Assembly: GCF_016863295.1 (NCBI RefSeq)
Contig: NZ_BOOP01000021.1
Coordinates: 1-64,000 of the forward strand
DNA from: Planotetraspora phitsanulokensis
Lineage (GTDB): Bacteria; Actinomycetota; Actinomycetes; Streptosporangiales; Streptosporangiaceae
DNA: 64,000 nucleotides
Direction: 5' to 3'
The notes under the pieces were generated by a model. The model made no database searches, had not been told where the DNA came from, and saw nothing but the letters and a program-made list of their open reading frames with translations. The position numbers and the translations under genes are program-made. Positions 1 through 64,000 of this stretch are shown piece by piece. Position 1 is the stretch's first letter, and every line of letters starts with the position of its first letter.

Positions 1-48
1 CAAAGCCGTCGCAGCCCCGCAGGCCCGTCGCATCGCAAGGGGCGGAAA

Positions 49-82
49 CCGTACGGCCCGCCGGGTGGGGCGGGCCGTACGG
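49..82 (-). terminator. Intrinsic terminator of the permease gene
   Basis: A perfect 14-bp inverted repeat (49-62 and 69-82, arm CCGTACGGCCCGCC) encloses a 6-nt loop. It lies about 20 nt past the stop of the minus-strand permease gene. There is no U tract, which is usual for actinobacterial terminators. Confidence 0.7.
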
Positions 83-101
83 GATGGCGATTACCGGAGG
101 A

Positions 102-1652
102 TCAGGCGACGGTCTCGGGCGACTCGACCTCGTCGATGGTCCGGCGTGGGCCGGTGAACCACTTCTTGGCGGACAGGCTCCACCACAGGGCGATGCCGAT
201 GAGGACGGCGCCGACGGCGATGGGGGCGTAGTTCACGGACGTCCAGGCGAAGTCCGCGTTGCCAGGCACGCCCGCCGGTGCGATGGGGAGGATGAAGTAG
301 ATCGAGATGATGGCGATTTCGATCACGGCGATCCAGCCCAGGACCTTGTACTTGGGGCCGAGTGTCCAGGGGCCGGGCCGGAACGAGTCGCCGGCGCGGA
401 GGCGCAGCCAGATCGGGATGAGGAAGGCCAGGTAGAGCCCGATCACCGCGATGGAGACCACGGCCAGGAACGCCACGGGGGTGGCGCTTCCGGGAGGGGC
501 GTACAGCGCGGGCAGCGTGATCAGGAGAGCAACGGCGCACCCGCCGATGATGGCGTTGACCGGGGTGCGGTTGCGGTCCACCCGCGACCACAGCCGCCAG
601 CCGGGCACGGCGCCGTCACGGGAGAACGCGTAGGTCATCCGCGACATGGAGGTCACGCAGCTCATTCCGCAGAAGAACTGCCCGATGGTGGAGATGCCGA
701 AGATGACGGTCGCGAGAGGCGACGACAGCGCCGAGGTGAAGATCGCCCCGACGAAGCCGAACTCCTTGTTGATCGCGTCGACGTCGGTGGCGGCGAACAG
801 GAACGACAGGAGCAGGATCCAGCCGCCGATCGCCGAGTAGAAGATCGACTGCCAGAGCCCCTTGGCGGCGGTTCTGGCCGCGTCGTGCGTCTCCTCCGAG
901 ACGTGTGCGCAGGCGTCGAAGCCGGTGATCGTGTACTGGGTCAGCAGGAAGCCCAGCGGCAGGACGTAGAGCCAGAAGGTCGGCCCGGAGGTGCCCCCGC
1001 CGCCGAAGCCGGAGTTGTTGAACTGCTCGAACAGGAACCCGACGCTCTGGTGGCTGGACGGCCCGAAGATCAGGATGAGGACCACGGCCGCGGCGCCGAA
1101 GACATGCCACCAGACCGAGATGTTCTGCAGGATGGAGATCAACCGGTGGCTGAAGATGTTGATCAGAGCGTGCAGCACCAGGACGACGGCGAACAACAGG
1201 AAGGTCTGGTGCAGCGCGTTGCCGTTGGCCCAGCTGTCGCTGAACCGGCCGATGGTGATGTTGAGGAAAGTGGCGCATCCATAGTCGACAGAGGCGGTCA
1301 CCGCGATCAGGCCCACCAGGTTGAGCCAGCCGGTGAACCATCCGTGGATCGGCTTGCCGAGCTTCGCCGCCCACCAGTAGATGCCACCGGCGGTCGGGTA
1401 GGCCGAGACCAGCTCCGACATGCAGAAACCGATGATCAGGATGAAGATCGAGATCAGCGGCCAGCCCACGGAGATGGCGAGCGGGCCGCCGTTGTTCCAC
1501 GCCTGGCCGAAGGTCGTGAAGCAGCCGGCGAGGATCGAGATGATGGAGAAGGAGATCGCGAAGTTGGAGAAACCGCTCCACGACCGGGACAGTTCCTGCT
1601 TGTAACCGAGCTCGGCTAGTCGTTTGGCGTCGTCGTCGAGGGCTTGCGCCAT
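102..1652 (-). CDS. APC-superfamily amino acid/choline-type permease
   Basis: This 516-residue integral membrane protein has about twelve hydrophobic segments after a short charged N-terminus. The first segment (about residues 28-45, FSNFAISFSIISILAG) and the motif TAGGIYWW near residue 88 are typical of the amino acid/choline/GABA permeases of the APC superfamily. It should import an amino acid or amine by cation symport. The start is well placed: AGGAGG overlaps the TAG stop of the upstream kinase gene, 10 nt before the ATG, so the two are translationally coupled. The divergent neighbour is a dimethylglycine/sarcosine dehydrogenase-like enzyme, so a choline-, betaine- or glycine-derived amine is a reasonable substrate. 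That substrate is inferred only from context. Confidence 0.85.
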   Translation of the reverse strand: MAQALDDDAKRLAELGYKQELSRSWSGFSNFAISFSIISILAGCFTTFGQAWNNGGPLAISVGWPLISIFILIIGFCMSELVSAYPTAGGIYWWAAKLGKPIHGWFTGWLNLVGLIAVTASVDYGCATFLNITIGRFSDSWANGNALHQTFLLFAVVLVLHALINIFSHRLISILQNISVWWHVFGAAAVVLILIFGPSSHQSVGFLFEQFNNSGFGGGGTSGPTFWLYVLPLGFLLTQYTITGFDACAHVSEETHDAARTAAKGLWQSIFYSAIGGWILLLSFLFAATDVDAINKEFGFVGAIFTSALSSPLATVIFGISTIGQFFCGMSCVTSMSRMTYAFSRDGAVPGWRLWSRVDRNRTPVNAIIGGCAVALLITLPALYAPPGSATPVAFLAVVSIAVIGLYLAFLIPIWLRLRAGDSFRPGPWTLGPKYKVLGWIAVIEIAIISIYFILPIAPAGVPGNADFAWTSVNYAPIAVGAVLIGIALWWSLSAKKWFTGPRRTIDEVESPETVA

Positions 1653-1662
1653 GAGGCCTCCT

Positions 1663-2580
1663 CTAGGTGGGGGATGTCCGGCCGTCGATCAGATGGCCGA
1701 AGCTCGGATCTTCGATATCTCGTACGGCCTGCGCGAACTTGTCGGCGGCCTCCGCGCTGTAGTCGAGGCCGGGGAACGCCTGGTCGCGGACCAGGCCCTG
1801 GTGGACGACGAACCACAACGTCCAGGTGAGGTTGGACATGATCAGGTTCAGCCGCACTCGCGCGACCTGGTCGTCATCGCCGAAGTAGGCGCGCGTGAGC
1901 CGTACGACCTGGTCGGGGTCGAAGTCGGACTCCGCGGCGATGTCGCCGAGCTCGAAGCAGGGGTCGTTGTTGCCGGACAGCTGGTAGTCGATGATGCGGA
2001 CGTCCGGCCCCGTGGCGATCAGGTTCTCGGCGAGCAGGTCGTTGTGGCACGGGACGGCCGGCAACGGACGCGCGTCGAGGGCGGCCTCGATGTCGACCAC
2101 GACGGGCAGCACGTCCTCGTATCCCGCGGGGAGACGCAGCCCTCGGGTACGGCATCGCTCCACCAGCTCGTCGAGCTTGCGGAAGATGGAGAAGTCGTTC
2201 ACGAAGGGCGGTCCGGCGTGGAGCCGCCGGCAGGCCGCCGCCACCTTCTCGATCATCGCGGGGGTGCGCACCGCGGGAGCGTCGAGCGTGACGCCGTCGA
2301 GGTATTCGAGGACCATCGCGCCGGGCATCACGTGCAGGACTCGAGCGCCGATCCCGGTGGAGGCGGCGTGGAGTGTGTTCGCGATCTCCTGGTCCAGGGG
2401 GATGCCCAGTCCGGCCGCTGCGATCGAGGGGTTCAGGACGCGAAGGAGCCAGCGTTCGCCGTCCTCGGTCTCCAGCCGGGAGATGTGGTGGCTCAGTCCG
2501 CCTTTGATCGTCGTGGAGGTGACCGGCCGACCGGCCCAGGCCGTGACGAGCTCCAGTGCGTCCTCGACGGCATCTGGCAT
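1663..2580 (-). CDS. Choline/ethanolamine kinase-like phosphotransferase (APH fold)
   Basis: A 305-residue soluble protein of the aminoglycoside phosphotransferase/choline kinase fold. The catalytic Brenner motif is visible as PCHNDLLAENLI near residue 197, followed by the metal-binding IIDYQLSGNNDPCFELGD segment; the wording around this Asp is closer to choline kinases than to antibiotic kinases. It probably phosphorylates a small alcohol or amine with ATP. I start it at the ATG at 2580, preceded by AGGAG; the open frame continues upstream but the extension has no family similarity. It is the first gene of a two-gene minus-strand operon with the permease, and diverges from the FAD/GcvT enzyme. 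Choline is the best guess for substrate. Confidence 0.8.
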   Translation of the reverse strand: MPDAVEDALELVTAWAGRPVTSTTIKGGLSHHISRLETEDGERWLLRVLNPSIAAAGLGIPLDQEIANTLHAASTGIGARVLHVMPGAMVLEYLDGVTLDAPAVRTPAMIEKVAAACRRLHAGPPFVNDFSIFRKLDELVERCRTRGLRLPAGYEDVLPVVVDIEAALDARPLPAVPCHNDLLAENLIATGPDVRIIDYQLSGNNDPCFELGDIAAESDFDPDQVVRLTRAYFGDDDQVARVRLNLIMSNLTWTLWFVVHQGLVRDQAFPGLDYSAEAADKFAQAVRDIEDPSFGHLIDGRTSPT

Positions 2581-2593
2581 GCCCGGCTCCTTT

Positions 2594-2611
2594 TGGTCTA
2601 CCTTCAGACCA
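2594..2611. promoter_or_regulatory. Inverted repeat in the divergent promoter region, candidate GntR-type operator
   Basis: TGGTCT (2594-2599) and AGACCA (2606-2611) are perfect complements around a 6-nt spacer, in the 72-nt gap between the divergent kinase and dehydrogenase genes. The half site TGGTCT is common in GntR-family operators of actinobacteria. No GntR gene lies next to it, so the binding protein is unknown. Confidence 0.45.
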
Positions 2612-2652
2612 TTGATCCGATTGTGCGGGCCAGGTGTTACAGGAAGGTTCCG

Positions 2653-5193
2653 ATGTCGCAACTTCCCGCCGACGCACAGGTCGTCGTCATCGGTGGTGGC
2701 GTGGCCGGATGCAGCGTGGCCTACCATCTCGCCCGGCTCGGTTGGACGGACGTGATCCTGGTCGAGCGGCATGACCTGACCGAGGGCACGACCTGGCACT
2801 CCGCCGGTTTCGTCGGGCAACTCCGGTCGACGGTGACGCAGACCCGCATGATCATGTACTCGGCCGGCCTCTACCCCGAGTTGCGGGAGCTGACCGGGCT
2901 CGATCCGGGCTGGCACGGCGTCGGCGGGTTGCGACTCGCGACGACCCCCGAACGGCAGGAGGAGCTCCTGCGGCAGGCGGGCGCCGCCGAGACATACGGC
3001 CTCGACATGGAGATGCTCGACGCCGCGCGGACTCTTGAGCGTTTTCCCGCCATGGAGGTCGGAGACGTCCGGGGGTCGTTGTGGCTCCCCGGCGACGGCT
3101 GGCTCGATCCCGCAAGGCTGGGCCGGGCGCTCGCCGAAGGCGCCAGGAAGCTCGGGGTCAAGATCTTCACCGGGGTCGAAGTAGCCGGTGTGGAGGTCGA
3201 GGACGGTCGGGTGCGCGCCGTACGGCTCCGCGCCGCGGCCACGGGTTCAGGGGACGACGAGTGGGTCGTCCGGACGGAGACCGTGGTCAACGCGGCGGGC
3301 GCGGCGGCCGGAGCGGTGGGACGCCTCGCGGGCGTCGACGTGCCGATCGTGCCGATCAAGCACCAGTACGTGGTGACGAAGCCCATGGGCGTCCCGGCCG
3401 ATACGCCGACCGTGCGCGACCCGGACAACATCGTGTATTTCAGGGAGGACGGCGGCGGGATCCTCGTCGGGGGATACATCCGCACGCCTCAGGTCTGGGA
3501 CGTCGATCGCCCACTCGCCGAGCCGCGGACGCTCTTCGCCCCAGATATGCCGAAATTTCAGGAGTCGTGGGAGTCGGCCGTCCACCGGCTGCCGGGCCAC
3601 CTCGCCCAGATCAGCGCCCAGATCGGCGCGGGCGCCCAGGCTGATCCAGAAACGGCGTTCCGGAAGGTGGTCCACGGGCCGGAGGCGTTCACGCCGGATG
3701 GCGAGTTCCTCCTGGGTGAGACGGGCGTCCGGGGTTTCTGGGTCGCCGCCGGGTTCTGCGTCCACGGCCTGGCGGCGGCGGGCGGCGTGGGCAAGGTCAT
3801 GGCCGAGTGGATCGTCGACGGCAGCCCGGAGTACGACGTCTTCGGCATGGACGTCCGCCGGTTCGGCGCCCACGCGCGCTCGGCCAGATGGGCGCGGGAG
3901 AAGGCGCTCGATTCCTACAGCAAGTACTACGACATCGTGTATCCCGGCGAGGAGCGCACCGCCGCCCGGCCACTCCGCCGCTCGCCCGCGTGGGTACGGC
4001 ATGTGGAGCTTGACGCGGCCTTCGGGGAGAAGGCCGGCTGGGAGCGGGTCAACTGGTTCGGCGTGACAGCGCCGTCCAGCAGGTCGTCCGGCAGGTCGTC
4101 CGACAGGTCGTCCAGCGACGCGTCCGGCGACACGCGAGGGCCGGGGCCGAGAGGCTGGGCGGGCAGGGCATGGTCACCCGCGATCCGTGAGGAGTGCCTG
4201 GCGACCGAGAGCGCCGCCGGACTGTTCGACCAGACGTCCTTCTCGAAGCTGGAGGTCTCGGGCAAGAACGCCCTGGCCGACCTGGAGCGGGCCTGCGGCA
4301 ACGGCCTCGACCGGCCTGTCGGCACGGTCGTCTACACCCAGGTGCTCAACGAGCGCGGCGGCATCGACGCGGACGTCACCGTGACGAGACTCGCCGAGGA
4401 CCGGTTCAGGGTGGTCACCGGCACGGCCTTCGGCGTCCACGACGCCGAGATCCTGCGCCGGCACGGCCTGGAGGTCAGGGACGTCACCTCCGCCTACGCC
4501 TGTTACTGCCTGTGGGGGCCCCGGGCGTACGACATCCTGAGCGCGTTGAGCGACGACGACCTGACCTTCGGATACATGCGGGCCAGGGAGATCAGCGTCG
4601 GTCACGTCCCGGTGCTGGCCCAGCGGGTGACCTTCGTCGGCGAGTTCGGCTGGGAGCTCTACTGCCCGGCCGAGTTCGGCCTGACGCTCTGGGACGCGCT
4701 CATGGAGGCCGGCCTGCCGTACGGCATGCGTCCGGCGGGCTATCGCGCCCTCGACTCGATGCGGCTGGAGAAGGGGTACCGGATCTGGGGGCTTGACATC
4801 ACCCCCGAGACGACACCGCTCGAAGCCGGGCTCGGCTTCGCCGTACGGCCGGAACGGCGGGCGGCTCTTCCCGAGCCGCGTCAGACGTTGCGCTGCCTGG
4901 TGGTCGACGACGAGCGTGAGGTCTGCCTGGGCGGCGAGCCGGTACGGCTGGGCGGCCGGCCCGTGTCCCGCGTCACCAGCGGGGGGTACGGCTGCCGCGT
5001 CGGCCGGTCGATCGCCTACGCGTACCTGCCGGTCGGCGTCGCGGACGCCGCGGATGCCACAGAAGTCATGACGGAGACGCGTGTGGAGATCGGCGTGAAC
5101 GGCGGCTGGGTCGGCGCGCGGATCGTCGCGGAGCCCCTCTACGACCCCGGCCTCGACCGGGTCAGAAGCACGCCCTGGACCTCACGGAGGTAG
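2653..5193 (+). CDS. FAD-dependent dimethylglycine/sarcosine dehydrogenase-like enzyme with GcvT domains
   Basis: An 846-residue enzyme. Residues 1-370 are a DAO-type oxidoreductase with the dinucleotide motif VVVIGGGVAGCSVAYHL at residues 9-25 and the TTWHSAG segment that is conserved near the flavin in this family. An FAO_M-like linker follows, then GcvT (about 460-740, GWAGRAWSPAI onward) and GcvT C-terminal (about 750-840) folate-binding domains. Family members demethylate dimethylglycine or sarcosine and pass the one-carbon unit to tetrahydrofolate. The ATG at 2653 has AGGAAG seven nt upstream; the long open frame before it is spurious. A Ser/Arg/Asp-rich insert (about residues 475-490) comes from a 12-bp DNA repeat. 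The 3' end overlaps the convergent PfkB gene by 12 nt. Exact substrate uncertain. Confidence 0.85.
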   Translation: MSQLPADAQVVVIGGGVAGCSVAYHLARLGWTDVILVERHDLTEGTTWHSAGFVGQLRSTVTQTRMIMYSAGLYPELRELTGLDPGWHGVGGLRLATTPERQEELLRQAGAAETYGLDMEMLDAARTLERFPAMEVGDVRGSLWLPGDGWLDPARLGRALAEGARKLGVKIFTGVEVAGVEVEDGRVRAVRLRAAATGSGDDEWVVRTETVVNAAGAAAGAVGRLAGVDVPIVPIKHQYVVTKPMGVPADTPTVRDPDNIVYFREDGGGILVGGYIRTPQVWDVDRPLAEPRTLFAPDMPKFQESWESAVHRLPGHLAQISAQIGAGAQADPETAFRKVVHGPEAFTPDGEFLLGETGVRGFWVAAGFCVHGLAAAGGVGKVMAEWIVDGSPEYDVFGMDVRRFGAHARSARWAREKALDSYSKYYDIVYPGEERTAARPLRRSPAWVRHVELDAAFGEKAGWERVNWFGVTAPSSRSSGRSSDRSSSDASGDTRGPGPRGWAGRAWSPAIREECLATESAAGLFDQTSFSKLEVSGKNALADLERACGNGLDRPVGTVVYTQVLNERGGIDADVTVTRLAEDRFRVVTGTAFGVHDAEILRRHGLEVRDVTSAYACYCLWGPRAYDILSALSDDDLTFGYMRAREISVGHVPVLAQRVTFVGEFGWELYCPAEFGLTLWDALMEAGLPYGMRPAGYRALDSMRLEKGYRIWGLDITPETTPLEAGLGFAVRPERRAALPEPRQTLRCLVVDDEREVCLGGEPVRLGGRPVSRVTSGGYGCRVGRSIAYAYLPVGVADAADATEVMTETRVEIGVNGGWVGARIVAEPLYDPGLDRVRSTPWTSRR
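4081..4116 (+). repeat. Three tandem 12-bp repeats inside the dehydrogenase gene
   Basis: AGGTCGTCCGGC, AGGTCGTCCGAC and AGGTCGTCCAGC follow each other directly and encode an SSGR/SSDR/SSS-like stretch between the FAD and GcvT halves. It is in frame, so it only lengthens the interdomain linker. Confidence 0.8.
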
Positions 5194-6060
5194 CTCGCCC
5201 CGAGTGGGCAGCCCCTGCCATGAGCCGTGGCCGGCCACGGCGTACGCGGCGAGCGAGATGCCCCGCTTCAGCCGGTCGGCGGGGTGGAGGTCGTCGAGGA
5301 GGGCGCTGAGATATCCCGCGACGAAGGCGCCGCCGACACCGGTGGCGTCGACGGCCGTCACCGGCGCCGCCTGGGTGTCGTAGCGAAGACCGTCGACCGT
5401 CGCGCTCGCCCCTTTGGCCCCACGGGTCACGATCAGCTCGGGAACGCCCGCCAGAGCAGGTTCGACGAGCGGCAGCTCGTCCTGGCTGGCGAACAGGATG
5501 TCGGCGGAGGAGGCCAGCTCGGTCAGCGCCTGCCGTGCCTCGTCGGCGCTCTCCCAGAGATGCGGCCGGTGATTGACGTCGACGGAGACGAGCACCCCGG
5601 CGTCGCGCGCCAGCTTGACCGCGTGGTGCACGGCGCTCCATGCGTATCCGCTGAGCGCCAGGGTGATGCCGGTGATGTGCAGGACGCGCGCCGCCTGAAC
5701 GGCCTCGGCGGGGACGTCGCCCGTGGACAGGCGCGACCCCGCGGAGCCGCTCTGGTAGTAGACCTCGTGCGACAGACGGCCGATCCGCCGCTGCCGGATC
5801 ACGATGCCGGTGGGGGCGGTCTCGTCGACTCGGGCGTGTGAGACGTCCACGCCCTCGCCGCGCAGAACGCTCAGCGTGCGCGCACCCAGTTCGTCGATGC
5901 TCACCCGGCCGAGCCAGGCGACCTGATGACCGAGCCGCGCGAGACCGACGGACACCGTCAGCTCTGGGCCCTCGACGTCCAGACGGGCTGTCATGTCGTG
6001 TCGTATCCGGTCGGCCGAGACGACGCCGAGCGCCTCTCCGAGCGTGAACACCTCGGTCAT
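5182..6060 (-). CDS. PfkB-family sugar kinase homologue lacking the catalytic Asp
   Basis: A 292-residue ribokinase/PfkB-fold protein, closest in layout to 2-keto-3-deoxygluconate kinases: an N-terminal TLGEALG segment, SVGLARLGHQVAWLGRV, SVDVNHRPHLW and a C-terminal helix. The signature that normally reads DxxGAGDxF is here DATGVGGAF, so the catalytic base Asp is Gly (codon GGC). The anion-hole Gly pair is kept. The paralogue at 38521 has the intact DLVGAGDAF. The protein may therefore be inactive or only bind sugar. It is convergent with the dehydrogenase gene and overlaps it by 12 nt. Start ATG at 6060. Confidence 0.8.
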   Translation of the reverse strand: MTEVFTLGEALGVVSADRIRHDMTARLDVEGPELTVSVGLARLGHQVAWLGRVSIDELGARTLSVLRGEGVDVSHARVDETAPTGIVIRQRRIGRLSHEVYYQSGSAGSRLSTGDVPAEAVQAARVLHITGITLALSGYAWSAVHHAVKLARDAGVLVSVDVNHRPHLWESADEARQALTELASSADILFASQDELPLVEPALAGVPELIVTRGAKGASATVDGLRYDTQAAPVTAVDATGVGGAFVAGYLSALLDDLHPADRLKRGISLAAYAVAGHGSWQGLPTRGELPP

Positions 6061-6169
6061 GCCTGTATTTCTCCGCGCTCTCGTGCCGCGATGGTGCCGC
6101 GTGAAAGCATGGCAGAGCTCGTTCCCCGCCCGTAAGGCGTATGCCGACTAGGTGCGGATCGCGTGCGGA

Positions 6170-6718
6170 TCACTCGCTGAACGCGTCGAGGGCCGCCTGG
6201 CAGAACGCCTTGAGATCGTCGGGCTTTCTGCTGGTCACGAGCGTGTTCGGGCCGTCCGTGTCGATCATGACCTCCTGGTCGACCCACTCCGCCCCGGCGT
6301 TGCGCAGGTCCGTCTGCAGGCTCGGCCACGACGTCAGCGTACGGCCGCGTACGACGTCGGCCTCGATGAGCGTCCACGGCGCGTGACAGATGGCCGCCAC
6401 CGGCTTGCCGTTCTCGAAGAAGCCCTTCGCGAACCGGACGGCCTTCGGCTCGGTGCGCAACATGTCCGGGTTGGCCACGCCGCCCGGCAGGACCAGCCCG
6501 TCGAACTCCGCGGCGGACACGTCGTCGACGGTCATGTCGACCGGGAAGGTATCCGCCTTGTCCAGGTGGTTGAACGCCTGGACCCGGCCAGGCCGGATGG
6601 ACACCAGCCGGGGTGTTCCGCCCGCCAGTTCGACCGCCCTCCACGGCTCGGACAGCTCGACCTGCTCGACTCCCTCGGGAGCGACCAGAAACGCGATCGT
6701 CTTCCCACGGATCATCAT
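6170..6718 (-). CDS. DJ-1/PfpI-family protein (type 1 glutamine amidotransferase-like)
   Basis: A 182-residue cytoplasmic protein of the DJ-1/PfpI superfamily. The nucleophile elbow AICHAPW places Cys111 followed by His112, and Glu18 or Glu21 in the GVEQVELSEP stretch is in the place of the conserved acidic residue. LVLPGG at about 76-80 forms the oxyanion region. Members include general stress protein 18, glyoxalase III/deglycase and intracellular proteases; YhbO/PfpI-like subgroups act in stress protection. A GAGAGGGG ribosome site precedes the start; the second Met (MIRGKT) is an equally good start. It stands alone between the PfkB gene and the divergent DUF72 gene. Confidence 0.85.
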   Translation of the reverse strand: MMIRGKTIAFLVAPEGVEQVELSEPWRAVELAGGTPRLVSIRPGRVQAFNHLDKADTFPVDMTVDDVSAAEFDGLVLPGGVANPDMLRTEPKAVRFAKGFFENGKPVAAICHAPWTLIEADVVRGRTLTSWPSLQTDLRNAGAEWVDQEVMIDTDGPNTLVTSRKPDDLKAFCQAALDAFSE

Positions 6719-6816
6719 TCGCCCCTCTCGTAGCTGCTTTCTCTGCGATTTTCCGATCCGAAATTCGCCTGCCCCTGTTTGGGCGATCTATGCCGAATGT
6801 GGGGTAGGGGGGTCGT

Positions 6817-7605
6817 ATGCCGATGTTCATCGGGACCTCCGGCTGGCAGTACGCCGACTGGCGGGACATGATCTACTCCGGCGTGCCCCAGCGGCTCTGG
6901 CTGGAGAGGTACTGCGAGGTCTTCGCCACCGTCGAGAACAACAACGCGTTCTACCGCCTGCCCACGAGGGAGACGTTCGAGAGCTGGCGGCAGCGCACGT
7001 CCGACGACTTCGTCATGGCGGTGAAGGCCAGCAGGTTCCTCACGCACATCAAACGACTGAAGGATCCGGAGGAGCCGGTCGAGCGGCTCATGGGAGTGGC
7101 GGAGGGGCTCGGCCGGAAGCTCGGCCCGATCCTGCTGCAACTGCCGCCCACTCTGCGGGCCGACGCGGAACGGCTGCGCCGGTGCCTCGCGCGCTTCCCG
7201 AAGAAGGTCAAGGTCGCGGTCGAGCCCAGGCACGACTCGTGGTGGACGGACGAGATCAGGGAAGTCCTGGCCGAACACGGTGCGGCCCTCTGCTGGGCCG
7301 ACAGGCGGGGCAAGCCGCAGTCGCCCCTGTGGCGGACGGCCGAGTGGGCCTACCTGCGCTTCCACGAGGGCCGGGGCCGGGCGTGGCCGAGTTATGGGGA
7401 ACAGGCGCTGAAGAGCTGGCTCGACCGGCTGCGCGAAGCGGGCGACATGCGTGACGCGTATGTCTACTTCAACAACGACGTGGGTGGCGCCGCCGTACGG
7501 AACGCCCTCACGCTCGCCCTCCTGGCGGAGGACGCCGGGTGGGACGTGAGCCGCGTCAGGCAACTCGACGAGCTCGAGTCCATGCACGCGGGTGGGAAAT
7601 CCTGA
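6817..7605 (+). CDS. DUF72 (YecE-like) family protein
   Basis: A 262-residue protein that matches the DUF72 family over its full length. The opening IGTSGWQYADWRD, the internal ENNNAFYRLP, the QLPP near residue 105, VAVEPRHDSWW and YVYFNNDVGGAA are the family's landmark segments. The fold is a TIM barrel and the biochemical function is unknown. The start is supported by a run of six G residues ten nt upstream. It faces the membrane-protein gene and shares a bidirectional terminator with it. Confidence 0.85.
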   Translation: MPMFIGTSGWQYADWRDMIYSGVPQRLWLERYCEVFATVENNNAFYRLPTRETFESWRQRTSDDFVMAVKASRFLTHIKRLKDPEEPVERLMGVAEGLGRKLGPILLQLPPTLRADAERLRRCLARFPKKVKVAVEPRHDSWWTDEIREVLAEHGAALCWADRRGKPQSPLWRTAEWAYLRFHEGRGRAWPSYGEQALKSWLDRLREAGDMRDAYVYFNNDVGGAAVRNALTLALLAEDAGWDVSRVRQLDELESMHAGGKS

Positions 7606-7609
7606 CGTG

Positions 7610-7652
7610 CGCGCACCCGCGCCGCCTCGGAGGATGACGGCGCGGGGCGCGC
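7610..7652. terminator. Bidirectional terminator between convergent genes
   Basis: An imperfect GC-rich hairpin: CGCGC-A-CCCGCGCC (7610-7623) pairs with GGCGCGGG-G-CGCGC (7639-7652) around a 15-nt loop. It lies between the 3' ends of the DUF72 gene and the minus-strand membrane protein gene. Confidence 0.65.
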
Positions 7653-7672
7653 GGGAGCCGGGTCAGGCCGGG

Positions 7673-8305
7673 TCAGGCGGGCTCGCCTGGGTCGCGGGGG
7701 TCTCCGCTGTGGTCGGAGCGGGGCGTGCCACGCCGGCCGGCCACGAGCTGGTCGGACGACGACTGGGCCGGGACCGTGACGCGACTGCCGGGCGGTTCGT
7801 CGGTGCGGTCGCGCTCCACCCGGCCGGGCCGGGTCATCTCGCGCGTGTCGGCCTCGCGGACGTCCGCGTCGCGGGTCGCCATGAGGTCCCGCTCGGCCGC
7901 GGAGCCGGTCACAGGGCCGGCAACAGGGCTGGTCACAGAGCCGGTCGCGGGGTCGGGTGCGGGCCCGGTCGCGGTCGCGGTCGCGGGGGTCTCGGCTCCC
8001 TCCAGCTTCCGCTCGAGATCGCGCTTCTCCGCCTCGAGCTGTGCCAGGCGCTGCCGCTCGGCCAGTCGCGCCTCGCGGACCTTGCGGCGCTTGGTGCTCG
8101 AGCGGCGCAAGCCGCCGCTGACCATGAGAAGGCCGACCAGGAACACCACTGCCGTCGCCGCTCCGGCGGCGAACAGTTCGAGCGGGCTCAGATTGACCGT
8201 CCAGTCCCAGATGGTGACGGGCATCGTCGTCGCGGTCTCGTTGATCGATATCTCGATCACGGCCGCCGCCGCGACCATGATCAGGAGAAGGCCCAGCAGG
8301 ACCAT
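7673..8305 (-). CDS. Two-span membrane protein with coiled coil and disordered tail
   Basis: I do not recognise a named family. The 210-residue product has two transmembrane segments (about residues 2-18 and 43-63), then a basic stretch (RRSSTKRRKVREARL) and a short charged coiled coil (about 70-102, AERQRLAQLEAEKRDLERKLEG). The remainder is a low-complexity Ala/Thr/Pro and then Asp/Arg-rich tail, likely disordered and cytoplasmic. The layout of two helices plus a C-terminal coiled coil recalls LapA-like small membrane proteins, but the similarity is only general. Downstream of it lies the shared terminator. Confidence 0.6.
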   Translation of the reverse strand: MVLLGLLLIMVAAAAVIEISINETATTMPVTIWDWTVNLSPLELFAAGAATAVVFLVGLLMVSGGLRRSSTKRRKVREARLAERQRLAQLEAEKRDLERKLEGAETPATATATGPAPDPATGSVTSPVAGPVTGSAAERDLMATRDADVREADTREMTRPGRVERDRTDEPPGSRVTVPAQSSSDQLVAGRRGTPRSDHSGDPRDPGEPA

Positions 8306-8422
8306 TTTGACCTCACCCCAAGCTGCGGTTCCGATTCACGGGCAGCACCCCACTGCCCGGGGATTCGCGATTCATACGCGGCCGGGGTTCCGAGGCGGAT
8401 CACCGCAGGAAGTCACGACAGC

Positions 8423-8478
8423 AAGGTCACAACAGGAAGGTCACAACAGGAAGGTCACAACAGGAAGGTCACGACAGG
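8423..8478 (+). repeat. Four tandem 14-bp repeats
   Basis: The unit AAGGTCACAACAGG occurs three times without change (8423, 8437, 8451) and a fourth time with one substitution (8465). A degenerate partial copy precedes it at about 8409. The array lies between the start of the membrane-protein gene and the end of the TetR gene. GTCACAAC-like units could be half sites for a regulator or simple slippage products. Confidence 0.85.
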
Positions 8479-8480
8479 CC

Positions 8481-9089
8481 TCATCGCAGCAACGCCTGAC
8501 GGGCGGAGGCGGCCAGCCACTCCTGTGCACGGTCGAAGCTCCAGCCGCGTTCGCCGACGAGGACGAACCAGGAGCGCTGGCCGAGGTAGAACCACAGAAG
8601 ATCGACGGCCGTCTCCCGGTCCAGGCCGGGTCGCAGCCCGTCCAAGGCGACCAGGCGATCGGCCACCGCGGTCAACGCCTCGATGTAGGCGCGGATGCCT
8701 GCGTTGTGCACCTCGGTGGCGGCGGCCTCTCCCAGACCGTCGTGGAGCAGTCCGAACAGGATGTCCCAGTGCCGCTCGTGGTCCTGCCGGGTGTGGGCGG
8801 CCGTGAGGTCGACGACCTCGCCCGGATCCGTGGCCGCCGCCACCGCGTCGAGGGCCTCCACGACGCTCGGGTCGTTCACGGCGGGGGCGAGCAGGGCGGC
8901 CAGGATGCCCGTCTTGCCCCCGGCGCTGTTGTAGACGGTCGGTACGGCGACGCGCGCGCCTGCGGCGATCTGCGCGACCGTGACCGCGGAGTAGCCGTGG
9001 ATGAGGAACAACTCCCGAGCGCTCCGCAGGATCGCGGCACGGGTGTCGGCGGCCGCGTCCGCGCGGCGGGGAGAGCGGTACGTGCCCAT
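8481..9089 (-). CDS. TetR/AcrR-family transcriptional regulator
   Basis: About 202 residues. The N-terminal helix-turn-helix is clear (AAILRSARELFLIHGYSAVTVAQIAAGARVAVPTVYN, given here in part: AQIAAGARVAVPTVY), followed by an all-helical ligand domain with two Trp-rich helices near the end (DLLWFYLGQRSWFVL). I start at the Met of MGTYRSPRR because the family usually begins here; in-frame ATGs at 9104 and 9107 would add five or six residues. It diverges from the hemerythrin gene, and a 28-bp dyad between the two start codons is its likely operator, so it probably represses that gene and itself. The ligand is unknown. Confidence 0.85.
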   Translation of the reverse strand: MGTYRSPRRADAAADTRAAILRSARELFLIHGYSAVTVAQIAAGARVAVPTVYNSAGGKTGILAALLAPAVNDPSVVEALDAVAAATDPGEVVDLTAAHTRQDHERHWDILFGLLHDGLGEAAATEVHNAGIRAYIEALTAVADRLVALDGLRPGLDRETAVDLLWFYLGQRSWFVLVGERGWSFDRAQEWLAASARQALLR

Positions 9090-9125
9090 CCACCGATTAT
9101 CCATCATATTGATCACATAAGGCAA

Positions 9126-9153
9126 TATTGACCATAGGGTCCTATATTCAATA
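9126..9153. promoter_or_regulatory. Probable TetR operator, 28-bp dyad
   Basis: The arms 9126-9138 (TATTGACCATAGG) and 9141-9153 (CCTATATTCAATA) match in 11 of 13 positions as an inverted repeat around a GT centre. It lies between the divergent TetR and hemerythrin genes. It fills the space from the -35 to the -10 of the hemerythrin promoter, so a bound dimer would block RNA polymerase. Confidence 0.75.
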
Positions 9154-9157
9154 CCGT
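9128..9157 (+). promoter_or_regulatory. Promoter of the hemerythrin gene, probably leaderless
   Basis: TTGACC (9128-9133) and TACCGT (9152-9157) are spaced by 18 bp. The -10 ends six nt before the ATG at 9164, so transcription would start at or within a base of the start codon. No ribosome site is present. Confidence 0.6.
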
Positions 9158-9163
9158 CGTCGC

Positions 9164-9784
9164 ATGCAGAACTCTGAACCTATGGCGATCATCGAGACCC
9201 GTCTCGCGCACGGAATGCACCGAACGGCCACCTCACTGCTGGTCGAGGCGACCGGGCGGCCCACCGTCCCCAGTACGGCGCTGGCCGAGCTGCGCGACTT
9301 CCTCGTCGCGAACCTGCATCACCACCACGAGAGTGAAGACGGGCTGCTCTGGCCCATGATCACCGCTGTCGAGCCGGGGGCCGCCGACGGCCTCGCCGCC
9401 CTCGGCGCCGAGCACGTGCAGCTCGACGCGGTCCTGGACGCGCTCGGTGAGGTGGAGATTCGCGACGGCGTCGACCGTGCCGCCCTGCGGGAGGCGGCGA
9501 TGGCCGTTCGCGACCTGGTGCATCGCCATCTCGAGAAGGAGGAACCCCTCCTGTTCCCGGCCCTGCGCGACCACGTCTCGCCGGAGGCCTGGGCTGATTT
9601 CTCCCAGAAGGTCATCGCGACGTCGCCGACCGAGGCGGCCCACCTCATGGTCGGATTCTTCGACGAGGTGGGCACCCCGGAGGAGGTCGAGTCGGTGCTG
9701 TCCGCCCTTCCCGAGCCCGCTCGGCAGTTCGTCCCGATGATGCGCACGCAGGCTCAGGCCGGCTTGGCCGTACTGCGGGCCTGA
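9164..9784 (+). CDS. Hemerythrin HHE domain protein
   Basis: A 206-residue soluble protein with a hemerythrin-like four-helix bundle. Candidate diiron ligands are His19 in HGMHRT, the His cluster LHHHHESEDGLLWP near residue 47, HVQLD near 86, and HRHLEKEEPLLFPAL near 121. Such proteins bind O2, NO or oxidants at a non-heme diiron site. The ATG at 9164 is chosen because a -10 hexamer sits six nt before it (leaderless); a second Met at 9182 is possible. The gene is divergent from, and probably repressed by, the TetR gene. Confidence 0.85.
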   Translation: MQNSEPMAIIETRLAHGMHRTATSLLVEATGRPTVPSTALAELRDFLVANLHHHHESEDGLLWPMITAVEPGAADGLAALGAEHVQLDAVLDALGEVEIRDGVDRAALREAAMAVRDLVHRHLEKEEPLLFPALRDHVSPEAWADFSQKVIATSPTEAAHLMVGFFDEVGTPEEVESVLSALPEPARQFVPMMRTQAQAGLAVLRA

Positions 9785-9912
9785 GGGCCCGGCGCGCCTA
9801 CGCACAGGCCCTGCCGGGGGAACCGAAGCCTCCGGCGGGGCCCGGGCGGGGGCGTGGTGAAGGCGTCGCCGAGTGGGCACCTCGCCTTAATGTGAGAGTC
9901 GCTTACACCACT

Positions 9913-9918
9913 TATGGT
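9913..9918 (+). promoter_or_regulatory. -10 element of a leaderless promoter for the phosphodiesterase gene
   Basis: TATGGT fits the TANNNT hexamer and ends six nt before the ATG at 9925. There is no Shine-Dalgarno sequence, which fits a leaderless start. I see no convincing -35. Confidence 0.45.
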
Positions 9919-9924
9919 CCGCTC

Positions 9925-11034
9925 ATGACCATGATCCGTAAGTTCGTGGCCGGGGCTCTGGCCCTTCTCGCGGGCGGTACGGTTGCCGCTGTGCTGATCC
10001 AGCCCGGCGCGGCGACCGCCGACAAGCGGGACCAAGAGCCCATCGTCATCGGCCATCGAGGCGCGAGCGCCTACCGGCCGGAGCACACTCTCCTGTCCTA
10101 CGAGACGGCCATCGGCCTGGGCGCCGACTACATCGAGCCCGACCTCGTCTCGACCAAGGACCACATCCTCGTCGCCAGGCACGAGAACGAGATCGGGGGG
10201 ACCACCGACGTGGCCGACCACCCCGAGTTCACGAGCCGACGCACCACCAAGACCATCGACGGCGTGGCGGTGACCGGCTGGTTCACCGAGGACTTCACGC
10301 TCGCCGAGCTGCGCACCCTGCGGGCCAAGGAGCGCATCCCCGACCTGCGCCCGGAGAACACGGCCTTCAACGGCCTGGCGCCGATCCCGACCTTCGACGA
10401 GGTGATCGACCTCGCCCAGCGGTACGGCGTGGGCGTCTACCCCGAGACGAAGCACCCGACCTACTTCGACTCCATCGGGCTGTCGCTCGAGGAGCCGCTG
10501 CTCGCCACGCTGGCCAGGCACGGCTGGCGGAAGTCGACCGACCCGGTGTTCATCCAGTCGTTCGAGACGGCGAACATCCGCGACCTGCACAAGAAGACCA
10601 AGCTGCGGCTGATCCAGCTGGTCAACGGGTCTGGTGCGCCGTACGACCACGTGGCCAAGGGTGACGGCTTCACCTACGACCAGATGGTCACCCCGGCGGG
10701 TCTGAAGGACGTGGCGTCCTACGCTTACGGCGTCGGCGTGGCGACCACCCGCATCCTTCCGGTGGGCGCCGACGGCCGTACGGTCGCTCCCACCACCCTG
10801 GTCAGGGACGCCCACCGGGCCCACCTCGACGTCCACACCTGGACGGTCCGGCCGGAGAACTCGCAGCTCCCGGTGGACTACCGGCGCGGCGATTCGGCGA
10901 GCCCGGTCTACGCCCGGGCGACCGGCGACGTCACCGGCTACCTGAACAAGCTGTACGACCAGAACATCGACGGCGTCTTCTCCGACGACCCCGGTGTCGC
11001 CCGCGCGGTGCTGGGAGCCCGCGCACGTCACTGA
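9925..11034 (+). CDS. Secreted glycerophosphodiester phosphodiesterase (GlpQ-like)
   Basis: A 369-residue protein with a Sec signal peptide (MTMIRKF, then about 20 hydrophobic residues, ending near GAATADK). The GDPD catalytic set is present: IGHRGASAYRPEHT near residue 42 (His-Arg and Glu), DYIEPDLV with the Glu-x-Asp metal pair, and LVARHE with the acid/base His. Long segments typical of GlpQ follow (TRRTTKTIDG-like, GVYPETKHPTYF). It cleaves glycerophosphodiesters outside the cell to glycerol 3-phosphate and alcohol, for phosphate or carbon supply. An in-frame GTG at 9892 is less likely because it lies before the signal peptide. A 12-bp hairpin terminator follows. Confidence 0.88.
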   Translation: MTMIRKFVAGALALLAGGTVAAVLIQPGAATADKRDQEPIVIGHRGASAYRPEHTLLSYETAIGLGADYIEPDLVSTKDHILVARHENEIGGTTDVADHPEFTSRRTTKTIDGVAVTGWFTEDFTLAELRTLRAKERIPDLRPENTAFNGLAPIPTFDEVIDLAQRYGVGVYPETKHPTYFDSIGLSLEEPLLATLARHGWRKSTDPVFIQSFETANIRDLHKKTKLRLIQLVNGSGAPYDHVAKGDGFTYDQMVTPAGLKDVASYAYGVGVATTRILPVGADGRTVAPTTLVRDAHRAHLDVHTWTVRPENSQLPVDYRRGDSASPVYARATGDVTGYLNKLYDQNIDGVFSDDPGVARAVLGARARH

Positions 11035-11072
11035 GGAATCCGAGGAGCGGGCCCTCCCGCAACGACCGCCGG

Positions 11073-11100
11073 CGTGCCGATGACCTGTGTCATCGGCACG
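11073..11100 (+). terminator. Intrinsic terminator after the glycerophosphodiesterase gene
   Basis: A perfect 12-bp stem (CGTGCCGATGAC with its complement) and a CTGT loop, followed by TCGTCGTTTC. It separates the phosphodiesterase gene from the zinc transport operon. Confidence 0.8.
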
Positions 11101-11128
11101 TCGTCGTTTCCGGGCGCCAAAACGAAGT

Positions 11129-11143
11129 TGACAATCATTTTCA
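11129..11143 (+). promoter_or_regulatory. Zur/Fur-type box upstream of the metal ABC transporter
   Basis: TGACAATCATTTTCA is a 7-1-7 inverted repeat with 6 of 7 positions symmetric, of the kind bound by Fur-family regulators (Zur, Fur). It overlaps a TTGACA -35 hexamer at 11128-11133, so metal-loaded repressor would occlude the promoter. Zinc is favoured because the operon behind it is ZnuABC-like. Confidence 0.75.
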
Positions 11144-11208
11144 TTTACGCCACGATTCGGGTGTATCTCCTCGATACGTCTACAAACGTCGAATCGAACA
11201 GGACTGTC

Positions 11209-12171
11209 GTGCATTCCCCTCTTGCCCGAACCTTGCCGGTCGCCGCCCTTGTCGTGATGTTCGCGGCTGCCTGTGGCTCCGGTTCGTCGTCTTCGTCGCA
11301 GTCCGGCGGAAGCCCGGGGGCTCCCCACGCCCTCAAGGTGGTCGCCACCACCACCCAGGTCGGCGACTTCGCCCGGAACGTGGGCGGTGACAAGGCGGTG
11401 GTCCACCAGATCCTCAAGCCCAACGTCGACCCGCACGACTACGAGCCGTCCCCCGCGGACATCCAGGCGATCGCCGAGGCCGACGTCGTGGTCAAGAACG
11501 GTGTGGGCCTGGAGAAGTGGCTCGACCAGGTGATCACGTCCGCCGGCTTCGACGGCACGATCGTCGACGCCAGCCAGGGTGTCGCGATCCGCCAGGGCGA
11601 CGGGTCCGAGGAGGAGGCCGACGGAGACCCGCACATCTGGCACAACCCGATGAACGTGAAGATCATGGCGGCCAACATCGAGAAGGCCTTCGCCGCCAAG
11701 GACGCCGCCGACGCGTCCGCCTACGAGGCCAACCTGGCGGCGTACAACGCCAAGATCGACACGCTCGACGCCGACATCGCCACGAAGATCGCCTCGATTC
11801 CGGCGGACAGGCGCAAGCTCGTCACCAACCATGACGCGTTCGGCTACTACATCGACCGCTACAAGCTGACCTTCGTGGGCTCGATCATCCCGAGCTTCGA
11901 CACCTCGGCGGAGCTGTCCGGCAAGCAGATCGCCGATCTCGTCGCCAAGATCAAGGCGACCGGCGTCACCGCGATCTTCTCCGAGTCGTCCCTGCCGCCC
12001 AAGACGGCGGAGGCGATCGGTCGCGAGGCCGGTGTGAAGGTGGAGGCGGGAGAGGACTCGCTGTACGGCGATACGCTCGGTCCGGAGGGGTCGGCGGGAG
12101 CCACCTACCTCCAGATGGAAGAGCACAACACCGACACGATCGTCACCGCCCTCAAGGGTTCCTCCACATGA
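11209..12171 (+). CDS. znuA: Zinc-type ABC transporter substrate-binding lipoprotein
   Basis: A 320-residue cluster A-I metal-binding lipoprotein. The GTG start at 11209 has AGGA five nt upstream and gives a lipoprotein signal ending FAAAC, so Cys22 is acylated. Metal ligands are expected at PHDYEPSP (His, about residue 75), the acidic loop EEEADGDPHIWHNP (His, about 143), NHDAFGYY (His, about 207) and the Glu/Asp region near FSESSLPP. The His-rich loop of Gram-negative ZnuA is replaced by acidic residues. It delivers Zn(II), or possibly Mn(II), to the permeases encoded next. The longer open frame upstream runs through the promoter and Zur box and is not coding. It overlaps the ATPase gene by ATGA. 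Confidence 0.88.
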   Translation: MHSPLARTLPVAALVVMFAAACGSGSSSSSQSGGSPGAPHALKVVATTTQVGDFARNVGGDKAVVHQILKPNVDPHDYEPSPADIQAIAEADVVVKNGVGLEKWLDQVITSAGFDGTIVDASQGVAIRQGDGSEEEADGDPHIWHNPMNVKIMAANIEKAFAAKDAADASAYEANLAAYNAKIDTLDADIATKIASIPADRRKLVTNHDAFGYYIDRYKLTFVGSIIPSFDTSAELSGKQIADLVAKIKATGVTAIFSESSLPPKTAEAIGREAGVKVEAGEDSLYGDTLGPEGSAGATYLQMEEHNTDTIVTALKGSST

Positions 12172-12938
12172 CACAGCAGCAAGACCGTACGGCGGCACTG
12201 GTCCTCGAACAGGCCAGTGTCGCCTACGGGCACGTACCGGTGCTGGAGGAGTTGCACGGCACCGTCCGGTCGGGCGAGGCCGTGGCGCTCATCGGCCCCA
12301 ACGGCGCCGGCAAGTCCACGCTGATCAAAGCCATTCTCGGGCTGGTCCCCACGGTCCGTGGGCGGATCGAGGTGCTCGGTGTCACGCCCGCGCAGGCGCG
12401 CCGTGACGTCGCCTACGTGCCGCAGGCCGACACCCTCGACCCCGACTTCCCCGTGTCGGTCGAGCAGGTGGTGATGATGGGCCGCTACCGGAAGATCGGC
12501 TGGCTCCGTCGTCCCTCCGCGGCCGACCGGGCCCTCGCGGCAGAGGCGCTGGAGCGTGTCGGGCTGAGCGACCGCGCGAAGAACCGCTTCGGCACGCTGT
12601 CCGGCGGCCAGCGCCAGCGGGTGCTCCTGGCCCGGGCGATCGCCGCCCAGCCGCGACTGCTGCTGCTCGACGAGCCCTTCAACGGGGTGGACGCGGTGAG
12701 CCAGCACGCCCTGCTCGAGGCGATAGCCCTGCTCAAGCAGCAGGGGGCCGCGGTGGTCGTCAGCACGCACGACCTGGCCATCGCGCACCTCGCCTGCGAC
12801 GAGGTGTGCTTGCTCAACCGGCACCAGTTCGGATTCGGGCCGACCGACGAGGTCCTCACCCCCGAGCGCCTGCGGGCGACGTACGGCGGGCACGCGCTGG
12901 AGTTGCGCGGCGACCGGGTGATCGTGACCCAGACATGA
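12168..12938 (+). CDS. znuC: Metal ABC transporter ATP-binding protein
   Basis: A 256-residue ABC ATPase with Walker A GPNGAGKST at about residues 39-47, Q-loop YVPQ, signature LSGGQRQRVLLARA, Walker B LLLLDEP and the H-loop STHD. The subfamily is that of zinc/manganese importers (MMGRYRK and FNGVDAVSQ are typical). It overlaps the binding-protein gene by ATGA and the first permease gene by ATGA, so the four genes form one translationally coupled operon under the Zur-type box. Confidence 0.9.
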   Translation: MTQQQDRTAALVLEQASVAYGHVPVLEELHGTVRSGEAVALIGPNGAGKSTLIKAILGLVPTVRGRIEVLGVTPAQARRDVAYVPQADTLDPDFPVSVEQVVMMGRYRKIGWLRRPSAADRALAAEALERVGLSDRAKNRFGTLSGGQRQRVLLARAIAAQPRLLLLDEPFNGVDAVSQHALLEAIALLKQQGAAVVVSTHDLAIAHLACDEVCLLNRHQFGFGPTDEVLTPERLRATYGGHALELRGDRVIVTQT

Positions 12939-13822
12939 GCCTGTTCGAGCCGTTCCAACTGCCGTTCATGGCGCGGGCGCTGGTCGAGCTGGTCATCCTC
13001 GGCGTGCTCGCCGGCACGGTCGGGGTTCTGGTCCTGCTGCGCCGGCTCGCGTTCGTGAGCGACACCCTGACCCACACCGTCTTCCCCGGCGTGGTCATCG
13101 GCTACCTGATGGCCGGCCAGGACGGCGTCTTCTGGGGGGCGCTGGCCGCGGGAGCGGTGACGGCGGTGCTGCTCACCGTGCTCGCCCATCGGAGGAGGGT
13201 GAGCGAGGACGCGGCGCTCGCCATGGTGCTGACCTCGCTGTTCGCGATCGGTGTCGTGCTCGTCTCTCAGCGGACCGCCTTCACCTCCGACCTCACGCAG
13301 TTCCTGTTCGGGCGGATCCTCACCGTCACCCAGGAGCAGCTCGTGCAGACCGCCGTCGTCACGGTCCTGGTCGCCGCCCTGCTGGCCGTGTTGCGGCGAC
13401 CGCTCATGTTGCGCACGTTCGACCCCGAGGGCGCGGCGGCGGCGGGCATCCGCGTCGGCCTGCTGGACCTGGTCATGAACGTCGCCGTGGCCCTGGTGGT
13501 GGTCGCCGCGGTGCAGGCCGTGGGCACGATCCTGGTCATCGCGCTGCTGATCGTCCCGGCCGCGGCGGCGCGCGCCCTGTCCGACCGGCTCGTGTTCATC
13601 GTGCCGCTCGCCTGCCTCATCGGCGCACTCGGCGGCTGGCTCGGGCTCGCGGCCAGCTACGAGGCCTCGGTCTACCACGGGCTGCGCCTCGCCTCGGGAG
13701 GCACCGTGGTCCTGGTCCTCGTCGTGTTGTACGGCGTGGCCGCCCTGGCGGGAGCCGTACGGAGACGTGTGGGGCTCAGCCGTGCCCGGCTGGGCACCCC
13801 TGAACTGGAGATGACGCGGTGA
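12935..13822 (+). CDS. Metal ABC transporter permease 1
   Basis: A 295-residue ABC-3 family permease (ZnuB/MntB class) with about eight or nine transmembrane helices. Typical parts are LLRRLAFVSDTLTHTVFPGVV near residue 30, the loop FDPEGAAAAGI and the helices around GTILVIALLIVPAAAARAL. The start is the ATG that overlaps the ATPase stop; the longer frame upstream lies over the ATPase gene. The next gene is a second permease of the same family, so the channel is likely a heterodimer. Confidence 0.88.
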   Translation: MSLFEPFQLPFMARALVELVILGVLAGTVGVLVLLRRLAFVSDTLTHTVFPGVVIGYLMAGQDGVFWGALAAGAVTAVLLTVLAHRRRVSEDAALAMVLTSLFAIGVVLVSQRTAFTSDLTQFLFGRILTVTQEQLVQTAVVTVLVAALLAVLRRPLMLRTFDPEGAAAAGIRVGLLDLVMNVAVALVVVAAVQAVGTILVIALLIVPAAAARALSDRLVFIVPLACLIGALGGWLGLAASYEASVYHGLRLASGGTVVLVLVVLYGVAALAGAVRRRVGLSRARLGTPELEMTR

Positions 13823-14676
13823 CCTGGCTCGACTCCACCGTCCACCGGGCCATGATCGAGGCGGCCCTGGTCGGCGTCCTCGGCGGCGTGGTGGGCGTGT
13901 TCGTCATCGCGCGCCGGTTGCCGTTCTTCACGATGGCGCTGACGCACGGGACCTTCCCCGGGATCGTCGTCGCCGCGTTGCTGGGCGTCGACCTCTATCT
14001 CGGCGGCGGCGTCTTCGGCCTGCTCGTGGTCCTCGCCGTCGTGGTCTTCTCGCGGGCGCGCGGGCAGGACTTCACCGCCGCGACCGGGATCGCGCTGTCC
14101 GGGGGGTTCGCCCTCGGCGTCGTCCTGGTATCGGCGCAAGACGGCTTCAGCAAGGACCTGACCGCCTACACGGTGGGCGACGTCCTCGCGGTGAGCACCT
14201 CGGATCTGGTGATCACGGCCGTCGTCGCCGTCGTGGTGCTCGTCGTGATGGCCGCGCTGGGCAAGGAACTGCTGCTCGTGGCCTTCGACCGGGAAGGGGC
14301 GGCGGCCGTCGGGCTGCCCACCGCGGTGCTCGACTTCGCCCTCCTGGCGATCATCGAGGTGACGGTGGTCGCCACCGTGCCCGCCCTCGGCGCGATCCTC
14401 ACCGTCGCCCTCCTGGTGGGCCCGGCCGCGACGGCGCGGCTGATCACCGACCGGCTCGCGCTGCTGTTCCCCATCGCCGCGGCGGTCGGCGTCTCGTGCG
14501 CGCTCGCCGGTGTCTGGGTCTCCACGCAGTGGAACATCGCGGCCGGAGCGTCCATCGCGCTGTTCTGCGGCTCCGCCTTCGGCGCGGCCTTCGTCGCCTC
14601 GGTGGTGCGCGGCCGGCTCCGGTCCACGGTCGACGTTCCCGTGGCGGTCACGGTTCCGGAAGAGGCACCCGCCTAG
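13819..14676 (+). CDS. Metal ABC transporter permease 2
   Basis: A 285-residue ABC-3 family permease, paralogous to its neighbour: IARRLPFFTMALTHGTFPGIV near residue 30, FDREGAAAVGLPTAVLD, and GAILTVALLVGPAATARLITDRL. It starts at GTG overlapping the previous stop (GTGA). Two different permeases after one binding protein suggest a heterodimeric translocator. The gene is the last of the operon; no clear hairpin follows. Confidence 0.88.
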   Translation: MTWLDSTVHRAMIEAALVGVLGGVVGVFVIARRLPFFTMALTHGTFPGIVVAALLGVDLYLGGGVFGLLVVLAVVVFSRARGQDFTAATGIALSGGFALGVVLVSAQDGFSKDLTAYTVGDVLAVSTSDLVITAVVAVVVLVVMAALGKELLLVAFDREGAAAVGLPTAVLDFALLAIIEVTVVATVPALGAILTVALLVGPAATARLITDRLALLFPIAAAVGVSCALAGVWVSTQWNIAAGASIALFCGSAFGAAFVASVVRGRLRSTVDVPVAVTVPEEAPA

Positions 14677-14727
14677 GGCACGATGTCGCGGGGTGGATCC
14701 CGTCACGGTTCCGCATGGTTCCGCGGG

Positions 14728-14758
14728 GTGACGCACGTCACAGTCTTCTGTGTCACAG
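14728..14758 (+). promoter_or_regulatory. CRP-like palindrome and an overlapping CACAG/CTGTG series
   Basis: GTGACGCACGTCAC (14728-14741) is a perfect GTGA-N6-TCAC dyad, the CRP/FNR-type motif. It is followed by CTGTGTCACAG (14748-14758), a second perfect palindrome; CACAG at 14739-14743 pairs with CTGTG as well. These sites lie 60-90 nt before the AhpD-like gene and could control it. Confidence 0.5.
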
Positions 14759-14816
14759 ACTGCCGACTTCTTACGTCAGAGAGGTGAAAGCACCAACGAC
14801 GACGCAGGAGTGCACA

Positions 14817-15290
14817 ATGAATGCTCGCTTGAACCTCTTCACCAACCCGGTCACGACCAAGTCCCTGAAGCACTTCATCACAGCGAGCAAGGTGGTCGAC
14901 GGGTCCACGCTGCCCGCCGCGACGCAGGAGCTGGTGAAGATCCGCGCCAGCCAGATCAACGGGTGCGGTTTCTGCACCGACATGCACACCAAGGACGCCG
15001 CGCACGCCGGGGAGACCTCCATCCGCCTCAACCTGGTCGCGGCCTGGCGTGAGGCCACGGTGTTCACCGACGCCGAGCGCGCCGCCCTGGAGCTCGCGGA
15101 GCAGGGCACCCGCATCGCCGACGCGGCCGGTGGCGTCACGGATGAGGCCTGGGCGAACGCCGCCAAGCACTACGACGAGGAGCAGCTCGGCGCCCTGGTG
15201 TCCCTCATCGCCATCATCAACGCCTACAACCGGGTGAACGTCATCACCCAGCAGCCCGCCGGCGACTACCAGCCCGGCCAGTTCGCGTAA
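14817..15290 (+). CDS. Carboxymuconolactone decarboxylase/AhpD-like protein
   Basis: A 157-residue CMD-family protein with the redox motif CGFCTDMH at about residues 50-57, the CxxC plus His of alkylhydroperoxidase AhpD-type proteins. It is probably a thiol-dependent peroxidase or reductase that helps against oxidants. The ATG at 14817 is preceded by CAGGAG, and LxLFxNP at the N-terminus matches the family start; the longer frame upstream overlaps the permease gene and is spurious. Two palindromes upstream suggest CRP-type control. Confidence 0.88.
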   Translation: MNARLNLFTNPVTTKSLKHFITASKVVDGSTLPAATQELVKIRASQINGCGFCTDMHTKDAAHAGETSIRLNLVAAWREATVFTDAERAALELAEQGTRIADAAGGVTDEAWANAAKHYDEEQLGALVSLIAIINAYNRVNVITQQPAGDYQPGQFA

Positions 15291-15380
15291 CCGGGGGCGA
15301 CCATGCGGCATCCCGGGCACCCCTCACCGGGGGCCTGGGTGTCGTTCCGGTACGCCCGGCGACCCGACGATCTGAGCGAC

Positions 15381-15656
15381 CTAGAGGTAGACCACGCTGC
15401 CCAGGTGGTCGATCTTGTCGGCGGTCTCGTCGTCGAACCACAGGCCGCCGGTCGCCAGATACCGGAAGCGGTGGACGCCGGCCGGCAGGATCACGGACAC
15501 GGTCCGTGTGCCGTCGCGGCGGCGCAGCAACTCGTGGTCTCCCGGCCGCCATTCGTTGAAGTCGCCGACGACGCTGACGGCGCCGGAGGGTTGATCCAGG
15601 GGGAGGGTGAACGTGACGCGGGTCTTCTGTCCGAAAAGGCGGGTCCGCCGAAGCAT
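15381..15656 (-). CDS. Small CBM48/isoamylase early-set domain protein
   Basis: A 91-residue protein that consists of one Ig-like glycogen-binding module: VTFTLPLDQPSGAVSVVGDFNEW is family-typical (the segment SVVGDFNEWRPG carries the sugar-binding Trp), followed by LPAGVHRFRYLATGGLWFDDE. Stand-alone CBM48 modules are common in actinobacteria and may target glycogen. GGGAGG lies 8 nt before the chosen ATG; 17 extra residues would come from an upstream start with no ribosome site. Confidence 0.82.
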   Translation of the reverse strand: MLRRTRLFGQKTRVTFTLPLDQPSGAVSVVGDFNEWRPGDHELLRRRDGTRTVSVILPAGVHRFRYLATGGLWFDDETADKIDHLGSVVYL

Positions 15657-15894
15657 GTGAAGATCCTCCCTTGTCGCCGGGATGAGCACAGCATTCCGCG
15701 CTGTCACCGTTCAGGAGAATTGGGACACGCGGTGCGTAACGCAATATTCACCGTATTTTGATGCCTTGCCGGAAGTTCGTTTCGGACTTCTGACGGTGGT
15801 TCGCCCCCATGGGTGAGATGCAGGTGTACGCCCGGTGAATAACGATTGCCGTTATCTGCTTCCAGCTGATCTTTCTGGCAGCCACGATGAGTGC

Positions 15895-16269
15895 ATGAGC
15901 GTGTCTGGAATCGCCAGGCAGTCGATGGCCTCACGCGTCCTGAAGCAACTGGAGACCTGGCCGGAATGCCGGACCGGGACGGCCGAGTGCGGGTGCGGCG
16001 CAGGCGTGTCGGTCGGCGCGAGACAGATCCTCCATCTGCATACCGGCAACGAGGCCGAGTTGTGGCTGACGGTGCCGCTCATCGAGCGGATGCGGCCGGC
16101 CCTCGAAGGGGCGCGGCAGGTCGCACTCGAGCCGCACCGCGACTGGATCGGCATCCGGCTGGAGACCGAGGACGACGCGGACCTGCTCGTCGCGCTGTTC
16201 AGCCTGGCGATCAGAACCCATGACGGGCCGGAGCCCAAGCCCGAGATGTCGGAGTGCCTCGCCGGTTGA
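15895..16269 (+). CDS. Luciferase-domain (DUF5519-like) small protein
   Basis: A 124-residue protein with the short domain that is annotated as 'luciferase' family in actinobacteria: ILHLHTGNEAELWLTVPLIERM and HRDWIGIRLETEDDADLLVALFSLAI match its pattern. Biochemical function is unknown; the name comes from a domain in fungal-type luciferases and does not imply light emission. I start at the ATG at 15895; the frame is open further upstream but without a ribosome site. Confidence 0.6.
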   Translation: MSVSGIARQSMASRVLKQLETWPECRTGTAECGCGAGVSVGARQILHLHTGNEAELWLTVPLIERMRPALEGARQVALEPHRDWIGIRLETEDDADLLVALFSLAIRTHDGPEPKPEMSECLAG

Positions 16270-16306
16270 GCCGTTCGAGCCGATTCGAGCCGATTCGAGC
16301 CGGTTG
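16268..16306 (+). repeat. Short 10-bp tandem repeat at the end of the luciferase-domain gene
   Basis: GAGCCGTTC, GAGCCGATTC, GAGCCGATTC and GAGCCGGTTG follow directly after the stop codon. It lies between convergent genes. I see no hairpin in it. Confidence 0.6.
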
Positions 16307-16317
16307 AAAGGCCCGGG

Positions 16318-17133
16318 TCAGGGCACCCGGCCCGCGCCGCACAGGAACCATGTCGGCAGGTCGAGCCCTCGGTGCGCCAGAGAGGCGTCGAGGTCCGGCC
16401 GCCATTCGTCGAGCCGCACCACACCAGGTTCGACGAGCTCGAAGCCGTCGAAGAAGCCGCAGATCTCGGCGCGTCCGCGCAACGTGACGCTTGAGCTGGC
16501 CCGCTGGTAGACGGCGGCGCCCTGGCGGGCGGACGTCACCCGCTCCTCCGCCGTGACGTGCGACAACACGACGTAGCTGCCGGGCGGCAGCGTGTCGCGC
16601 AGCCGGGCGACCACCTCGGCGGGCTTGGCGCTGTCGGGCAGGAAGTGCAGCACGGCGACGAGCAGCACCGCGACCGGCTCGGCGAAATCGATCAGCGACA
16701 GGAGTTCGGGGGTGTCGAAGATGCTCTCCGGCTCACGGAGGTCGCCGGGGATGGTGATCGTGTTGGTGGCGTTGGAGAGCAGGGCGCGGGCGTGCGCGAG
16801 GACGACGGGGTCGTTGTCCACGTAGGCCACCCGGGTGCCGGGGTCGATCTCGCCGGCCACCTCGTGGACGTTCCCCTGGGTCGGCAGCCCCGTGCCGATG
16901 TCCACGAACTGACGGATCCCGGCGTCCTCCGCGAGATGGCGTACGGCTCTGCGCAGGAACGACCGGTTCTGACGGGCCAGTTCTCTGGCCTCGGGCGCCA
17001 CCGCGAGAACGAACTCGGCGGCCTCCCTGTCGACGGGGAAGTTGTCCTTTCCACCCAGGAAGTAGTTGTACATCCGTGCGGCGTTCGGGACGTGCACGTC
17101 GATGCCTGACGGGAGGGGTCCGTCCTCGGCCAA
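16318..17133 (-). CDS. SAM-dependent methyltransferase, DUF574 family
   Basis: A 271-residue protein of the actinobacterial DUF574/Methyltransf_19 family. Diagnostic parts are the N-terminal IDVHVPNAARMYNYFLGGKDNFPVD block, the SAM-binding FVDIGTGLPTQGNVHEV and YVDNDPVVLAHARAL, and the C-terminal VVRLDEWRP. Members are very abundant in streptomycetes and relatives; substrates are mostly unknown. A hairpin lies just upstream, between this gene and the sulfite-oxidase-like gene. Confidence 0.85.
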   Translation of the reverse strand: MAEDGPLPSGIDVHVPNAARMYNYFLGGKDNFPVDREAAEFVLAVAPEARELARQNRSFLRRAVRHLAEDAGIRQFVDIGTGLPTQGNVHEVAGEIDPGTRVAYVDNDPVVLAHARALLSNATNTITIPGDLREPESIFDTPELLSLIDFAEPVAVLLVAVLHFLPDSAKPAEVVARLRDTLPPGSYVVLSHVTAEERVTSARQGAAVYQRASSSVTLRGRAEICGFFDGFELVEPGVVRLDEWRPDLDASLAHRGLDLPTWFLCGAGRVP

Positions 17134-17196
17134 ACATTCACTCCTTTATTGGGGGATCCATTGCGAGCATATGAGGCGTTAGCAGGAATTCAAATC

Positions 17197-17220
17197 AATT
17201 GCCGGTAAGAGCCGGCAATT
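17197..17220 (-). terminator. Hairpin after the sulfite-oxidase-like gene
   Basis: A perfect 9-bp inverted repeat AATTGCCGG / CCGGCAATT around a 6-nt loop, 20 nt past the stop of the minus-strand gene at 17241. It probably ends that transcript before the methyltransferase gene. Its A/T-rich ends are unusual here. Confidence 0.6.
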
Positions 17221-17240
17221 TTGCGGGGAGGAGAGCGCGA

Positions 17241-18320
17241 TCAGCCGACCATGACAGGGTGGGCCAGGACCGCGTTCTGGCAGTAGCCGAGAGCGTTCCA
17301 TGCACTGGAGTCGGGCTGGGCACGCCCCTGGTCGTCGATTGCGCGCACCCGGATCACGTGGTCGCCCGGCCGGGGGTTCCAGTGGAACTGCCATCGCGCC
17401 CACACGCCCGCCGTTCCGGGCGTTGTCAGGACCGCCGGCCGCCAGGGGTCGTCGTCCACGCGGTAGTCCACGGCCGCGACCGCGCGTTCGCCCGCGAACG
17501 CCCGCCCGCGGACGATCTGGGGGCCCCGCCGGAGCCGGGCGGGCCAGGGCAGCTCGACCAGGGCGGACACGGGAACGCCGGTGATGGGGGTGCCCTCGGC
17601 CGGATGGCCTGGGCCGAAGAGCACGTAGTCACGGGTGTTCCACGGCACGCGCAGCGGTTGCTCCGACACCTCGATCCGGCCGACCCACTTGATGCTCGCG
17701 GCGCCCAGCCAGCCGGACACCACGACCCGGGCCGGAAAGCCGTGATCGAGGGGAAGGACCTCGCCGTTCATGGCGACGGCGAGCAGGGTGTCGTCGGCGA
17801 GGGCCTTCGCCAGCGGCAGGGGCCTGCGCGCGCGGGCCGCGTCGAGGCCCTCCGGCATGACCTCGCACGCGCGGGAGGTGATTCCCGCCGGTTCGAGCAG
17901 GTCGCGCAGGCGCACGCCCGTCCACTCCGCCGTGCCTACGGCGCCGCGTCCCCATTGGGTCCCGTCGAAGCGCGCTCCGGTCTCCTCGGCGAACAGCGCC
18001 CTGCGGTTGCCCGCGCACTCGAGCGTCCGGACCACCGAGACCATCGGGAACCGGCGCCACAGGTCGTCGTAGGTGTAGGAGACGGGGGCCCGCACGCCGT
18101 CGCCCTCGATCATCAGGGTCCAGGTCGCGGCGTCGAGGCGCGGCGTCGGCGCGTGGTTGCGGACGAAGAAACGGTCGGCCGGGGTGAGGTGGCCGGGCAT
18201 CCGGTCGGGGCGCGTCCCGAAGTCCAGGCCGGTCCCGGTGTCCTCCATCAGCTCCGCCGGAGTCGGCTTGACCACCTCGCGCGTGGTGAGGGTGCGGGTG
18301 ACGGCGTGCTGCTCGGTCAT
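17241..18320 (-). CDS. Sulfite oxidase-like molybdopterin oxidoreductase
   Basis: A 359-residue protein of the sulfite oxidase family. The molybdopterin domain (about residues 40-230) carries the Mo-ligand Cys in RTLECAGNRR near residue 100 and the conserved GTAEWTGVRLRDLL, and FPARVVVSGWLGAASIKWVGRIEV; the C-terminal Mo-co dimerisation domain (about 245-350) contains GRAFAGERAVAAVDYRVDDD and WNPRPGDHVIRVRAID. No heme domain and no signal peptide are seen, so it is likely cytoplasmic. It oxidises sulfite or a related substrate; physiological electron acceptor unknown. Confidence 0.85.
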   Translation of the reverse strand: MTEQHAVTRTLTTREVVKPTPAELMEDTGTGLDFGTRPDRMPGHLTPADRFFVRNHAPTPRLDAATWTLMIEGDGVRAPVSYTYDDLWRRFPMVSVVRTLECAGNRRALFAEETGARFDGTQWGRGAVGTAEWTGVRLRDLLEPAGITSRACEVMPEGLDAARARRPLPLAKALADDTLLAVAMNGEVLPLDHGFPARVVVSGWLGAASIKWVGRIEVSEQPLRVPWNTRDYVLFGPGHPAEGTPITGVPVSALVELPWPARLRRGPQIVRGRAFAGERAVAAVDYRVDDDPWRPAVLTTPGTAGVWARWQFHWNPRPGDHVIRVRAIDDQGRAQPDSSAWNALGYCQNAVLAHPVMVG

Positions 18321-18446
18321 CGGTGCCCCTCTCCTCAGGGCCCGCCACAGGGCCGGGTGACCAGCAACTTTGTCCGGGTATAGGTCCTTATATCCGAAAT
18401 ATCAGTGAGGTGAACGAGAGCGGCCGAACCACCGGGGGGAGATCGC

Positions 18447-18986
18447 ATGCTGTCGAGAGTCGCCGTCGTGCTGGGCGTTTCCGCGGTCGTGGTGTGCGGA
18501 ACGGTCGGCGTCGCCGCCGCGCGGGAAGGGGTGAACCAGCAGGACCGCACGTTCCTGATCGAGACCCATCAGGCGAACCTGGACATGATCGAGCACGGCC
18601 CGACGGTCGAGCGGACGGCGAGCGCACCGGCCGTACGTGATCTGGTGAAGCGGCTGGTGAGCGACCACACCGCGCTCGACGAGGACGTCAAGCGGGTCGC
18701 CCGGCAGGTCGCGGTGACGCTGCCCGGTACGGCGGGGGCCGCGGGCGCGGCGGAGATGCGCCGGATGGCACGGAACACGGGGGCGGCGTTCGACCGGGCC
18801 TGGCTGGCCCACGAGGCCGATCATCACCACCGCCTTCTGCGCAGCATCGCCCAGGAGTTGCGTGAGGGCTCGTCCATCGAGGTGAAGCGGCTCGCGGCCG
18901 AGGCGAGGCCCGCCGTACGGGCGCATCTGGCCCTGCTGGGCCAGGTGGGCGGCCGGATCCCCGACGCCGGGATGCCCGGCCACTGA
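18447..18986 (+). CDS. DUF4142 secreted protein
   Basis: A 179-residue exported protein. The signal peptide spans about residues 1-25 (…VGVAAA). The rest is a helical DUF4142 domain of the ferritin-like type (QDRTFLIETHQANLDMIEHG, VRDLVKRLVSDHTALDEDVKR, and DHHHRLLRSIAQEL). Function is unknown in this family. GGGGGGAGA precedes the ATG. It faces the alginate lyase gene across a hairpin. Confidence 0.82.
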   Translation: MLSRVAVVLGVSAVVVCGTVGVAAAREGVNQQDRTFLIETHQANLDMIEHGPTVERTASAPAVRDLVKRLVSDHTALDEDVKRVARQVAVTLPGTAGAAGAAEMRRMARNTGAAFDRAWLAHEADHHHRLLRSIAQELREGSSIEVKRLAAEARPAVRAHLALLGQVGGRIPDAGMPGH

Positions 18987-19031
18987 GACTCGGGTCACCG
19001 AAACGCTGAGACGCGGGTGTTGAAACGCGGG

Positions 19032-19062
19032 CCGCCGCTCCCCGTGACGAGGGGAACGGCGG
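19032..19062. terminator. Bidirectional terminator between convergent genes
   Basis: CCGCCG-C-TCCCC (19032-19043) pairs with GGGGA-A-CGGCGG (19051-19062) around a 7-nt loop. It lies between the ends of the DUF4142 gene and the minus-strand alginate lyase gene. Confidence 0.65.
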
Positions 19063-19097
19063 GCCGTGGTGCGAGCGGTGCCAGGGGGGTCGGCGGG

Positions 19098-20135
19098 TCA
19101 GTTCGGGTTGTCGCCGTGGGTGAGGGTCTCCCACGCGACGAAGAGGTTGTTGGTCCCGGCGGGGCGCTGCTGGAGGGTCAGGGTCTGGGTGTTCGTCATG
19201 GCGATGCCCATGCGGTTGTGCAGGGCGTTGTAGCCGACCTCGGTCACCGGGCCGAGCCCGCGCTTGACGCTGCCGCCGCACAGTGAGGACGGCACGGCCG
19301 CCCCGAGCTCGTACTTGGACTGCAGCCCGAGTGCGTGGCGGAGCCGCTCGCTGATCTCCGGGTAGAGGTCCTGCCCCTGGATGCGGGTGGTCTCGGCGAA
19401 GTGCGCGATGGCGTCGATGCCGTACCCGGTGTGGACGAAGTCGCGGCAGGTCTCCTGGGTGAGCCCGTCCATGAACGTGGACTGGCCCTGCCAGTAGCCG
19501 ATGATCTCGTCACGGGTGTCGATCGAGCTGCCGGGGGGCGCCTTGGGGAGCGCGCCGTCGGCCGTGATGTGGATGTAGGCGGGCACCCGGCCGCGGAACT
19601 TGGCCACGGCCTTGTCGTAGCTCGTGCGGTCCTCCAGGAAGACCGAGATGCCGATCGCGGCCTCCATCATGCTCAGCTCCCAGTTGCCGTTGCTGTTGGA
19701 GCCGTTGATCACCTTGGGCAGGTAGACGTTGCGGAGCATGGTCGCGAAGCGGGTGACGTTCGCGGACGGCCAGCCGGTGTAGGTGTAGCGGATGATCTCC
19801 GCCGCCCTCGGCCAGGAGGACCCCGCCCACCCGGTCTGCAGCGGCGCGTTGCTGTTGGTGTGGTCCCTGATCGTGGCCGACCAGGCGTCCATCAGGCTGA
19901 TTGCCTTCTCGGCGTACCGGCTGTCGCGGGTGATGTACCAGATCAGCGCGTCGGTGTAGGCCGCGATCGCGTCCTCGCGCTCGTCGGTGCATCCGTTGTT
20001 CGGGTTGGAGTACGACCCGCACTCGACGATCGCCCGCGGCTTGGGGGTCCGGGAGAGCGAGGCGTACCTGCTCGCGAGCATCTGGTCGTAGGCGGCCTTC
20101 CAGGGTTGCGCGCCCGCCTGCACCTTCGACCGCAC
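19098..20135 (-). CDS. Alginate lyase-family protein, 5' end not normal
   Basis: About 345 residues of an alginate lyase (PL5/PL-like alpha/alpha-toroid) family protein: WKAAYDQMLASRYASLS, NGCTDEREDAIAAYTDALIWYITRD, GNWELSMMEAAIGISVFLEDR and the C-terminal MTNTQTLTLQQRPAGTNNLF-like segment. The GTG at 20135 is the first conventional start, but the same frame continues upstream through conserved-looking residues (HPGVFVSRPQLDF) to a TGA at 20268-20270, with no ATG, GTG or TTG between. That TGA is the stop of the aminotransferase gene in the same frame. No signal peptide can therefore be encoded, although the family is exported. Either translation begins at a rare codon, or the gene is 5'-truncated. 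Confidence 0.6.
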   Translation of the reverse strand: MRSKVQAGAQPWKAAYDQMLASRYASLSRTPKPRAIVECGSYSNPNNGCTDEREDAIAAYTDALIWYITRDSRYAEKAISLMDAWSATIRDHTNSNAPLQTGWAGSSWPRAAEIIRYTYTGWPSANVTRFATMLRNVYLPKVINGSNSNGNWELSMMEAAIGISVFLEDRTSYDKAVAKFRGRVPAYIHITADGALPKAPPGSSIDTRDEIIGYWQGQSTFMDGLTQETCRDFVHTGYGIDAIAHFAETTRIQGQDLYPEISERLRHALGLQSKYELGAAVPSSLCGGSVKRGLGPVTEVGYNALHNRMGIAMTNTQTLTLQQRPAGTNNLFVAWETLTHGDNPN

Positions 20136-20267
20136 GAAGTCGAGTTGCGGCCTGCTGACGAAGACGCCCGGGTGGACGAACGTGGCCGGTGCGGCCGCCT
20201 TCGCGAAACTCGGCGTGCTCGTCAGCCCGGTCAGGCCGGTCGCCCGGGAACCGGGCTCAAGCCGGGT

Positions 20268-21053
20268 TCAGATGACGTCCCAGGGGACGGAGTCGTACAG
20301 GCGCGCCGCGGCCTCGACGACGTGGTGCCCGGTGGGGAGGACCAGGTCGTCGATGCGCCTCACCGCGGCGACCCCGTGGGAGTTGGTGATGAAGACCGCC
20401 TCGAATCCGGCGACGTCCGCCAGTCGCACCGGCCCGCGCCGGGACCCGATCCCGATGTCCGGCAGTCGCGGCTCCAGCAACTGCATGGTGATCCCGTGCA
20501 GGCACGGTTCGTCGGGCCAGACGACGGACGTCCCGTCGAAGAAGCCGATGTTGGCGATGGCGCTCTCCGCGACGACCCCGCCGTGCCCGGTCAGCAGCGC
20601 GTCGTCGAAGCCTTCGCGTACGGCCATGCGGCCGTAGTAGTACTGCCCGAACCCGCCGATGTGCTTGATGTGGGCGGCGGGCCGCTGGTGGGCGACCGAT
20701 TTGAGGCTCTGCGGACTCTTGGGGTCGGGTGCGGGCGGGCGCACGGTCACCACGATGGACGCAGCGTCGTCGCCGTCCGGCCAGTAGACGATGACGCGCA
20801 CCGACGCGTCGGAGACGTCGTCGCCGAGGGCGTGCCGGATGTGGTCGCGTACGAGGTCGCCGTCCAGTCCGTCGCCGAACAACTCCCGGGTGGCGCCGTC
20901 CAGGCGCGCGAGATGCAGATCCAGGCCCCTCGTCCGTCCATCTCTGACCTGCATGGCGGTGAAGTGGCCGTGGTTGACCAGGGGAAGCGGGACCTGCTCG
21001 GCGACCGGCGGGCGGCCGTTGATCTCAATTCGCGGCTGAGCCAGTTGTCTCAT
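20268..21053 (-). CDS. Class IV (branched-chain/ADC-lyase type) aminotransferase family protein
   Basis: A 261-residue PLP enzyme of fold type IV. The probable Schiff-base Lys is in HIKHIGGFGQ near residue 137, and GGVVAESAIANIGFFDG is the PLP-phosphate binding segment characteristic of the family; FDGLLP-like C-terminal parts are less clear. It could act as an aminotransferase or as an aminodeoxychorismate-lyase homologue; the substrate cannot be read from sequence. The ATG at 21053 lies inside the end of the upstream TauE gene (29-nt overlap), so the two are coupled. Its TGA is directly followed, in the same frame, by the alginate lyase frame. Confidence 0.78.
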   Translation of the reverse strand: MRQLAQPRIEINGRPPVAEQVPLPLVNHGHFTAMQVRDGRTRGLDLHLARLDGATRELFGDGLDGDLVRDHIRHALGDDVSDASVRVIVYWPDGDDAASIVVTVRPPAPDPKSPQSLKSVAHQRPAAHIKHIGGFGQYYYGRMAVREGFDDALLTGHGGVVAESAIANIGFFDGTSVVWPDEPCLHGITMQLLEPRLPDIGIGSRRGPVRLADVAGFEAVFITNSHGVAAVRRIDDLVLPTGHHVVEAAARLYDSVPWDVI

Positions 21054-22038
21054 GCCCCATTTTGGGGGTGTCCGCGGCGTCGTCGCGAACAGGGACGGAA
21101 GAGCGCCTCCGCGGAATCGCGGGCAGGCCGTGCCGGACCCGCAGGAGGGTCCACACGGCGGGCGCGGCGAGCAGCACGCCGACCAGCACCCAGACGGTGG
21201 CCGTGTTGCCCACACCGAACATCTTCAGTGCCGAGGCGAGCAGCACGAACGCCAGGACCCGGCGCACCAGCCCGCCGGGAGCCCGGGAGGAGATGCGCGA
21301 GCCGAGGTAGACGCCGGGAATCGACCCGGCGAGCAGCGCGGCGGTCACCGACAACTGGAAGTCGCCGAAGAGCACGTGCCCGAGGGCGGCCGACATGACG
21401 AGCGGCACGGCCTGGACCAGGTCGGTTCCGACGAGTTGGTTGGCCTTGAGCGCGGGATACAGGGCGAGCAGCGCGACGATGATGAGGGAGCCCGACCCGA
21501 CCGACGTCATGCCGACCACCAGTCCGCCCACGACTCCGACCAGCACCGTCGGCAGTCGCCGTACGGTCACGGTGGGCAGCCCGGTCGCGGCCGGCTCGCC
21601 CGGGGCGGCGGTCCGGCGTCCTGTCGCCGAGGTGCGTCCCTCGGCCCTGTCGCGCATGGCGAGATAGCCGCGTACGGCCAGGCCCGCCGCCGCGATGAGC
21701 AGCGCGACGCCCAGCGCCGCCTGGATCACGCCCTGGACGTCCTCACCGGTGCCGAGCGCCCTGGCGACCAGTACGCCGCAGAACGCGGCGGGAACCGAGC
21801 CCGCGCACAGCCAGCCGACGAGCCTGAGGTCGACCGTTCCGCGCCGCAGATGGACGAGGCTGCCGACGGGCTTCATGACGGCGGCGGCGACGAGGTCGCT
21901 CGAGACCGCGGCGAGTGGCGGCACGCCGAAGAAGGTCACCAGCATGGGTGTCATGAGTGCGCCGCCGCCCATGCCGGTCAGTCCGACGACGACCGCGACC
22001 AGGAAGGAGCCGATCGCCATGACGTAGTCGAAATGCAT
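21025..22038 (-). CDS. TauE/SafE-family sulfite/organosulfonate exporter
   Basis: A 337-residue membrane protein with about eight or nine helices in two repeats. The first repeat has VGLTGMGGGALMTPMLV near residue 18 and the second VGMTSVGSGSLIIVALL near residue 175, the paired Gly-rich signature of TauE/SafE permeases. The loop around residues 130-155 is basic and cytoplasmic. Substrates in the family include sulfite, sulfoacetate and other C2 anions. TAGGA precedes the ATG by eight nt. A role together with the nearby sulfite oxidase-like enzyme is possible but unproven. Confidence 0.82.
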   Translation of the reverse strand: MHFDYVMAIGSFLVAVVVGLTGMGGGALMTPMLVTFFGVPPLAAVSSDLVAAAVMKPVGSLVHLRRGTVDLRLVGWLCAGSVPAAFCGVLVARALGTGEDVQGVIQAALGVALLIAAAGLAVRGYLAMRDRAEGRTSATGRRTAAPGEPAATGLPTVTVRRLPTVLVGVVGGLVVGMTSVGSGSLIIVALLALYPALKANQLVGTDLVQAVPLVMSAALGHVLFGDFQLSVTAALLAGSIPGVYLGSRISSRAPGGLVRRVLAFVLLASALKMFGVGNTATVWVLVGVLLAAPAVWTLLRVRHGLPAIPRRRSSVPVRDDAADTPKMGHETTGSAAN

Positions 22039-22177
22039 CGGGAAATCCTACCAAAACCATCGGAATAATCGAGTAAGTCGCCGGAGAATTCCCTGGGGCG
22101 CATGTCGAGGACCCGCCGTCCGCTCCGACGTACCGGTGAACGCGCCGCAGACGGCGCCGCTCGGCGAGAGGGAGACC

Positions 22178-22540
22178 ATGAAGTACATGCTGTTGATCTA
22201 CAACCGCCCGGGGTTCGTGGAGGAGCTGCGGGAGAGCGAGCGCACCGAGCTGTTCGCGGAGGTCGACACCATCATGCGGGAGCTCACCGAGTCCGGGGAG
22301 CTGATCGGGGGCGAGGCGCTGGCCTACCCGTCGAACACCAGGACCGTGCGCCCGCATGACGGCGTTCCGGCCGTCACCGACGGCCCGTTCCTGGAGGCGA
22401 AGGAACATCTGGCCGGTTATCTCATGGTGGACTGCGAGAACGTCGAACGCGCCACCGAGATCGCCATGCGCTGGCCCGACGCCAGGTTCGGCGCCATGGA
22501 GGTACGGCCCCTCATGAACCAGGGCGGAACGGAGATGTGA
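22178..22540 (+). CDS. YCII-related (DGPF) domain protein
   Basis: A 120-residue protein of the YCII/DGPF family: MKYMLLIYNRPG at the N-terminus, the DGPFLEAKEHLAGYLMVDCENVE motif that gives the family its name, and the end MEVRPLM. In actinobacteria such proteins often sit beside ECF sigma genes, and they fold as a ferredoxin-like dimer; function unknown. The start is the Met of MKYM, preceded by GGGAGA. No sigma gene is adjacent here. Confidence 0.85.
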   Translation: MKYMLLIYNRPGFVEELRESERTELFAEVDTIMRELTESGELIGGEALAYPSNTRTVRPHDGVPAVTDGPFLEAKEHLAGYLMVDCENVERATEIAMRWPDARFGAMEVRPLMNQGGTEM

Positions 22541-22548
22541 CGACCGGG

Positions 22549-22586
22549 CCTCGGGGCGGGGCCTGTGTCCAGGCCCTGCCCCGAGG
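22549..22586. terminator. Strong bidirectional terminator
   Basis: A 17-bp stem with a single G-T wobble (22549-22565 with 22570-22586) and a TGTC loop, between the convergent YCII and DUF1996 genes. It starts nine nt after the YCII stop. Confidence 0.85.
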
Positions 22587-22635
22587 GGGTGCGGTGACCG
22601 CCGCGAGGGGCAGTCAAGGGCCTGTCAAGGGCCTG

Positions 22636-23949
22636 TCAAGGGTGGCCGTCCGCGCCGCACTTGATGATGGGACGGATGCAGTCGTTGACGCGGCGGGCCA
22701 TCTCCGCCTCGGGCCAGGCGTTGAAGAAGTCGCCGTGCATGGTGAAACCGGGACCCGACGCCAGCCGGAAGTGCGACGGGTCGCCGCTGACGGGGTAGCG
22801 CAGGACCTGGCGCAGCTTCGGCACCGGCACCGGGTGGGTCGCCGGGCACTGCCCGTTCACCGGGTAGGCCATGTGGCTCTTGTGGTCGGCCGAGTCGAGG
22901 TCGCGGCCGTTCCAGCACTGCGGGAAGTCGAGGTAGGACTCCAGCATCGTGCCCGCCGGGCAGTTGACGAAGTCCTTCCCGGGGTTCACCTGACCGGCGT
23001 GCAGGCACGACCAGCGGGAGATGGTCGTCGCGTCCGGCGCGGTGGCCTTGGCGTTGCCGGCCACGATGCGCAGGCCCAGGGGCATGGGCTGCGTCTGCGC
23101 GATGATGTCGTCGCGGACGCCCTCGCCCAGGTAGTAGAACGTGGTGATGACCGGCTCGACCGGCACGTCGTCCTTGTACAGGGTCGGCACCCAGTAGGCC
23201 GACTTGTCCACGGCCGGGTTGCAGTTGCTGTTGGCGTTCTGCAGGCTCGTCAGGGTCGAGCTCGCGTTGGTCGTGGTGCTCCCGAAGAAGCTGTGCATGT
23301 GGGAGGCGCCGGGCAGACCCGGATAGATGATCGGGTCGTCGGGGAGCCGGTGGCTGAACGGGCAGTCGGCGAGGAACTCGGCGACGCGCACGACGTTCCC
23401 GCCGCCCCCGGTCGGCGGAGGCGTCGTGCCGCCGCTGCCGAAGACCTGGAACTCCCACAGGGAGACGCCGTACTGGGTGGCGCGCTTGGTGGTGTACAGC
23501 CGGACATAGCGGCCGCTGCCCGAGACGTTGAGGGTCTGGTTGCCGCCGGTCGCCGTCGTGGTCGAGTAGAGGGTGGTCCAGCTCGTGCCGTTGGCGGAGA
23601 TCTGGATCTGGAAGGCGGTGGCGTAGGCCGCCTCCCAGTTGAGCACGACCTGGTTGACGGTGGCGGTCGCGCCCAGGTCGACCTGCAGCCACTGCGGATC
23701 GGCGAACGCGCTGGACCAGCGGGTGCCCAGGTTTCCGTCGACGGCGGAGGAGGCGGGGGCGCCGGCGTTCTCCACGGAGGAGGCGGTGACCGGGTGGCCC
23801 TGCGAGAGCGGGGGCGCGGCCGCTTCGGCACGCGGCAGGAACACCGCGGAGGCGCCGAGGACGGCGAACAGCGCGGCGGCGAGCGCCGCGAGTCTCAGAC
23901 GGGGGACGTGCCGGGGGACATGCCGGGGAACATGGCTGGGTGGGGACAT
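22636..23949 (-). CDS. Secreted DUF1996 protein with discoidin (F5/8 type C) domain
   Basis: A 437-residue exported protein. A long positively charged N-terminus (HVPRHVPRHVPR) leads into a signal peptide ending near AEAAA. Residues about 48-180 form an F5/8 type C/CBM32-like sugar-binding domain (VTASSVENAGAPASSAVDGN, LGTRWSSAFADPQW, SGRYVRLYTTKRA). After a Pro/Gly linker comes DUF1996 (about 195-435): DCPFSHRLPDDPIIYPG, SHMHSFFGS, DHKSHMAYP and FTMHGDFFNAWP. DUF1996 occurs in secreted fungal and actinobacterial proteins of unknown activity. The discoidin part is close to those of the glucanase encoded upstream, so both may target the same polysaccharide. GGAG precedes the ATG. Confidence 0.85.
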   Translation of the reverse strand: MSPPSHVPRHVPRHVPRLRLAALAAALFAVLGASAVFLPRAEAAAPPLSQGHPVTASSVENAGAPASSAVDGNLGTRWSSAFADPQWLQVDLGATATVNQVVLNWEAAYATAFQIQISANGTSWTTLYSTTTATGGNQTLNVSGSGRYVRLYTTKRATQYGVSLWEFQVFGSGGTTPPPTGGGGNVVRVAEFLADCPFSHRLPDDPIIYPGLPGASHMHSFFGSTTTNASSTLTSLQNANSNCNPAVDKSAYWVPTLYKDDVPVEPVITTFYYLGEGVRDDIIAQTQPMPLGLRIVAGNAKATAPDATTISRWSCLHAGQVNPGKDFVNCPAGTMLESYLDFPQCWNGRDLDSADHKSHMAYPVNGQCPATHPVPVPKLRQVLRYPVSGDPSHFRLASGPGFTMHGDFFNAWPEAEMARRVNDCIRPIIKCGADGHP

Positions 23950-24027
23950 GACGGACTCCAGAGGGTGGGGGGGTGGGTGGCCCGGGAGAGCTCCCGGGCC
24001 ACCGGCTGATCGGTGCTGGATCAGTGT

Positions 24028-24165
24028 GTGCAACCAGCGCGTGAATCAGTGCGTGAAACCAGCGCGTGAATCTGTGCGTGAAACCAGCGCGTGAAACCAG
24101 CGCGTGAAACCAGCGCGTGAAACCAGCGCGTGAATAAGTGCGTGAATCAGTGCGTGGATCAGTGC
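24028..24165. repeat. Minisatellite of alternating 13- and 12-bp units
   Basis: Eleven contiguous units: six near-identical 13-mers (GTGAAACCAGCGC and one GTGCAACCAGCGC) and five 12-mers (GTGAATCAGTGC type), the 13-mers running four in a row at 24078-24129. The array fills the gap between the glucanase stop and the DUF1996 gene. It has no spacers, so it is not CRISPR. It may act in the leader of the DUF1996 mRNA. Confidence 0.88.
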
Positions 24166-24169
24166 TGGA

Positions 24170-26338
24170 TCACTGGTAGACGCGCACGTAGTCGACGAGC
24201 ATCCGTGACGGGAACGGTGTGCTCGCGTCCGGCGGGCCGGGCCAGTCGCCGCCCACCGCGAGGTTGAGGATGAGGTAGAACGGGTGGTCGTAGACCCATG
24301 GCCCCCGTGTCGCCTCGACCTGGTCCTTGCTGAGCGTGAACACCGTCTGGCCGTCGAGCGTGTAGACGATGCCCTTGCTGTCCCAGTTGGCGGCCCACAC
24401 GTGGTAGTCGGCGGAGAAGTCCGCGTTCCCCGGGAGCGTGTACGGCGAGCCGATCCCGCCGCCGCCGTTGTAGGCCGGCGCGTGGATCGTCGAGTAGGCC
24501 GTCCTGGTGTCCTTTCCGAGGATCTCCATGATGTCGACCTCGCCGTTGTACGGCCAGGGCCGCCCGGTCAGGAAGTCGGAGCCCATCATCCAGAACGCCG
24601 GCCAGAAGCCGTTGCCCTTGGGCACCTTGATCCGGGCCTCCACCCGCCCGTAGGTGAAGGTGAACTTGGTGCCGGTGTTCATTCGGTGGGAGGTGTACTG
24701 GCAGGGCCCGCCGGGGCAGGCGGAACCCGCGGTCGTCTCCCTGCGGGCCTCCATGACGAGGCTGCCGTTGCCGTCCATGGAGGCGTTGTTGTTGTTCGTG
24801 TAGTACTCGAGCTCGTTGTTCGGGCCGGTGCCGGTGTCGATGGTCCACTTGGCCGGGTCGGGCTTGCTGCCGGCGGGGCCGTTGAACTCGTCGCTCCACA
24901 CCAGCTGCGGCGGGGTGCGCGGGTCGGGGGGCAGCGGGGGCGGGGTGATGGGCGCCCCACCGGTGCCCCATACCTGGAACTCCCACAGCGAGTAGCCGTA
25001 GGCCGTGGCGCGCTGTGTGCCGTACATGCGGACGTAGCGGCCGGTGCCGTTGACGGTCAGGGTCTGCTTGAACCCGGGGCCCGTGGTCGTGGTGTAGATC
25101 GGGGTCCAGTTGGCGGCGTCCGGCGACACCTGGATCTGGAACGCCCTGGCGTAGGCCGGGTCCCACTGGAGCACGACCTTGTGGATCTGCGCGGTCGCGC
25201 CGAGGTCGACGTAGATCCAGCCGGGGTCGACCCAGCCGGTGGTGCTGCTCGTCGCCCAGCGGCTGGCCGGGTCACGGTCGAACGCGCGGGCGGGGGTGCA
25301 CTCGTAGCAGTTCACGTCGCTCTGGGAGCTCGAGGCCACGCCAGGCTTGCCGTACGACAGAAGCTTGTCGCCGCCCGTGTCGGGCGGGGTCGGCGTGGGG
25401 GTGGGAGTCGGTGTGGGGGTAGGCGTCGGCGTGGTGCCGGAACCGGTGCGGACCGAGAACGTGAAGAGCGAGTAGCCGAAGGCCGTGGCGCGCTGCGTGC
25501 CGTACATGCGGACGTAACGCCCGGTGCCGGTCACGTCGAGGGTCTGGGTGCCTCCGGCGCCGGTAGTGGTGGAGTAGACGGTCGTCCAGGTCGTGCCGTT
25601 GGAAGACACCTGGATCTGGAAGGCCCTGGCGTAGGCCGCCTCCCAGGTGAGGGTGACGCCGCAGATCTGCTGGGCGGATCCGAGGTCGACCTGGATCCAC
25701 TGCGGGTCGCTGAACGCGCTGGCCCAGCGGGTTCCCGCGTCGCCGTCGACGGCGTTGGCGGCCGGGAAGACGGCGTTCTCCGTGGAGGAGGCGGTGGCGG
25801 GGCGGCCACGTGCGGCGTCGGCCGTGCCGCAGCCCGGCGTGGTGCCGCCGGGGCCGAACACCTGGAACTCGAGCAGCGAGTAGCCGTAGGGGAGGGCGCG
25901 CTGCGTGCCGTACAGGCGGACGTAGCGGCCGCTGCCGGTCACGGCGAGCGTCTGGTCGCCGCCCGTCCCCGTGGTGGTGGAGTAGACGGTCGTCCAGTTC
26001 GTCCCGTCGGCCGAGGTCTGGATCTGGAAGGCCCTGGCGTAGGCGGCCTCCCAGTTGAGCACGACCTGGCTGACGGTCTGGACGGAGCCGAGGTCGATCT
26101 GGATCCACTGGGGATCGCTGAACGCGCTCGACCAGCGGGTGGTCAGACTGCCGTCGACGACGTTGGAGGCGGGGAAGGCCGCGTTCTCCACCGAGGAGGC
26201 GGTGACCGTCTTCCCCTGCGAGATGAGGGTGTCGGCCGCGGCGGCGGGGACCAGGACGAAGCAGGACGTGATGAGGATGATCGCCGTTGCGACCAGTAAG
26301 CCCAGGCGGTGACGGCCTGGACTGCGGGATGGACTCAC
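24170..26338 (-). CDS. Secreted GH16 beta-glucanase with three discoidin domains
   Basis: A 722-residue exported enzyme. Signal peptide about 1-36; F5/8 type C domains at about 38-162, 172-298 and 325-458, the second and third separated by a TPTPTP linker (303-318); GH16 catalytic domain about 475-722. The GH16 signature is GEVDIMEILG with Glu600 (nucleophile), Asp602 and Glu605 (acid/base). This beta-bulge pattern (ExDxxE) is that of laminarinase-type endo-1,3-beta-glucanases. It should cut beta-1,3 or mixed-linkage glucan outside the cell. The GTG start is preceded by AAGGAGA. The gene diverges from the ceb-type transporter, and GAGCGCTC-type operators lie between, so both are probably controlled by the same LacI regulator. 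Confidence 0.88.
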   Translation of the reverse strand: MSPSRSPGRHRLGLLVATAIILITSCFVLVPAAAADTLISQGKTVTASSVENAAFPASNVVDGSLTTRWSSAFSDPQWIQIDLGSVQTVSQVVLNWEAAYARAFQIQTSADGTNWTTVYSTTTGTGGDQTLAVTGSGRYVRLYGTQRALPYGYSLLEFQVFGPGGTTPGCGTADAARGRPATASSTENAVFPAANAVDGDAGTRWASAFSDPQWIQVDLGSAQQICGVTLTWEAAYARAFQIQVSSNGTTWTTVYSTTTGAGGTQTLDVTGTGRYVRMYGTQRATAFGYSLFTFSVRTGSGTTPTPTPTPTPTPTPTPPDTGGDKLLSYGKPGVASSSQSDVNCYECTPARAFDRDPASRWATSSTTGWVDPGWIYVDLGATAQIHKVVLQWDPAYARAFQIQVSPDAANWTPIYTTTTGPGFKQTLTVNGTGRYVRMYGTQRATAYGYSLWEFQVWGTGGAPITPPPLPPDPRTPPQLVWSDEFNGPAGSKPDPAKWTIDTGTGPNNELEYYTNNNNASMDGNGSLVMEARRETTAGSACPGGPCQYTSHRMNTGTKFTFTYGRVEARIKVPKGNGFWPAFWMMGSDFLTGRPWPYNGEVDIMEILGKDTRTAYSTIHAPAYNGGGGIGSPYTLPGNADFSADYHVWAANWDSKGIVYTLDGQTVFTLSKDQVEATRGPWVYDHPFYLILNLAVGGDWPGPPDASTPFPSRMLVDYVRVYQ

Positions 26339-26367
26339 GGGGGTCTCCTTGGCGGGCGGGGGGTTCA

Positions 26368-26379
26368 GGGAGCGCTCCC
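26368..26379. promoter_or_regulatory. CebR-type operator 1, in front of the glucanase gene
   Basis: GGGAGCGCTCCC is a perfect 12-bp palindrome, the core of the CebR operator known from streptomycetes. It lies 30 nt before the glucanase start. On the minus strand TTGACA (26416-26411) and TAGGAC (about 26395-26390) lie just upstream of it, so a bound repressor would stop transcription. Confidence 0.75.
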
Positions 26380-26474
26380 GGAGCTGAGCGTCCTACCTGT
26401 TAGGAAGAGCTGTCAAGAACCCTGTTAACCGAACCGAAATGCAGCGCACATCCGAAATATCCTTCAAGTTACAA

Positions 26475-26492
26475 CTAGAGAGCGCTCTCTAG
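26475..26492. promoter_or_regulatory. CebR-type operator 2, midway between divergent genes
   Basis: CTAGAGAGCGCTCTCTAG is a perfect 18-bp palindrome with the GAGCGCTC core. It lies in the middle of the 357-nt intergenic region, about 107 nt from operator 1 and 175 nt from operator 3, a layout that would allow DNA looping. Confidence 0.78.
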
Positions 26493-26616
26493 ACTCGCGA
26501 TTCCGGCGATAGACATGCCTGTGAGCTGGGGAAATCATATGAATCAGAAGAAACCGCTCTCTCGATTCGATCCGCCCGCCGTTCCGCAGGTATCGACCAT
26601 TGTTACGGTGGGGCCC

Positions 26617-26646
26617 TTGACATGAAATGCCGCCGGAATCCACGGT
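26617..26646 (+). promoter_or_regulatory. Promoter of the sugar ABC operon
   Basis: TTGACA (26617-26622) and CACGGT (26641-26646) are 18 bp apart. Operator 3 begins four nt downstream, and the start codon lies 50 nt further. Confidence 0.5.
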
Positions 26647-26649
26647 GTG

Positions 26650-26663
26650 AGGGAGCGCTCTCT
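26650..26663. promoter_or_regulatory. CebR-type operator 3, in front of the sugar-binding protein gene
   Basis: AGGGAGCGCTCTCT has the GAGCGCTC core with 6 of 7 symmetric positions. It sits right after the -10 of the ABC operon promoter. Confidence 0.72.
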
Positions 26664-26695
26664 AAAAGATCACTGAGGGGCCCAAGGAGGGTTCT

Positions 26696-27988
26696 ATGGG
26701 CAAGCTTCGCCCCGGACGCATCACCCCGATGCTCACCGCAGCCTTACTGGCCGTAAGCGTGGCCGCCTGCGGTGGCGGCTCGGGAGAACCGGCGGCCTCA
26801 GGTCAGCCGGCCGAGAAGATCAAGCTCACCGTCGGCCTGTTCAGCGACTTCCACTTCGCGCCGCTGTACGAGGAGTTCAAGAAGACCCACCCGAACGTCG
26901 AGATCGTCGAGCGTCGGGCGCAGTTCAACGACCACCACAAGAACCTCACCACGCAGCTCGCGACCGGCGCGGGCGCCGCGGACGTGGTGGCCGTCGAGGC
27001 CGGATACATCGCCACGTTCACTCCGCTCGCCGACAAGTTCTACGACCTCGGCCAGTACGGCCTGGGCAAGAGGCAGGCCGACTACCTGGACTGGAAGTGG
27101 AGCCAGGGCCTGTCGCCCGACGGCAAGCTGCTGGGCCTCGGCACCGACATCGGCGGGCTGGCCATGTGCTACCGGACCGACCTGTTCAAGGAGGCGGGCC
27201 TGCCGACCAACCGCGACGAGGTGTCCAAGCTCTGGCCCACGTGGGAGGACTACTCCAGGGTCGGCCAGCAGTTCGTCGCGGCCAAGGTGAAGGGCGCCAA
27301 GTGGTTCGACGGCCCGGGTGAGAACTTCCGCGCCATGGTCGACCAGGCCCCGGTCGGGTACTACGACGAGCAGAACAACCTCGTCGCCGGGACCAACCCC
27401 GATGTGAAGAAGGCATGGGACCTGTCGGTCCAGATGCTCCAGGCGGACGAGTCCGCCAAGCTGCTGGCCTTCAGCCCGCCGTGGAACACCGGCCTGACCA
27501 AGGGCTCCTTCGCCACGATCATCTGCCCGTCATGGAAGACCGGCAGCATCAAGGACGCGGCCCCGACCACGGCCGGCAAGTGGGACGTCGCGGCGGTGCC
27601 CGGCGGTGGCGGCGGCAACCAGGGTGGGACCCACCTCATGGCGCCGAAGCAGGGCAAGCACCCCAAGGAGGCCGCCGAGCTGATCGACCTGCTCACCAGC
27701 AAGGACAACCAGCTCAAGCTCTTCACCGACGCAGGCGCTCTGCCGTCGATCCCCGCGTTGTACGACGACCCGACGATCACGGGCTTCACCAACCCGTTCT
27801 TCAGCGACGCGCCGACGGGCAAGATCTTCACCGACGCCGCCAAGGCGCTGAAGCCCCAGCACGTGGGGCCGAAGGCCGGTGACGTGCTCACCGCGTTCGG
27901 CAACGCCCTGCAACGCGTCGAACAGGGCAAGCAGCAGCCCGACGCGGCGTGGCAGCAGGCACTGCAGGACCTCGACCGGATCAAGTAG
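26696..27988 (+). CDS. Oligosaccharide ABC transporter substrate-binding lipoprotein (CebE-like)
   Basis: A 430-residue extracellular binding protein. The lipoprotein signal ends LAVSVAACGG, with Cys25 acylated. The mature part is a family 1 sugar-binding protein (KLTVGLFSDFHFAPLYEEFKK; ATGAGAADVVAVEAGYIA; NQGGTHLMAPKQGKHPKEAAELIDLLTS). Gene order with two permeases, a GH1 beta-glucosidase and a LacI gene is that of the cebEFG-bglC-cebR locus for cellobiose/cello-oligosaccharide uptake. With a GH16 glucanase next door, laminari-oligosaccharides are an alternative. AAGGAGG lies ahead of the ATG. A 14-bp hairpin after the stop probably raises its expression over the permeases. Confidence 0.85.
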   Translation: MGKLRPGRITPMLTAALLAVSVAACGGGSGEPAASGQPAEKIKLTVGLFSDFHFAPLYEEFKKTHPNVEIVERRAQFNDHHKNLTTQLATGAGAADVVAVEAGYIATFTPLADKFYDLGQYGLGKRQADYLDWKWSQGLSPDGKLLGLGTDIGGLAMCYRTDLFKEAGLPTNRDEVSKLWPTWEDYSRVGQQFVAAKVKGAKWFDGPGENFRAMVDQAPVGYYDEQNNLVAGTNPDVKKAWDLSVQMLQADESAKLLAFSPPWNTGLTKGSFATIICPSWKTGSIKDAAPTTAGKWDVAAVPGGGGGNQGGTHLMAPKQGKHPKEAAELIDLLTSKDNQLKLFTDAGALPSIPALYDDPTITGFTNPFFSDAPTGKIFTDAAKALKPQHVGPKAGDVLTAFGNALQRVEQGKQQPDAAWQQALQDLDRIK

Positions 27989-27994
27989 CTCGCC

Positions 27995-28029
27995 GGGTGG
28001 CCGGCTCGGACCAAGCGAGCCGGCCACCC
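27995..28029 (+). terminator. Stem-loop between the binding-protein and permease genes
   Basis: A perfect 14-bp inverted repeat (27995-28008 with 28016-28029) and a 7-nt loop lie directly after the binding-protein stop. Within a sugar ABC operon such a hairpin usually stabilises the 5' mRNA part or causes partial termination, giving excess binding protein. Confidence 0.75.
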
Positions 28030-28061
28030 CAACGATCTCACGAACCAAGAGAGGACCCGCT

Positions 28062-29021
28062 GTGGCCACCCGCGCCCCCGACCGTCCGACGGCGGTCCCG
28101 CGCCACAGGTCTGAACGGTTCAGCCGGCAACTCGCGTACCGGCTCGACGTCAAGGCCTCGCCGTACGCGTATGTCATGCCGTTCCTGCTGGTGTTCTGCG
28201 CGTTCGGGCTGTTCCCCCTGGTCTACACGGCCTGGGTGAGCCTGCACGAGTGGACGCTGCTGTCCGACGTCCACAAGTTCGTCGGCCTGGACAACTTCGC
28301 CTTCCTGCTCGGCGACGAGTACTTCTGGAACGCGACCTTCAACACCGTGTCCATCGGGCTGGTGTCGACGGTCCCGCAGTTGCTGCTGGCGATCTGGCTG
28401 GCGCATCTGCTGAACCGCCCGCTCCGGGCCCAGACGCTGTTCCGGGTCACGCTGCTGCTCCCGAACGTCACCAGCGTCGTCGCCGTCGTGGTCATCTTCA
28501 GCCAGCTCTTCGGCCGGGACTACGGGCTGATCAACTGGGTGTTGTCGTGGTTCGGCGTCGGCGCCATCGACTGGAACGCCGGGACCGCGAGCTCGCACGT
28601 GGCCATCTCCACCATGATCATGTGGCGCTGGACCGGTTACAACGCGCTGATCTTCCTGGCGGCCATGCAGGCCGTGCCGCGGGACCTCTACGAGGCCGCC
28701 ACCATCGACGGCGCCTCCGGGTTCACGCAACTGCGGAAGATCACCATTCCGATGATCAAGCCCACGATCGTCTTCGTGGTCGTCACCTCCACCATCGGGG
28801 CGATGCAGGTCGTCGCGGAGCCGTTGCTGTTCGGCACCTACAGTCCCACCGGCGGCCCCGACCGCCAGTACCAGACGCTCTCGCTGTTCATCTATGAGAA
28901 CTTCGCGAAGCTCGACTTCGGCTACGCCTCGGCGATCTCCTGGATGATGTTCGTCTTCATCGTCATCGCCGCCGGCGTCAACTACCTGCTCACCCGCCGC
29001 TCGGGGGGGAACCTGACATGA
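28062..29021 (+). CDS. Sugar ABC transporter permease 1 (CebF-like)
   Basis: A 319-residue MalF-type permease with six main transmembrane helices after a 30-residue hydrophilic N-terminus. The cytoplasmic EAA loop that contacts the ATPase is EAATIDGASGFTQLRKITIP near residue 228. GTG start at 28062 with GAGGA eight nt upstream; the longer frame covers the binding-protein gene. No ATPase gene is in the locus, as usual for ceb systems, which share a multipurpose MsiK ATPase encoded elsewhere. Confidence 0.87.
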   Translation: MATRAPDRPTAVPRHRSERFSRQLAYRLDVKASPYAYVMPFLLVFCAFGLFPLVYTAWVSLHEWTLLSDVHKFVGLDNFAFLLGDEYFWNATFNTVSIGLVSTVPQLLLAIWLAHLLNRPLRAQTLFRVTLLLPNVTSVVAVVVIFSQLFGRDYGLINWVLSWFGVGAIDWNAGTASSHVAISTMIMWRWTGYNALIFLAAMQAVPRDLYEAATIDGASGFTQLRKITIPMIKPTIVFVVVTSTIGAMQVVAEPLLFGTYSPTGGPDRQYQTLSLFIYENFAKLDFGYASAISWMMFVFIVIAAGVNYLLTRRSGGNLT

Positions 29022-29851
29022 TCCCGCGGTTGGGTCCGGGCAAGGCCCGTACGCTCACCTACCTCACGCTGATCGCCGTGGTGTTCTTCTCGGCGCTCCC
29101 GCTGTACTACAGCGTGGTCGTCGCCTCCCGCGACAACTCGGCGCTGGCCGACGTGCCGCCGCCGCTCTGGCCGGGAGGCAACTTCGTCGCCAACGTGGAG
29201 AAGGTCTTCGACACCGTCCCGTTCGCGCTGGCGCTGCTGAACTCCGTCCTGGTGGCGGGGTCGATCGCGATCGCGGTCATGTTCTTCTCCACGCTCGCCG
29301 GGTTCGCCTTCGCCAAGCTGCGCTTCCGGGGACGCAACGCGCTCCTGCTGATCACCGTGGCCACGATGATGGTCCCGACGCAGCTCGGCATCATCCCGCT
29401 CTACCTGATCATGGTGAAGCTGGAATGGACGGGATCGATGTACGCGCTCATCGTCCCCGCCCTGGTCAACGCGTTCGGCGTGTTCTTCATGACGCAGTTC
29501 CTGTCCCGGGCGCTGCCGACCGAGCTGCTCGAGGCGGGCCGCGTCGACGGCTGCACGACCTGGGGACTGTTCTGGCACGTGGTGCTGCCGGTGGCCCGCC
29601 CCGCGGCGGCCGTCCTCGGCATGCTGACGTTCATGTCGGCGTGGAACGACTACTTCTGGCCGCTGGTCGTGCTCACCCCGGAGAACCCCACCGTCCAGGT
29701 GGCCCTGTCCACGCTGGCCGCGGGTTACGTCAGCGACTACGCGCTGAGCCTCACCGGCACCACGCTCGGCACGCTGCCACTCGTCATCGTTTTCGCCCTG
29801 CTCGGCAAGCAGATCATCGGAGGAATCATGCAAGGAGCTGTCAAGGGATGA
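29018..29851 (+). CDS. Sugar ABC transporter permease 2 (CebG-like)
   Basis: A 277-residue MalG-type permease with six transmembrane helices. The EAA loop is EAGRVDGCTTWGLFWHVVLP near residue 171. It overlaps the first permease gene (ATGA) and the beta-glucosidase gene (ATGA), so the four genes are translated in series. It pairs with its neighbour to form the membrane channel. Confidence 0.87.
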   Translation: MIPRLGPGKARTLTYLTLIAVVFFSALPLYYSVVVASRDNSALADVPPPLWPGGNFVANVEKVFDTVPFALALLNSVLVAGSIAIAVMFFSTLAGFAFAKLRFRGRNALLLITVATMMVPTQLGIIPLYLIMVKLEWTGSMYALIVPALVNAFGVFFMTQFLSRALPTELLEAGRVDGCTTWGLFWHVVLPVARPAAAVLGMLTFMSAWNDYFWPLVVLTPENPTVQVALSTLAAGYVSDYALSLTGTTLGTLPLVIVFALLGKQIIGGIMQGAVKG

Positions 29852-31233
29852 CGATCACCACCGTCGAGACTCGGGGGCAGACGCTGGTCTTCCCTGATGG
29901 TTTCCTCTGGGGCGCGGCCACCGCGTCCTACCAGATCGAAGGCGCCGCACGAGACGACGGCCGGGGGCCGTCGATCTGGGACACCTTCTCGCACACCCCC
30001 GGCAGGGTCGCCGCGGGCCACACCGGTGACGTGGCCTGCGACCACTACCACCGCTACGCCGACGACGTGCGGCTGATGGCCGACCTCGGGCTCGGGGTCT
30101 ACCGTTTCTCCGTCTCCTGGCCGCGGGTGCAGCCCGACGGCTCCGGGCCGACCAACACGCGAGGGCTGGACTTCTACGACCGGCTCGTCGACCGGCTGCT
30201 GGACGCCGGAATCGACCCCTACGTCACGCTCTACCACTGGGACCTGCCGCAGAGCCTGGAAGACCACGGCGGCTGGCCCAACCGGGAGACGGCCTACCGC
30301 TTCTCCGACTACGCGCTGGCCGTGCACGCCCGCCTGGGCGACCGGGTGCGGACCTGGACCACGTTGAACGAGCCGTGGGTGTCGGCCTTCCTCGGATACG
30401 GGAACGGCGTGCACGCGCCCGGCCGTACGGACGCCGCGGACGCGCTGCGGGCCGCGCACCACCTGCTGCTCGCGCACGGGCTGTCCACGCAGGCCCTGCG
30501 TACGGCGGGCGTCGAGGAGATCGCGCTCACGCTCAACCTGTCGCCGATCATCGCGCACGGGTCGGGGGAGGCGGACGCCGAGGCCGCGAACCGGGCCGAC
30601 ATCCTGCTCAACCGGCAGTTCCTCGACCCGGCGCTGCGCGGCGTCTACCCCACCGAACTGCTCGAGATCGTCGAACGCCGTGCGGGCCTCGGGCACATCC
30701 ACGACGACGACCTGGACGTGATCCACCAGCCGATCGAGCTGCTGGGCATCAACTACTACAACCCGACGTACGTCGTCGCGAAGCCGGGTGAGCCGGCCGA
30801 CCCGGCCTGGCCGGGCGCCGAGGGCATCGGGTTCGACGGCTCCGACGAGCCGACCACCGCGATGGGCTGGCCGATCAGCCCCGACGGCCTGTCCTCGCTG
30901 CTCGTACGGCTCTCGCACGACTACCCCGAGGTGGGGCTGATCGTCACCGAGAACGGCGCGGCCTTCGACGACGTCGTCGTCGGCGACCGGGTGCACGACA
31001 CCGACCGTGTGGCATACCTGGACGGGCACCTGCGCGCCGCGCACGCCGCGATCGAGGCGGGCGCCGACCTCCGCGGCTACCTCGTGTGGTCGTTGCTGGA
31101 CAACTTCGAGTGGCACGACGGGTACCACCGGAGATTCGGCCTCGTGCGGGTCGACTTCGGCACCCAGCGCCGCCTGCTGAAGGACAGCGCGCTCTGGTAC
31201 CGGGGGGTCATCGAACGGAACGGGCCGGCCTGA
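29848..31233 (+). CDS. GH1 beta-glucosidase (BglC-like)
   Basis: A 461-residue cytoplasmic glycoside hydrolase of family 1. The acid/base Glu175 lies in TTLNEPW and the nucleophile Glu368 in IVTENGAAF. FPDGFLWGAATASYQIEG at the N-terminus, FSVSWPRVQP and YHWDLPQSLED complete the barrel signature. No signal peptide, so it splits imported beta-glucosides (cellobiose, laminaribiose) to glucose inside the cell. Start ATG overlaps the permease stop (ATGA); the long open frame upstream is a shadow over the permease gene. Confidence 0.9.
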   Translation: MTITTVETRGQTLVFPDGFLWGAATASYQIEGAARDDGRGPSIWDTFSHTPGRVAAGHTGDVACDHYHRYADDVRLMADLGLGVYRFSVSWPRVQPDGSGPTNTRGLDFYDRLVDRLLDAGIDPYVTLYHWDLPQSLEDHGGWPNRETAYRFSDYALAVHARLGDRVRTWTTLNEPWVSAFLGYGNGVHAPGRTDAADALRAAHHLLLAHGLSTQALRTAGVEEIALTLNLSPIIAHGSGEADAEAANRADILLNRQFLDPALRGVYPTELLEIVERRAGLGHIHDDDLDVIHQPIELLGINYYNPTYVVAKPGEPADPAWPGAEGIGFDGSDEPTTAMGWPISPDGLSSLLVRLSHDYPEVGLIVTENGAAFDDVVVGDRVHDTDRVAYLDGHLRAAHAAIEAGADLRGYLVWSLLDNFEWHDGYHRRFGLVRVDFGTQRRLLKDSALWYRGVIERNGPA

Positions 31234-31295
31234 GCGGGCCCCCTCTCGCGGAAGACGGAGACCATGCTGGACCAGCTCGTGACCCGTGAGCAGGC

Positions 31296-32294
31296 ATGAC
31301 GAAGCGACCCACCCTGGAGGCCGTGGCCGCGAGAGCGGGGGTCTCCCGCGCCACGGTGTCCAGGGTCGTCAACGGCGAGACCACGGTCACGCCGGGGATC
31401 CGCGACGCGGTGCTGCGTGCCGTCAACGAGCTGGGCTACGTCCCGAACCTGGCGGCGCGCAGCCTCGTCACGCAGCGGACCGACTCGGTGGCCCTCGTCG
31501 TGTCGGAGCCGCCCACCAGGGTCTTCTCCGACGATCCGATGTTCTCCACGGTCATCCGGTCGGCCAGTGCCGAGCTCGAGGCGGCGGACAAGCAGGTCGT
31601 GCTGATGCTCGTGGGCGACCGCACCAGCCACGGCAGGGTCGAGCGGTACCTGACGGGCGGGCACGTGGACGGCGTCATGCTGATCTCGATGCACGGCGCC
31701 GACCCCATCCCGGCCGCGCTCGCGCGGATGCGCGTCCCCGTCGTGTCGTACGGCAGGCCGGCCGTGAACATCGCCCTGCCGTACGTGGACAACGACAACG
31801 TCGGAGGAGCCGAGGCGGCCGTCCGGCACCTGCTCGACCGCGGCCGCAGGCGCATCGCCACCATCGCCGGGCCTCCGGACATGATCGCCGGGCAGGACCG
31901 CCTGACCGGCTACCGCACGGTCCTGCGCGACTCCGACCGCCGTTCCATCGTGGCCGTCGGCGACTTCACCCGGGAGTCGGGCGCCACCGCGATGCGGCAA
32001 CTGCTGCGTGACGACCCGGGTCTCGACGCGGTGTTCGCCGCCAACGACCTGATGGCGATCGGCGCCCTCCGCGCGTTGCGTGAGGCGGGCCGTCGCGTTC
32101 CCGACGACGTCGCGGTCGTGGGGTTCGACGACATCGAGGCCGCGAGCTACGCCGAGCCGCCGCTCACCACCGTGCGCCATCCGTTCCCCGAGCAGGCCGC
32201 GGCCATGGTCACCTTGCTGCTCGCCCTGCTCAAGGGGCAGCCCGCCGTCCCGATCATCCTTCCGACCAGGCTGATCGTCCGAGAGTCCGCGTAA
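31296..32294 (+). CDS. LacI-family repressor (CebR-like)
   Basis: A 332-residue LacI/GalR regulator: helix-turn-helix TLEAVAARAGVSRATVSRVVNG at residues 5-26, hinge helix near PNLAARSL, and a periplasmic-binding-type sugar domain (VGFDDIEAASYAEPPLTTV near the end). Last gene of the ceb-type operon, 62 nt after the beta-glucosidase. The GAGCGCTC palindromes in front of the operon and of the GH16 gene fit the known CebR operator. The inducer is presumably cellobiose or a related beta-glucoside. Confidence 0.87.
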   Translation: MTKRPTLEAVAARAGVSRATVSRVVNGETTVTPGIRDAVLRAVNELGYVPNLAARSLVTQRTDSVALVVSEPPTRVFSDDPMFSTVIRSASAELEAADKQVVLMLVGDRTSHGRVERYLTGGHVDGVMLISMHGADPIPAALARMRVPVVSYGRPAVNIALPYVDNDNVGGAEAAVRHLLDRGRRRIATIAGPPDMIAGQDRLTGYRTVLRDSDRRSIVAVGDFTRESGATAMRQLLRDDPGLDAVFAANDLMAIGALRALREAGRRVPDDVAVVGFDDIEAASYAEPPLTTVRHPFPEQAAAMVTLLLALLKGQPAVPIILPTRLIVRESA

Positions 32295-32315
32295 CGCCTC
32301 GCCCGGCAGCGGAGA

Positions 32316-32501
32316 TCAGTTGACCGGTTTCGTGGTCCATTTCGCCTCGTCGGTGCCGAGATCGTCACCCAGCCTGCGGGCGACGTAGCGGATGATGTGC
32401 GGTGCGTGCCGCTCGTAGAGCACGGCGAAGACCCCGGGCTCGCGCCACGACTGCTCGATGACAGCGGCGTCGCTCACCCCCTGCCGGGTCGTCACAGTCA
32501 T
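32316..32501 (-). pseudogene. Truncated ECF sigma factor remnant
   Basis: Only 61 codons. Residues about 9-48 (DAAVIEQSWREPGVFAVLYERHAPHIIRYVARRLG) look like region 2 of an ECF sigma-70 factor, in the usual position; the key part is FAVLYERHAPHIIRYVARRLG. After GDDLGTDE the similarity stops, and an unrelated tail (AKWTTKPVN) ends at a TGA. The -10 recognition region, the linker and region 4 are missing. The start is intact, with AGGAG five nt upstream, so a small protein may still be made. It lies tail-to-tail with the LacI gene. Confidence 0.6.
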
Positions 32502-32849
32502 ACGGCTCCTGTCTCTCGCAGCCGGTGACCCGGCCGTGCGCGGTGTGCGCCTCACCGGCTTTTCCCTGATCCGGCGATCGGGTTCCCTCGCCGAGGACGC
32601 CGAGGGCCGGGTCGCGGCCCTGCCCGGCGAGACGGCATGACGGGCGGGCCGAGGTGAGCCGGAACGGAGGGGGCGTTACATCCGCTTTGTCGCTTTCGTG
32701 CGACGTCGCAGGGTGGGTCGTACGCGTCCGTGGGAGGTCTCAATTTTCATTTCTTATGAATAGTTATTGACGGCGCTCGATCCGGAATGCCAGGGTTGCC
32801 CCAGTCTCGGCCGGACCCACCCCCCACCGGTTCCTTACGGAGGTCCCCT
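32502..32849 (+). promoter_or_regulatory. Regulatory region of the galactonate operon (TTGACG/CAGGGT promoter and A/T-rich dyad)
   Basis: This 348-nt gap has no convincing gene. At its right end TTGACG (32767-32772) and CAGGGT (32791-32796) are 18 bp apart, a fair promoter for the operon at 32850. Just upstream is an A/T-rich inverted repeat TTCAT-TTCTT-ATGAA (32746-32760), which stands out from the GC-rich surroundings and is a candidate site for the GntR regulator at 35992. The left half shows nothing I can name. Confidence 0.45.
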
Positions 32850-34139
32850 GTGAGTCACCCCATGAGCCGACGCGGTTTCCTCGCCGGCGTCGGCGCCTTC
32901 GGCGTCGCATCCGCGCTCGCGGGCTGTGCGACCAGCACCCCCTCGCCGGCCGCTGGATCCGGCACGAAGAAGTCCGCCGCGCTGCAGTTGAAGTCCCGTG
33001 AGACCAGCGACGGCGGCCGCAAGGCCATGCAGGCGCTGCTGGACGAGTTCGCCAAGGCGAACCCGCAGTACAAGCCGACCCTCAACACGATGGAGCCGGC
33101 CGCTTTCCAGCAGCAGATCCGCGCCGACCTCACCCTGGCCACGCCGCCCGACATGCTCACCTGGTTCGCCGGCGAGATCGCGAGCAACTTCGCCAAGCAG
33201 GGACTGCTGCTCGACGCGACGTCGGCGTTCCCCGCGGACGGCTACAGCAAGCAGTTCGCCGACCTGTCGACGGACGCCGGCGGCAAGAAGATCTTCGTCC
33301 CGACCAACTACTACTGGTGGGGCATGTTCTACCGCACGTCCCAATTCGAGAAGTGGGACGTCTCCGAGCCGAAGACCTGGGACGAGTTCATCGCCCTGTG
33401 CAAGACCCTGAAGGGCAAGGGCGTCAGCCCGATCGCGCTTCCGCTGGCCGACTCCGCCTGGTTGACCGCTTCGTGGTTCGACTACCTCAACCTGCGCATC
33501 AACGGCGCGACCTTCCACCGGGCGCTGCTCGCCGGCCAGGAGTCCTACACCGACCCCCGTGTCGCCAAGGTGCTCGACACCTGGCGTGAGGTCCTTCCGT
33601 ACCTCGACCCGGACGGCAAGGGCCTGGCCTTCCAGGAGGGCTCGGCGAAGTGGCAGCAGGGCAAGGACGCGATGTTCCTGGCCGGCACGTTCCTCGGCGA
33701 CGCGACGCCGGCGGACGTCAAGGCCGACGTCAACTTCTTCCAGTTCCCGATCATCGACGCCAACGTCCCCGTCGCGGAGGAGGCGCCGCTGGACGGCTTC
33801 ATCGCCAGCGCCCGCACCGCGAACCCGGAGGGCGCCCTCGCCTTCATGAAGTACGTCGCCACCCCGCAGGCGCAGGAGCTCTACCTCAAGACGTCCGGGA
33901 GCACCCTCATCCCGGCCAACAGCAACGCCAAGTCGCCCGTGTCGACGCCGCTGCTGGAGAAGGGCCGGGCCATGGTGGCCTCGGCGGCCGACGTCACCCA
34001 GTTCTTCAACCGCGACTCCAACGACGACCAGTTGAACGCGCTCACCACGGCGCTCGTGCGGTTCATCGACAAGCCCGACGAGGCCGGAGACATCCTCAAG
34101 AAGTGGCAGGACGACTCCGCGAAGGCGCGCGGTAACTGA
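32850..34139 (+). CDS. Sugar ABC transporter substrate-binding protein, Tat lipoprotein
   Basis: A 429-residue family 1 extracellular binding protein. The N-terminus has a twin-arginine motif (SRRGFLAG) followed by a lipobox (SALAGC), so it is exported folded by Tat and lipidated. The mature domain reads SDGGRKAMQALLDEFAKANP and FVPTNYYWWGMFYRTSQFE. It heads an operon for galactonate catabolism, so a galactoside, galactose or galactonate is the likely ligand. GTG start with GGAGG seven nt upstream; the ATG 12 nt later would cut nothing important. Confidence 0.85.
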   Translation: MSHPMSRRGFLAGVGAFGVASALAGCATSTPSPAAGSGTKKSAALQLKSRETSDGGRKAMQALLDEFAKANPQYKPTLNTMEPAAFQQQIRADLTLATPPDMLTWFAGEIASNFAKQGLLLDATSAFPADGYSKQFADLSTDAGGKKIFVPTNYYWWGMFYRTSQFEKWDVSEPKTWDEFIALCKTLKGKGVSPIALPLADSAWLTASWFDYLNLRINGATFHRALLAGQESYTDPRVAKVLDTWREVLPYLDPDGKGLAFQEGSAKWQQGKDAMFLAGTFLGDATPADVKADVNFFQFPIIDANVPVAEEAPLDGFIASARTANPEGALAFMKYVATPQAQELYLKTSGSTLIPANSNAKSPVSTPLLEKGRAMVASAADVTQFFNRDSNDDQLNALTTALVRFIDKPDEAGDILKKWQDDSAKARGN

Positions 34140-34141
34140 CG

Positions 34142-35077
34142 ATGGCAGCCCTTCCCAAGGCCGTCTCGCGCGGTGGTCCGGGCGCCCTCTCCGTGGGCGT
34201 CCGGCGCGGGTCCCGTGAGACGCTCGTGCTCCTCGCGTTCGTGCTGATCCCGTTCGCGCTCGAGATGTTCTGGACCTTCTGGCCGGCGCTGAACAGCGTC
34301 TACATCTCGCTGACCCAATGGGACGGCATCGCCCCGCCCGTCTTCGTCGGCCTGGACAACTACACCAGGATGTGGTCCGACGAGACGTTCCGTACGGCCC
34401 TGCGCAACACCGTCATCTGGCTGGTGCTGTTCGGCGGGCTGTCCGTGCTGGGCGGCCTGGGACTGGCGCTGCTGCTCGACAAGCCGCGCAAGGGGATCGG
34501 GATCTACCGGGCGATCTTCTTCCTGCCGGTCGTGTTCTCCATGGTCGTGACCGCGCTGGTGTGGCGGATGATCTTCCAACCGGATGGCGTGGTCAACAGC
34601 CTCCTCGCCGCCGTCGGGCTGGAGGACCAGGCGCGCATCTGGCTCGGCGAGCCGGAGACGGCGCTCTACGCCCTCATCGTTCCGGCGCTGTGGCGGCAGG
34701 TCGGTTACATCATGGTGCTGTTCCTTGCGGGGCTGAAGACCGTCGATCCGCTGCTGCACGAGGCGGCGAAGATGGACGGGGCCACCGCGTTCGAGCGGTT
34801 CCGCCACGTCACGCTGCCGCAGCTGCGGCCGATCACCACCGTGGTGCTCGCCGTGACGGTCATCGACGCGCTGCGCTCCTTCGACATCGTCTGGGCGCTC
34901 ACCAAGGGCGGCCCGTACCACTCGTCCGAGTTGCTGAGCACCTACCAGTTCTCGACCGGACTGCTCGGTTCGCAGCTCGGGTACGGCTCGGCCCTGGCCG
35001 TGGTGATCTTCCTGCTCACCGTGGGGACGATCGTCGTCTACCTCGTCCGCAGCCTTCGTGAGGAGGAGGCCGCATGA
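34142..35077 (+). CDS. Sugar ABC transporter permease 1
   Basis: A 311-residue MalF-type permease with six transmembrane helices. The EAA loop is HEAAKMDGATAFERFRHVTLP near residue 205. It begins two nt after the binding-protein stop and overlaps the next permease gene by ATGA. No ATPase is encoded nearby, so a shared ATPase (MsiK type) is likely. Confidence 0.87.
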   Translation: MAALPKAVSRGGPGALSVGVRRGSRETLVLLAFVLIPFALEMFWTFWPALNSVYISLTQWDGIAPPVFVGLDNYTRMWSDETFRTALRNTVIWLVLFGGLSVLGGLGLALLLDKPRKGIGIYRAIFFLPVVFSMVVTALVWRMIFQPDGVVNSLLAAVGLEDQARIWLGEPETALYALIVPALWRQVGYIMVLFLAGLKTVDPLLHEAAKMDGATAFERFRHVTLPQLRPITTVVLAVTVIDALRSFDIVWALTKGGPYHSSELLSTYQFSTGLLGSQLGYGSALAVVIFLLTVGTIVVYLVRSLREEEAA

Positions 35078-35904
35078 CGGCCCGTAAGTCGCGAGTGCGG
35101 CCGTGGTTCTTCCACGGCGGGATGTCCGTCCTCGCCTTCCTTTGGCTGGTGCCGCTCGCACTGGTCGTGGTCACGTCGCTGCGCACGTTCGACGACCTGG
35201 CCGACGCCGGGCTCGCCAGCGTGCCGAAGGGCCTCACCATCGACCCCTACCGCGAGGCGCTCGACTCCGGCGAGTGGCAGTCGATCGTGAACAGCCTGAT
35301 CATCACCATTCCGGTGGTCGTCGTGACGCTGCTGCTCGCCTCGATGGCGGCCTACGGCCTGGCCAGGCACCGCATCCCGTTCCGCAAGACCCTGCTCCTG
35401 CTGATGCTCGCCGGCAACCTGCTGCCCGCCCAGTTGCTGCTGATCCCGGTGCTGAAGCTGACCGAGCAGTTCGGGATCTTCGACTCGCGGATCGGAATGA
35501 TCGTCGTGCTGACGGCGGTGGGCCTCGGGTTCTACGTGTTCGTGCTGCACGGCTTCATGCGGGGCATCCCCGACGAGATCACCCATGCCGCGAAGATCGA
35601 CGGCGCGACCACGTTCGGCGTCTACCTGCGCATCGTCCTGCCGCTGACCAAGCCCGCCATGGCGGCGCTCGGCTCGCTCGCCTTCACGTGGACGTTCAAC
35701 GACCTCCTGTGGGCGATCACCCTGCTGCGCGACGAGCAGAAGCTCCCGGTGACCCCGGCCATCCTCGGCATGCAGGGCGAGTTTGTCTCGTCCTGGAACG
35801 TCATCGCGGCCGCGACCGTGATCGCCGCGATCCCCACCGTGATCGTGTTCCTCCGCTTCCAGCGCTACTTCATCTCCGGGCTGCTGATCGGGTCGGCCAA
35901 ATGA
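35074..35904 (+). CDS. Sugar ABC transporter permease 2
   Basis: A 276-residue MalG-type permease with six transmembrane helices and the EAA loop HAAKIDGATTFGVYLRIVLP near residue 171. Start overlaps the previous stop (ATGA). Together with the preceding gene it forms the channel of the operon's sugar importer. Confidence 0.87.
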   Translation: MTARKSRVRPWFFHGGMSVLAFLWLVPLALVVVTSLRTFDDLADAGLASVPKGLTIDPYREALDSGEWQSIVNSLIITIPVVVVTLLLASMAAYGLARHRIPFRKTLLLLMLAGNLLPAQLLLIPVLKLTEQFGIFDSRIGMIVVLTAVGLGFYVFVLHGFMRGIPDEITHAAKIDGATTFGVYLRIVLPLTKPAMAALGSLAFTWTFNDLLWAITLLRDEQKLPVTPAILGMQGEFVSSWNVIAAATVIAAIPTVIVFLRFQRYFISGLLIGSAK

Positions 35905-35991
35905 CCCGGCGCGGCGTATCGGTGGACGGCGGCTGGCGTGCGGGGAAAGATTCCGCATGATCACAGATTCCCCCATTCGAGGACGGCGAAA

Positions 35992-36690
35992 TTGAGCGTC
36001 TACCCGGGCCGCGGCGTACATGGGCAGGTCGTCGAGGCGATCGGCCGTCGGATCGTCACGGGCGTCGAGGGCCCGGGCTCGACCCTCGACGTGGAGGCGC
36101 TGGAGATCACCTACGACGTGAGCAAGACGGTCGTGCGTGAGGCGCTGAAGGTACTCGCCGCGAAGGGACTGGTGGACGCCCGCCCCAAGCGCGGCACCTT
36201 CGTGCGCCCCCGCTCCGAGTGGAGCCTGCTCGACCCCGACCTGCTCCGCTGGCAGTTCGAGGCTCCCGCGGGTTCCGGGCTGCTCGACGACCTCTACGAG
36301 GTGCGCATCATCGTGGAGCCGGCCGGCGCCAGGCTCGCGGCGGCCCGCCGTACGGAGGAGGACGTCGAGCGGCTGACCGCCACGCTCGCGGCCATCAGCC
36401 CGGAGTCGGGGGCCAAGGAGATCGTCGAGGCCGACCTGGCCTTCCACCGCCAGCTTCTGGAGGCCTCGCACAACGAGCTGCTGATCCGGATGGAGTACAT
36501 CATCGAGATCGGGCTGCGCGCCCGTGACCTGCTGGTGCACGCCGAGGGGCACCAGGACGACTTCCTGCCGCCGCACCAGGCCGTGCTCGACGCCGTGCGC
36601 GCCGCCGACGCCGACGGCGCCGAGCGCGCCATGCGGGTGCTGCTGGAGCAGGCGGCCAAGGACGAGCAAGAGATCAAGAATCGGGGTTGA
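35992..36690 (+). CDS. GntR/FadR-family regulator (DgoR-like)
   Basis: A 232-residue regulator. An N-terminal winged helix (GVHGQVVEAIGRRIVTG, VSKTVVREALKVLAAKGLVDARPKRGTFV) is joined to a helical FCD ligand domain (about 85-225; DLYEVRIIVEPAGARLAA, FHRQLLEASHNELL) with metal-binding His residues. In enterobacteria the FCD-type GntR protein DgoR represses the galactonate genes, and this gene precedes dgoD, so the same role is likely. I use the TTG at 35992 because GAGGA lies eight nt upstream; earlier in-frame codons lack a ribosome site. Confidence 0.83.
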   Translation: MSVYPGRGVHGQVVEAIGRRIVTGVEGPGSTLDVEALEITYDVSKTVVREALKVLAAKGLVDARPKRGTFVRPRSEWSLLDPDLLRWQFEAPAGSGLLDDLYEVRIIVEPAGARLAAARRTEEDVERLTATLAAISPESGAKEIVEADLAFHRQLLEASHNELLIRMEYIIEIGLRARDLLVHAEGHQDDFLPPHQAVLDAVRAADADGAERAMRVLLEQAAKDEQEIKNRG

Positions 36691-36692
36691 CG

Positions 36693-37838
36693 GTGAAAAT
36701 CGTCAGGATCGAGACGTTCCTCGTCCCTCCGCGCTGGCTGTTCTGCCGCGTGGAGACGGACGAGGGCGTCGTCGGGTGGGGCGAGCCTGTCGTGGAGGGC
36801 AGGGCGGAGGCCGTGCGCGCGGCCGTGCACGTCCTGGCGGAGTATCTGGTCGGGCAGGATCCGCTGCGCATCGAGGACCACTGGCAGGTGATGGCGAACG
36901 GGGGCTTCTACCGGGGCGGGCCGGTGTTGTCCAGCGCGCTGGCCGGCCTCGACCAGGCGTTGTGGGACATCGCGGGCAAGGTCTACGGTGCCCCGGTCCA
37001 CGCGCTGCTCGGCGGCCCGGTCCGCGACCGGGTCCGCATGTACGCCTGGGTCGGCGGCGACGAGCCCGCCGAACTGGCCGAGAGCATCACGGAGCGGATC
37101 GAGGCCGGCTTCACGGCGGTCAAGATGAACGCCGCCGGCCGGATGGCGGTCCTCGCGACCGCGGCCGACGTCGCCGCGGTGGTGGACCGGGTGGCGCTGG
37201 CCAGGCAGGTGCTCGGCCCGGCCCGGGACGTGGCCGTCGACTTCCACGGCCGGGTCTCCGCCGCGGACGCGCGCCGGATCCTGCCGCTCATCGCCGAGTA
37301 CCACCCGATGTTCGCCGAGGAGCCGATCCTGCCCGACCGGCCGCACCTGCTGCGCGACGTGGTGACCGCGAGCAGCGTCCCCGTCGCCACGGGCGAGCGG
37401 CTCTACTCGCGATGGGACTTCCGGCCCGCTCTCGAAGCGGGGATCGCCGTGGTCCAGCCCGACCTCTCCCACGCCGGCGGCATCTCCGAGACACGCAGGA
37501 TCGCCGCGCTCGCCGAGGTGTGGGACGCGAAACTCGCCCCGCACTGCCCGCTCGGCCCGATCGCGCTGGCGGCCAGTCTGCAGGTCGCCTTCGCGACGCC
37601 GAACTTCCTGATCCAGGAGCACTCGATCGGCATCCACTACAACGAGGGCGCCGACCTGCTCGACTACGTCGCCGACCCCGGCGTCTTCCAGTTCGTGGAC
37701 GGCCACGCCGCGCGGCCGGAGGCTCCCGGACTGGGCGTGGAGATAGACGAGGCCGCCGTACGCCGGGCGGACGAGATCGGGCACGCATGGCGCAACCCCG
37801 TCTGGCGGCACGACGACGGCGGGCTCGCCGAATGGTGA
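36693..37838 (+). CDS. dgoD: D-galactonate dehydratase
   Basis: A 381-residue enolase-superfamily enzyme, close in length and sequence pattern to E. coli DgoD (as remembered): LVPPRWLFCRVETDEGVVGWGEPVVEGRA at the start, GFYRGGPVLSSALAGLDQALWDI, DFHGRVS, EEPILP, HCPLGPIALAA and the end NPVWRHDDGGLAEW. Metal ligands are Asp in VDFHGR, Glu in AEEP and Glu in TGERL; the catalytic His is in APHCPLG. It dehydrates D-galactonate to 2-keto-3-deoxygalactonate. GTG start at 36693 gives the family's MKI opening; a TTG six nt earlier overlaps the GntR stop. Confidence 0.9.
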   Translation: MKIVRIETFLVPPRWLFCRVETDEGVVGWGEPVVEGRAEAVRAAVHVLAEYLVGQDPLRIEDHWQVMANGGFYRGGPVLSSALAGLDQALWDIAGKVYGAPVHALLGGPVRDRVRMYAWVGGDEPAELAESITERIEAGFTAVKMNAAGRMAVLATAADVAAVVDRVALARQVLGPARDVAVDFHGRVSAADARRILPLIAEYHPMFAEEPILPDRPHLLRDVVTASSVPVATGERLYSRWDFRPALEAGIAVVQPDLSHAGGISETRRIAALAEVWDAKLAPHCPLGPIALAASLQVAFATPNFLIQEHSIGIHYNEGADLLDYVADPGVFQFVDGHAARPEAPGLGVEIDEAAVRRADEIGHAWRNPVWRHDDGGLAEW

Positions 37839-37900
37839 CCGGCGCGGAACACGCGGCTTCCCCTGGCCGCGAAACGGATGAACGCGGAACGGATGAACCG

Positions 37901-38524
37901 GTGAAGGAACAGATCTTTCTGGAGACGCTGACCGAGCGGCGCCTGCTCGCGATCGTCCGCGGGACCGACGCGGACGCCGCGTTGCGCACGGTGATCACGC
38001 TCGCCGAGGGGGGCGTGGAGTTCATCGAGGTCTCCCTCGTGACCCCCGACGCGCTGCGGGTGATCCGGGACGCGAGACAGGCGCTCGGAGAGTCCGCGGG
38101 CCTCGGCGCGGGGACGGTGGTCACCGCCGACGACGCCCGCGCGGCGGCGGACGCGGGCGCGTCCTACCTCGTCACCCCGGCGGTGAGCGAGGCCGTGCGG
38201 ACCGGCCGCGACCTGGGGCTGCCCGTGCTCGCGGGCGCGCTGACCCCCACGGAGGCGGTGACCGCGCTCGGCGAGGGGGCGACTGCCGTCAAACTGTTCC
38301 CGGCGTCGCTCGGCGGAGTCCGCCACCTGCGCGCGCTGCGTGACCCGTTCCCGCACATCCCGTTCGTTCCGGTCGGCGGCGTCGGGGTCGCTGAGGCGCG
38401 CGACTACCTCGCCGCGGACGCGGTGGCGGTCGGCGTCGGCTCCCCGCTCGTCGGCGACGCCGCGGCGGGCGGCAGCCTCGACGCACTCAGGGAGCGGATC
38501 AAGAGCTTCCTGGACGCGCTGTGA
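37901..38524 (+). CDS. 2-keto-3-deoxy-6-phosphogalactonate/gluconate aldolase
   Basis: About 207 residues of a class I KDPG/KDPGal aldolase: RRLLAIVRGTDADAAL at the start, GGVEFIEVSLVTPDAL (active-site Glu), GLGAGTVVTADDA, and AVKLFPASLGGVRHLRAL with the Schiff-base Lys. It splits 6-phospho-2-keto-3-deoxygalactonate to pyruvate and glyceraldehyde 3-phosphate. I start at the GTG at 37901, which gives the normal family length; in-frame starts at 37832 (ATG) and 37835 (GTG, overlapping the dgoD stop) would add a 22-residue hydrophilic extension and are possible. It overlaps the kinase gene by GTGA. Confidence 0.85.
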   Translation: MKEQIFLETLTERRLLAIVRGTDADAALRTVITLAEGGVEFIEVSLVTPDALRVIRDARQALGESAGLGAGTVVTADDARAAADAGASYLVTPAVSEAVRTGRDLGLPVLAGALTPTEAVTALGEGATAVKLFPASLGGVRHLRALRDPFPHIPFVPVGGVGVAEARDYLAADAVAVGVGSPLVGDAAAGGSLDALRERIKSFLDAL

Positions 38525-39468
38525 TCGACGTCGCCACCTTCGGCGAGACGATGGCCGCTCTGCGGGCGAGCGACCCCATCAGGCTCGGCGGCACGATGCG
38601 GCTGTCGGTAGCGGGCGCGGAGTCCAACGTCGCGATCGGCCTCGCCCGCCTCGGCCACCGGGTCCGCTGGACCGGTCTGGTCGGAGCGGACGAGACGGGC
38701 GAACTCGTGCTCCGCACCCTCCGCGCAGAGGGCGTCGACGTCTCGCACGCGCGGTCGGACGGCAGGGGGCCCACGGGACTCATCCTGTTCGAGCGCAGGA
38801 TCGGCGACCTGACCCGGGTCATCTACCACCGGGCGGGGTCGGCCGCCTCCTACCTGGACACCGCCGACGTGCTGCCCGCACTCGACCCCGCGCCGAGGCT
38901 GCTGCACGTCACCGGCATCACGCCGGCGCTCGGCCTCGGTCCCGCGGCCGCCGTCGACGCGGCGGTGCGCGCGGCGGCGGACGCGGGCGTGCAAGTCTGC
39001 CTCGACGTGAACCACCGCTCGCGCCTGTGGTCGCGGGACACGGCCGCCGAGGTCCTCCGTCCGCTGGCGTCCCGGCTGTCGGTGGTGATCGCGTCCGACG
39101 ACGAACTGGAACTGGTCGCTCCCGCCTCGGCCACGACGGAGCACGAGCGGGTGGCGGCGCTCCTGGACGCGGGGGTGTCCGAGGTCGTGGTCAAGCGCGG
39201 AGCCGACGGCGCGAGCGGCCACACCCTCGCCGAGACCCTCCACGTGAAGGCCCGGCGGGTGCCCGTCACGGACCTCGTCGGGGCGGGGGACGCATTCGTC
39301 GCCGGTCACCTGTCCGGCCTGCTCGACGGCCTCGACCTGGCCGGGTGCCTCGAACGCGCCGTCACCGCCGGAGCCTTCGCCGTCGCGTCTCCCGGCGACT
39401 GGGAGGGACTGCCAACCCGTGCCGAACTCGGGCTGCTCGACGCCCTGCCCGGATCCACGCTGCGCTGA
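38521..39468 (+). CDS. 2-keto-3-deoxygalactonate/gluconate kinase (PfkB family)
   Basis: A 315-residue PfkB-family kinase with an intact active site: VATFGETMAALRASDP at the N-terminus, SVAGAESNVAIGLARLGH, VCLDVNHRSRLW and the catalytic motif DLVGAGDAFVAGHL (Asp base present). In this operon it should phosphorylate 2-keto-3-deoxygalactonate, the product of DgoD, to the aldolase substrate. GTG start overlaps the aldolase stop. It is a paralogue of the PfkB protein at 5182-6060, which lacks this Asp. Confidence 0.87.
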   Translation: MIDVATFGETMAALRASDPIRLGGTMRLSVAGAESNVAIGLARLGHRVRWTGLVGADETGELVLRTLRAEGVDVSHARSDGRGPTGLILFERRIGDLTRVIYHRAGSAASYLDTADVLPALDPAPRLLHVTGITPALGLGPAAAVDAAVRAAADAGVQVCLDVNHRSRLWSRDTAAEVLRPLASRLSVVIASDDELELVAPASATTEHERVAALLDAGVSEVVVKRGADGASGHTLAETLHVKARRVPVTDLVGAGDAFVAGHLSGLLDGLDLAGCLERAVTAGAFAVASPGDWEGLPTRAELGLLDALPGSTLR

Positions 39469-39480
39469 ACGAGGTGAGAC

Positions 39481-40320
39481 ATGGACGTCTGGAGCCCGAC
39501 CTCCTGTGAGCTGGGCGAGGGGGCGAGGTGGGTCGACGGACGGCTGGTCTTCGTCGACATCCTCGCCGGGAGGCTGCTGGCCGCCCCGGCCGATCGGCCG
39601 GGGCCGGCCGAGGAACTGCTCAGGGTCGACGTGCCGCTCGGCGCCGTCGCCCCGGTCGCCGGCCGTCCCGGCACCTGGATCGCGGCGGCGGGCAGGGGAT
39701 TCGCGCTGCTCGACCAGGCGACGGGCGCGCTGGACTGGATCGATCAGCCGATGCCCGAGGGCAACCGCGTGAACGACGCCGTCTGCGACCCGGCGGGCCG
39801 GTTCTGGGCGGGCGGCATGCCGTACGACGGGACTCCCGGGGCGGGGGCGCTCTACCGCGTCGACGCCGATCTGAGCGTGACCACGGTGCGCACCGGCCTG
39901 ACGATCCCCAACGGGCCGGCGTTCACGGCGGACGGCCGGACCATGTACCTCGCCGACAGCGCCGAAGGCCGCATCGACCGTCACACGGTCGACCCCGTCA
40001 CCGGCGACCTCGGCGAGCCTGAGTCGTTCGTCTCGATCGCGGATGGCGGCCCCGACGGGATGACCGTGGACGAGGAGGACCATCTGTGGGTGGCGGTGTG
40101 GGGCGGATCCGCCGTGCACCGGTACGCGCCCGACGGCCGCCTCGACCGCGTCGTGCCCGTGCCCACCCCGCAGCCGACCAGCGTCTGCCTGGTGGACGGC
40201 CGGCTGCTCGTCACCACCGCCGCGTACGGCCTCGAGCCGATCCCGCAGGGGGCGGGCGCGGTCTACGCGACGGACGGCGTCGCGCCGGGCCGACCGGCGA
40301 GCCGCTTCCTCCTCAGCTGA
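39481..40320 (+). CDS. SMP-30/gluconolactonase-family lactonase
   Basis: A 279-residue six-bladed beta-propeller. The divalent-metal ligands are expected at LGEGARWVDG (Glu), NRVNDAVCDPAGRFWAGGM (Asn, Asp) and the later ADSAEGRI (Asp); TIPNGPAFTADGRTMYLADS is a clear family signature. It opens sugar lactones; here the logical substrate is D-galactono-1,4- or 1,5-lactone, which would give galactonate for DgoD. It follows the kinase by 12 nt with GAGGTGAG as ribosome site and closes the operon. Confidence 0.86.
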   Translation: MDVWSPTSCELGEGARWVDGRLVFVDILAGRLLAAPADRPGPAEELLRVDVPLGAVAPVAGRPGTWIAAAGRGFALLDQATGALDWIDQPMPEGNRVNDAVCDPAGRFWAGGMPYDGTPGAGALYRVDADLSVTTVRTGLTIPNGPAFTADGRTMYLADSAEGRIDRHTVDPVTGDLGEPESFVSIADGGPDGMTVDEEDHLWVAVWGGSAVHRYAPDGRLDRVVPVPTPQPTSVCLVDGRLLVTTAAYGLEPIPQGAGAVYATDGVAPGRPASRFLLS

Positions 40321-40357
40321 CCCGTCCCGGTCGCGCGGGGCGCGGACCGTCGCGGGC

Positions 40358-41047
40358 TCAGGTCCCGCAGCAGGCGCATCCGCCGGCGCAGCCCTCTTCC
40401 TGCTCCGCTCCGGCGGCACCCGGTACGGCACAGCAGGCGTCGCCGCGCCACGCCTCACGCCCCTCCTTGACCGCGACGACCGCGATGACCAGGGCGGCGA
40501 CGGGGTCGGCCCACGACCAGCCGAACAGGCCGTTCAGCGCGAGCCCGACGAGCAGGACGGCGGACAGGTACGTGCACAGCAGGGTCTGTTTGGAGTCGGC
40601 CACCGCGCTGGCCGAACCCAGCTCGCGCCCGGCCCGGCGCTGTGCCCGGGAGAGCACCGGCATGACCACGAGGGACAGCGCCGCGAGGACCATCCCGGTC
40701 GTGGAGTGGGCGGCCTCGTCCGCGCCGAGCAACGCGTGGACGGCGTCGAAGGACACGTAGGCGGCCAGGGCGAAGAACGAGACGGCGATGATCCGCAGCG
40801 CCGCGCGTTCCCGGCGCTCGTGGTCGGCGCCGGAGAACTGCCAGGCCACGGCGAGAGCCGAAGCGACCTCGATGGCCGAGTCGAGTCCGAACCCGACGAG
40901 CGCGGCGGAGGAGGCGGCGGCCCCGGCCGTGAGAGCGACCGCCGCCTCGACGACGTTGTAGGTGATCGTCGCCGCGACGAGCAGGCGGATCCGCCGCGCG
41001 AGCGCCAGGCGCCTGGCGGGGGACGGGCCGATCGAGGCCGCCGTCAT
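40358..41047 (-). CDS. Cation diffusion facilitator-type metal efflux protein
   Basis: A 229-residue membrane protein with about six helices and no C-terminal CDF domain. GLDSAIEVASALAVAWQ in helix 2 and SKQTLLCTYLSAVLLVGLAL plus WADPVAALVIAVVAVKEG in helices 5 and 6 match CDF-like cation transporters. The tail is Cys-rich (CCAVPGAAGAEQEEGCAGG and CACC at the very end), which could bind metal. The ATG overlaps the stop of the CmtR-type regulator gene (ATGA), so export of Cd, Pb or Zn is expected. Confidence 0.82.
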   Translation of the reverse strand: MTAASIGPSPARRLALARRIRLLVAATITYNVVEAAVALTAGAAASSAALVGFGLDSAIEVASALAVAWQFSGADHERRERAALRIIAVSFFALAAYVSFDAVHALLGADEAAHSTTGMVLAALSLVVMPVLSRAQRRAGRELGSASAVADSKQTLLCTYLSAVLLVGLALNGLFGWSWADPVAALVIAVVAVKEGREAWRGDACCAVPGAAGAEQEEGCAGGCACCGT

Positions 41048-41427
41048 GGCGTCGGCCTCGACTCGTGCTTCGGATCGTCGTCGTCGCAACATTGCGAGCC
41101 GGGCGGGCACTCGTCGTGCTCGACCACCAGCACGAGCGAGGCCAGGTCGGCCAGCGCGCCCGCGAGGCGGGGGTCGGCGAGCTCGTAGCGTACGCGCCGG
41201 CCCACCGGCGTGGTCGTGACGAGCCCGCAACCGCGCAGGCAGGACAGATGGTTGGAGACGTTGCCGCGGGTCAGCTCGAGCCGTTCGGCCAGATCGGCGG
41301 GGAACGCCGGTCCTTCGAGCAGGGTGAGCAGCAGACGGCGGCGGGTGGCGTCGGCGAGCGCGACGCCGACGCGGGCCAGCGCGTCCGCGTCGACGACGAC
41401 ACGGGGACCGGATGGAGTGGCAGGCAC
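41044..41427 (-). CDS. ArsR-family metal sensor, CmtR type
   Basis: A 127-residue ArsR/SmtB winged-helix repressor. The recognition helix region reads RGNVSNHLSCLRGCGLV; the two Cys in SCLRGCGLV correspond to Cys57 and Cys61 of mycobacterial CmtR, a Cd(II)/Pb(II) sensor. The C-terminal tail holds further Cys (ECPPGSQCCDDDD), where CmtR has its third ligand Cys102. Metal binding would release DNA and derepress the coupled efflux gene. GTG at 41427 is chosen; a TTG at 41445 would add six residues and lies closer to the operator. It diverges from the M28 peptidase gene. Confidence 0.83.
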   Translation of the reverse strand: MPATPSGPRVVVDADALARVGVALADATRRRLLLTLLEGPAFPADLAERLELTRGNVSNHLSCLRGCGLVTTTPVGRRVRYELADPRLAGALADLASLVLVVEHDECPPGSQCCDDDDPKHESRPTP

Positions 41428-41448
41428 TCGTTCACGGTAAAGCAAGAA

Positions 41449-41470
41449 CTGAATTCAGCACAAGCTGAAT
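41449..41470. promoter_or_regulatory. CmtR-type operator: three CTGAA half sites in two overlapping dyads
   Basis: CTGAATTCAG (41449-41458) is a perfect 10-bp palindrome. ATTCAGCACAAGCTGAAT (41453-41470) is a perfect 7-4-7 inverted repeat that shares its first half site. The site lies just before the regulator gene and is A/T-rich compared with the surroundings, as expected for ArsR-family operators. Confidence 0.72.
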
Positions 41471-41574
41471 CATGTTCGGATGCTCGGGAGGGCCCTTCAC
41501 GGGAGTCCTGACTGAGGTTAGGTTCCCTGAGGAAGGTACGCGGATCTCCCGTCATTGGATCCAAAGGAGGACCA

Positions 41575-43131
41575 ATGCGCATCCCCGTAAGCCGCAGGGC
41601 CGGCGTCGCCACCGCGATCGCCGCGCTCCTGTTACCCCTGGCGCTCGCCGGACCGGCCAGTGCCGATCCCGATCCCTCTGCCCTGGCACGATCGATCTCC
41701 GCTCCCGGAGTGAAACAGCACCTGCAGAAGCTGCAGGCGATAGCGAACGCCAACGGCGGCACCCGCGCGGCGGGCACGCCCGGGTTCGACGCCTCCCGCG
41801 ACTACGTGGCGGGACAGTTGAAGAAGGCCGGCTACAAGGTCACGATCCAGCCGTTCGAGTTCCCCTTCTTCCAGGAGCACTCGACGGCGACGATGCAGCA
41901 GACCTCCCCGGACGCCAAGACCTACGCGCCCACTCCGCCCGACGGCAGCTCGGTCGGGGAGTTCGCGACCATGACGTACTCGGGTGCGGGTGACGTGACG
42001 GCGACCGTGCAGAACGTCGACCTGGTGCTGCCGCCCGCGCCCACGCCGAGCAGCACGTCAGGGTGCGAGGCGTCGGACTTCGCCTCGTTCGCCCCCGGGA
42101 ACATCGCCCTGCTCCAGCGCGGCACCTGCGACTTCCAGGTGAAGGCGGACAACGCGCAGGCGGCGGGCGCCGCGGGTGTGATCGTCTTCAACGAGGGCCA
42201 GCCCGGCCGCACCGAGACCCTCCAGGGACGGCTGACGACGCCCACGGTCACGATCCCTGTCGTCGGCGTGAGCTTCGCCGTCGGCGAGGACCTCGCGAGC
42301 CCCGCGGGAACCGTGGTGCACCTCAAGACCGACACCACGAGCGAGATGCGCACGACGTACAACGTCATCGCGGACTCCAAGTGGGGTGACCCGAACAGGG
42401 TGGTCCAGCTCGGCGCCCATCTGGACAGCGTGCTCGCCGGTCCCGGGATCAACGACAACGGCTCGGGCAGCGCGGCGATCCTCGAGACGGCGCGGACGCT
42501 TGGCAAGATCCCGACCAGGAACAAGCTGCGCTTCTCGTTCTGGAGCGCGGAGGAACTGGGCCTGCTCGGTTCCGACCACTATGTCGCGAACTTGTCTCCG
42601 GCGGACGCGGCCAAGATCAAGTTGTACCTCAACTTCGACATGGTCGCCTCGCCGAACTACGCGTTCAAGATCTATGACGGGGACGACTCGGACGCGACGG
42701 GTTCCCCCGCCGGGCCGCCCGGCTCCGACGAGATCGAGAAGCTCTTCGCGAAGTACTTCGACACGCTCAGGCAGGGGCACGTGGGCACCGACTTCGACGG
42801 GCGCTCCGACTACGGGCCGTTCATCGCCGTCGGCATCCCCTCGGGCGGCCTGTTCACCGGCGCTGAGGGAACCAAGACGCCCGAGGAGCAGGCGCTGTTC
42901 GGCGGTACGGCCGGCGAGGCCTACGACGGCTGCTACCACCAGGCCTGCGACACCATCGCCAACATCGACGACAAGGCTCTCGCACTGAACACCGGCGCCA
43001 TCGTCACGGCGGCGGTCGTCTACGCGTTCAGCCGCGACCTGCCCGGTCCCGACGTGCGGCCCGCCCCGGCCGCCCGCACCGCGGCAGCCCGGACGGCCGG
43101 CGCGCAGGTGCACGGCGGGACCGCCCGATAA
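41575..43131 (+). CDS. Secreted M28 zinc aminopeptidase with PA domain
   Basis: A 518-residue exported peptidase. Signal peptide about 1-30 (ends GPASADP). An inserted PA domain lies at about 150-245 (GNIALLQRGTCDFQVKADNAQAAGA). The catalytic domain shows the M28 di-zinc set: GAHLDSVLAG (His), GINDNGSGSA (Asp), SAEELGLLGS (catalytic and ligand Glu), NFDMVASPN (Asp) and YHQACDT (His). It resembles Streptomyces aminopeptidase S and should release N-terminal amino acids outside the cell. AAGGAGG precedes the ATG. The Ala-rich C-terminus is probably disordered. Confidence 0.88.
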   Translation: MRIPVSRRAGVATAIAALLLPLALAGPASADPDPSALARSISAPGVKQHLQKLQAIANANGGTRAAGTPGFDASRDYVAGQLKKAGYKVTIQPFEFPFFQEHSTATMQQTSPDAKTYAPTPPDGSSVGEFATMTYSGAGDVTATVQNVDLVLPPAPTPSSTSGCEASDFASFAPGNIALLQRGTCDFQVKADNAQAAGAAGVIVFNEGQPGRTETLQGRLTTPTVTIPVVGVSFAVGEDLASPAGTVVHLKTDTTSEMRTTYNVIADSKWGDPNRVVQLGAHLDSVLAGPGINDNGSGSAAILETARTLGKIPTRNKLRFSFWSAEELGLLGSDHYVANLSPADAAKIKLYLNFDMVASPNYAFKIYDGDDSDATGSPAGPPGSDEIEKLFAKYFDTLRQGHVGTDFDGRSDYGPFIAVGIPSGGLFTGAEGTKTPEEQALFGGTAGEAYDGCYHQACDTIANIDDKALALNTGAIVTAAVVYAFSRDLPGPDVRPAPAARTAAARTAGAQVHGGTAR

Positions 43132-43166
43132 GTCGCTCGTCAGCCGATTAGGTACTCTCTGCCGTC

Positions 43167-43203
43167 ACGTGGTCATGCGCATTCCCCGAGCGCATGACCA
43201 CGT
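43167..43203. terminator. Bidirectional terminator
   Basis: A perfect 14-bp stem (ACGTGGTCATGCGC with its complement) around a 9-nt loop, between the convergent peptidase and SulP-carbonic anhydrase genes. Confidence 0.85.
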
Positions 43204-43215
43204 TCGCGTCGGTGG

Positions 43216-45543
43216 TCACACCGTCGCCGACCGCTCGAGAACCGGGACGAAACCGTCGTCGTCGAGCACGTGCACGCGGGCCGTCCCGATGTCGAAGTAG
43301 AGGCCGGTCAGCTCGAGCCGTCCCGACCGGACGTGCTCGTCGACGAGCGGATGGGTGCGCAGGTTGTCGAGCTGCTGCATCACGTTGATCCGGCAGAGCA
43401 GGTCGAGCCTGCTCGCGTCGGAGAGCGCGTCCTCCGACTCCTCGAAGGACCGGAACCGGTCCAGGCTGAGCCGTCCGTGGCGGAGCCAGCCGCGCAGCCC
43501 GGGAAGGTCGGGCGTCGTGCCCAGTAGGGCGGACATCGCGCCGCATCCCGAGTGCCCGCACACCGTGATCGTCCGCACCTCCAGCACCCCCACGGCGTAC
43601 TCGATCGCGGCGGTGACCGACTCGTCGGGCGGCGCGCTCGCGGCGCGGGGCACCAGGTTCCCGATGTTGCGCGCGGTGAAGAGATCTCCGGGGCCGCTGG
43701 CGGTGATGAGGTTCGGCACGACCCGCGAGTCCGCGCAGGTGATGAACAGGTGTGTGGGCGCCTGCCGCCGGGCCATCCCGTGCAGGAGCGGACGCATGAG
43801 CGGCGCCGTCCGCCGCTGGAACTCCCGCGTGCCCTCGATCAGGCCGGGCAGCGCCGGATCGTCGTCCGCCTGTTCGCCGCCGGCGACCGGCACCGCGCCG
43901 AGGACGGCGGCCTGGGCGTCGGCGTCGTCGGGGGCGTCCGCGCGGTCCGCGTGTCCGGGCTCCCGCTCCGCGCCGGACGGCGAAGCGGTGTCGAGGCCGC
44001 CACGGCGGTAGGCCCACGGCAGCCACCACTGGTCGTGCCGCATGTGCGTCTTCCCCGGTGACGTCCGCGCGCCGCTGCGCGCGTTGACGTACCACTCGCC
44101 GTGCACCTCGTCGACGTCGACGGTGCCGCCGCCTCGTTCATGCTCCAGCCGCCACGCCTGCAGCGCCTCGAAGGCCGCGTTGTCCAGGAAATCGATGTTG
44201 AGGTCGAGGTCGACGGCGGCTCCGGCCGGTACGGCGGCCAGCGCCTTGGTCAGCCGGGGGACCGCGAGGAACGTGAGCGAGCCGTCGACGGCGATCCTCC
44301 AGCGTCCGTCGTCGGCGGCCCACGCCCGCACCGAGACCCTCGTGAGCCGGAGCAGCGCGAGCAGCGCGGCCAGACCGAGCCCGATGGCGACGCCTTCCGC
44401 CAGCCCGATCACCACGACGCCGCCCATCGTCACGAAGTAGATCGGCATCTCCCGATGGTTGCGGAGGTTGCGCGCGTGGCCGAGGTTGACCATCTGAACG
44501 CCGATGAACATCAGGAGCGCGGCGAGCGCCTCCATCGGGATGAGGCCGATCAACCAGCCGAAGGCCGTGACGAACACCAGGATCCAGACGCTGTGCAGCA
44601 CCGCCGACCAGCGGCTGCGCGCCCCCGCCCGGACGTTGGTGGTCGTCCGCACGACCACGCCGGCCACGGGGAGCCCGCCGCACGCGCCGGAGATGACGTT
44701 GGCGACGCCCTGCGCGGTGAGCTCCCGGTCGAGGTTCGCCCGCGGTCCGGAGTGCATCCGGTCGGACGCGACGCAGGTGAGCAACGACTCCACGCCCGCG
44801 AGCAGGGCGACGAGCAGGACGGCGGAGACGACGGCGAACCATTCGCCCTGCGGCAGCAGCGGGTGCTGGAGCGAGGAGAAGCCGCCGGAGAGGTCGATCT
44901 TGGTCAGGCAGCCGAGCAGGGCCGCGGGCACCGCGGCGATCAGCAACGCCGCCAGCGGCGCGGGCACGACGCGGACCTTCGGCAGCCGCCGCCACACCAG
45001 CAGGACTCCCACGGTGAGCAGGCCGATCAGGACGGCGTGGCCGTGGTGGTTGACGATCTGCGCGGGCAACGCCAGCACGTTGTCCAGGGCGGAACTCTGG
45101 GGTTTGCCGCCGAGAACGATGTGCACCTGCGACAACGCGATCACGATGCCGACACCGGCGAGCATGCCGTGGACGACCGCCGGCGAGACGCCGAGCGCCG
45201 CCCGCGCGACGCGGGCGAGGCCCAGCAACAACTGCAGCAGCCCCGCGAGCAATGTGATCATGCAGGTCACCCGCCAGCCGAACTTGTGCACGAGCTCGGC
45301 CACGACCAGCGCGAGGCCAGCCGCGGGACCGCTGACCTGCACCACCGATCCGCCCATCGCGCCGGCCACGACTCCGCCGATGACCGCGGCCACCAGGCCG
45401 GCGGCGATCGGCGCCCCCGACGCGACCGCGATGCCCAGCGACAGCGGCACCGCCACCAGGAACACCACAAGCGACGCGGGACCGTCATTGCGCAACACGG
45501 ACAACCAGTAACTCTTTGAGTGTATTGCGTCACAATAGGTCAT
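43216..45543 (-). CDS. SulP-family anion transporter fused to beta-carbonic anhydrase
   Basis: About 775 residues in two parts. The first part (about 1-430) is a SulP transporter with 10-12 helices (VFLVAVPLSLGIAVASGAPI, GSVVQVSGPAAGLALVV, ACGGLPVAGVVVRTTTNVRAG), followed by a STAS-like segment. The second part (about 585-775) is a beta-class carbonic anhydrase: FITCADSRVVPN and VCGHSGCGAMSA supply the zinc ligands Cys, His, Cys and the Asp-Arg dyad. Fusions of this kind are known and are thought to couple bicarbonate uptake to CO2/bicarbonate conversion. I use the ATG at 45543; a GTG at 45561 adds six residues, and neither has a clear ribosome site. Confidence 0.87.
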   Translation of the reverse strand: MTYCDAIHSKSYWLSVLRNDGPASLVVFLVAVPLSLGIAVASGAPIAAGLVAAVIGGVVAGAMGGSVVQVSGPAAGLALVVAELVHKFGWRVTCMITLLAGLLQLLLGLARVARAALGVSPAVVHGMLAGVGIVIALSQVHIVLGGKPQSSALDNVLALPAQIVNHHGHAVLIGLLTVGVLLVWRRLPKVRVVPAPLAALLIAAVPAALLGCLTKIDLSGGFSSLQHPLLPQGEWFAVVSAVLLVALLAGVESLLTCVASDRMHSGPRANLDRELTAQGVANVISGACGGLPVAGVVVRTTTNVRAGARSRWSAVLHSVWILVFVTAFGWLIGLIPMEALAALLMFIGVQMVNLGHARNLRNHREMPIYFVTMGGVVVIGLAEGVAIGLGLAALLALLRLTRVSVRAWAADDGRWRIAVDGSLTFLAVPRLTKALAAVPAGAAVDLDLNIDFLDNAAFEALQAWRLEHERGGGTVDVDEVHGEWYVNARSGARTSPGKTHMRHDQWWLPWAYRRGGLDTASPSGAEREPGHADRADAPDDADAQAAVLGAVPVAGGEQADDDPALPGLIEGTREFQRRTAPLMRPLLHGMARRQAPTHLFITCADSRVVPNLITASGPGDLFTARNIGNLVPRAASAPPDESVTAAIEYAVGVLEVRTITVCGHSGCGAMSALLGTTPDLPGLRGWLRHGRLSLDRFRSFEESEDALSDASRLDLLCRINVMQQLDNLRTHPLVDEHVRSGRLELTGLYFDIGTARVHVLDDDGFVPVLERSATV

Positions 45544-45604
45544 TGAATGAACGTAAGACACAGATCATCACGAACGTCACAAAGAGCGGAGAAGGGTGGG
45601 CTAA

Positions 45605-45625
45605 GACGTCGCAATCATCGACGTC
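45605..45625 (-). terminator. Hairpin after the MarR gene
   Basis: GACGTCG (45605-45611) and CGACGTC (45619-45625) are perfect complements around a 7-nt loop, about 30 nt past the stop of the minus-strand MarR gene and before the SulP gene. It is short, so termination is uncertain. Confidence 0.4.
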
Positions 45626-45656
45626 GCGGTCCCGGTGTGATGGTCGGGCGGCGTGG

Positions 45657-46124
45657 TCATGCCTCCGTGCAGGCCGGATCGTTGATCGAGGTCCTGACGC
45701 GCGAGAGGAGCAGTCGCAGTTGCGCGACCTGCTCGTCGTCGAGGTCGGCGAACAGGTCGCGCTCCACGGCCGCGATCGCGTCCTCGACCACGGACTGGGC
45801 CTTCCTTCCGGCGGGCGTGATCTCCACGATGTGGCGGCGCCGGTCCGCGGGGTCGCGGCGACGTTCGACGAGACCGTCGCGCTCCAGGTCGTTGAGGATC
45901 ACCACGAGGACGCTGGGGTCGACCTCAAGGGTCTCCAGGAGCGCCTGCTGGCTCATCCGCCCGGCGCTCGCCAGGTTCATCAGCGCGACGCCCTGTCGGT
46001 GGGTGAGCCCGTTGGCGCCGAGTGCGTCGCGGATGCGGACGTTGGCGATCGCTCCGTGCCGGGCCAGCAGCAACCCGAGCCGGTCCGTGCTGCTCGTCGC
46101 CGTCGGGACGTCCTCGAGTGCCAT
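45657..46124 (-). CDS. MarR-family transcriptional regulator
   Basis: A 155-residue winged-helix regulator: MSQQALLETLEVDPSVLVVILNDLERDGLVERRRDPADRRRHIVEITPAG is typical (the wing is RRRDPADRRRHIVEIT). It probably works as a dimer that responds to a phenolic or oxidant signal. It diverges from the hemerythrin-LLM gene pair over an A/T-rich gap of 80 nt, which it likely controls. Confidence 0.87.
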   Translation of the reverse strand: MALEDVPTATSSTDRLGLLLARHGAIANVRIRDALGANGLTHRQGVALMNLASAGRMSQQALLETLEVDPSVLVVILNDLERDGLVERRRDPADRRRHIVEITPAGRKAQSVVEDAIAAVERDLFADLDDEQVAQLRLLLSRVRTSINDPACTEA

Positions 46125-46169
46125 GTCCGCATGCTAACAGACTGTCAACGATATGCCAGTCATAAATAA

Positions 46170-46197
46170 TTGAAGAGCGTCAATCATCTGGTACGGT
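46170..46197 (+). promoter_or_regulatory. Leaderless promoter of the second hemerythrin gene
   Basis: TTGAAG (46170-46175) and TACGGT (46192-46197) are 16 bp apart. The -10 ends seven nt before the ATG at 46205, and there is no ribosome site, so the transcript is probably leaderless. Confidence 0.55.
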
Positions 46198-46204
46198 CCA
46201 CGGT

Positions 46205-46726
46205 ATGACTGAACGCAAGGTCTCACCGGGGGCGCCCGGGGAGCATCTGGTGCGCGAGCTCGCCTGGGTTCACGACATGGTCCGGCAGGATCTCCGGACC
46301 GTGCAGGAGCTGGCCGCCAAGGTCGCCTCGGGGGCCGCCGTCTCACAGATCACGACGACGATCCGCTCCCTGCAGACGCGGGGGCCGTTGTGGCAGCTGC
46401 GCGTCAACTGCCTGCAGTACTGCCGGTTCGTCCACCACCATCACGAGTCCGAGAGCGCGATGTTGTTCCCCGCCCTGCGCCGGGCCGACCCCTCTCTCGG
46501 GCGGACGGTGGACCGCCTGGAATCCGATCACAAGAAGGTGGCCGTCCTCCTGGACACGGTCGAAGACCTCGCGAAGGCCCTCGGCGACGGTCAGAACGCC
46601 GGCACTCGCCGGCAGTTGGCCAATGCGCTCACCGACCTGGGCACCCACCTGCTGGAGCACCTCGACTTCGAGGAGAAGTCGATCAACCCGACGTTGCGGA
46701 AGTGGAGAAGGTGGCCATGGCAGTGA
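46205..46726 (+). CDS. Hemerythrin HHE domain protein
   Basis: A 173-residue protein with a hemerythrin-like helical bundle. Probable ligands are His24 region (ELAWVHDMVRQDL), the cluster RFVHHHHESESAMLFPAL near residue 78, ESDHKKVA near 108 and LLEHLDFEEKSI near 155. It may sense or bind O2 or NO. It overlaps the LLM oxidoreductase gene by 10 nt, so the two are co-translated, and it diverges from a MarR gene. Confidence 0.85.
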   Translation: MTERKVSPGAPGEHLVRELAWVHDMVRQDLRTVQELAAKVASGAAVSQITTTIRSLQTRGPLWQLRVNCLQYCRFVHHHHESESAMLFPALRRADPSLGRTVDRLESDHKKVAVLLDTVEDLAKALGDGQNAGTRRQLANALTDLGTHLLEHLDFEEKSINPTLRKWRRWPWQ

Positions 46727-47634
46727 ACAGGGCAGTGAACAGGGCAGTGAACGCTTCGCGCCCGCCCGTCCTGTTCGGCGTGTCGGTCACACCCGACGCC
46801 GCGGCCATCGACGAGATCACGACCCTCACACGGATCGCGGACGCCGCCGGGCTCGACCTCGTGGCCATCCAGGATCATCCGTACCAGCCGGGGTTCCTCG
46901 ACGTCTGGACGTTGATCACCCACCTGGCCGCCCGGACGGAGCGGATCGGATTCTTCCCCGACGTCGCCGACCTCGCGTTGCGGCCGCCGGCGATGCTCGC
47001 CAAGGCCGCCGCCTCGCTGGACCTGCTCAGCGGTGGCCGGATCGAGCTCGGCGTGGGCGCGGGGGCGTTCGCGGACGCCATCGCCGGGATGGGTGGCCCG
47101 TCGCGGACGCCCGCCCAGAACGTCGAGGCCACGCGGGAGGCCCTGCAGGTCATCAGGGCCGCCTGGGGGGCTCGCCCGTTCGCCCTCCTCGGCGACCATC
47201 ACCGGATCCAGGGCTACCATCCCGGCCCTCCGCCGAGTCGTGAGATCGGGCTGTGGGTGGGCGCGCAGAAGCCGCGGATGCTCCGGCTCATCGGTGACCT
47301 GGCCGACGGATGGGTGTGCCCGCTGAACATCTACATCTCGCCCGGCGAGGTGCCACCGCTGCAGGAGATCATCGACGAGGCCGCGACGGACGCGGGCCGC
47401 GACCCGAACCGGATCCGGCGGATCTACAACGTGCTGGGCACGATCGGGCCCGGAACCGGCGGTCAGGGGCTGAACGGCCCCGTCGAGTCGTGGGCCGAGA
47501 CCCTGGCCGACTGGGCGACCCGGCTGCGTTTCGACACGTTCGTCTTCTGGCCGACGGGCGCGCCGGATACGCAGTTCCGCCTGTTCGCCGAGGAGGTCGT
47601 CCCGAGAGTCCGCGCCCTGCTCGACGAGGGCTGA
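46717..47634 (+). CDS. LLM-class flavin/F420-dependent oxidoreductase
   Basis: A 305-residue luciferase-like monooxygenase-family TIM barrel: ADAAGLDLVAIQDHPYQPGFLDVW, LLSGGRIELGVGAGAF and IGLWVGAQKPRMLRLIGDLADGWV are clear F420/FMN-binding landmarks. The electron donor and substrate cannot be told. The first twelve codons contain a 12-bp direct repeat (AVNRAVNRAVN). ATG with GGAGAAGG upstream, overlapping the hemerythrin stop by 10 nt; the long upstream frame is a shadow. Confidence 0.85.
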   Translation: MAVNRAVNRAVNASRPPVLFGVSVTPDAAAIDEITTLTRIADAAGLDLVAIQDHPYQPGFLDVWTLITHLAARTERIGFFPDVADLALRPPAMLAKAAASLDLLSGGRIELGVGAGAFADAIAGMGGPSRTPAQNVEATREALQVIRAAWGARPFALLGDHHRIQGYHPGPPPSREIGLWVGAQKPRMLRLIGDLADGWVCPLNIYISPGEVPPLQEIIDEAATDAGRDPNRIRRIYNVLGTIGPGTGGQGLNGPVESWAETLADWATRLRFDTFVFWPTGAPDTQFRLFAEEVVPRVRALLDEG

Positions 47635-47675
47635 GGCCGGGGCGGCACGGTGGGAGGAGTGTCGGGGCGGGTTGT

Positions 47676-47681
47676 TACGGT
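47676..47681 (+). promoter_or_regulatory. -10 element of a leaderless promoter for the DinB gene
   Basis: TACGGT ends seven nt before the ATG at 47689, the same hexamer and spacing as in front of the hemerythrin gene at 46205. No ribosome site and no clear -35. Confidence 0.4.
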
Positions 47682-47688
47682 CGTGCCC

Positions 47689-48198
47689 ATGATGCGACAC
47701 GTGCCGTACACCGCCGACGAGAAGACCAGCCTGCATGTCAGCCTCGACCGCCACCGCGACGTGGTCGTCTGGAAGCTGCGGGGGCTCGACGACGAGCAGC
47801 TTCGCAGGCCGATGACCCCGTCGGGCACCACCCTGCTCGGCCTGGTGAAACACCTGGCGAGTGTGGAGTACGGCTGGTTCTGCGAGACCTTCGGGCGGGA
47901 GACCGAGCCGTTCCCGGCCGACGAGGACGACCCGGACGTCGACATGCACGTGTTGCCGTACGAGACGACCGAGCAGATCCTGGCGTTCTACGAGCGGGCG
48001 CGGGCGGCGGCGGACAAGGTCGTCGAGGAGGTCGACGTCGACACCGTCGGCACGGCATGGCACGGTGCCACGGTGTCGATGCGCTGGGTGCTCATCCACA
48101 TGATCGAGGAGACGGCCCGCCATGCGGGTCACATGGACATCCTGCGGGAGTTGATCGACGGAGCCACCGGCTCCCACCCCGAGGCCGCCACGGCGTAG
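47689..48198 (+). CDS. DinB-family protein (DUF664 type)
   Basis: A 169-residue four-helix protein of the DinB/YfiT superfamily. Family landmarks are SLDRHRDVVVWKLRGLDDEQLRRPMTPSGTTLLGLVKHLASVEYGWF (His ligand in LVKHLASVE) and HMIEETARHAGHMDILRELIDG, whose two His complete the metal site. In actinobacteria this fold includes mycothiol-dependent enzymes. It follows the LLM gene but has its own -10-like element seven nt before the ATG. Confidence 0.85.
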   Translation: MMRHVPYTADEKTSLHVSLDRHRDVVVWKLRGLDDEQLRRPMTPSGTTLLGLVKHLASVEYGWFCETFGRETEPFPADEDDPDVDMHVLPYETTEQILAFYERARAAADKVVEEVDVDTVGTAWHGATVSMRWVLIHMIEETARHAGHMDILRELIDGATGSHPEAATA

Positions 48199-48218
48199 GA
48201 AGGCGCCGGGCCGACGGC

Positions 48219-48920
48219 TCAGACGGTGGTGGCCTGCTGCTCGGGCTCGGCGCCTCCCCACGGGGCGCTCCAGTCGATGTCCTGTCCGTCGACGCGGACC
48301 GTCGGCGTGCCCTGCACCGCCTTCGACAAGGCCGTCCGGGACATCTCGTCGGCCTTGTCGGAGGTCTCCTCAGACGTGAGGCAGGCGGCGAAGTCGTCCG
48401 TCGGGATGCCGTGCTTCTCCGCGAGGGCCACCAGTTCGGGGACGGCGAACCCGCCGTCCTGCGTCTCGGCCGGCTGACCTGCGTACAGGGCGTCGTGGTA
48501 GGCCAGCCACTTCTCCGGGTCCGTGACGCACAACGAGGCCGACAGCGCCCGATGCGAGTTCTCGTGCATCGGCGACTCGCTGAAGATCGTCATGGGGTGG
48601 ATGAGCAACACGATCTCTCCGCGGAGCACGGCCTGCCTCGCCACCTTGCCGTTCCCGCGCTCGAACTCCTGGCACACGGGGCACTGGAAGTCCTCGTAGA
48701 CCTCGAGGACGGGACGCACCACGCCGGGCCGGGCCAGCATGACGCTGCCGTCGGGCCGCAGGGTGACCAACTGCTCGATCGCGTCGGCGCGCGCCGCGAT
48801 GCCGGGCTCCTGCCGGGACAGGTTGGCCGCCAGGGACACGGCGATCACGGCCAGGGCGGCGATCATGGCCGCGTACCTGCGTGCTCGACTCCGGCTCGGC
48901 GGGACATCCACAGAGTTCAC
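48219..48920 (-). CDS. Membrane-anchored DsbA-like thioredoxin-fold protein
   Basis: About 233 residues. One transmembrane helix (about 16-35, AAMIAALAVIAVSLAANL) is followed by an extracytoplasmic DsbA/DsbG-type thioredoxin fold with the active site FQCPVCQEF and the cis-Pro loop GTPTVRVDGQ. It probably makes or rearranges disulfides in exported proteins. I start at the GTG at 48920 (VNSVDVPPSRSR), which has GGAAAGG upstream; a GTG at 48959 would add 13 residues. Confidence 0.83.
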   Translation of the reverse strand: MNSVDVPPSRSRARRYAAMIAALAVIAVSLAANLSRQEPGIAARADAIEQLVTLRPDGSVMLARPGVVRPVLEVYEDFQCPVCQEFERGNGKVARQAVLRGEIVLLIHPMTIFSESPMHENSHRALSASLCVTDPEKWLAYHDALYAGQPAETQDGGFAVPELVALAEKHGIPTDDFAACLTSEETSDKADEMSRTALSKAVQGTPTVRVDGQDIDWSAPWGGAEPEQQATTV

Positions 48921-49114
48921 GACCTGCTGCCTTTCCGCAATGTTCGTTCGGAATGGCACCCTAATGGGACCTCGCCCGTCGCCCGCGCGCGGCCTCGCCC
49001 GCCTTCCCGGCGCATGGCGGGAGCCCTGAGCGCTTTGTCGCCTTAAATGCGCTTATATCCTCGAAATTACTGATGATCCGCCACTGCGTATCGGTGAACG
49101 AGGCGGTGTGATCG

Positions 49115-50005
49115 ATGGCGAAATCGACGATCAAGCGGACGACTCGGTTGCGGGAGCTGGTGAGCGCACCCGAGATCCTGGTCGTCCCCGGCGCCTACGA
49201 CGGCACCGGCGCCCGGATCGCGCGATCCCTGGGGTTCGAGGCGATCTACCTCAGCGGTTTCGAGACCTCCGCGGGCCTGCTGGGGATGCCGGACGTCGGC
49301 TACCTGACGATGTCGCAGATGGCGACGCGGGTCTCCGACCTCTGCGACGCCGTCGACCTGCCCCTCATCGCGGACGGTGACACGGGGTACGGCAATCCGC
49401 TCAACGTCCGCCGTGCGGTCCGCGCGTACGAGAAGGCGGGTGCGGCGGGCATGCACATCGAGGACCAGACCTCTTCGAAACGCTGCGGTCACATGCTCGG
49501 GCGGCAGGTGATCCCCGTGAGCGGGATGGTCGAGAAGGTCAAGGCCGCGGTCGACGCGCGGAGCGACCCGGACTTCGTGATCATCGCCCGCACCGACGCG
49601 CGCACGACGATGGGACTCGCCGAGGCCCTCGACCGGGGCGCGGCCTATCACGAGGCGGGCGCGGACATGTTGTTCATCGAGTCCCCCGAGAGCGAGGACG
49701 AGATGCGGCGCATCTGCGCGGCCTTCCGCGGCACGGTTCCCGTGCTGAGCAACCAGGTCGAAGGTGGCCGCACACCGACCCCGGGCGTTCGGGCGCTCGA
49801 GGAGATGGGCTACGCGCTCGCGCTCTTCTCCGTCGGAACGGCCTTCGCCGCCGCGAAGGGGTTGCGGACCTACTTGGCGGAGCTCGCGGCCAAGGGCGAC
49901 ACCCGTGGCGTGCTCGACGACATGATCCTTTTCGAGGAGTTCAACACGCTGATCGGTCTCGACGAACACATGGAGCTCGAGAAACGGTACGAAGAGCGCG
50001 AGTGA
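49115..50005 (+). CDS. Isocitrate lyase/PEP mutase-family enzyme
   Basis: A 296-residue alpha/beta barrel enzyme of the ICL/PEPM family. VVPGAYDGTGARIARSLGFEAIYLSGF, LIADGDTGYGNPLNVRRAV (Mg-binding Asp), GAAGMHIEDQTSSKRCGHM (active-site loop with KRCGH) and IARTDARTTMG are diagnostic. The KRCGHxxGR loop is shared with 2-methylisocitrate lyases and carboxyphosphonoenolpyruvate mutase-like or oxaloacetate-decarboxylase-like members, so the exact reaction is open. It is followed by 250 nt without a clear gene. Confidence 0.83.
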   Translation: MAKSTIKRTTRLRELVSAPEILVVPGAYDGTGARIARSLGFEAIYLSGFETSAGLLGMPDVGYLTMSQMATRVSDLCDAVDLPLIADGDTGYGNPLNVRRAVRAYEKAGAAGMHIEDQTSSKRCGHMLGRQVIPVSGMVEKVKAAVDARSDPDFVIIARTDARTTMGLAEALDRGAAYHEAGADMLFIESPESEDEMRRICAAFRGTVPVLSNQVEGGRTPTPGVRALEEMGYALALFSVGTAFAAAKGLRTYLAELAAKGDTRGVLDDMILFEEFNTLIGLDEHMELEKRYEERE

Positions 50006-50262
50006 CCGGTGCTCTGCCGTCCGGACATCATCTGAGCAAGGGGACGCGCTGTGTCGGCCACGGGACGGTTCGGTGCGGCGCCGTCCGCGGCCCGGCGAGG
50101 GATTCGTGATTACCTCTTCATGCGGCTACGGACTGGTTACGATCGATCGGTTGCCTATGTCGGGAGTGCCGTGATGGACGTGTTCACGTATGTCGATGGC
50201 GTCGACCCGATTCCGGGGCTGACGCGAAGGTTCCGCACCGAGCCGCTTCCGGAAGGCCTGTG

Positions 50263-51345
50263 ATGTCCGCCCACCACTCCAGCGGGCTTCGCCGTACGCG
50301 ACAGGACGGTGCGGCGGGCGCGGTCTGCGGAGTGGCGCTCGCGATCACCGCACTCCTGCTGTCGGGATGCACCGCCTCCACGGCGGCGAGCGGTGGTGCG
50401 GCGAGCGGCGCCGGTGACGCGGTTGCGGAGGAGGTGCCGCAGGCGCAGCCCGCGCCGACGCCACGGGTCACCCCTTCGTCGAAGCCGGCGTCACCCCAGC
50501 TGGCCGCGAAGCTCACGCACAAGTCGACCCCCATCGCCCGGAGCACCGCGACGGCTCCCCGGCCCGCGTCGGGTTTCCCCACCGCGGCCACCACGGGTGT
50601 GCCCAATGGAACCGCGCTCAAGGTCGTCAACGGTGACCAGGTCTTCTCGCGGACCGGGCAGATCGTCGTGGGCATGGACTTCCACGGGTTCGTGAAGGTG
50701 GCGGGCAGGAACGTGACGTTCAGGAACTGCGTGTTCCGGGGCCGGGCCACGGGCAGGAACGCCGCGCTCCTCGACGCGGAGAACGGGATCGGGACGGTCG
50801 TCGAGGACTCCGAATTCGTGCCGTCGAATCCGTCGGCGACCATCGACGGGATCTGGGCCCGGGACACCAAGATCTATCGCGCGAACATCCACGGCAGCGT
50901 GGACGGCATCAAGGCCTACAGCGACACGCTCGTTCAGGACTCCTACATCCACGACATGAGGTCGTTCAGCAGCGACCCCAACCAGGGTGGCGGACCCACG
51001 CACAACGACGGCGTGCAGTCCTTCGGCGACGTCGCCCGGGTGACACTCCGGCACAACACGATCGACATGTCCACCTCGAAGGACGCCAACGCGGCCTACC
51101 AGAGTTCGGCGCGGGACTCGCTCATCGAGAACAACTCACTCGACGGCGGCGGCTGCACTCTGAACTTCAGTCACAAGGACGCGGGCACCTCGATCTCCGG
51201 GATCCGCGTGGTGGGCAACCGGTTCGGCCGCCACTCGTTCTACCAGTGCCCGATCCTGTTGAGCACCAAGTCCTTCCTGTCGCAGAACAGTGGAAACGTG
51301 TGGGACACCGGCGCGGCGATCCCACCCCCGCAACGCCACGACTGA
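50263..51345 (+). CDS. Right-handed beta-helix lipoprotein
   Basis: A 360-residue exported protein. The signal ends ITALLLSGC, a lipobox, so it is probably a lipoprotein. After an Ala/Pro/Thr-rich disordered stretch (about 40-110) comes a parallel beta-helix of the pectate-lyase type, with repeated short strands (GFVKVAGRNVTFRNCVFRG, GTVVEDSEFVPS, RVTLRHNTIDMS, SLIENNSLDG, ISGIRVVGNRFG). No lyase active site can be named. ATG at 50263; the overlapping GTG at 50260 is equivalent. GGAAGG precedes it. Confidence 0.78.
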   Translation: MSAHHSSGLRRTRQDGAAGAVCGVALAITALLLSGCTASTAASGGAASGAGDAVAEEVPQAQPAPTPRVTPSSKPASPQLAAKLTHKSTPIARSTATAPRPASGFPTAATTGVPNGTALKVVNGDQVFSRTGQIVVGMDFHGFVKVAGRNVTFRNCVFRGRATGRNAALLDAENGIGTVVEDSEFVPSNPSATIDGIWARDTKIYRANIHGSVDGIKAYSDTLVQDSYIHDMRSFSSDPNQGGGPTHNDGVQSFGDVARVTLRHNTIDMSTSKDANAAYQSSARDSLIENNSLDGGGCTLNFSHKDAGTSISGIRVVGNRFGRHSFYQCPILLSTKSFLSQNSGNVWDTGAAIPPPQRHD

Positions 51346-51471
51346 CCGGGCCGTGGCCGTACGGCGACGCTCACGATCCCGCGATATCGTCGTCCCGGCC
51401 AGGTCTGGAACCGATTCGCGTGCCGTGCTCGTTGGCTGGGTGTATTCGCAGCGGGCGCGCGAGGTGACCGG

Positions 51472-52335
51472 ATGTCGCAGCTGTCAGTCGAATTGTTGTC
51501 TCTCGGCTCCGCTTTCATGGTCGTCCTGTTCGCGCTGACGGATCGCGAAGCGCGCCGCCGTTCACGCCGGGTGCCGCGCGGCGCCGTCGAACGCCATCCG
51601 GGTCTCTACGAACTGGCCTACCTCGCGGGTGGCCCGCGCCGGGCCGTGGTGACCGGGCTGGCGGCCCTGGTCCGGGCCAAGGCCGTACGGCTCGCCGGTG
51701 ACGGGCACATCGAGGTCCTCGCGGCCGGCAGAGGAACGAACGCGGTCGAGGACGCCGCCATGACCATCCTGGCGTCCCGCGACGGCCGGCTCACCGTCGG
51801 CGAGTTGTGCGCCGAGATGTACGGCGGCCCCGCGATCGCCGACCTGCCGCAACGGCTCACCCGCCAGAGGTTGCTGCTGCCCGCGGGCTACAGCGCTCCC
51901 GGCTGGAGCCGCCGGCTCCTGAGGCTGTCCACGGGGATCGCCTGTGGCGTCGTGGTGCTCGCCGCCTTCGAGCGGCAGCCGTTGAGCGCGGTGATCGCAC
52001 TCGTCGGGGTGGCCGTCGGAGAGGTCACGTGGCGGGTCGCCCGAGCGAACGGCAGGGTCCCGCTGACCGATGCGGGGCAGTTCGTGTTGGCGCGCACGCT
52101 GACCCGGTACAAGGAGGGGAACCTCCGGGGAATGCCGGACGTCGCCGTGGCGCTGCGAGGCGGCTCGGCCGCGGGCGACCTCGAGGTACGGCGAGGGCTC
52201 CAGACCGTTGACGTCATCCCGCTGGACGCGGACGGCTCGTGGGTCTGGAAGCCGGCACGGCTCCCCTCGACCGGCCCCGATGGAGGAAGCGGCGATCACA
52301 CCGGCGGGCTGCCCTACGGAGCGGGATCGTATTGA
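51472..52335 (+). CDS. TIGR04222-domain membrane protein
   Basis: A 287-residue protein with the TIGR04222 pattern: HPGLYELAYLAGGPRRAVVTGLAALVRAKAVRL near residue 42, followed by a repeat-like module (MTILASRDGRLTVGELCAEMYGG). One N-terminal and probably two internal membrane helices (about 147-182). The domain is widespread in actinobacteria with unknown function. ATG, with GAGGTGA-type ribosome site. It precedes the kinase gene by 80 nt. Confidence 0.75.
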   Translation: MSQLSVELLSLGSAFMVVLFALTDREARRRSRRVPRGAVERHPGLYELAYLAGGPRRAVVTGLAALVRAKAVRLAGDGHIEVLAAGRGTNAVEDAAMTILASRDGRLTVGELCAEMYGGPAIADLPQRLTRQRLLLPAGYSAPGWSRRLLRLSTGIACGVVVLAAFERQPLSAVIALVGVAVGEVTWRVARANGRVPLTDAGQFVLARTLTRYKEGNLRGMPDVAVALRGGSAAGDLEVRRGLQTVDVIPLDADGSWVWKPARLPSTGPDGGSGDHTGGLPYGAGSY

Positions 52336-52415
52336 CCGGATCCCGTCCGCGTTAACGATCGTTTCGTGTCGGAAGAACCACTGGCTCCGGTAATGTCACC
52401 TCCGTTTCCGCGTGC

Positions 52416-53855
<1,440 letters not shown>

Positions 53856-53989
53856 CGACTCAGCTCTGCGCGCCTCGGTGACGGCGCCCCTGTCCTCCCC
53901 ATATGGAGGAGGCGGGAACCGTGCTTGAGAGCCGTCCGGGTCTGCTGGAGAGGTGGGCGCCGAGCTTTTCTTATTGATCAAGCCGTCGA

Positions 53990-53995
53990 TAAGGT
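53990..53995 (+). promoter_or_regulatory. -10 element of a leaderless promoter for the membrane protein gene
   Basis: TAAGGT ends seven nt before the ATG at 54003. No ribosome site is present. Same pattern as at 46192 and 47676. Confidence 0.4.
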
Positions 53996-54002
53996 TCCCG
54001 TC

Positions 54003-54584
54003 ATGCAACGTATGACCGGAATGTTGATCGGTGCCGTCTTTGGGATGGTGTTCGTGCTCATCAACGCGGCCGACCCGCTGAACGCCGTGATCGGTGGCGT
54101 CCTTCGCGGGCTGGCCGTCCTCAGTCTCATCGGCGTCGTCGTCATGTGGTTCCTCGCCGTCAGGCGGGTGAAGACCGGTCGTACCGAACCGATCGCGATC
54201 CCGGGGCCGGCGGCGCCCATGTTCAGCAGGGGCTACTGGCTGGTCGTCGTCGCCGAGGCCGTCCTGCTCTTCGGGGGCATCGCGGTGCTCCGTGCCTGGG
54301 GACGGCCCGAGCAGACCAACGTCGCCTGGATCGCGTTCGTCGTGGGTGTGCACTTCATCGTGCTGGCGCCGGTCTGGAAGCAGTGGGGCATCGCCGTCCC
54401 GGGCGTCATTCTGACCGTGCTCGGCGTCATCGGTCTCGTGCTGGCGGCGACGTCCGCCGTCGCATGGGTGCCCTTTGTCAGCGGCGTCCTGTCGGGAGTG
54501 TTCCTCCTGTTGGGCTGTGTCACGTTCGCCTGGCGGGGGCTCGCCTCGCTGACGCCGCGAGACGAGGTCACCGCCGCGGCGTGA
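54003..54584 (+). CDS. Integral membrane protein of unknown function
   Basis: I do not recognise this gene. The 193-residue product is nearly all membrane: about six hydrophobic helices (roughly 7-22, 30-50, 75-95, 105-122, 128-148, 152-172) joined by short loops, with one basic loop (VRRVKTGRTEP) after helix 2. It ends in a short hydrophilic tail. Start at the ATG at 54003, with a leaderless-type -10 seven nt upstream; MTGMLIGA 12 nt later is an alternative. It faces the small CxxC protein gene. Confidence 0.65.
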   Translation: MQRMTGMLIGAVFGMVFVLINAADPLNAVIGGVLRGLAVLSLIGVVVMWFLAVRRVKTGRTEPIAIPGPAAPMFSRGYWLVVVAEAVLLFGGIAVLRAWGRPEQTNVAWIAFVVGVHFIVLAPVWKQWGIAVPGVILTVLGVIGLVLAATSAVAWVPFVSGVLSGVFLLLGCVTFAWRGLASLTPRDEVTAAA

Positions 54585-54647
54585 ATCCACGCCGCGGTTC
54601 CCGTGGCCGCGGAGAGATCCGTCCGCCCGTGGCCGCGGTTCCGCTCG

Positions 54648-54923
54648 TCATTCGTCCGCCGGCCACCTTTTCCAGCCGACGGACGGATCGTCGGCTTCGA
54701 CGAACTGCTTCGCCTTACTCACGCAATCGGGACAGATCGGCACGTCGATCGCTCGTGCGAGAGCTTCCGGTGTCGGCTCCCGCATCCCACCGAAGACGGT
54801 CATTCCTGGAATTAGGCCCGTTTCCGGGTCGATCGAGAACATCATGACGGTTCCCGGATCGAAGGCGAAGGTGCGCTTGCACGCGTAACAGCGGCCTATC
54901 GTGGTGATCTTCTTGTCCGTCAT
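54648..54923 (-). CDS. Small CxxC...CxxC (zinc-ribbon-like) protein
   Basis: A 91-residue protein with two CxxC pairs: RCYACKRTFAFDP at about 11-22 and PICPDCVSKAKQF at about 63-75. The spacing fits a zinc ribbon or rubredoxin-like knuckle. Between them lies MMFSIDPETGLIPG. Homologues of this kind are seen in actinobacteria and phages without assigned role (recollection). An AGGAGGACGG ribosome site precedes the ATG. It shares orientation with the TraB-like gene, 62 nt away. Confidence 0.68.
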   Translation of the reverse strand: MTDKKITTIGRCYACKRTFAFDPGTVMMFSIDPETGLIPGMTVFGGMREPTPEALARAIDVPICPDCVSKAKQFVEADDPSVGWKRWPADE

Positions 54924-54984
54924 GCCGTCCGTCCTCCTTCCCGCACCGTACCTCGTCGGGGGCAGCCGGCCATGGCGGCGCTGG

Positions 54985-55701
54985 TCAGTCGTTGAGCGAC
55001 ACGGGTGGATCGATGTCGAAAACGGTCAGCCATTCGGCGTCGCACGGCCGGTAACCGAGCCGCCAGAGTGCGTCGACCACGGCGTGCATGTGCTCCGCGC
55101 CGTAGATCACGCCGACGAGGATCTGTTCCATGCATCGCTCCTGGTGGATGGCGTGGATCGCGCTGACGAGCAGCCGATCGCGCGAGTGCAGCATCAGTTC
55201 GTCGAACGCGTCCGGGAAGTCGTTGAGAGCGGGGTCGACGTCGCCCTGTTCCTCCACCGCGAGGTGGCGGGCGAGGACACGGCGGGTGCCGAACAACCGC
55301 ATCTGGATGACGTACACGGGGACGAGAAGCCGTACGAGGGCTCTTTGGAATAAGGAGATGCGTCGCCAGCCGTCCTTGACGGCCTCGGCTGTGAGGTCGG
55401 GATTGATGAACGGAACCCCGACGGTGTGCAGGTCGATTCTCTGGACGACCAGTGCCAACCGGCTGCTGCCTTCCAGGTGCCGGTAGGCCGCGGAGAGGGC
55501 GCGTCCCGCGGGCGAGTGCGCCACTCCTTCGACGACCAGCAAGTCGTGCGAGTGCAGCCGTTGTTCCACTTCGGCGTAGAAGCCTGGTTCGCCGAGATGG
55601 ACCATCGGATAGACGACGAACCGGAGGGCGCTGCCGGCTCGCCGGAACGTGATGACCGCGGATCGCACTCCGCAGAGTTCCGTGACTTCGATGAACTGCA
55701 T
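54985..55701 (-). CDS. TraB/PrgY-like domain protein, tentative
   Basis: A 238-residue cytoplasmic protein. The first part (FVVYPMVHLGEPGFYAEVEQRLHSHDLLVVEGV) and the last part (VGVIYGAEHMHAVVDALWRLGY) resemble the start and end of the TraB/ChaN-like fold, where a GT/PxVHLG…EV…VVEG strand and a late GxxH…GY motif occur. The middle (RRISLFQRALVRLLVPVYVIQMRLFG) is amphipathic or weakly hydrophobic. I would not assign a function. ATG at 55701 with no strong ribosome site. It diverges from the gene for the protein of the tRNA-like RNA locus. Confidence 0.55.
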   Translation of the reverse strand: MQFIEVTELCGVRSAVITFRRAGSALRFVVYPMVHLGEPGFYAEVEQRLHSHDLLVVEGVAHSPAGRALSAAYRHLEGSSRLALVVQRIDLHTVGVPFINPDLTAEAVKDGWRRISLFQRALVRLLVPVYVIQMRLFGTRRVLARHLAVEEQGDVDPALNDFPDAFDELMLHSRDRLLVSAIHAIHQERCMEQILVGVIYGAEHMHAVVDALWRLGYRPCDAEWLTVFDIDPPVSLND

Positions 55702-55801
55702 GTTTGACCGCCTGCGAACAGGTGGCCGCACCACGGCCTTCGCTGTTTAGACGAACCGCGGGCCTGTGGAGTTCGGCCCGCTTTCCGCGGGCGTATATGT
55801 G

Positions 55802-55831
55802 TTGACGCAAGATCCGCTGGTGGGCTGTACT
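55802..55831 (+). promoter_or_regulatory. Promoter of the protein/tRNA-like RNA operon
   Basis: TTGACG (55802-55807) and TGTACT (55826-55831) are 18 bp apart, about 70 nt before the ATG. I find no other promoter between here and the tRNA-like RNAs, so the RNAs probably come from the same transcript. Confidence 0.5.
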
Positions 55832-55903
55832 GGCGGCTCGAAATGCCGCGATTGATCCGCCGGCCGACGTCGCCACGCCGCGTCCCGACGGAAGGGAACC
55901 CCC

Positions 55904-56635
55904 GTGACCAAGCTCAACCAGATCCTCGCCGTGGAAAAGGGCGTCAAGGCCGACGCCCAGCGCAAGGTGACCGACGCCTACCACACCATCCAGAAGAGCC
56001 CGCTGCTGTCGGGCATCTCGCGGTCGTACCAGCCGATCGACGACGAGGGCGAGCAGCTTCCGCCCGAGTCGACCAGGGTGCAGGTGCAGGCCGGCAACGT
56101 GCTCGGGGACGTGGGAGCCGCGCTGACGCGGTTGTTCGACGTGACGGCGACGAAGGACTGGGCGAACTGCTCGGCGAAGGCCAGCGTCACGGTGGACGGC
56201 GAGACTCTCCTGACCGATGTCCCGGTCACCTACCTGCTGTTCCTGGAGAAGCAGTTGGTCGACCTGCACACGTTCATAAGCAAGCTGCCCACGCTGGACC
56301 CGTCCGAGACGTGGACGCTCGACGAGAACACCGACACCTGGCGCACGGAGCCGGTGAAGACGACGCGGACGAAGAAGGTTCCGCGCAACCACGTGCTCGC
56401 CGAGGCGACCGACAAGCACCCTGCCCAGGTTCAGGTCTACAACGAGGACGTCGTCGTCGGTTACTGGACCAAGGTCACCTTTTCCGGCGCGTTGCCGCAG
56501 CGGCGTGTCAACGAGCTGCTGGGCAGGGTGCAGAAGCTCCAGGACGCGGTGAAGTACGCCCGTGAGGAGGCCAACGGCACGGAGGTCGTCGACCGCAGGA
56601 TCGGTGACGCCGTGTTCGGCTACCTGCTGAGGTAG
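55904..56635 (+). CDS. Conserved protein of unknown function, next to permuted tRNA-like RNAs
   Basis: A 243-residue soluble protein without signal peptide or membrane segment. Distinct parts: KLNQILAVEKGVKADAQRKV at the N-terminus, a basic/acidic middle with PESTRVQVQAGNVL, LFDVTATKDWANC near residue 80, TYLLFLEKQLVDLHTFISKL near 112, a Lys/Arg stretch TRTKKVPRNHVLAEATDKHP near 155, and a helical C-terminus VNELLGRVQKLQDAVKYAREEAN. Very similar proteins exist in other actinobacteria and some proteobacteria (recollection, not searched). The basic TRTKKVPRNH stretch could bind RNA. The gene ends 66 nt before the first of two tRNA-like RNAs, with no promoter between, so protein and RNA probably work together. 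Confidence 0.75.
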   Translation: MTKLNQILAVEKGVKADAQRKVTDAYHTIQKSPLLSGISRSYQPIDDEGEQLPPESTRVQVQAGNVLGDVGAALTRLFDVTATKDWANCSAKASVTVDGETLLTDVPVTYLLFLEKQLVDLHTFISKLPTLDPSETWTLDENTDTWRTEPVKTTRTKKVPRNHVLAEATDKHPAQVQVYNEDVVVGYWTKVTFSGALPQRRVNELLGRVQKLQDAVKYAREEANGTEVVDRRIGDAVFGYLLR

Positions 56636-56646
56636 CCCCACAGACC

Positions 56647-56666
56647 CCCATCCCTGCGTGGATGGG
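56647..56666 (+). other. Hairpin between the protein gene and the first tRNA-like RNA
   Basis: CCCATCC (56647-56653) and GGATGGG (56660-56666) form a 7-bp stem with a 6-nt loop, 11 nt past the stop codon. It could be a processing signal or partial terminator. The 5' side belongs to a 10-mer (ACAGACCCCC, 56640-56649) that recurs at 56981. Confidence 0.6.
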
Positions 56667-56701
56667 TGCGCAAGGAGCGCAAGCTGAAGATGAAGCTCAG
56701 C

Positions 56702-56785
56702 CTGAACGACGGTGACAGCGGAGGTTCGATTCCTCTCCCGGGCACGCGGGCCCGGGTAGCCCAACTGGTAGAGGCAGCCGTTCAG
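56702..56785 (+). ncRNA. Permuted tRNA-like RNA 1 (Y-RNA-like)
   Basis: The parts of a tRNA occur in circularly permuted order. T arm: stem GGAGG/CCTCT, loop TTCGATT (56720-56736). The 3' acceptor strand CCCGGGC (56737-56743) follows at once, then a 6-nt linker ACGCGG, then the 5' acceptor strand GCCCGGG (56750-56756), a perfect 7-bp match. TA at positions 8-9 and a D arm with GG in its loop (56759-56775) come next. The two ends (CTGAA-CGA-CGGT, 56702-56713, and GCCGTTCAG, 56777-56785) pair over nine bp with a 3-nt CGA bulge, in place of an anticodon arm. GCTGAA at 56683 and TTCAGC at 56806 could add an outer helix. This is the fold of tRNA-mimic bacterial Y RNAs. Confidence 0.75.
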
Positions 56786-56836
56786 ACTCAGACTCTCGCT
56801 CCAGATTCAGCATCGCCGTCGAGTGCCGGATCGACC

Positions 56837-56945
56837 GGGAGTGGACTGTGATTGTTGAGATGCCGGTTCGAGTCCGGCGCGCGGCTCCAACCATGCCGCG
56901 GTAGCTCAATGGCAGAGCGCACATCGTGAGGACTGATCCACTCTC
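56837..56945 (+). ncRNA. Permuted tRNA-like RNA 2 (Y-RNA-like)
   Basis: Same permuted plan as its neighbour, 51 nt further on. T arm GCCGG-TTCGAGT-CCGGC (56862-56878, perfect); 3' acceptor strand GCGCGGC (56879-56885) with TCCA directly after it, like a discriminator base plus CCA; linker ACCAT; 5' acceptor strand GCCGCGG (56895-56901), six of seven pairs; TA; D arm GCTC-AATGGCA-GAGC (56904-56918). The ends pair as TGTG/CACA (56847-56850 with 56920-56923) and GGGAGTGGA/TCCACTCTC (56837-56845 with 56937-56945), with a 13-nt internal loop. The variable region is long (11 nt). Read in normal order neither RNA can form a tRNA. Confidence 0.72.
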
Positions 56946-56983
56946 TTAAACGCCGCCGGCGCCGTGATGTGGCGGCACTGACA

Positions 56984-57016
56984 GACCCCCGGGACATGGA
57001 CAGGTTCCCGGGGGTC
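56984..57016 (+). terminator. Terminator of the tRNA-like RNA operon
   Basis: GACCCCCGGGA (56984-56994) and TCCCGGGGGTC (57006-57016) form a perfect 11-bp stem with an 11-nt loop, about 40 nt after the second RNA. A weaker GCCGCC/GGCGGC hairpin (56952-56976) lies before it. Confidence 0.82.
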
Positions 57017-57045
57017 GCTCCATTTCGTGCACGCTTCCGCTGCTG

Positions 57046-57059
57046 TCTCATATATGAGA
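57046..57059. promoter_or_regulatory. Palindromic operator A of the XRE-cupin gene
   Basis: TCTCATATATGAGA is a perfect 14-bp palindrome. Its centre is 20 bp from that of operator B, so two dimers would bind on the same face of the helix. Confidence 0.75.
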
Positions 57060-57064
57060 TAGCG

Positions 57065-57080
57065 TCTCTCATGTGAGAGA
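57065..57080. promoter_or_regulatory. Palindromic operator B, overlapping the start codon
   Basis: TCTCTCATGTGAGAGA is a 7-2-7 palindrome with perfect arms. It covers the GTG start at 57073 and shares the TCTCA/TGAGA half site with operator A. A TAGCGT hexamer (57060-57065) seven nt before the start suggests a leaderless transcript that begins within this operator. Confidence 0.75.
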
Positions 57081-57654
57081 TGAAGTCGCGCCGCACGACG
57101 CGCAGGTGGAGGTCCGTCTGGCGGGCCGGCTCGCGTGGTTGCGGGAGGAGCGCGGCTGGTCCCTGGACGAGCTGGCGCGGCGGACGGGCGTGAGCCGTTC
57201 GACGTTGTCGCGGCTGGAGCGGACGGAGATCAGCCCGACCGCGACCCTGCTCAACAGGTTGTGCGCGGCGTACGGCCGGACGATGTCGCAGTTGCTGGCC
57301 GAGGTCGAGGAGGAGCCGCCGCGACTGGTGCGCGCCGGTCAGCAGATGGTGTGGCGGGACGAGAGCTCGGGGTTCACCCGCCGCTCGGTCTCCCCGCCGC
57401 ACCCCGGACTGCGTGGTGAGCTGGTCGAGGGGCTGCTGCGGCCGGGTGCGGACATTTCCTACGACGAACCGCCCGTGCCGGGTCTGGAGCAGCACATCTG
57501 GATGCTGGAGGGCGTGCTCGAGGTCACCGTGGGCGACGTCGTGCACGAGATCCGGGCGGGGGACTGCCTGCGGTTCCGGCTGTGGGACCGGTCGCGCTTC
57601 CGCTGCCCCGGTCCCGATCCGGCCCGTTACGCCTTGATGATCGTCCTGCCGTGA
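57073..57654 (+). CDS. XRE-family regulator with C-terminal cupin domain
   Basis: A 193-residue regulator. N-terminal XRE helix-turn-helix (about 14-70): RLAWLREERGWSLDELARRTGVSRSTLSRLERTEISPTATLLNRLC. C-terminal cupin (about 105-190): PGLEQHIWMLEGVLEVTVGDVVHEIRAGDCLRFRL. Such proteins bind a small ligand in the cupin barrel. GTG start inside a palindrome points to autorepression. The GNAT acetyltransferase gene follows by 12 nt and is likely its regulated partner. Confidence 0.86.
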   Translation: MRDEVAPHDAQVEVRLAGRLAWLREERGWSLDELARRTGVSRSTLSRLERTEISPTATLLNRLCAAYGRTMSQLLAEVEEEPPRLVRAGQQMVWRDESSGFTRRSVSPPHPGLRGELVEGLLRPGADISYDEPPVPGLEQHIWMLEGVLEVTVGDVVHEIRAGDCLRFRLWDRSRFRCPGPDPARYALMIVLP

Positions 57655-57666
57655 GAGGAAGCCACG

Positions 57667-58185
57667 TTGCACACCATCACCCGCCTGTCCACCGATGACT
57701 TCGACCGCAGTGTGAAGAGCCTGGCCGACCTGCTCGTGGACGTCGTCGCGGGGGGAGCCTCCCTCGGCTTCCTGCTCCCGTTCGACCAGGACGCGGCGGT
57801 GGCCTGGTGGCGGGCGCGGCGGCCCGCCGTGGCCGAGGGCGGCCTCATCGTCTGGGCGGCACACGGCCCCGACGGCGTCGCCGGGACCGTCAGCCTCGCC
57901 CTGGAGGGCAAGCCGAACGGCCGGCACCGCGCCGATGTCGTCAAGCTGATGGTCCACCGCGACGCCCGCGGCCGGGGGCTCGCCCGAGCGCTCCTCGCCA
58001 CCGCCGAACAGGCCGCCTCGCAGGCGGGAGCCACACTGTTGCTCCTCGACACCGTGACCGGCAGCCCCGCGGACCATCTCTACGCCTCCGCCGGCTGGAC
58101 GCGGTTCGGTGTCGTCCCCGACTACGCGACCAGCCCGGCCGGCGTCCTCGAAGATTGCAGCTTCTTCTACAAGCGGCTCGCCTGA
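57667..58185 (+). CDS. GNAT-family N-acetyltransferase
   Basis: A 172-residue GNAT enzyme. The acetyl-CoA loop is VKLMVHRDARGRGLARALLATAEQAA (Q/RxxGxG/A as RDARGRGLA) at about residues 97-118, followed by LLLLDTVTGSPADHLYASAGWTRFG. The long first helix region (about 14-50) suits a small-molecule amine substrate; this resembles acetyltransferases that often accompany XRE-cupin genes. TTG start with AGGAAG six nt upstream. Second gene of a two-gene operon under the twin palindromes. Confidence 0.85.
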   Translation: MHTITRLSTDDFDRSVKSLADLLVDVVAGGASLGFLLPFDQDAAVAWWRARRPAVAEGGLIVWAAHGPDGVAGTVSLALEGKPNGRHRADVVKLMVHRDARGRGLARALLATAEQAASQAGATLLLLDTVTGSPADHLYASAGWTRFGVVPDYATSPAGVLEDCSFFYKRLA

Positions 58186-58198
58186 GTCCTCCGCGTGG

Positions 58199-60661
58199 TC
58201 AGTGGATGAGCAGGTCGGCGAGCGGCATGTGACGTCCCTCTGACAGGGCCGAGGCGAGCCCGGAGGATCCGAGCCGTTCGCCCAGCGCCGTCCGCAGCAC
58301 GGTGTCTCCGTCGTGTCCGGGATCGAGGCGTTCGGCGGCGCCGAGCAGGACGGCCGCGCGTCTGGAGTCGCCGGTCGCGTGTTCGGCGCCGGAGAGCAGG
58401 CGCAGGCCGTTCACGGTGGAACGGTGGTCGCCGAGGCCGACGGTGATCTCCACCCCGTCCGTGAAATGACGCCGCGCCCGCTCGTGGTCGCCGTCGTGCG
58501 CCGCGGCGCGGCCGAGACCGATGAGGCAGCGGGCCGTGCAGCGGCGGTCGCCGATACGGCGGAACTCGGAGATGAGGCCGTCGAACCGGACACGCGCCGC
58601 CGCGTGGTCTCCTCGGCGCTGGTCGAGAGAGGCCTGGAAGATCTCGGTGTGGAGCCGCTCGTGATTGTTGGCGCTCAACCGGGCCAGTCGTCCGGCCTCG
58701 GCGAGCCAGCCCACCGCGTCGTCGAGACGGGTCCCGTTCTCGATCGCGCGGATGGCCATCTGGTTGAGGCAGTTGGCGCGTTTGACACGGTCGTGCAGCC
58801 GGCCGAACAGGGCGGCCGCCTCCGACATCCGTTCCAGGCCGGCGGCGATGTCCGGTGTGGCCATCCCCAGGAACGACATCGCCAGAGCACGATGCCAGCC
58901 GTCGCCGAGCCGTTCGAAACGTGACGCCGCCTGTTCCAGCGGCTCGATCGCGGCGGTGCGGGACTCGCTGTGCACCCTCGCCCAGCCGCGGGCGAGCAGC
59001 GCGAGAGACTGGTCCCGCTCGGTTCCGTGCTCGGCCCGTTCGCACGCGTCGTCGGCGAACTCCCGGGCCCGGCCGGTGTCCTGGTAGGCCAGCAGGATGG
59101 CGCAGGTCACCGCGGCATGGATGCCCAGGCCGCCCTGCGGCAGCGGATGCTCCAGCAGCCTTTCGAGCCAGTCGAACAACTCGCCGCGCGCCCCCAGGAT
59201 CTCCCATCCCGTGCCGATGCCTGCGAGGAACGTCCACGCGGATGTCGTGTCCCCCTGGTCGATGGCCCACCTCATCCCGGTGCGCACGTCCGCCCAGTGC
59301 CGGTCGAACCAGCGCAACGCGGCGACCTGGTCCCGCCCGCGCAGATCGGCCAGCAGGGCCACGCCGTGTTCGAGATGGTGGCGGGCGTGCCGCTCGTGCG
59401 CCGCGTCGGCGGCCCCGCGTTCCGCCAGTCGACGATGCGCGAACTGACGGACGCTGTCGAGCAGGCGGTATTCGGTGACGTGGTCGCCGCGGCGTCGGGA
59501 GATGAGGGAACGGTCCAGCAGTCGCGGGAAGAGTCTCACGAGGTCGGTGGAGTCCAACGGGGGATAGGCGAGGATCTCCGCCGCGGTGTCGTAGCCGAAC
59601 TCGCCGGGGAACACCGCGCATCGCTCGAACAGCAGGCGTTCGTCGTCGCCGAGGAGCTCGTAGCTCCACCTCAGGGCCTCCTCCAGCGTGCGATGCCGGT
59701 TCGGCATGCCCTGCGCCCCATCGGTCAGCAGCGCGAATCGGTCGTGCAGGCGCGCCAGCAGTTCGACCGGCGAGAAGAAGCGGATCCGGGCGGCCGCGAG
59801 CTCGATGGCCAGCGGGAGGCCGTCCAGCCGGCGGCAGATCATCGCGACGTGGCGGGCGTTCTCCGGGGTGACGCGGAAGCCGGGGGAGACCGCGGCCGCA
59901 CGATCGGCGAACAACCGCGCGGAAGCCGCGTCCAGCACTGCTGATGGATCGTCCGACTCCTCGGGCACCTGCAGGGGCGGGGTGTCGTACACGACCTCGC
60001 CCGCCAGGCCCAGAGGGCCGTGGCTGGTGGCCAGCACCCGGAGGTGGGTGGTGGCGAGCAGGTCGGCGAGCAACGCCGCCGCGTTGGCCGCCACGTGCTC
60101 GCAGTTGTCCACGATCAGCCAGTGCCGGCGTTCGGAGAGCGTCTCGCGGAGCAGGGCGTGGAGACGGCGTTCGTCGTCGGAGACGTGGAGGGCGTCCGCG
60201 AAGGCACGTTCCACGGCGTCACCGGGTGGCACGGCCGCCAGGTCGACCAGGATCGCGGCCGGCAGCGTGCTCAGCGAGTGGGCCACGTGCAGCGCCAGCC
60301 GCGTCTTGCCCGCCCCCGCCGGACCGGTCAGCGTCAGCAGCCGATGGTCGCTCACGAGCCTGAACAGGTCCTCGGTCTCCCTGTCCCGCCCGACGAAGGA
60401 CGACAGGGGCCGTGGCAACACCTCACCGGGACTCCAGCGAGCCTGAAGCCGGGCCGCCGTGTCGACCAGTGCGCGGCGGTCGGCGCCGCCGAGCTTGCGA
60501 AGCAGGGACGACACGTGGCTCTCCACGGTCCGTTCCGACACCCGCAGCTTGTCGGCGATCTCCCTGTTCTGCAGGCGGTCCCCCACGAGCCAGAAGACCT
60601 CGAGCTCTCGCGGCGTCACTCCGGCCGTGCGCAGCGGATCCGGGAAGACATCTGGCCCCAT
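58199..60661 (-). CDS. LuxR-HTH/NTPase/TPR regulator with N-terminal DNA-binding domain
   Basis: An 820-residue regulator. The LuxR-type helix-turn-helix is at the N-terminus (about 14-70: VTPRELEVFWLVGDRLQNREIADKLRVSERTVESHVSSLLRKLG), followed by an AAA/NB-ARC-like ATPase (about 90-360; Walker A GPAGAGKTR, Walker B-like HWLIVDNCEHV, VLATSHGPLGLAGE), a winged part and a TPR-like helical region (about 450-800). This is the architecture of SARP/AfsR-like STAND regulators but with a LuxR domain placed first, whereas LAL proteins carry it last. ATG at 60661 chosen because the LuxR domain begins soon after; the very long open frame upstream overlaps the methyltransferase gene. Divergent from that gene. 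Confidence 0.83.
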   Translation of the reverse strand: MGPDVFPDPLRTAGVTPRELEVFWLVGDRLQNREIADKLRVSERTVESHVSSLLRKLGGADRRALVDTAARLQARWSPGEVLPRPLSSFVGRDRETEDLFRLVSDHRLLTLTGPAGAGKTRLALHVAHSLSTLPAAILVDLAAVPPGDAVERAFADALHVSDDERRLHALLRETLSERRHWLIVDNCEHVAANAAALLADLLATTHLRVLATSHGPLGLAGEVVYDTPPLQVPEESDDPSAVLDAASARLFADRAAAVSPGFRVTPENARHVAMICRRLDGLPLAIELAAARIRFFSPVELLARLHDRFALLTDGAQGMPNRHRTLEEALRWSYELLGDDERLLFERCAVFPGEFGYDTAAEILAYPPLDSTDLVRLFPRLLDRSLISRRRGDHVTEYRLLDSVRQFAHRRLAERGAADAAHERHARHHLEHGVALLADLRGRDQVAALRWFDRHWADVRTGMRWAIDQGDTTSAWTFLAGIGTGWEILGARGELFDWLERLLEHPLPQGGLGIHAAVTCAILLAYQDTGRAREFADDACERAEHGTERDQSLALLARGWARVHSESRTAAIEPLEQAASRFERLGDGWHRALAMSFLGMATPDIAAGLERMSEAAALFGRLHDRVKRANCLNQMAIRAIENGTRLDDAVGWLAEAGRLARLSANNHERLHTEIFQASLDQRRGDHAAARVRFDGLISEFRRIGDRRCTARCLIGLGRAAAHDGDHERARRHFTDGVEITVGLGDHRSTVNGLRLLSGAEHATGDSRRAAVLLGAAERLDPGHDGDTVLRTALGERLGSSGLASALSEGRHMPLADLLIH

Positions 60662-60805
60662 GGAGTGAGTATCACTCGGTACGGACGAATCCTCCTTGAT
60701 TCCACGGATCGGACTTCCGTACTGAGCACGGATGTGCGACGCGCGTGCTCGGGGTCGAATGCCGGAGAGAGCGCCGCCGTCGGCGGCGCCGCCTGAGGAG
60801 GACGT

Positions 60806-61624
60806 ATGACGGACACGGACGTCGACTTCGAGTCGATAAAGAAGACCCAGCGGGCGGGCTGGGAGACGGGGGACTACCCTCGGGTCGGCAACACCCTGCA
60901 GATCATCGCGGAACGCCTGGTGGAGGCGGCGGACGTACGCGCGGGGCAGCGGGTGCTGGACGTGGCCTGCGGGCAGGGCAACGCGGCGATCGCGGCGGCC
61001 CGCAGGTTCGCCGAGGCCACCGGCGTCGACTACGCGGTCAACCTCCTGGCCCAGGGCCGGGAGCGGGCGGCGGTCGAGCACCTTCCGGTGACGTTCACCG
61101 AGGGCGACGCCGAACGGCTGCCCTTTCCTGACGAGTCGTTCGACCTGGTGCTGAGCACGGTGGGGGTCATGTTCGCGCCGGATCACCACCGGGCCGCCGA
61201 CGAACTGGTACGCGTCACGGCGCCGGGCGGGAAGATCGCACTTGCCAGTTGGACGCCGAGCGGCATGATCGGCCAGTTGTTCAGGACGGTGGGCAAGTGG
61301 GCGCCGCCACCGGCCGGAGTGCGGCCCGCGACGTTGTGGGGCACTCCGGATCACCTGGCCGAGATCTTCGGCGACCGCGTGGAGTGGACCGGCCTCGTCA
61401 CACAGGAGTACGCGTTCCGCTACCACTCGCCGGAGCACTACTCCGAGTGGTTCCGGCAGCACTACGGGCCCATCACCCGGCTGTCCGGCACCCTTCCCGG
61501 CCGCGACCTGGAGCGCTTCTCCGACGACCTCGCCGAGGTCGCCCGTGCGTACAACCGGGCCGACGACGGCACGGTCGTCGCACAGGCCGAGTATCTGGAA
61601 GCCGTCGGTGTCCGGCGGGTCTGA
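60806..61624 (+). CDS. Class I SAM-dependent methyltransferase
   Basis: A 272-residue methyltransferase: VLDVACGQGNAAIAAARR (motif I) near residue 49, TGVDYAVNLLAQGRERA, FTEGDAERLPFPDESFDLVLSTVGVMFAPDH (motifs II/III), and APGGKIALASW. The family of UbiE/COQ5-like small-molecule methyltransferases fits best. GAGGAGG precedes the ATG. It is followed by an AhpD-like gene after 40 nt and diverges from the LuxR/NTPase regulator, which may control it. Confidence 0.86.
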   Translation: MTDTDVDFESIKKTQRAGWETGDYPRVGNTLQIIAERLVEAADVRAGQRVLDVACGQGNAAIAAARRFAEATGVDYAVNLLAQGRERAAVEHLPVTFTEGDAERLPFPDESFDLVLSTVGVMFAPDHHRAADELVRVTAPGGKIALASWTPSGMIGQLFRTVGKWAPPPAGVRPATLWGTPDHLAEIFGDRVEWTGLVTQEYAFRYHSPEHYSEWFRQHYGPITRLSGTLPGRDLERFSDDLAEVARAYNRADDGTVVAQAEYLEAVGVRRV

Positions 61625-61664
61625 CATGGTTGCACGGGTCTCGATCCGAGGGGAACGTACGGCC

Positions 61665-62255
61665 ATGGACGCAACTGGCTTTCTCCGGGCTCCCGATCCC
61701 ACCGCCGACACGCAGCGCCTCTACGACGAGGACATCGCGGATCTCGGCTACGTGATGAACCTCACCCGGCTGTGGGCCCACCAGCCCGCCACGGCCGACG
61801 GGCTCTTCGACCTGATGCGGAGTTCCCTCGCGGACCAAGGCATCACCCAGCGCCAGCGGGCCGTGCTCGTCGCCGCGTGCGCCTCGGCGTTCGGCGACTC
61901 GTACTGCTCGCTGGCGTACGGAACCAGACTCGCCGACGCGGCCGGCGAGCAGACGGCCGCCGGGGTGCTCCGGGGAAATGACGACGCGCTGACTATCGCC
62001 GAGCAGGCGCTGGCCGGGTGGGCGCGGAAGGTGGCCCGCGACCCTAACGCCACCGGCGAGGGGGATGTCCAGAAGTTGCGCGACGCCGGTTTCGACGACA
62101 CGCAGATCTTCGCGATCACGGTGTTCGTGGCGCTGCGCGTCGCGTTCTCGACCGTGAACGACGCGCTCGGCGCCCGTCCCGACGCGGCGCTGGGCGCCAA
62201 CGCCCCGGAAGCCGTCCTCGGCGCCGTCACCTTCGGCCGTCCCGTCTCCGCCTGA
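61665..62255 (+). CDS. Carboxymuconolactone decarboxylase/AhpD-like protein
   Basis: A 196-residue helical protein of the CMD superfamily: TQRQRAVLVAACASAFGDSYCSLAYGTRLADAAG carries a single Cys (YCSLAYG) where AhpD has CxxC, so redox activity like that of AhpD is unlikely or depends on one Cys. FDDTQIFAITVFVALRVAFSTVNDALG completes the family pattern. I start at the ATG at 61665 with GAGGGGAA upstream; an ATG at 61626 would add 13 residues. It probably forms an operon with the methyltransferase gene. Confidence 0.8.
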   Translation: MDATGFLRAPDPTADTQRLYDEDIADLGYVMNLTRLWAHQPATADGLFDLMRSSLADQGITQRQRAVLVAACASAFGDSYCSLAYGTRLADAAGEQTAAGVLRGNDDALTIAEQALAGWARKVARDPNATGEGDVQKLRDAGFDDTQIFAITVFVALRVAFSTVNDALGARPDAALGANAPEAVLGAVTFGRPVSA

Positions 62256-62298
62256 CCGTGGGTCCGGCGTCCGGAGCGGGTGATGGCATGGTGGGTAT

Positions 62299-63027
62299 GT
62301 GACGATCCGTGGGGTTCTGTTCGATATCGATGACACGCTCTTCGACTACTCGTCGTCGGAGCGGACCGGTGTGCTGCGGCACCTGACGGCCGAGGGCCTC
62401 CTGGGGCTCTTCCCTTCGCCCGACGACGCGGTGGCCATCTGGCGGGAGATCATGGAGGAGGAGTACGCCCGGTTCCTCGAGGGGAAGCTCACTTTCGCCG
62501 GACAGCAGATCACCCGGGCCAGGAGGTTCCTGTCGCACGTGGGCCGCGTTCCCCTCGGCGGCATCTCCGACGACGAGGCGGACCTCTGGTTCGCGCGGTA
62601 CCGGGGACTGCGCGACGAGGTGTGGGCCGCCTTCCCCGACGCCGACCCCGTGCTCAGGAGACTCGCGCCCCGATTCCGGCTGGGGATCGTGTCGAACTCG
62701 TCGCTCTCGCACCAGCAGGGCAAACTGCGTGCGATCGGCCTGCTCGACCATTTCGGCGAGGCGATCGTCTGCGCCCTTGAACACGGCGCCGCCAAGCCGG
62801 ACGCCCGCATCTTCCTGGCGGGTTGCGCGGCCCTCGGCCTGCCCGCGCACCAGGTGGCGTACGTCGGCGACAAGTACGAGATCGACGCCGTCGGCGCCCA
62901 TACGGCCGGGCTCCGTTCGTACTGGCTCGACAGGGCGGCCACCGGGGCCACCCCCCTGGACGGGATCACCGTGATCCGCTCCCTGGACGACCTATTGCCG
63001 GCCCTGATCGGCTCGGACCTGACCTGA
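62299..63027 (+). CDS. HAD-superfamily hydrolase
   Basis: A 242-residue HAD hydrolase. Motif I is VLFDIDDTLFDY (nucleophile Asp near residue 9), motif II VSNSSLS (about 136), motif III Lys in AAKPDARIF and motif IV VGDKYEIDAVGA. The helical cap lies between motifs I and II (about 20-105), the C1 type of YjjG/phosphoglycolate phosphatase-like enzymes. It removes phosphate from small metabolites; substrate unknown. GTG start with GGTGGG upstream. Confidence 0.87.
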   Translation: MTIRGVLFDIDDTLFDYSSSERTGVLRHLTAEGLLGLFPSPDDAVAIWREIMEEEYARFLEGKLTFAGQQITRARRFLSHVGRVPLGGISDDEADLWFARYRGLRDEVWAAFPDADPVLRRLAPRFRLGIVSNSSLSHQQGKLRAIGLLDHFGEAIVCALEHGAAKPDARIFLAGCAALGLPAHQVAYVGDKYEIDAVGAHTAGLRSYWLDRAATGATPLDGITVIRSLDDLLPALIGSDLT

Positions 63028-63146
63028 GGCACAAGCTCGCCACCTACACCGCGCAGAGCTCCTGGGATCTGGTTCTCCCCGGTGCCCCGGGGGCGCCCTG
63101 ACGATTCCCCGCGGCCCGGGACGTCTCGCGTGTCCCCTGGTGGTGG

Positions 63147-63182
63147 GCCTGCTTCCGAGTGCCGGCGATCTCGGAAGCAGGC
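63147..63182. terminator. Bidirectional terminator
   Basis: A perfect 13-bp inverted repeat (GCCTGCTTCCGAG and complement) around a 10-nt loop, between the convergent HAD and SH3-repeat genes. Confidence 0.85.
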
Positions 63183-63259
63183 CGCATCCGCCTGGCGGGC
63201 GCGGGCCGGTCAGCAGGTGCCCTCCGCCGGGTAGGCAGGCGTGGGATGGCCGGTGCGCG

Positions 63260-64000
63260 CTAGCCGGTCACGCGCTGGAGGTAGTAGTCGGAGATCCATC
63301 CGGGCCGCCCGTTGGAGGACGTGACGGGGACCCAGCCCTGGTTGGCGGTGCAGCCGCCGCCGAACCGCCCGTCGGACAGCCGCAGCGTGCCGACCGGCTG
63401 GTAGGCGGTGCCGCGACCGTTGTAGACGGTGACGACGCCGTTCGGCTGGACATGGGTCAGCTGGTAGGTGCACCCCCATGGGCGCGACGCGGAGGCGGCG
63501 AGGGGGGTCCGGTTGGTCTTGCGCAGGTAGTGCGCGGCGGCCCAGCCGGTTCGGCCGTTGGACGACTTGACCGCGACCCAGCCGCGGCTGGAGGAGCACC
63601 CGCCGGAGAACCGCCCGTCGGACACCCTCAGCGTGCCGACCCGCCGCGCGGTGACGCCGGGGGCGGTGCGCACGTTGAGATAGCTCGCCCGGCGGACGTT
63701 CGCGACCTGGTAGCTGCACGTCAGGGACGGGATCGTCGGGACGGCGGCGCGGTGCACCGTCCTGCGCAGGTAGTGGCCGGAGACCCAGCCGGAGCGGCCG
63801 TTGGAGGAGGTGACGGAGAACCAGCCGCGCGTGGACGTGCAGCTTCCGGTGAACGTCCCGTCGGACGGCTTCAGCGTGCCGACCGCCCGTGAGGTGGAGG
63901 CGGGCGAGGTCCGGACGTTGAGGTAGCCGCCCGTGCGCAGGTTCGTGAGCTGGTAGCTGCAGGTGACGGTCCGGATTGCGGGTGCGCCCGCCGGAGGGGC
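63260..64000 (-). CDS. Protein with three SH3-like (bacterial SH3b) repeats, 5' end outside the window
   Basis: The frame is open from 64000 to the TAG at 63260-63262 (247 codons) and its start lies beyond the window. Three repeats of about 75 residues each follow the pattern CSYQLTNLRTGGYLNVRTSP…VGTLKPSDGTFTGSC…GW..V.SSNGRSGWVSGHYLRR. Each keeps two Cys that could form a disulfide, and the SNGRxGW motif. Bacterial SH3 repeats bind cell wall or occur in secreted hydrolases and toxins. The third repeat has VYNGRGTAYQPVG instead of YLNVRTAP. The N-terminal part (signal, catalytic domain) is not visible, so the activity is unknown. Confidence 0.72.
   Translation of the reverse strand, partial: APPAGAPAIRTVTCSYQLTNLRTGGYLNVRTSPASTSRAVGTLKPSDGTFTGSCTSTRGWFSVTSSNGRSGWVSGHYLRRTVHRAAVPTIPSLTCSYQVANVRRASYLNVRTAPGVTARRVGTLRVSDGRFSGGCSSSRGWVAVKSSNGRTGWAAAHYLRKTNRTPLAASASRPWGCTYQLTHVQPNGVVTVYNGRGTAYQPVGTLRLSDGRFGGGCTANQGWVPVTSSNGRPGWISDYYLQRVTG

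Follow-up and report, generated by a model that had tools for sequence, protein, structure and literature searches.

The window analyzed here, the whole stretch of 64,000 nt, contains on its forward strand a gene for a DUF7873 protein, followed by a compact series of RNA-like features that ends in a terminator-like hairpin (Table 1). The initial annotation had placed circularly permuted tRNA-like modules at 56640–57016. Two such modules are present at these positions, and the order of the tRNA halves, with the T arm and the 3′ acceptor strand preceding the 5′ acceptor strand and the D arm, was read correctly, as were the acceptor pairings of seven out of seven across a 6-nt linker (module 1) and six out of seven across TCCAACCAT (module 2).

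Table 1. Positions of the DUF7873 gene and of the features assigned to the downstream RNA.
Feature	Position in window	Strand	Remarks
DUF7873 gene (PF25283)	55904–56635	+	243 aa; candidate protein partner of the RNA
GC-rich 5′ hairpin, U tract absent	56647–56666	+	RNA start as drawn; sequence and MFE fold
P_A 5′ strand GGAGCG	56674–56679	+	partner 56797–56802 (CGCTCC)
Hexamer array ARNYTN, four units, one off-pattern	56681–56707	+	single-stranded in the model; candidate protein-binding site
Module 1 anticodon-stem-equivalent 3′ strand	56709–56713	+	partner 56777–56781
Module 1 T arm	56720–56736	+	covariation
Module 1 acceptor hairpin (3′ strand, linker, 5′ strand)	56737–56756	+	
Module 1 acceptor strands	CCCGGGC 56737–56743; GCCCGGG 56750–56756	+	7/7 pairs; 6-nt linker ACGCGG 56744–56749
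Module 1 D arm, 3-bp stem	56757–56775	+	
Hexamer pattern, second part	56784–56812	+	encloses P_A 3′ strand 56797–56802
P_D 5′ strand	56823–56829	+	partner 56956–56962
Internal-loop motif ATCGACC, conserved	56830–56836	+	faces TTAAACG 56946–56952; alignment A5
P_C 5′ strand	56837–56845	+	partner 56937–56945
Module 2 anticodon-stem-equivalent 3′ strand	56850–56855	+	partner 56921–56925, bulged
Module 2 T arm	56862–56878	+	covariation
Module 2 acceptor hairpin	56879–56901	+	linker TCCAACCAT
Module 2 acceptor strands	GCGCGGC 56879–56885; GCCGCGG 56895–56901	+	6/7 pairs; linker TCCAACCAT 56886–56894
Module 2 D arm, 4-bp stem	56902–56918	+	
P_C 3′ strand, TTAAACG motif, P_D 3′ strand	56937–56962	+	
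Terminal hairpin, terminator-like	56985–57016	+	sequence

ARAGORN found zero tRNA genes on the 64-kb window, and no Rfam model reached its gathering threshold there, so that assignment to a known RNA family gained no support at that level. The likeness to Y RNAs that had been suggested for the modules returned in a covariance search: a permissive Rfam run over 56300–57300 gave YrlA as the best match, but with 30.3 bits for module 2 and 22.5 bits for module 1 it stays well below the gathering score of 69. The Rfam tmRNA models gave no match in this region under the same permissive conditions, nor at gathering level in the window. Look-alikes of the GC-rich 5′ hairpin were noticed by eye, without statistics, in some other loci, and 61 of 107 loci have a GGAYA motif 40–150 nt 3′ of their second D arm (a raw count). 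Further downstream, palindrome-like repeats (TCTCATATATGAGA and TCTCTCATGTGAGAGA) occupy window positions 57046–57082, and an ORF for an HTH-cupin regulator starts at 57073; the repeats are a possible operator.

The protein is assigned to Pfam family PF25283, which is of unknown function, with 395.5 bits (E = 1.3e-118, cut-off 27), and its closest relative among the matches listed is from Planotetraspora mira (97%). An AlphaFold2 model built with 90 sequences (pLDDT 93.6, pTM 0.69) is composed of long helices and a long β hairpin, and 16 columns are invariant among 90 sequences. Foldseek comparison of the model with the PDB and BFVD yielded no match at E ≤ 0.001, a PDB sequence search gave nothing significant (best E 0.057), PHROGs placed the protein in no family, and a catalytic signature was not recognized in it. 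A match to the NCBIfam Pol III psi model (17.4 bits, cut-off 150.55) was taken as chance. Since the fold has no significant match, RNA binding by DUF7873 would be assigned through guilt by association. In open-licence literature, with bioRxiv outside the scope, the word DUF7873 was absent, and the RNA was not described among the matches listed.

Linkage of the RNA to DUF7873 and its distribution

A covariance model of module 2, called R1, was run on 150 genomes of the host's family. DUF7873 was called in 49 of these, but the matches in G318 and G347 are partial (about 21 bits each) and exceed the cut-off only with neighboring pieces, so these two genomes were set aside. This leaves 47 genuine carriers, three of them with broken copies of the gene (G267, G293 and G313). 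R1 reached at least 64 bits in 48 of the 150 genomes, over the full model span in 46 and nearly so in G355 and G394. The RNA lies 73–258 nt downstream of DUF7873, on the same contig and strand, in all 47 carriers, and it was detected in only one of the 103 genomes without a genuine DUF7873 gene, as a broken remnant in G309. Gene and RNA are decaying together in G293. The remnant in G309 (L193, around 2500–4300) is cut in the second D arm by what appears from its ORFs to be an IS200/IS605-like element, and DUF7873 is gone.

The distribution in a phylum-wide sample is patchy, with DUF7873 in 6 of 246 genomes. Among 14 control genomes, Deinobacterium chartae was the sole carrier of DUF7873 and the sole carrier of TROVE. 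The protein is encoded in 73 of 50,697 phage records and has relatives in 4 of 72,556 plasmid records; the pair was also seen in a Streptomyces plasmid (L054). For comparative work a set of 177 loci was assembled, consisting of the window, 80 genome loci (the best 80 of 432 DUF7873-encoding places in genome contigs), 83 viral-contig loci (9, plus 80 of 164, 6 of these overlapping) and 13 phage loci, with several near-duplicates. Of the 96 loci from viral contigs and phages, 90 were scanned with R1; 77 gave a full-length match of at least 47 bits, 12 of these 77 having served to build the model. The remaining 13 mostly show weaker matches, with none near the gene in L131 and L150. The R1 match is antisense in L092 and upstream of the gene in L152. 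The Rhizobium and Vibrio phage loci have a single module, with R1 scores of 35 and 16 bits. The similarity that had been noted in one genome is thus part of a wide conservation in actinobacteria and phages.

Conservation within 3 kb is limited to DUF7873 and the RNA. Other ORF clusters (≥90 aa) recur in at most 7 of 80 genome loci and at most 9 of 90 loci from viral contigs and phages, two clusters that overlap the RNA itself being exempted. Annotated tRNA genes are present in 10 of the 13 phage stretches inspected, in five cases as dense clusters (L098, L099, L101, L179 and L181); the three cyanobacterial phage stretches have none. The tRNA cluster of Gordonia phage Phendrix (L098, 1572–2100) also contains an Rfam tmRNA match of 89 bits that is unlisted in the feature table. 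Klebsiella phage FBKp24 (L183, 4302–4597) has a promoter annotated just 3′ of DUF7873, and a 'tRNA-Sup-TTA' annotated inside its permuted RNA is probably a mis-annotation. A HEARO RNA and a following ORF (4450–5961) are situated between DUF7873 and a weak RNA match (35.8 bits, 6302–6425) in Microcoleus phage L103, as would be expected after insertion of an IscB-type element.

Modules were counted in the 177 loci with a finder that seeks a T arm, a 3′ acceptor strand, a linker of 3–69 nt, a 5′ acceptor strand and a D arm, and that demands at least six of seven acceptor pairs and a D stem of at least 3 bp. Two modules were present in 118 loci and three in 2; 42 loci had a single module and 15 had none. 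The double head is therefore not universal, a module being missing or undetected in the latter 42 and 15 loci. The 600-nt stretches upstream gave one module in 6 of 177 cases and none in 171, the antisense strands one module in 4 of 177, and dinucleotide-preserving shuffles none in 177. Over the 64-kb window the finder reported four matches on the plus strand, including the two modules described above, and one on the minus strand. In view of these few stray matches a lone match may be due to chance, but a pair adjoining DUF7873 is not. In L064, L069 and L093 module 1 has seemingly been lost and the hexamer arrays are still close together, which suggests that module 1 is dispensable.

The hexamer array is the other recurrent feature. 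Three strict ARNYTN units were found downstream of the gene in 64 of 177 loci, compared to 4 of 177 upstream stretches and none of 177 coding regions or shuffles. Two units occur in 37 of the 42 one-module loci and 10 of the 15 no-module loci, a count that is only suggestive because controls also show two units (40 of 177 upstream stretches, 21 of 177 shuffles). Pairing between the two parts of the array, sought by eye in several loci, was inconsistent. In frame, the array would encode mostly K/R/S/N alternating with mostly L/F/M. A conserved start was not found in this frame (ATG or GTG in frame within 60 nt upstream in 53 of 104 arrays), nor was a conserved stop, in-frame stops being scattered. 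The absence of a conserved start or stop argues against the array as a coding tag. We infer that it is a candidate binding site for DUF7873.

Enclosing helices and covariation

Pairing was analyzed in a set of 117 two-module loci, of which 107 were left after removal of duplicates. Each of the seven positions of the module 1 acceptor is paired in 106–107 of the 107 unique loci (shuffled maxima 69–97), and each position of the module 2 acceptor in 105–107, with 99.2% of the cells paired in alignment A5. Since the finder itself requires six of seven pairs, the evidence lies in the variety of pair types (GC, CG, AT and others) relative to column shuffles. Acceptor strands of different modules mostly fit each other less well, with seven pairs in 4 and 5 of 107 loci, six in 17 and 19, and mostly four to five, from which it follows that each head is closed on itself. 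The D stem has 3 and not 4 bp in module 1 (116 of 117 two-module loci) and 4 bp in module 2 in 104 of 117 loci, with 3 bp in the other 13.

Two alignments of 37 sequences each were made from 40 loci, chosen after passing over loci with long linkers; the divergent L102, L170 and L171 were omitted. In alignment A5, which covers P_C, P_D and the stems of module 2, 96.0% of the cells are paired and 31 of 33 pairs display two-sided changes, with a covariation of 0.637 compared to 0.205 after shuffling and 0.125–0.138 after sliding. Module 2 sits on the 9-bp helix P_C and P_C on P_D, with the motifs ATCGACY and TTAAACG between them. Two-sided changes occur at all nine pairs of P_C (92.1% of cells paired), and pairing amounts to 97.9% for the inner four pairs of P_D and 88.6% for the anticodon-like stem of module 2 in the MAFFT register. 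The signal of module 1 in alignment A4 is less strong but still clear, with 92.3% of the cells paired and a covariation of 0.335, against 0.133 when shuffled. Its weak spots are an invariant D stem, and an anticodon-like stem and P_A that are poorly aligned or partly unpaired (85.8% of cells for P_A). RNAalifold, applied to A4 alone, recovered the acceptor, T and D stems only, and a local hairpin that competes with P_A was seen by eye in some loci.

The enclosing helices were also examined by an alignment-free permutation test, in which the strands of a locus are matched with each other or with those of other loci in 2000 permutations; relatedness of the loci inflates the resulting Z scores. 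P_C and P_D, for which 83 of the 107 loci with a TTAAA-like anchor could be used, scored 20.6 and 15.2. The anticodon-like stems of modules 2 and 1 scored 14.7 and 10.3 (107 loci each), and P_A scored 9.2 with 98 loci. With all loci pooled, none of the 2000 permutations reached the own value for any of these five helices. For P_A the viral loci alone gave 5.5 (32 loci) and the genomes alone 3.6 (66 loci; 2 of 2000 permutations as high). The anticodon-like stem of module 1 was likewise weak in the genomes alone (Z 3.4; 1 of 2000 as high).

Covariation among homologous loci, which the initial annotation had named as a means to judge the modules, is thus strong in the helices. Together with the module controls it rules out chance folding or decayed tRNA genes, and we regard it as almost certain that a real, conserved structured RNA is encoded. 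The modules had been described as two tandem RNAs. There are indeed two modules, but the helices that enclose them make it more likely that both are part of one RNA of about 370 nt than that they represent separate molecules. What sequence comparison establishes is the predicted fold, the conservation of that fold, and a nearly perfect linkage of the RNA to DUF7873.

Acceptor tails, Ro60 and possible functions

The linkers between the acceptor strands resemble the 3′ tails of tRNA genes. Position 73 is A in 92 of 107 loci for module 1 and T in 89 of 107 for module 2. The next position is C74 in 196 of 214 modules, and the complete CCA is present in 65 of 214, about 30%. Ordinary tRNA genes of the host have N73–C74 in 50 of 50 cases and CCA in 14 of 50 (30 of 57 places, repeats included), and for ordinary tRNAs in the viral loci the numbers are 280 of 312 for C74 and 78 of 312 for CCA. 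For the Ro60-linked Y RNA modules C74 was found in 19 of 28 and CCA in 2 of 28, at least 2 of the 28 being doubtful. Fisher tests, in which shared ancestry is uncorrected, gave lower frequencies in the Y RNAs than in the modules (p = 0.007 for CCA, 0.001 for C74) and no difference in CCA between the modules and viral tRNAs (p = 0.19). Loops of 4 nt or less were found in ten of 28 Ro60-linked modules versus 5 of 214 DUF7873 modules, a comparison in which the linker ranges searched (2–11 nt for Y RNAs, 3–69 nt for the modules) favor short Y RNA loops. Several Y RNA linkers also start with N–C. Tails like those of tRNA genes suggest that the acceptor ends are under the selection that acts on the 3′ ends of real tRNAs, and hence that RNase P and CCA finishing are involved. 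Whether the acceptor ends are processed like tRNA is, to judge from these tails, a matter of evenly balanced probabilities. Precedent for acceptor-end processing into pieces is provided by two-piece tmRNA (PMC3978253).

The statement that no Ro60 or RtcB gene is present holds for the window, which lies on contig C21, but not for the genome as a whole. The host has a sole TROVE match on contig C11 (50.1 bits, 527-residue ORF), and RtcB is encoded at two places, on C42 and C3. The Ro60/TROVE gene on C11 (L002, 150–700) is preceded by two YrlA-like RNAs with 45.4 and 27.5 bits that are separate from the DUF7873 RNA. In the family TROVE is found in 68 of 150 genomes and is positively associated with DUF7873 (33 of 47 carriers, 35 of 103 others); 14 of the 47 genomes that carry DUF7873 and the RNA, mostly draft assemblies, have no TROVE match. 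A Ro60 system in disguise was rejected, because Ro60 is located elsewhere in the genome and was not found in every genome. Weaker R1 matches elsewhere often span model positions 44–100, the tRNA-like part; many of these adjoin TROVE and others correspond to module 1. Of 20 TROVE-adjacent stretches that were fetched, the module-free L234 was omitted. YrlA was called by Rfam in the 19 others and in L002 with 28.7–53.9 bits, all below 69. Since the Ro60-linked Y RNAs of this family also score below 69, a sub-threshold score does not by itself exclude Y RNA membership. The DUF7873 RNAs score lower with YrlA (22–38 bits), and 3 of 10 loci scanned reach an E-value of 0.01 (32.7–36.9 bits, with more sequence per search).

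In view of the above, we propose that DUF7873 and the two-headed, permuted tRNA-like RNA of about 370 nt form a ribonucleoprotein of which the acceptor ends are matured like those of tRNA. Taken as a whole, we give this proposal an even chance. The ribonucleoprotein itself is quite probable, given the conserved linkage. In this proposal the RNA would be bound by DUF7873, possibly at the hexamer array, which is single-stranded in the model. Each head would represent a tRNA elbow with acceptor (T loop TTCRA, D loop GG) that could be recognized by tRNA-handling enzymes. RNase P and 3′ processing would cleave the linkers, CCA finishing would follow, and the acceptor helices would hold the resulting pieces together in the manner of two-piece tmRNA. 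The target of such a particle would be tRNA or translation. Such a role is slightly favored by the tRNA-like tails and by the location within tRNA clusters in some of the phages.

A serious rival, possible although we lean against it, is an adaptor resembling Y RNA, in which the heads remain closed and uncut and the tRNA mimic attaches a nuclease or a tRNA-modifying enzyme to DUF7873 or, in trans, to Ro60. Such an arrangement exists in Deinococcus, where a Y RNA tethers Rsr to PNPase (PMC7790460). It would be in agreement with YrlA as best Rfam match at scores below a threshold that the Y RNAs of the family likewise do not reach, with the closed hairpins that the acceptors form in the gene, and with the more frequent occurrence of Ro60 in DUF7873 genomes. 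However, the adaptor has to be reconciled with the carriers that have no TROVE match, with the Y RNAs that Ro60 loci already possess, and with tails that are like those of tRNA genes and unlike Y RNA loops. It is quite improbable that the RNA is a decoy or regulator that either shields the tRNAs of phage or host from an enzyme attacking tRNA or inhibits an enzyme of tRNA processing. The dense tRNA clusters around 5 of the 13 phage loci inspected would suit this role, and competitive inhibition has been suggested by others for YrlA (PMC7790460), but there is no anticodon loop that could be bait for anticodon nucleases.

Maturation through a circular intermediate into working tRNAs, as in permuted tRNA genes of the algal type, is extremely unlikely. 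We know of no bulge-helix-bulge splicing in bacteria, which counts against it, and the two-module architecture offers no anticodon loop because its outer ends enter P_A or the covarying P_C and P_D. The order of the halves and the tRNA-like tails would be compatible with such genes, which are known from six algal species and one archaeon (PMC3978253). Very improbable is also a tmRNA-like RNA with a short tag of Lys-Leu repeats encoded by the hexamer array. Full D arms, which the DUF7873 RNA has, are not known from tmRNA, and neither a conserved start codon nor anything but scattered in-frame stops was seen; the alternation of residues in the array frame would fit a tag, as would the order of the halves in permuted tmRNA genes (PMC3978253). 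Carried further, the proposed ribonucleoprotein could be related to tmRNA but two-headed. Two chargeable acceptors would be freed by RNase P and CCA finishing, and DUF7873 would hand the aminoacylated three-piece RNA, a double tRNA mimic, to the ribosome or a different partner in translation, both in bacteria and in phages that carry tRNA genes. We consider this extension unlikely.

Comparison with known systems

The RNA–protein pair appears to be undescribed in open-licence literature without bioRxiv. It occurs in actinobacterial chromosomes, a Streptomyces plasmid and phages of several host phyla, and it provides a Pfam family of unknown function with a candidate RNA partner. Should its ends be processed and charged, the RNA would represent a new kind of two-headed tRNA-like molecule.

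The order of the tRNA halves around an acceptor linker is shared with the circularly permuted tRNA genes of algae and an archaeon, so that this part of the earlier comparison stands. The missing anticodon, the outer ends that participate in other, covarying helices, and the bacterial and phage hosts set the RNA apart from these genes. In permuted, two-piece tmRNA the 3′ acceptor strand also comes first and a CCA-like tail lies in the spacer. The replacement of the anticodon arm by a long helix is common to tmRNA and the DUF7873 RNA, and one Klebsiella phage locus gave a weak beta_tmRNA match of 24.8 bits. However, two-piece tmRNA differs from the DUF7873 RNA, which has two heads, full D arms and no conserved tag reading frame that could be found.

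The closest likeness noted at the outset, that to bacterial Y RNA (YrlA, RF02553), applies to the module, which contains a T arm, a closed acceptor stem and a D arm in permuted order. Both RNAs adjoin a protein gene, and several of the Ro60 loci examined contain multiple copies of Y RNA. The likeness does not extend to the partner, size, outer architecture or tails. Judged by its proposed partner, DUF7873 instead of a TROVE protein such as Ro60, the RNA falls outside the Y RNAs, and 14 of 47 genomes have no TROVE match. With about 370 nt, including the array, P_A, P_C and P_D, it is also unlike the 114-position YrlA model, and its N73–C74(–CCA) tails are those of tRNA genes. The pair departs from each known kind that it resembles in a defining feature, with one module in common with Y RNAs. 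Ro60 Y RNAs and DUF7873 RNAs, often co-resident and built on this common module but with a different partner and different ends, thus constitute a natural experiment on tRNA mimicry.
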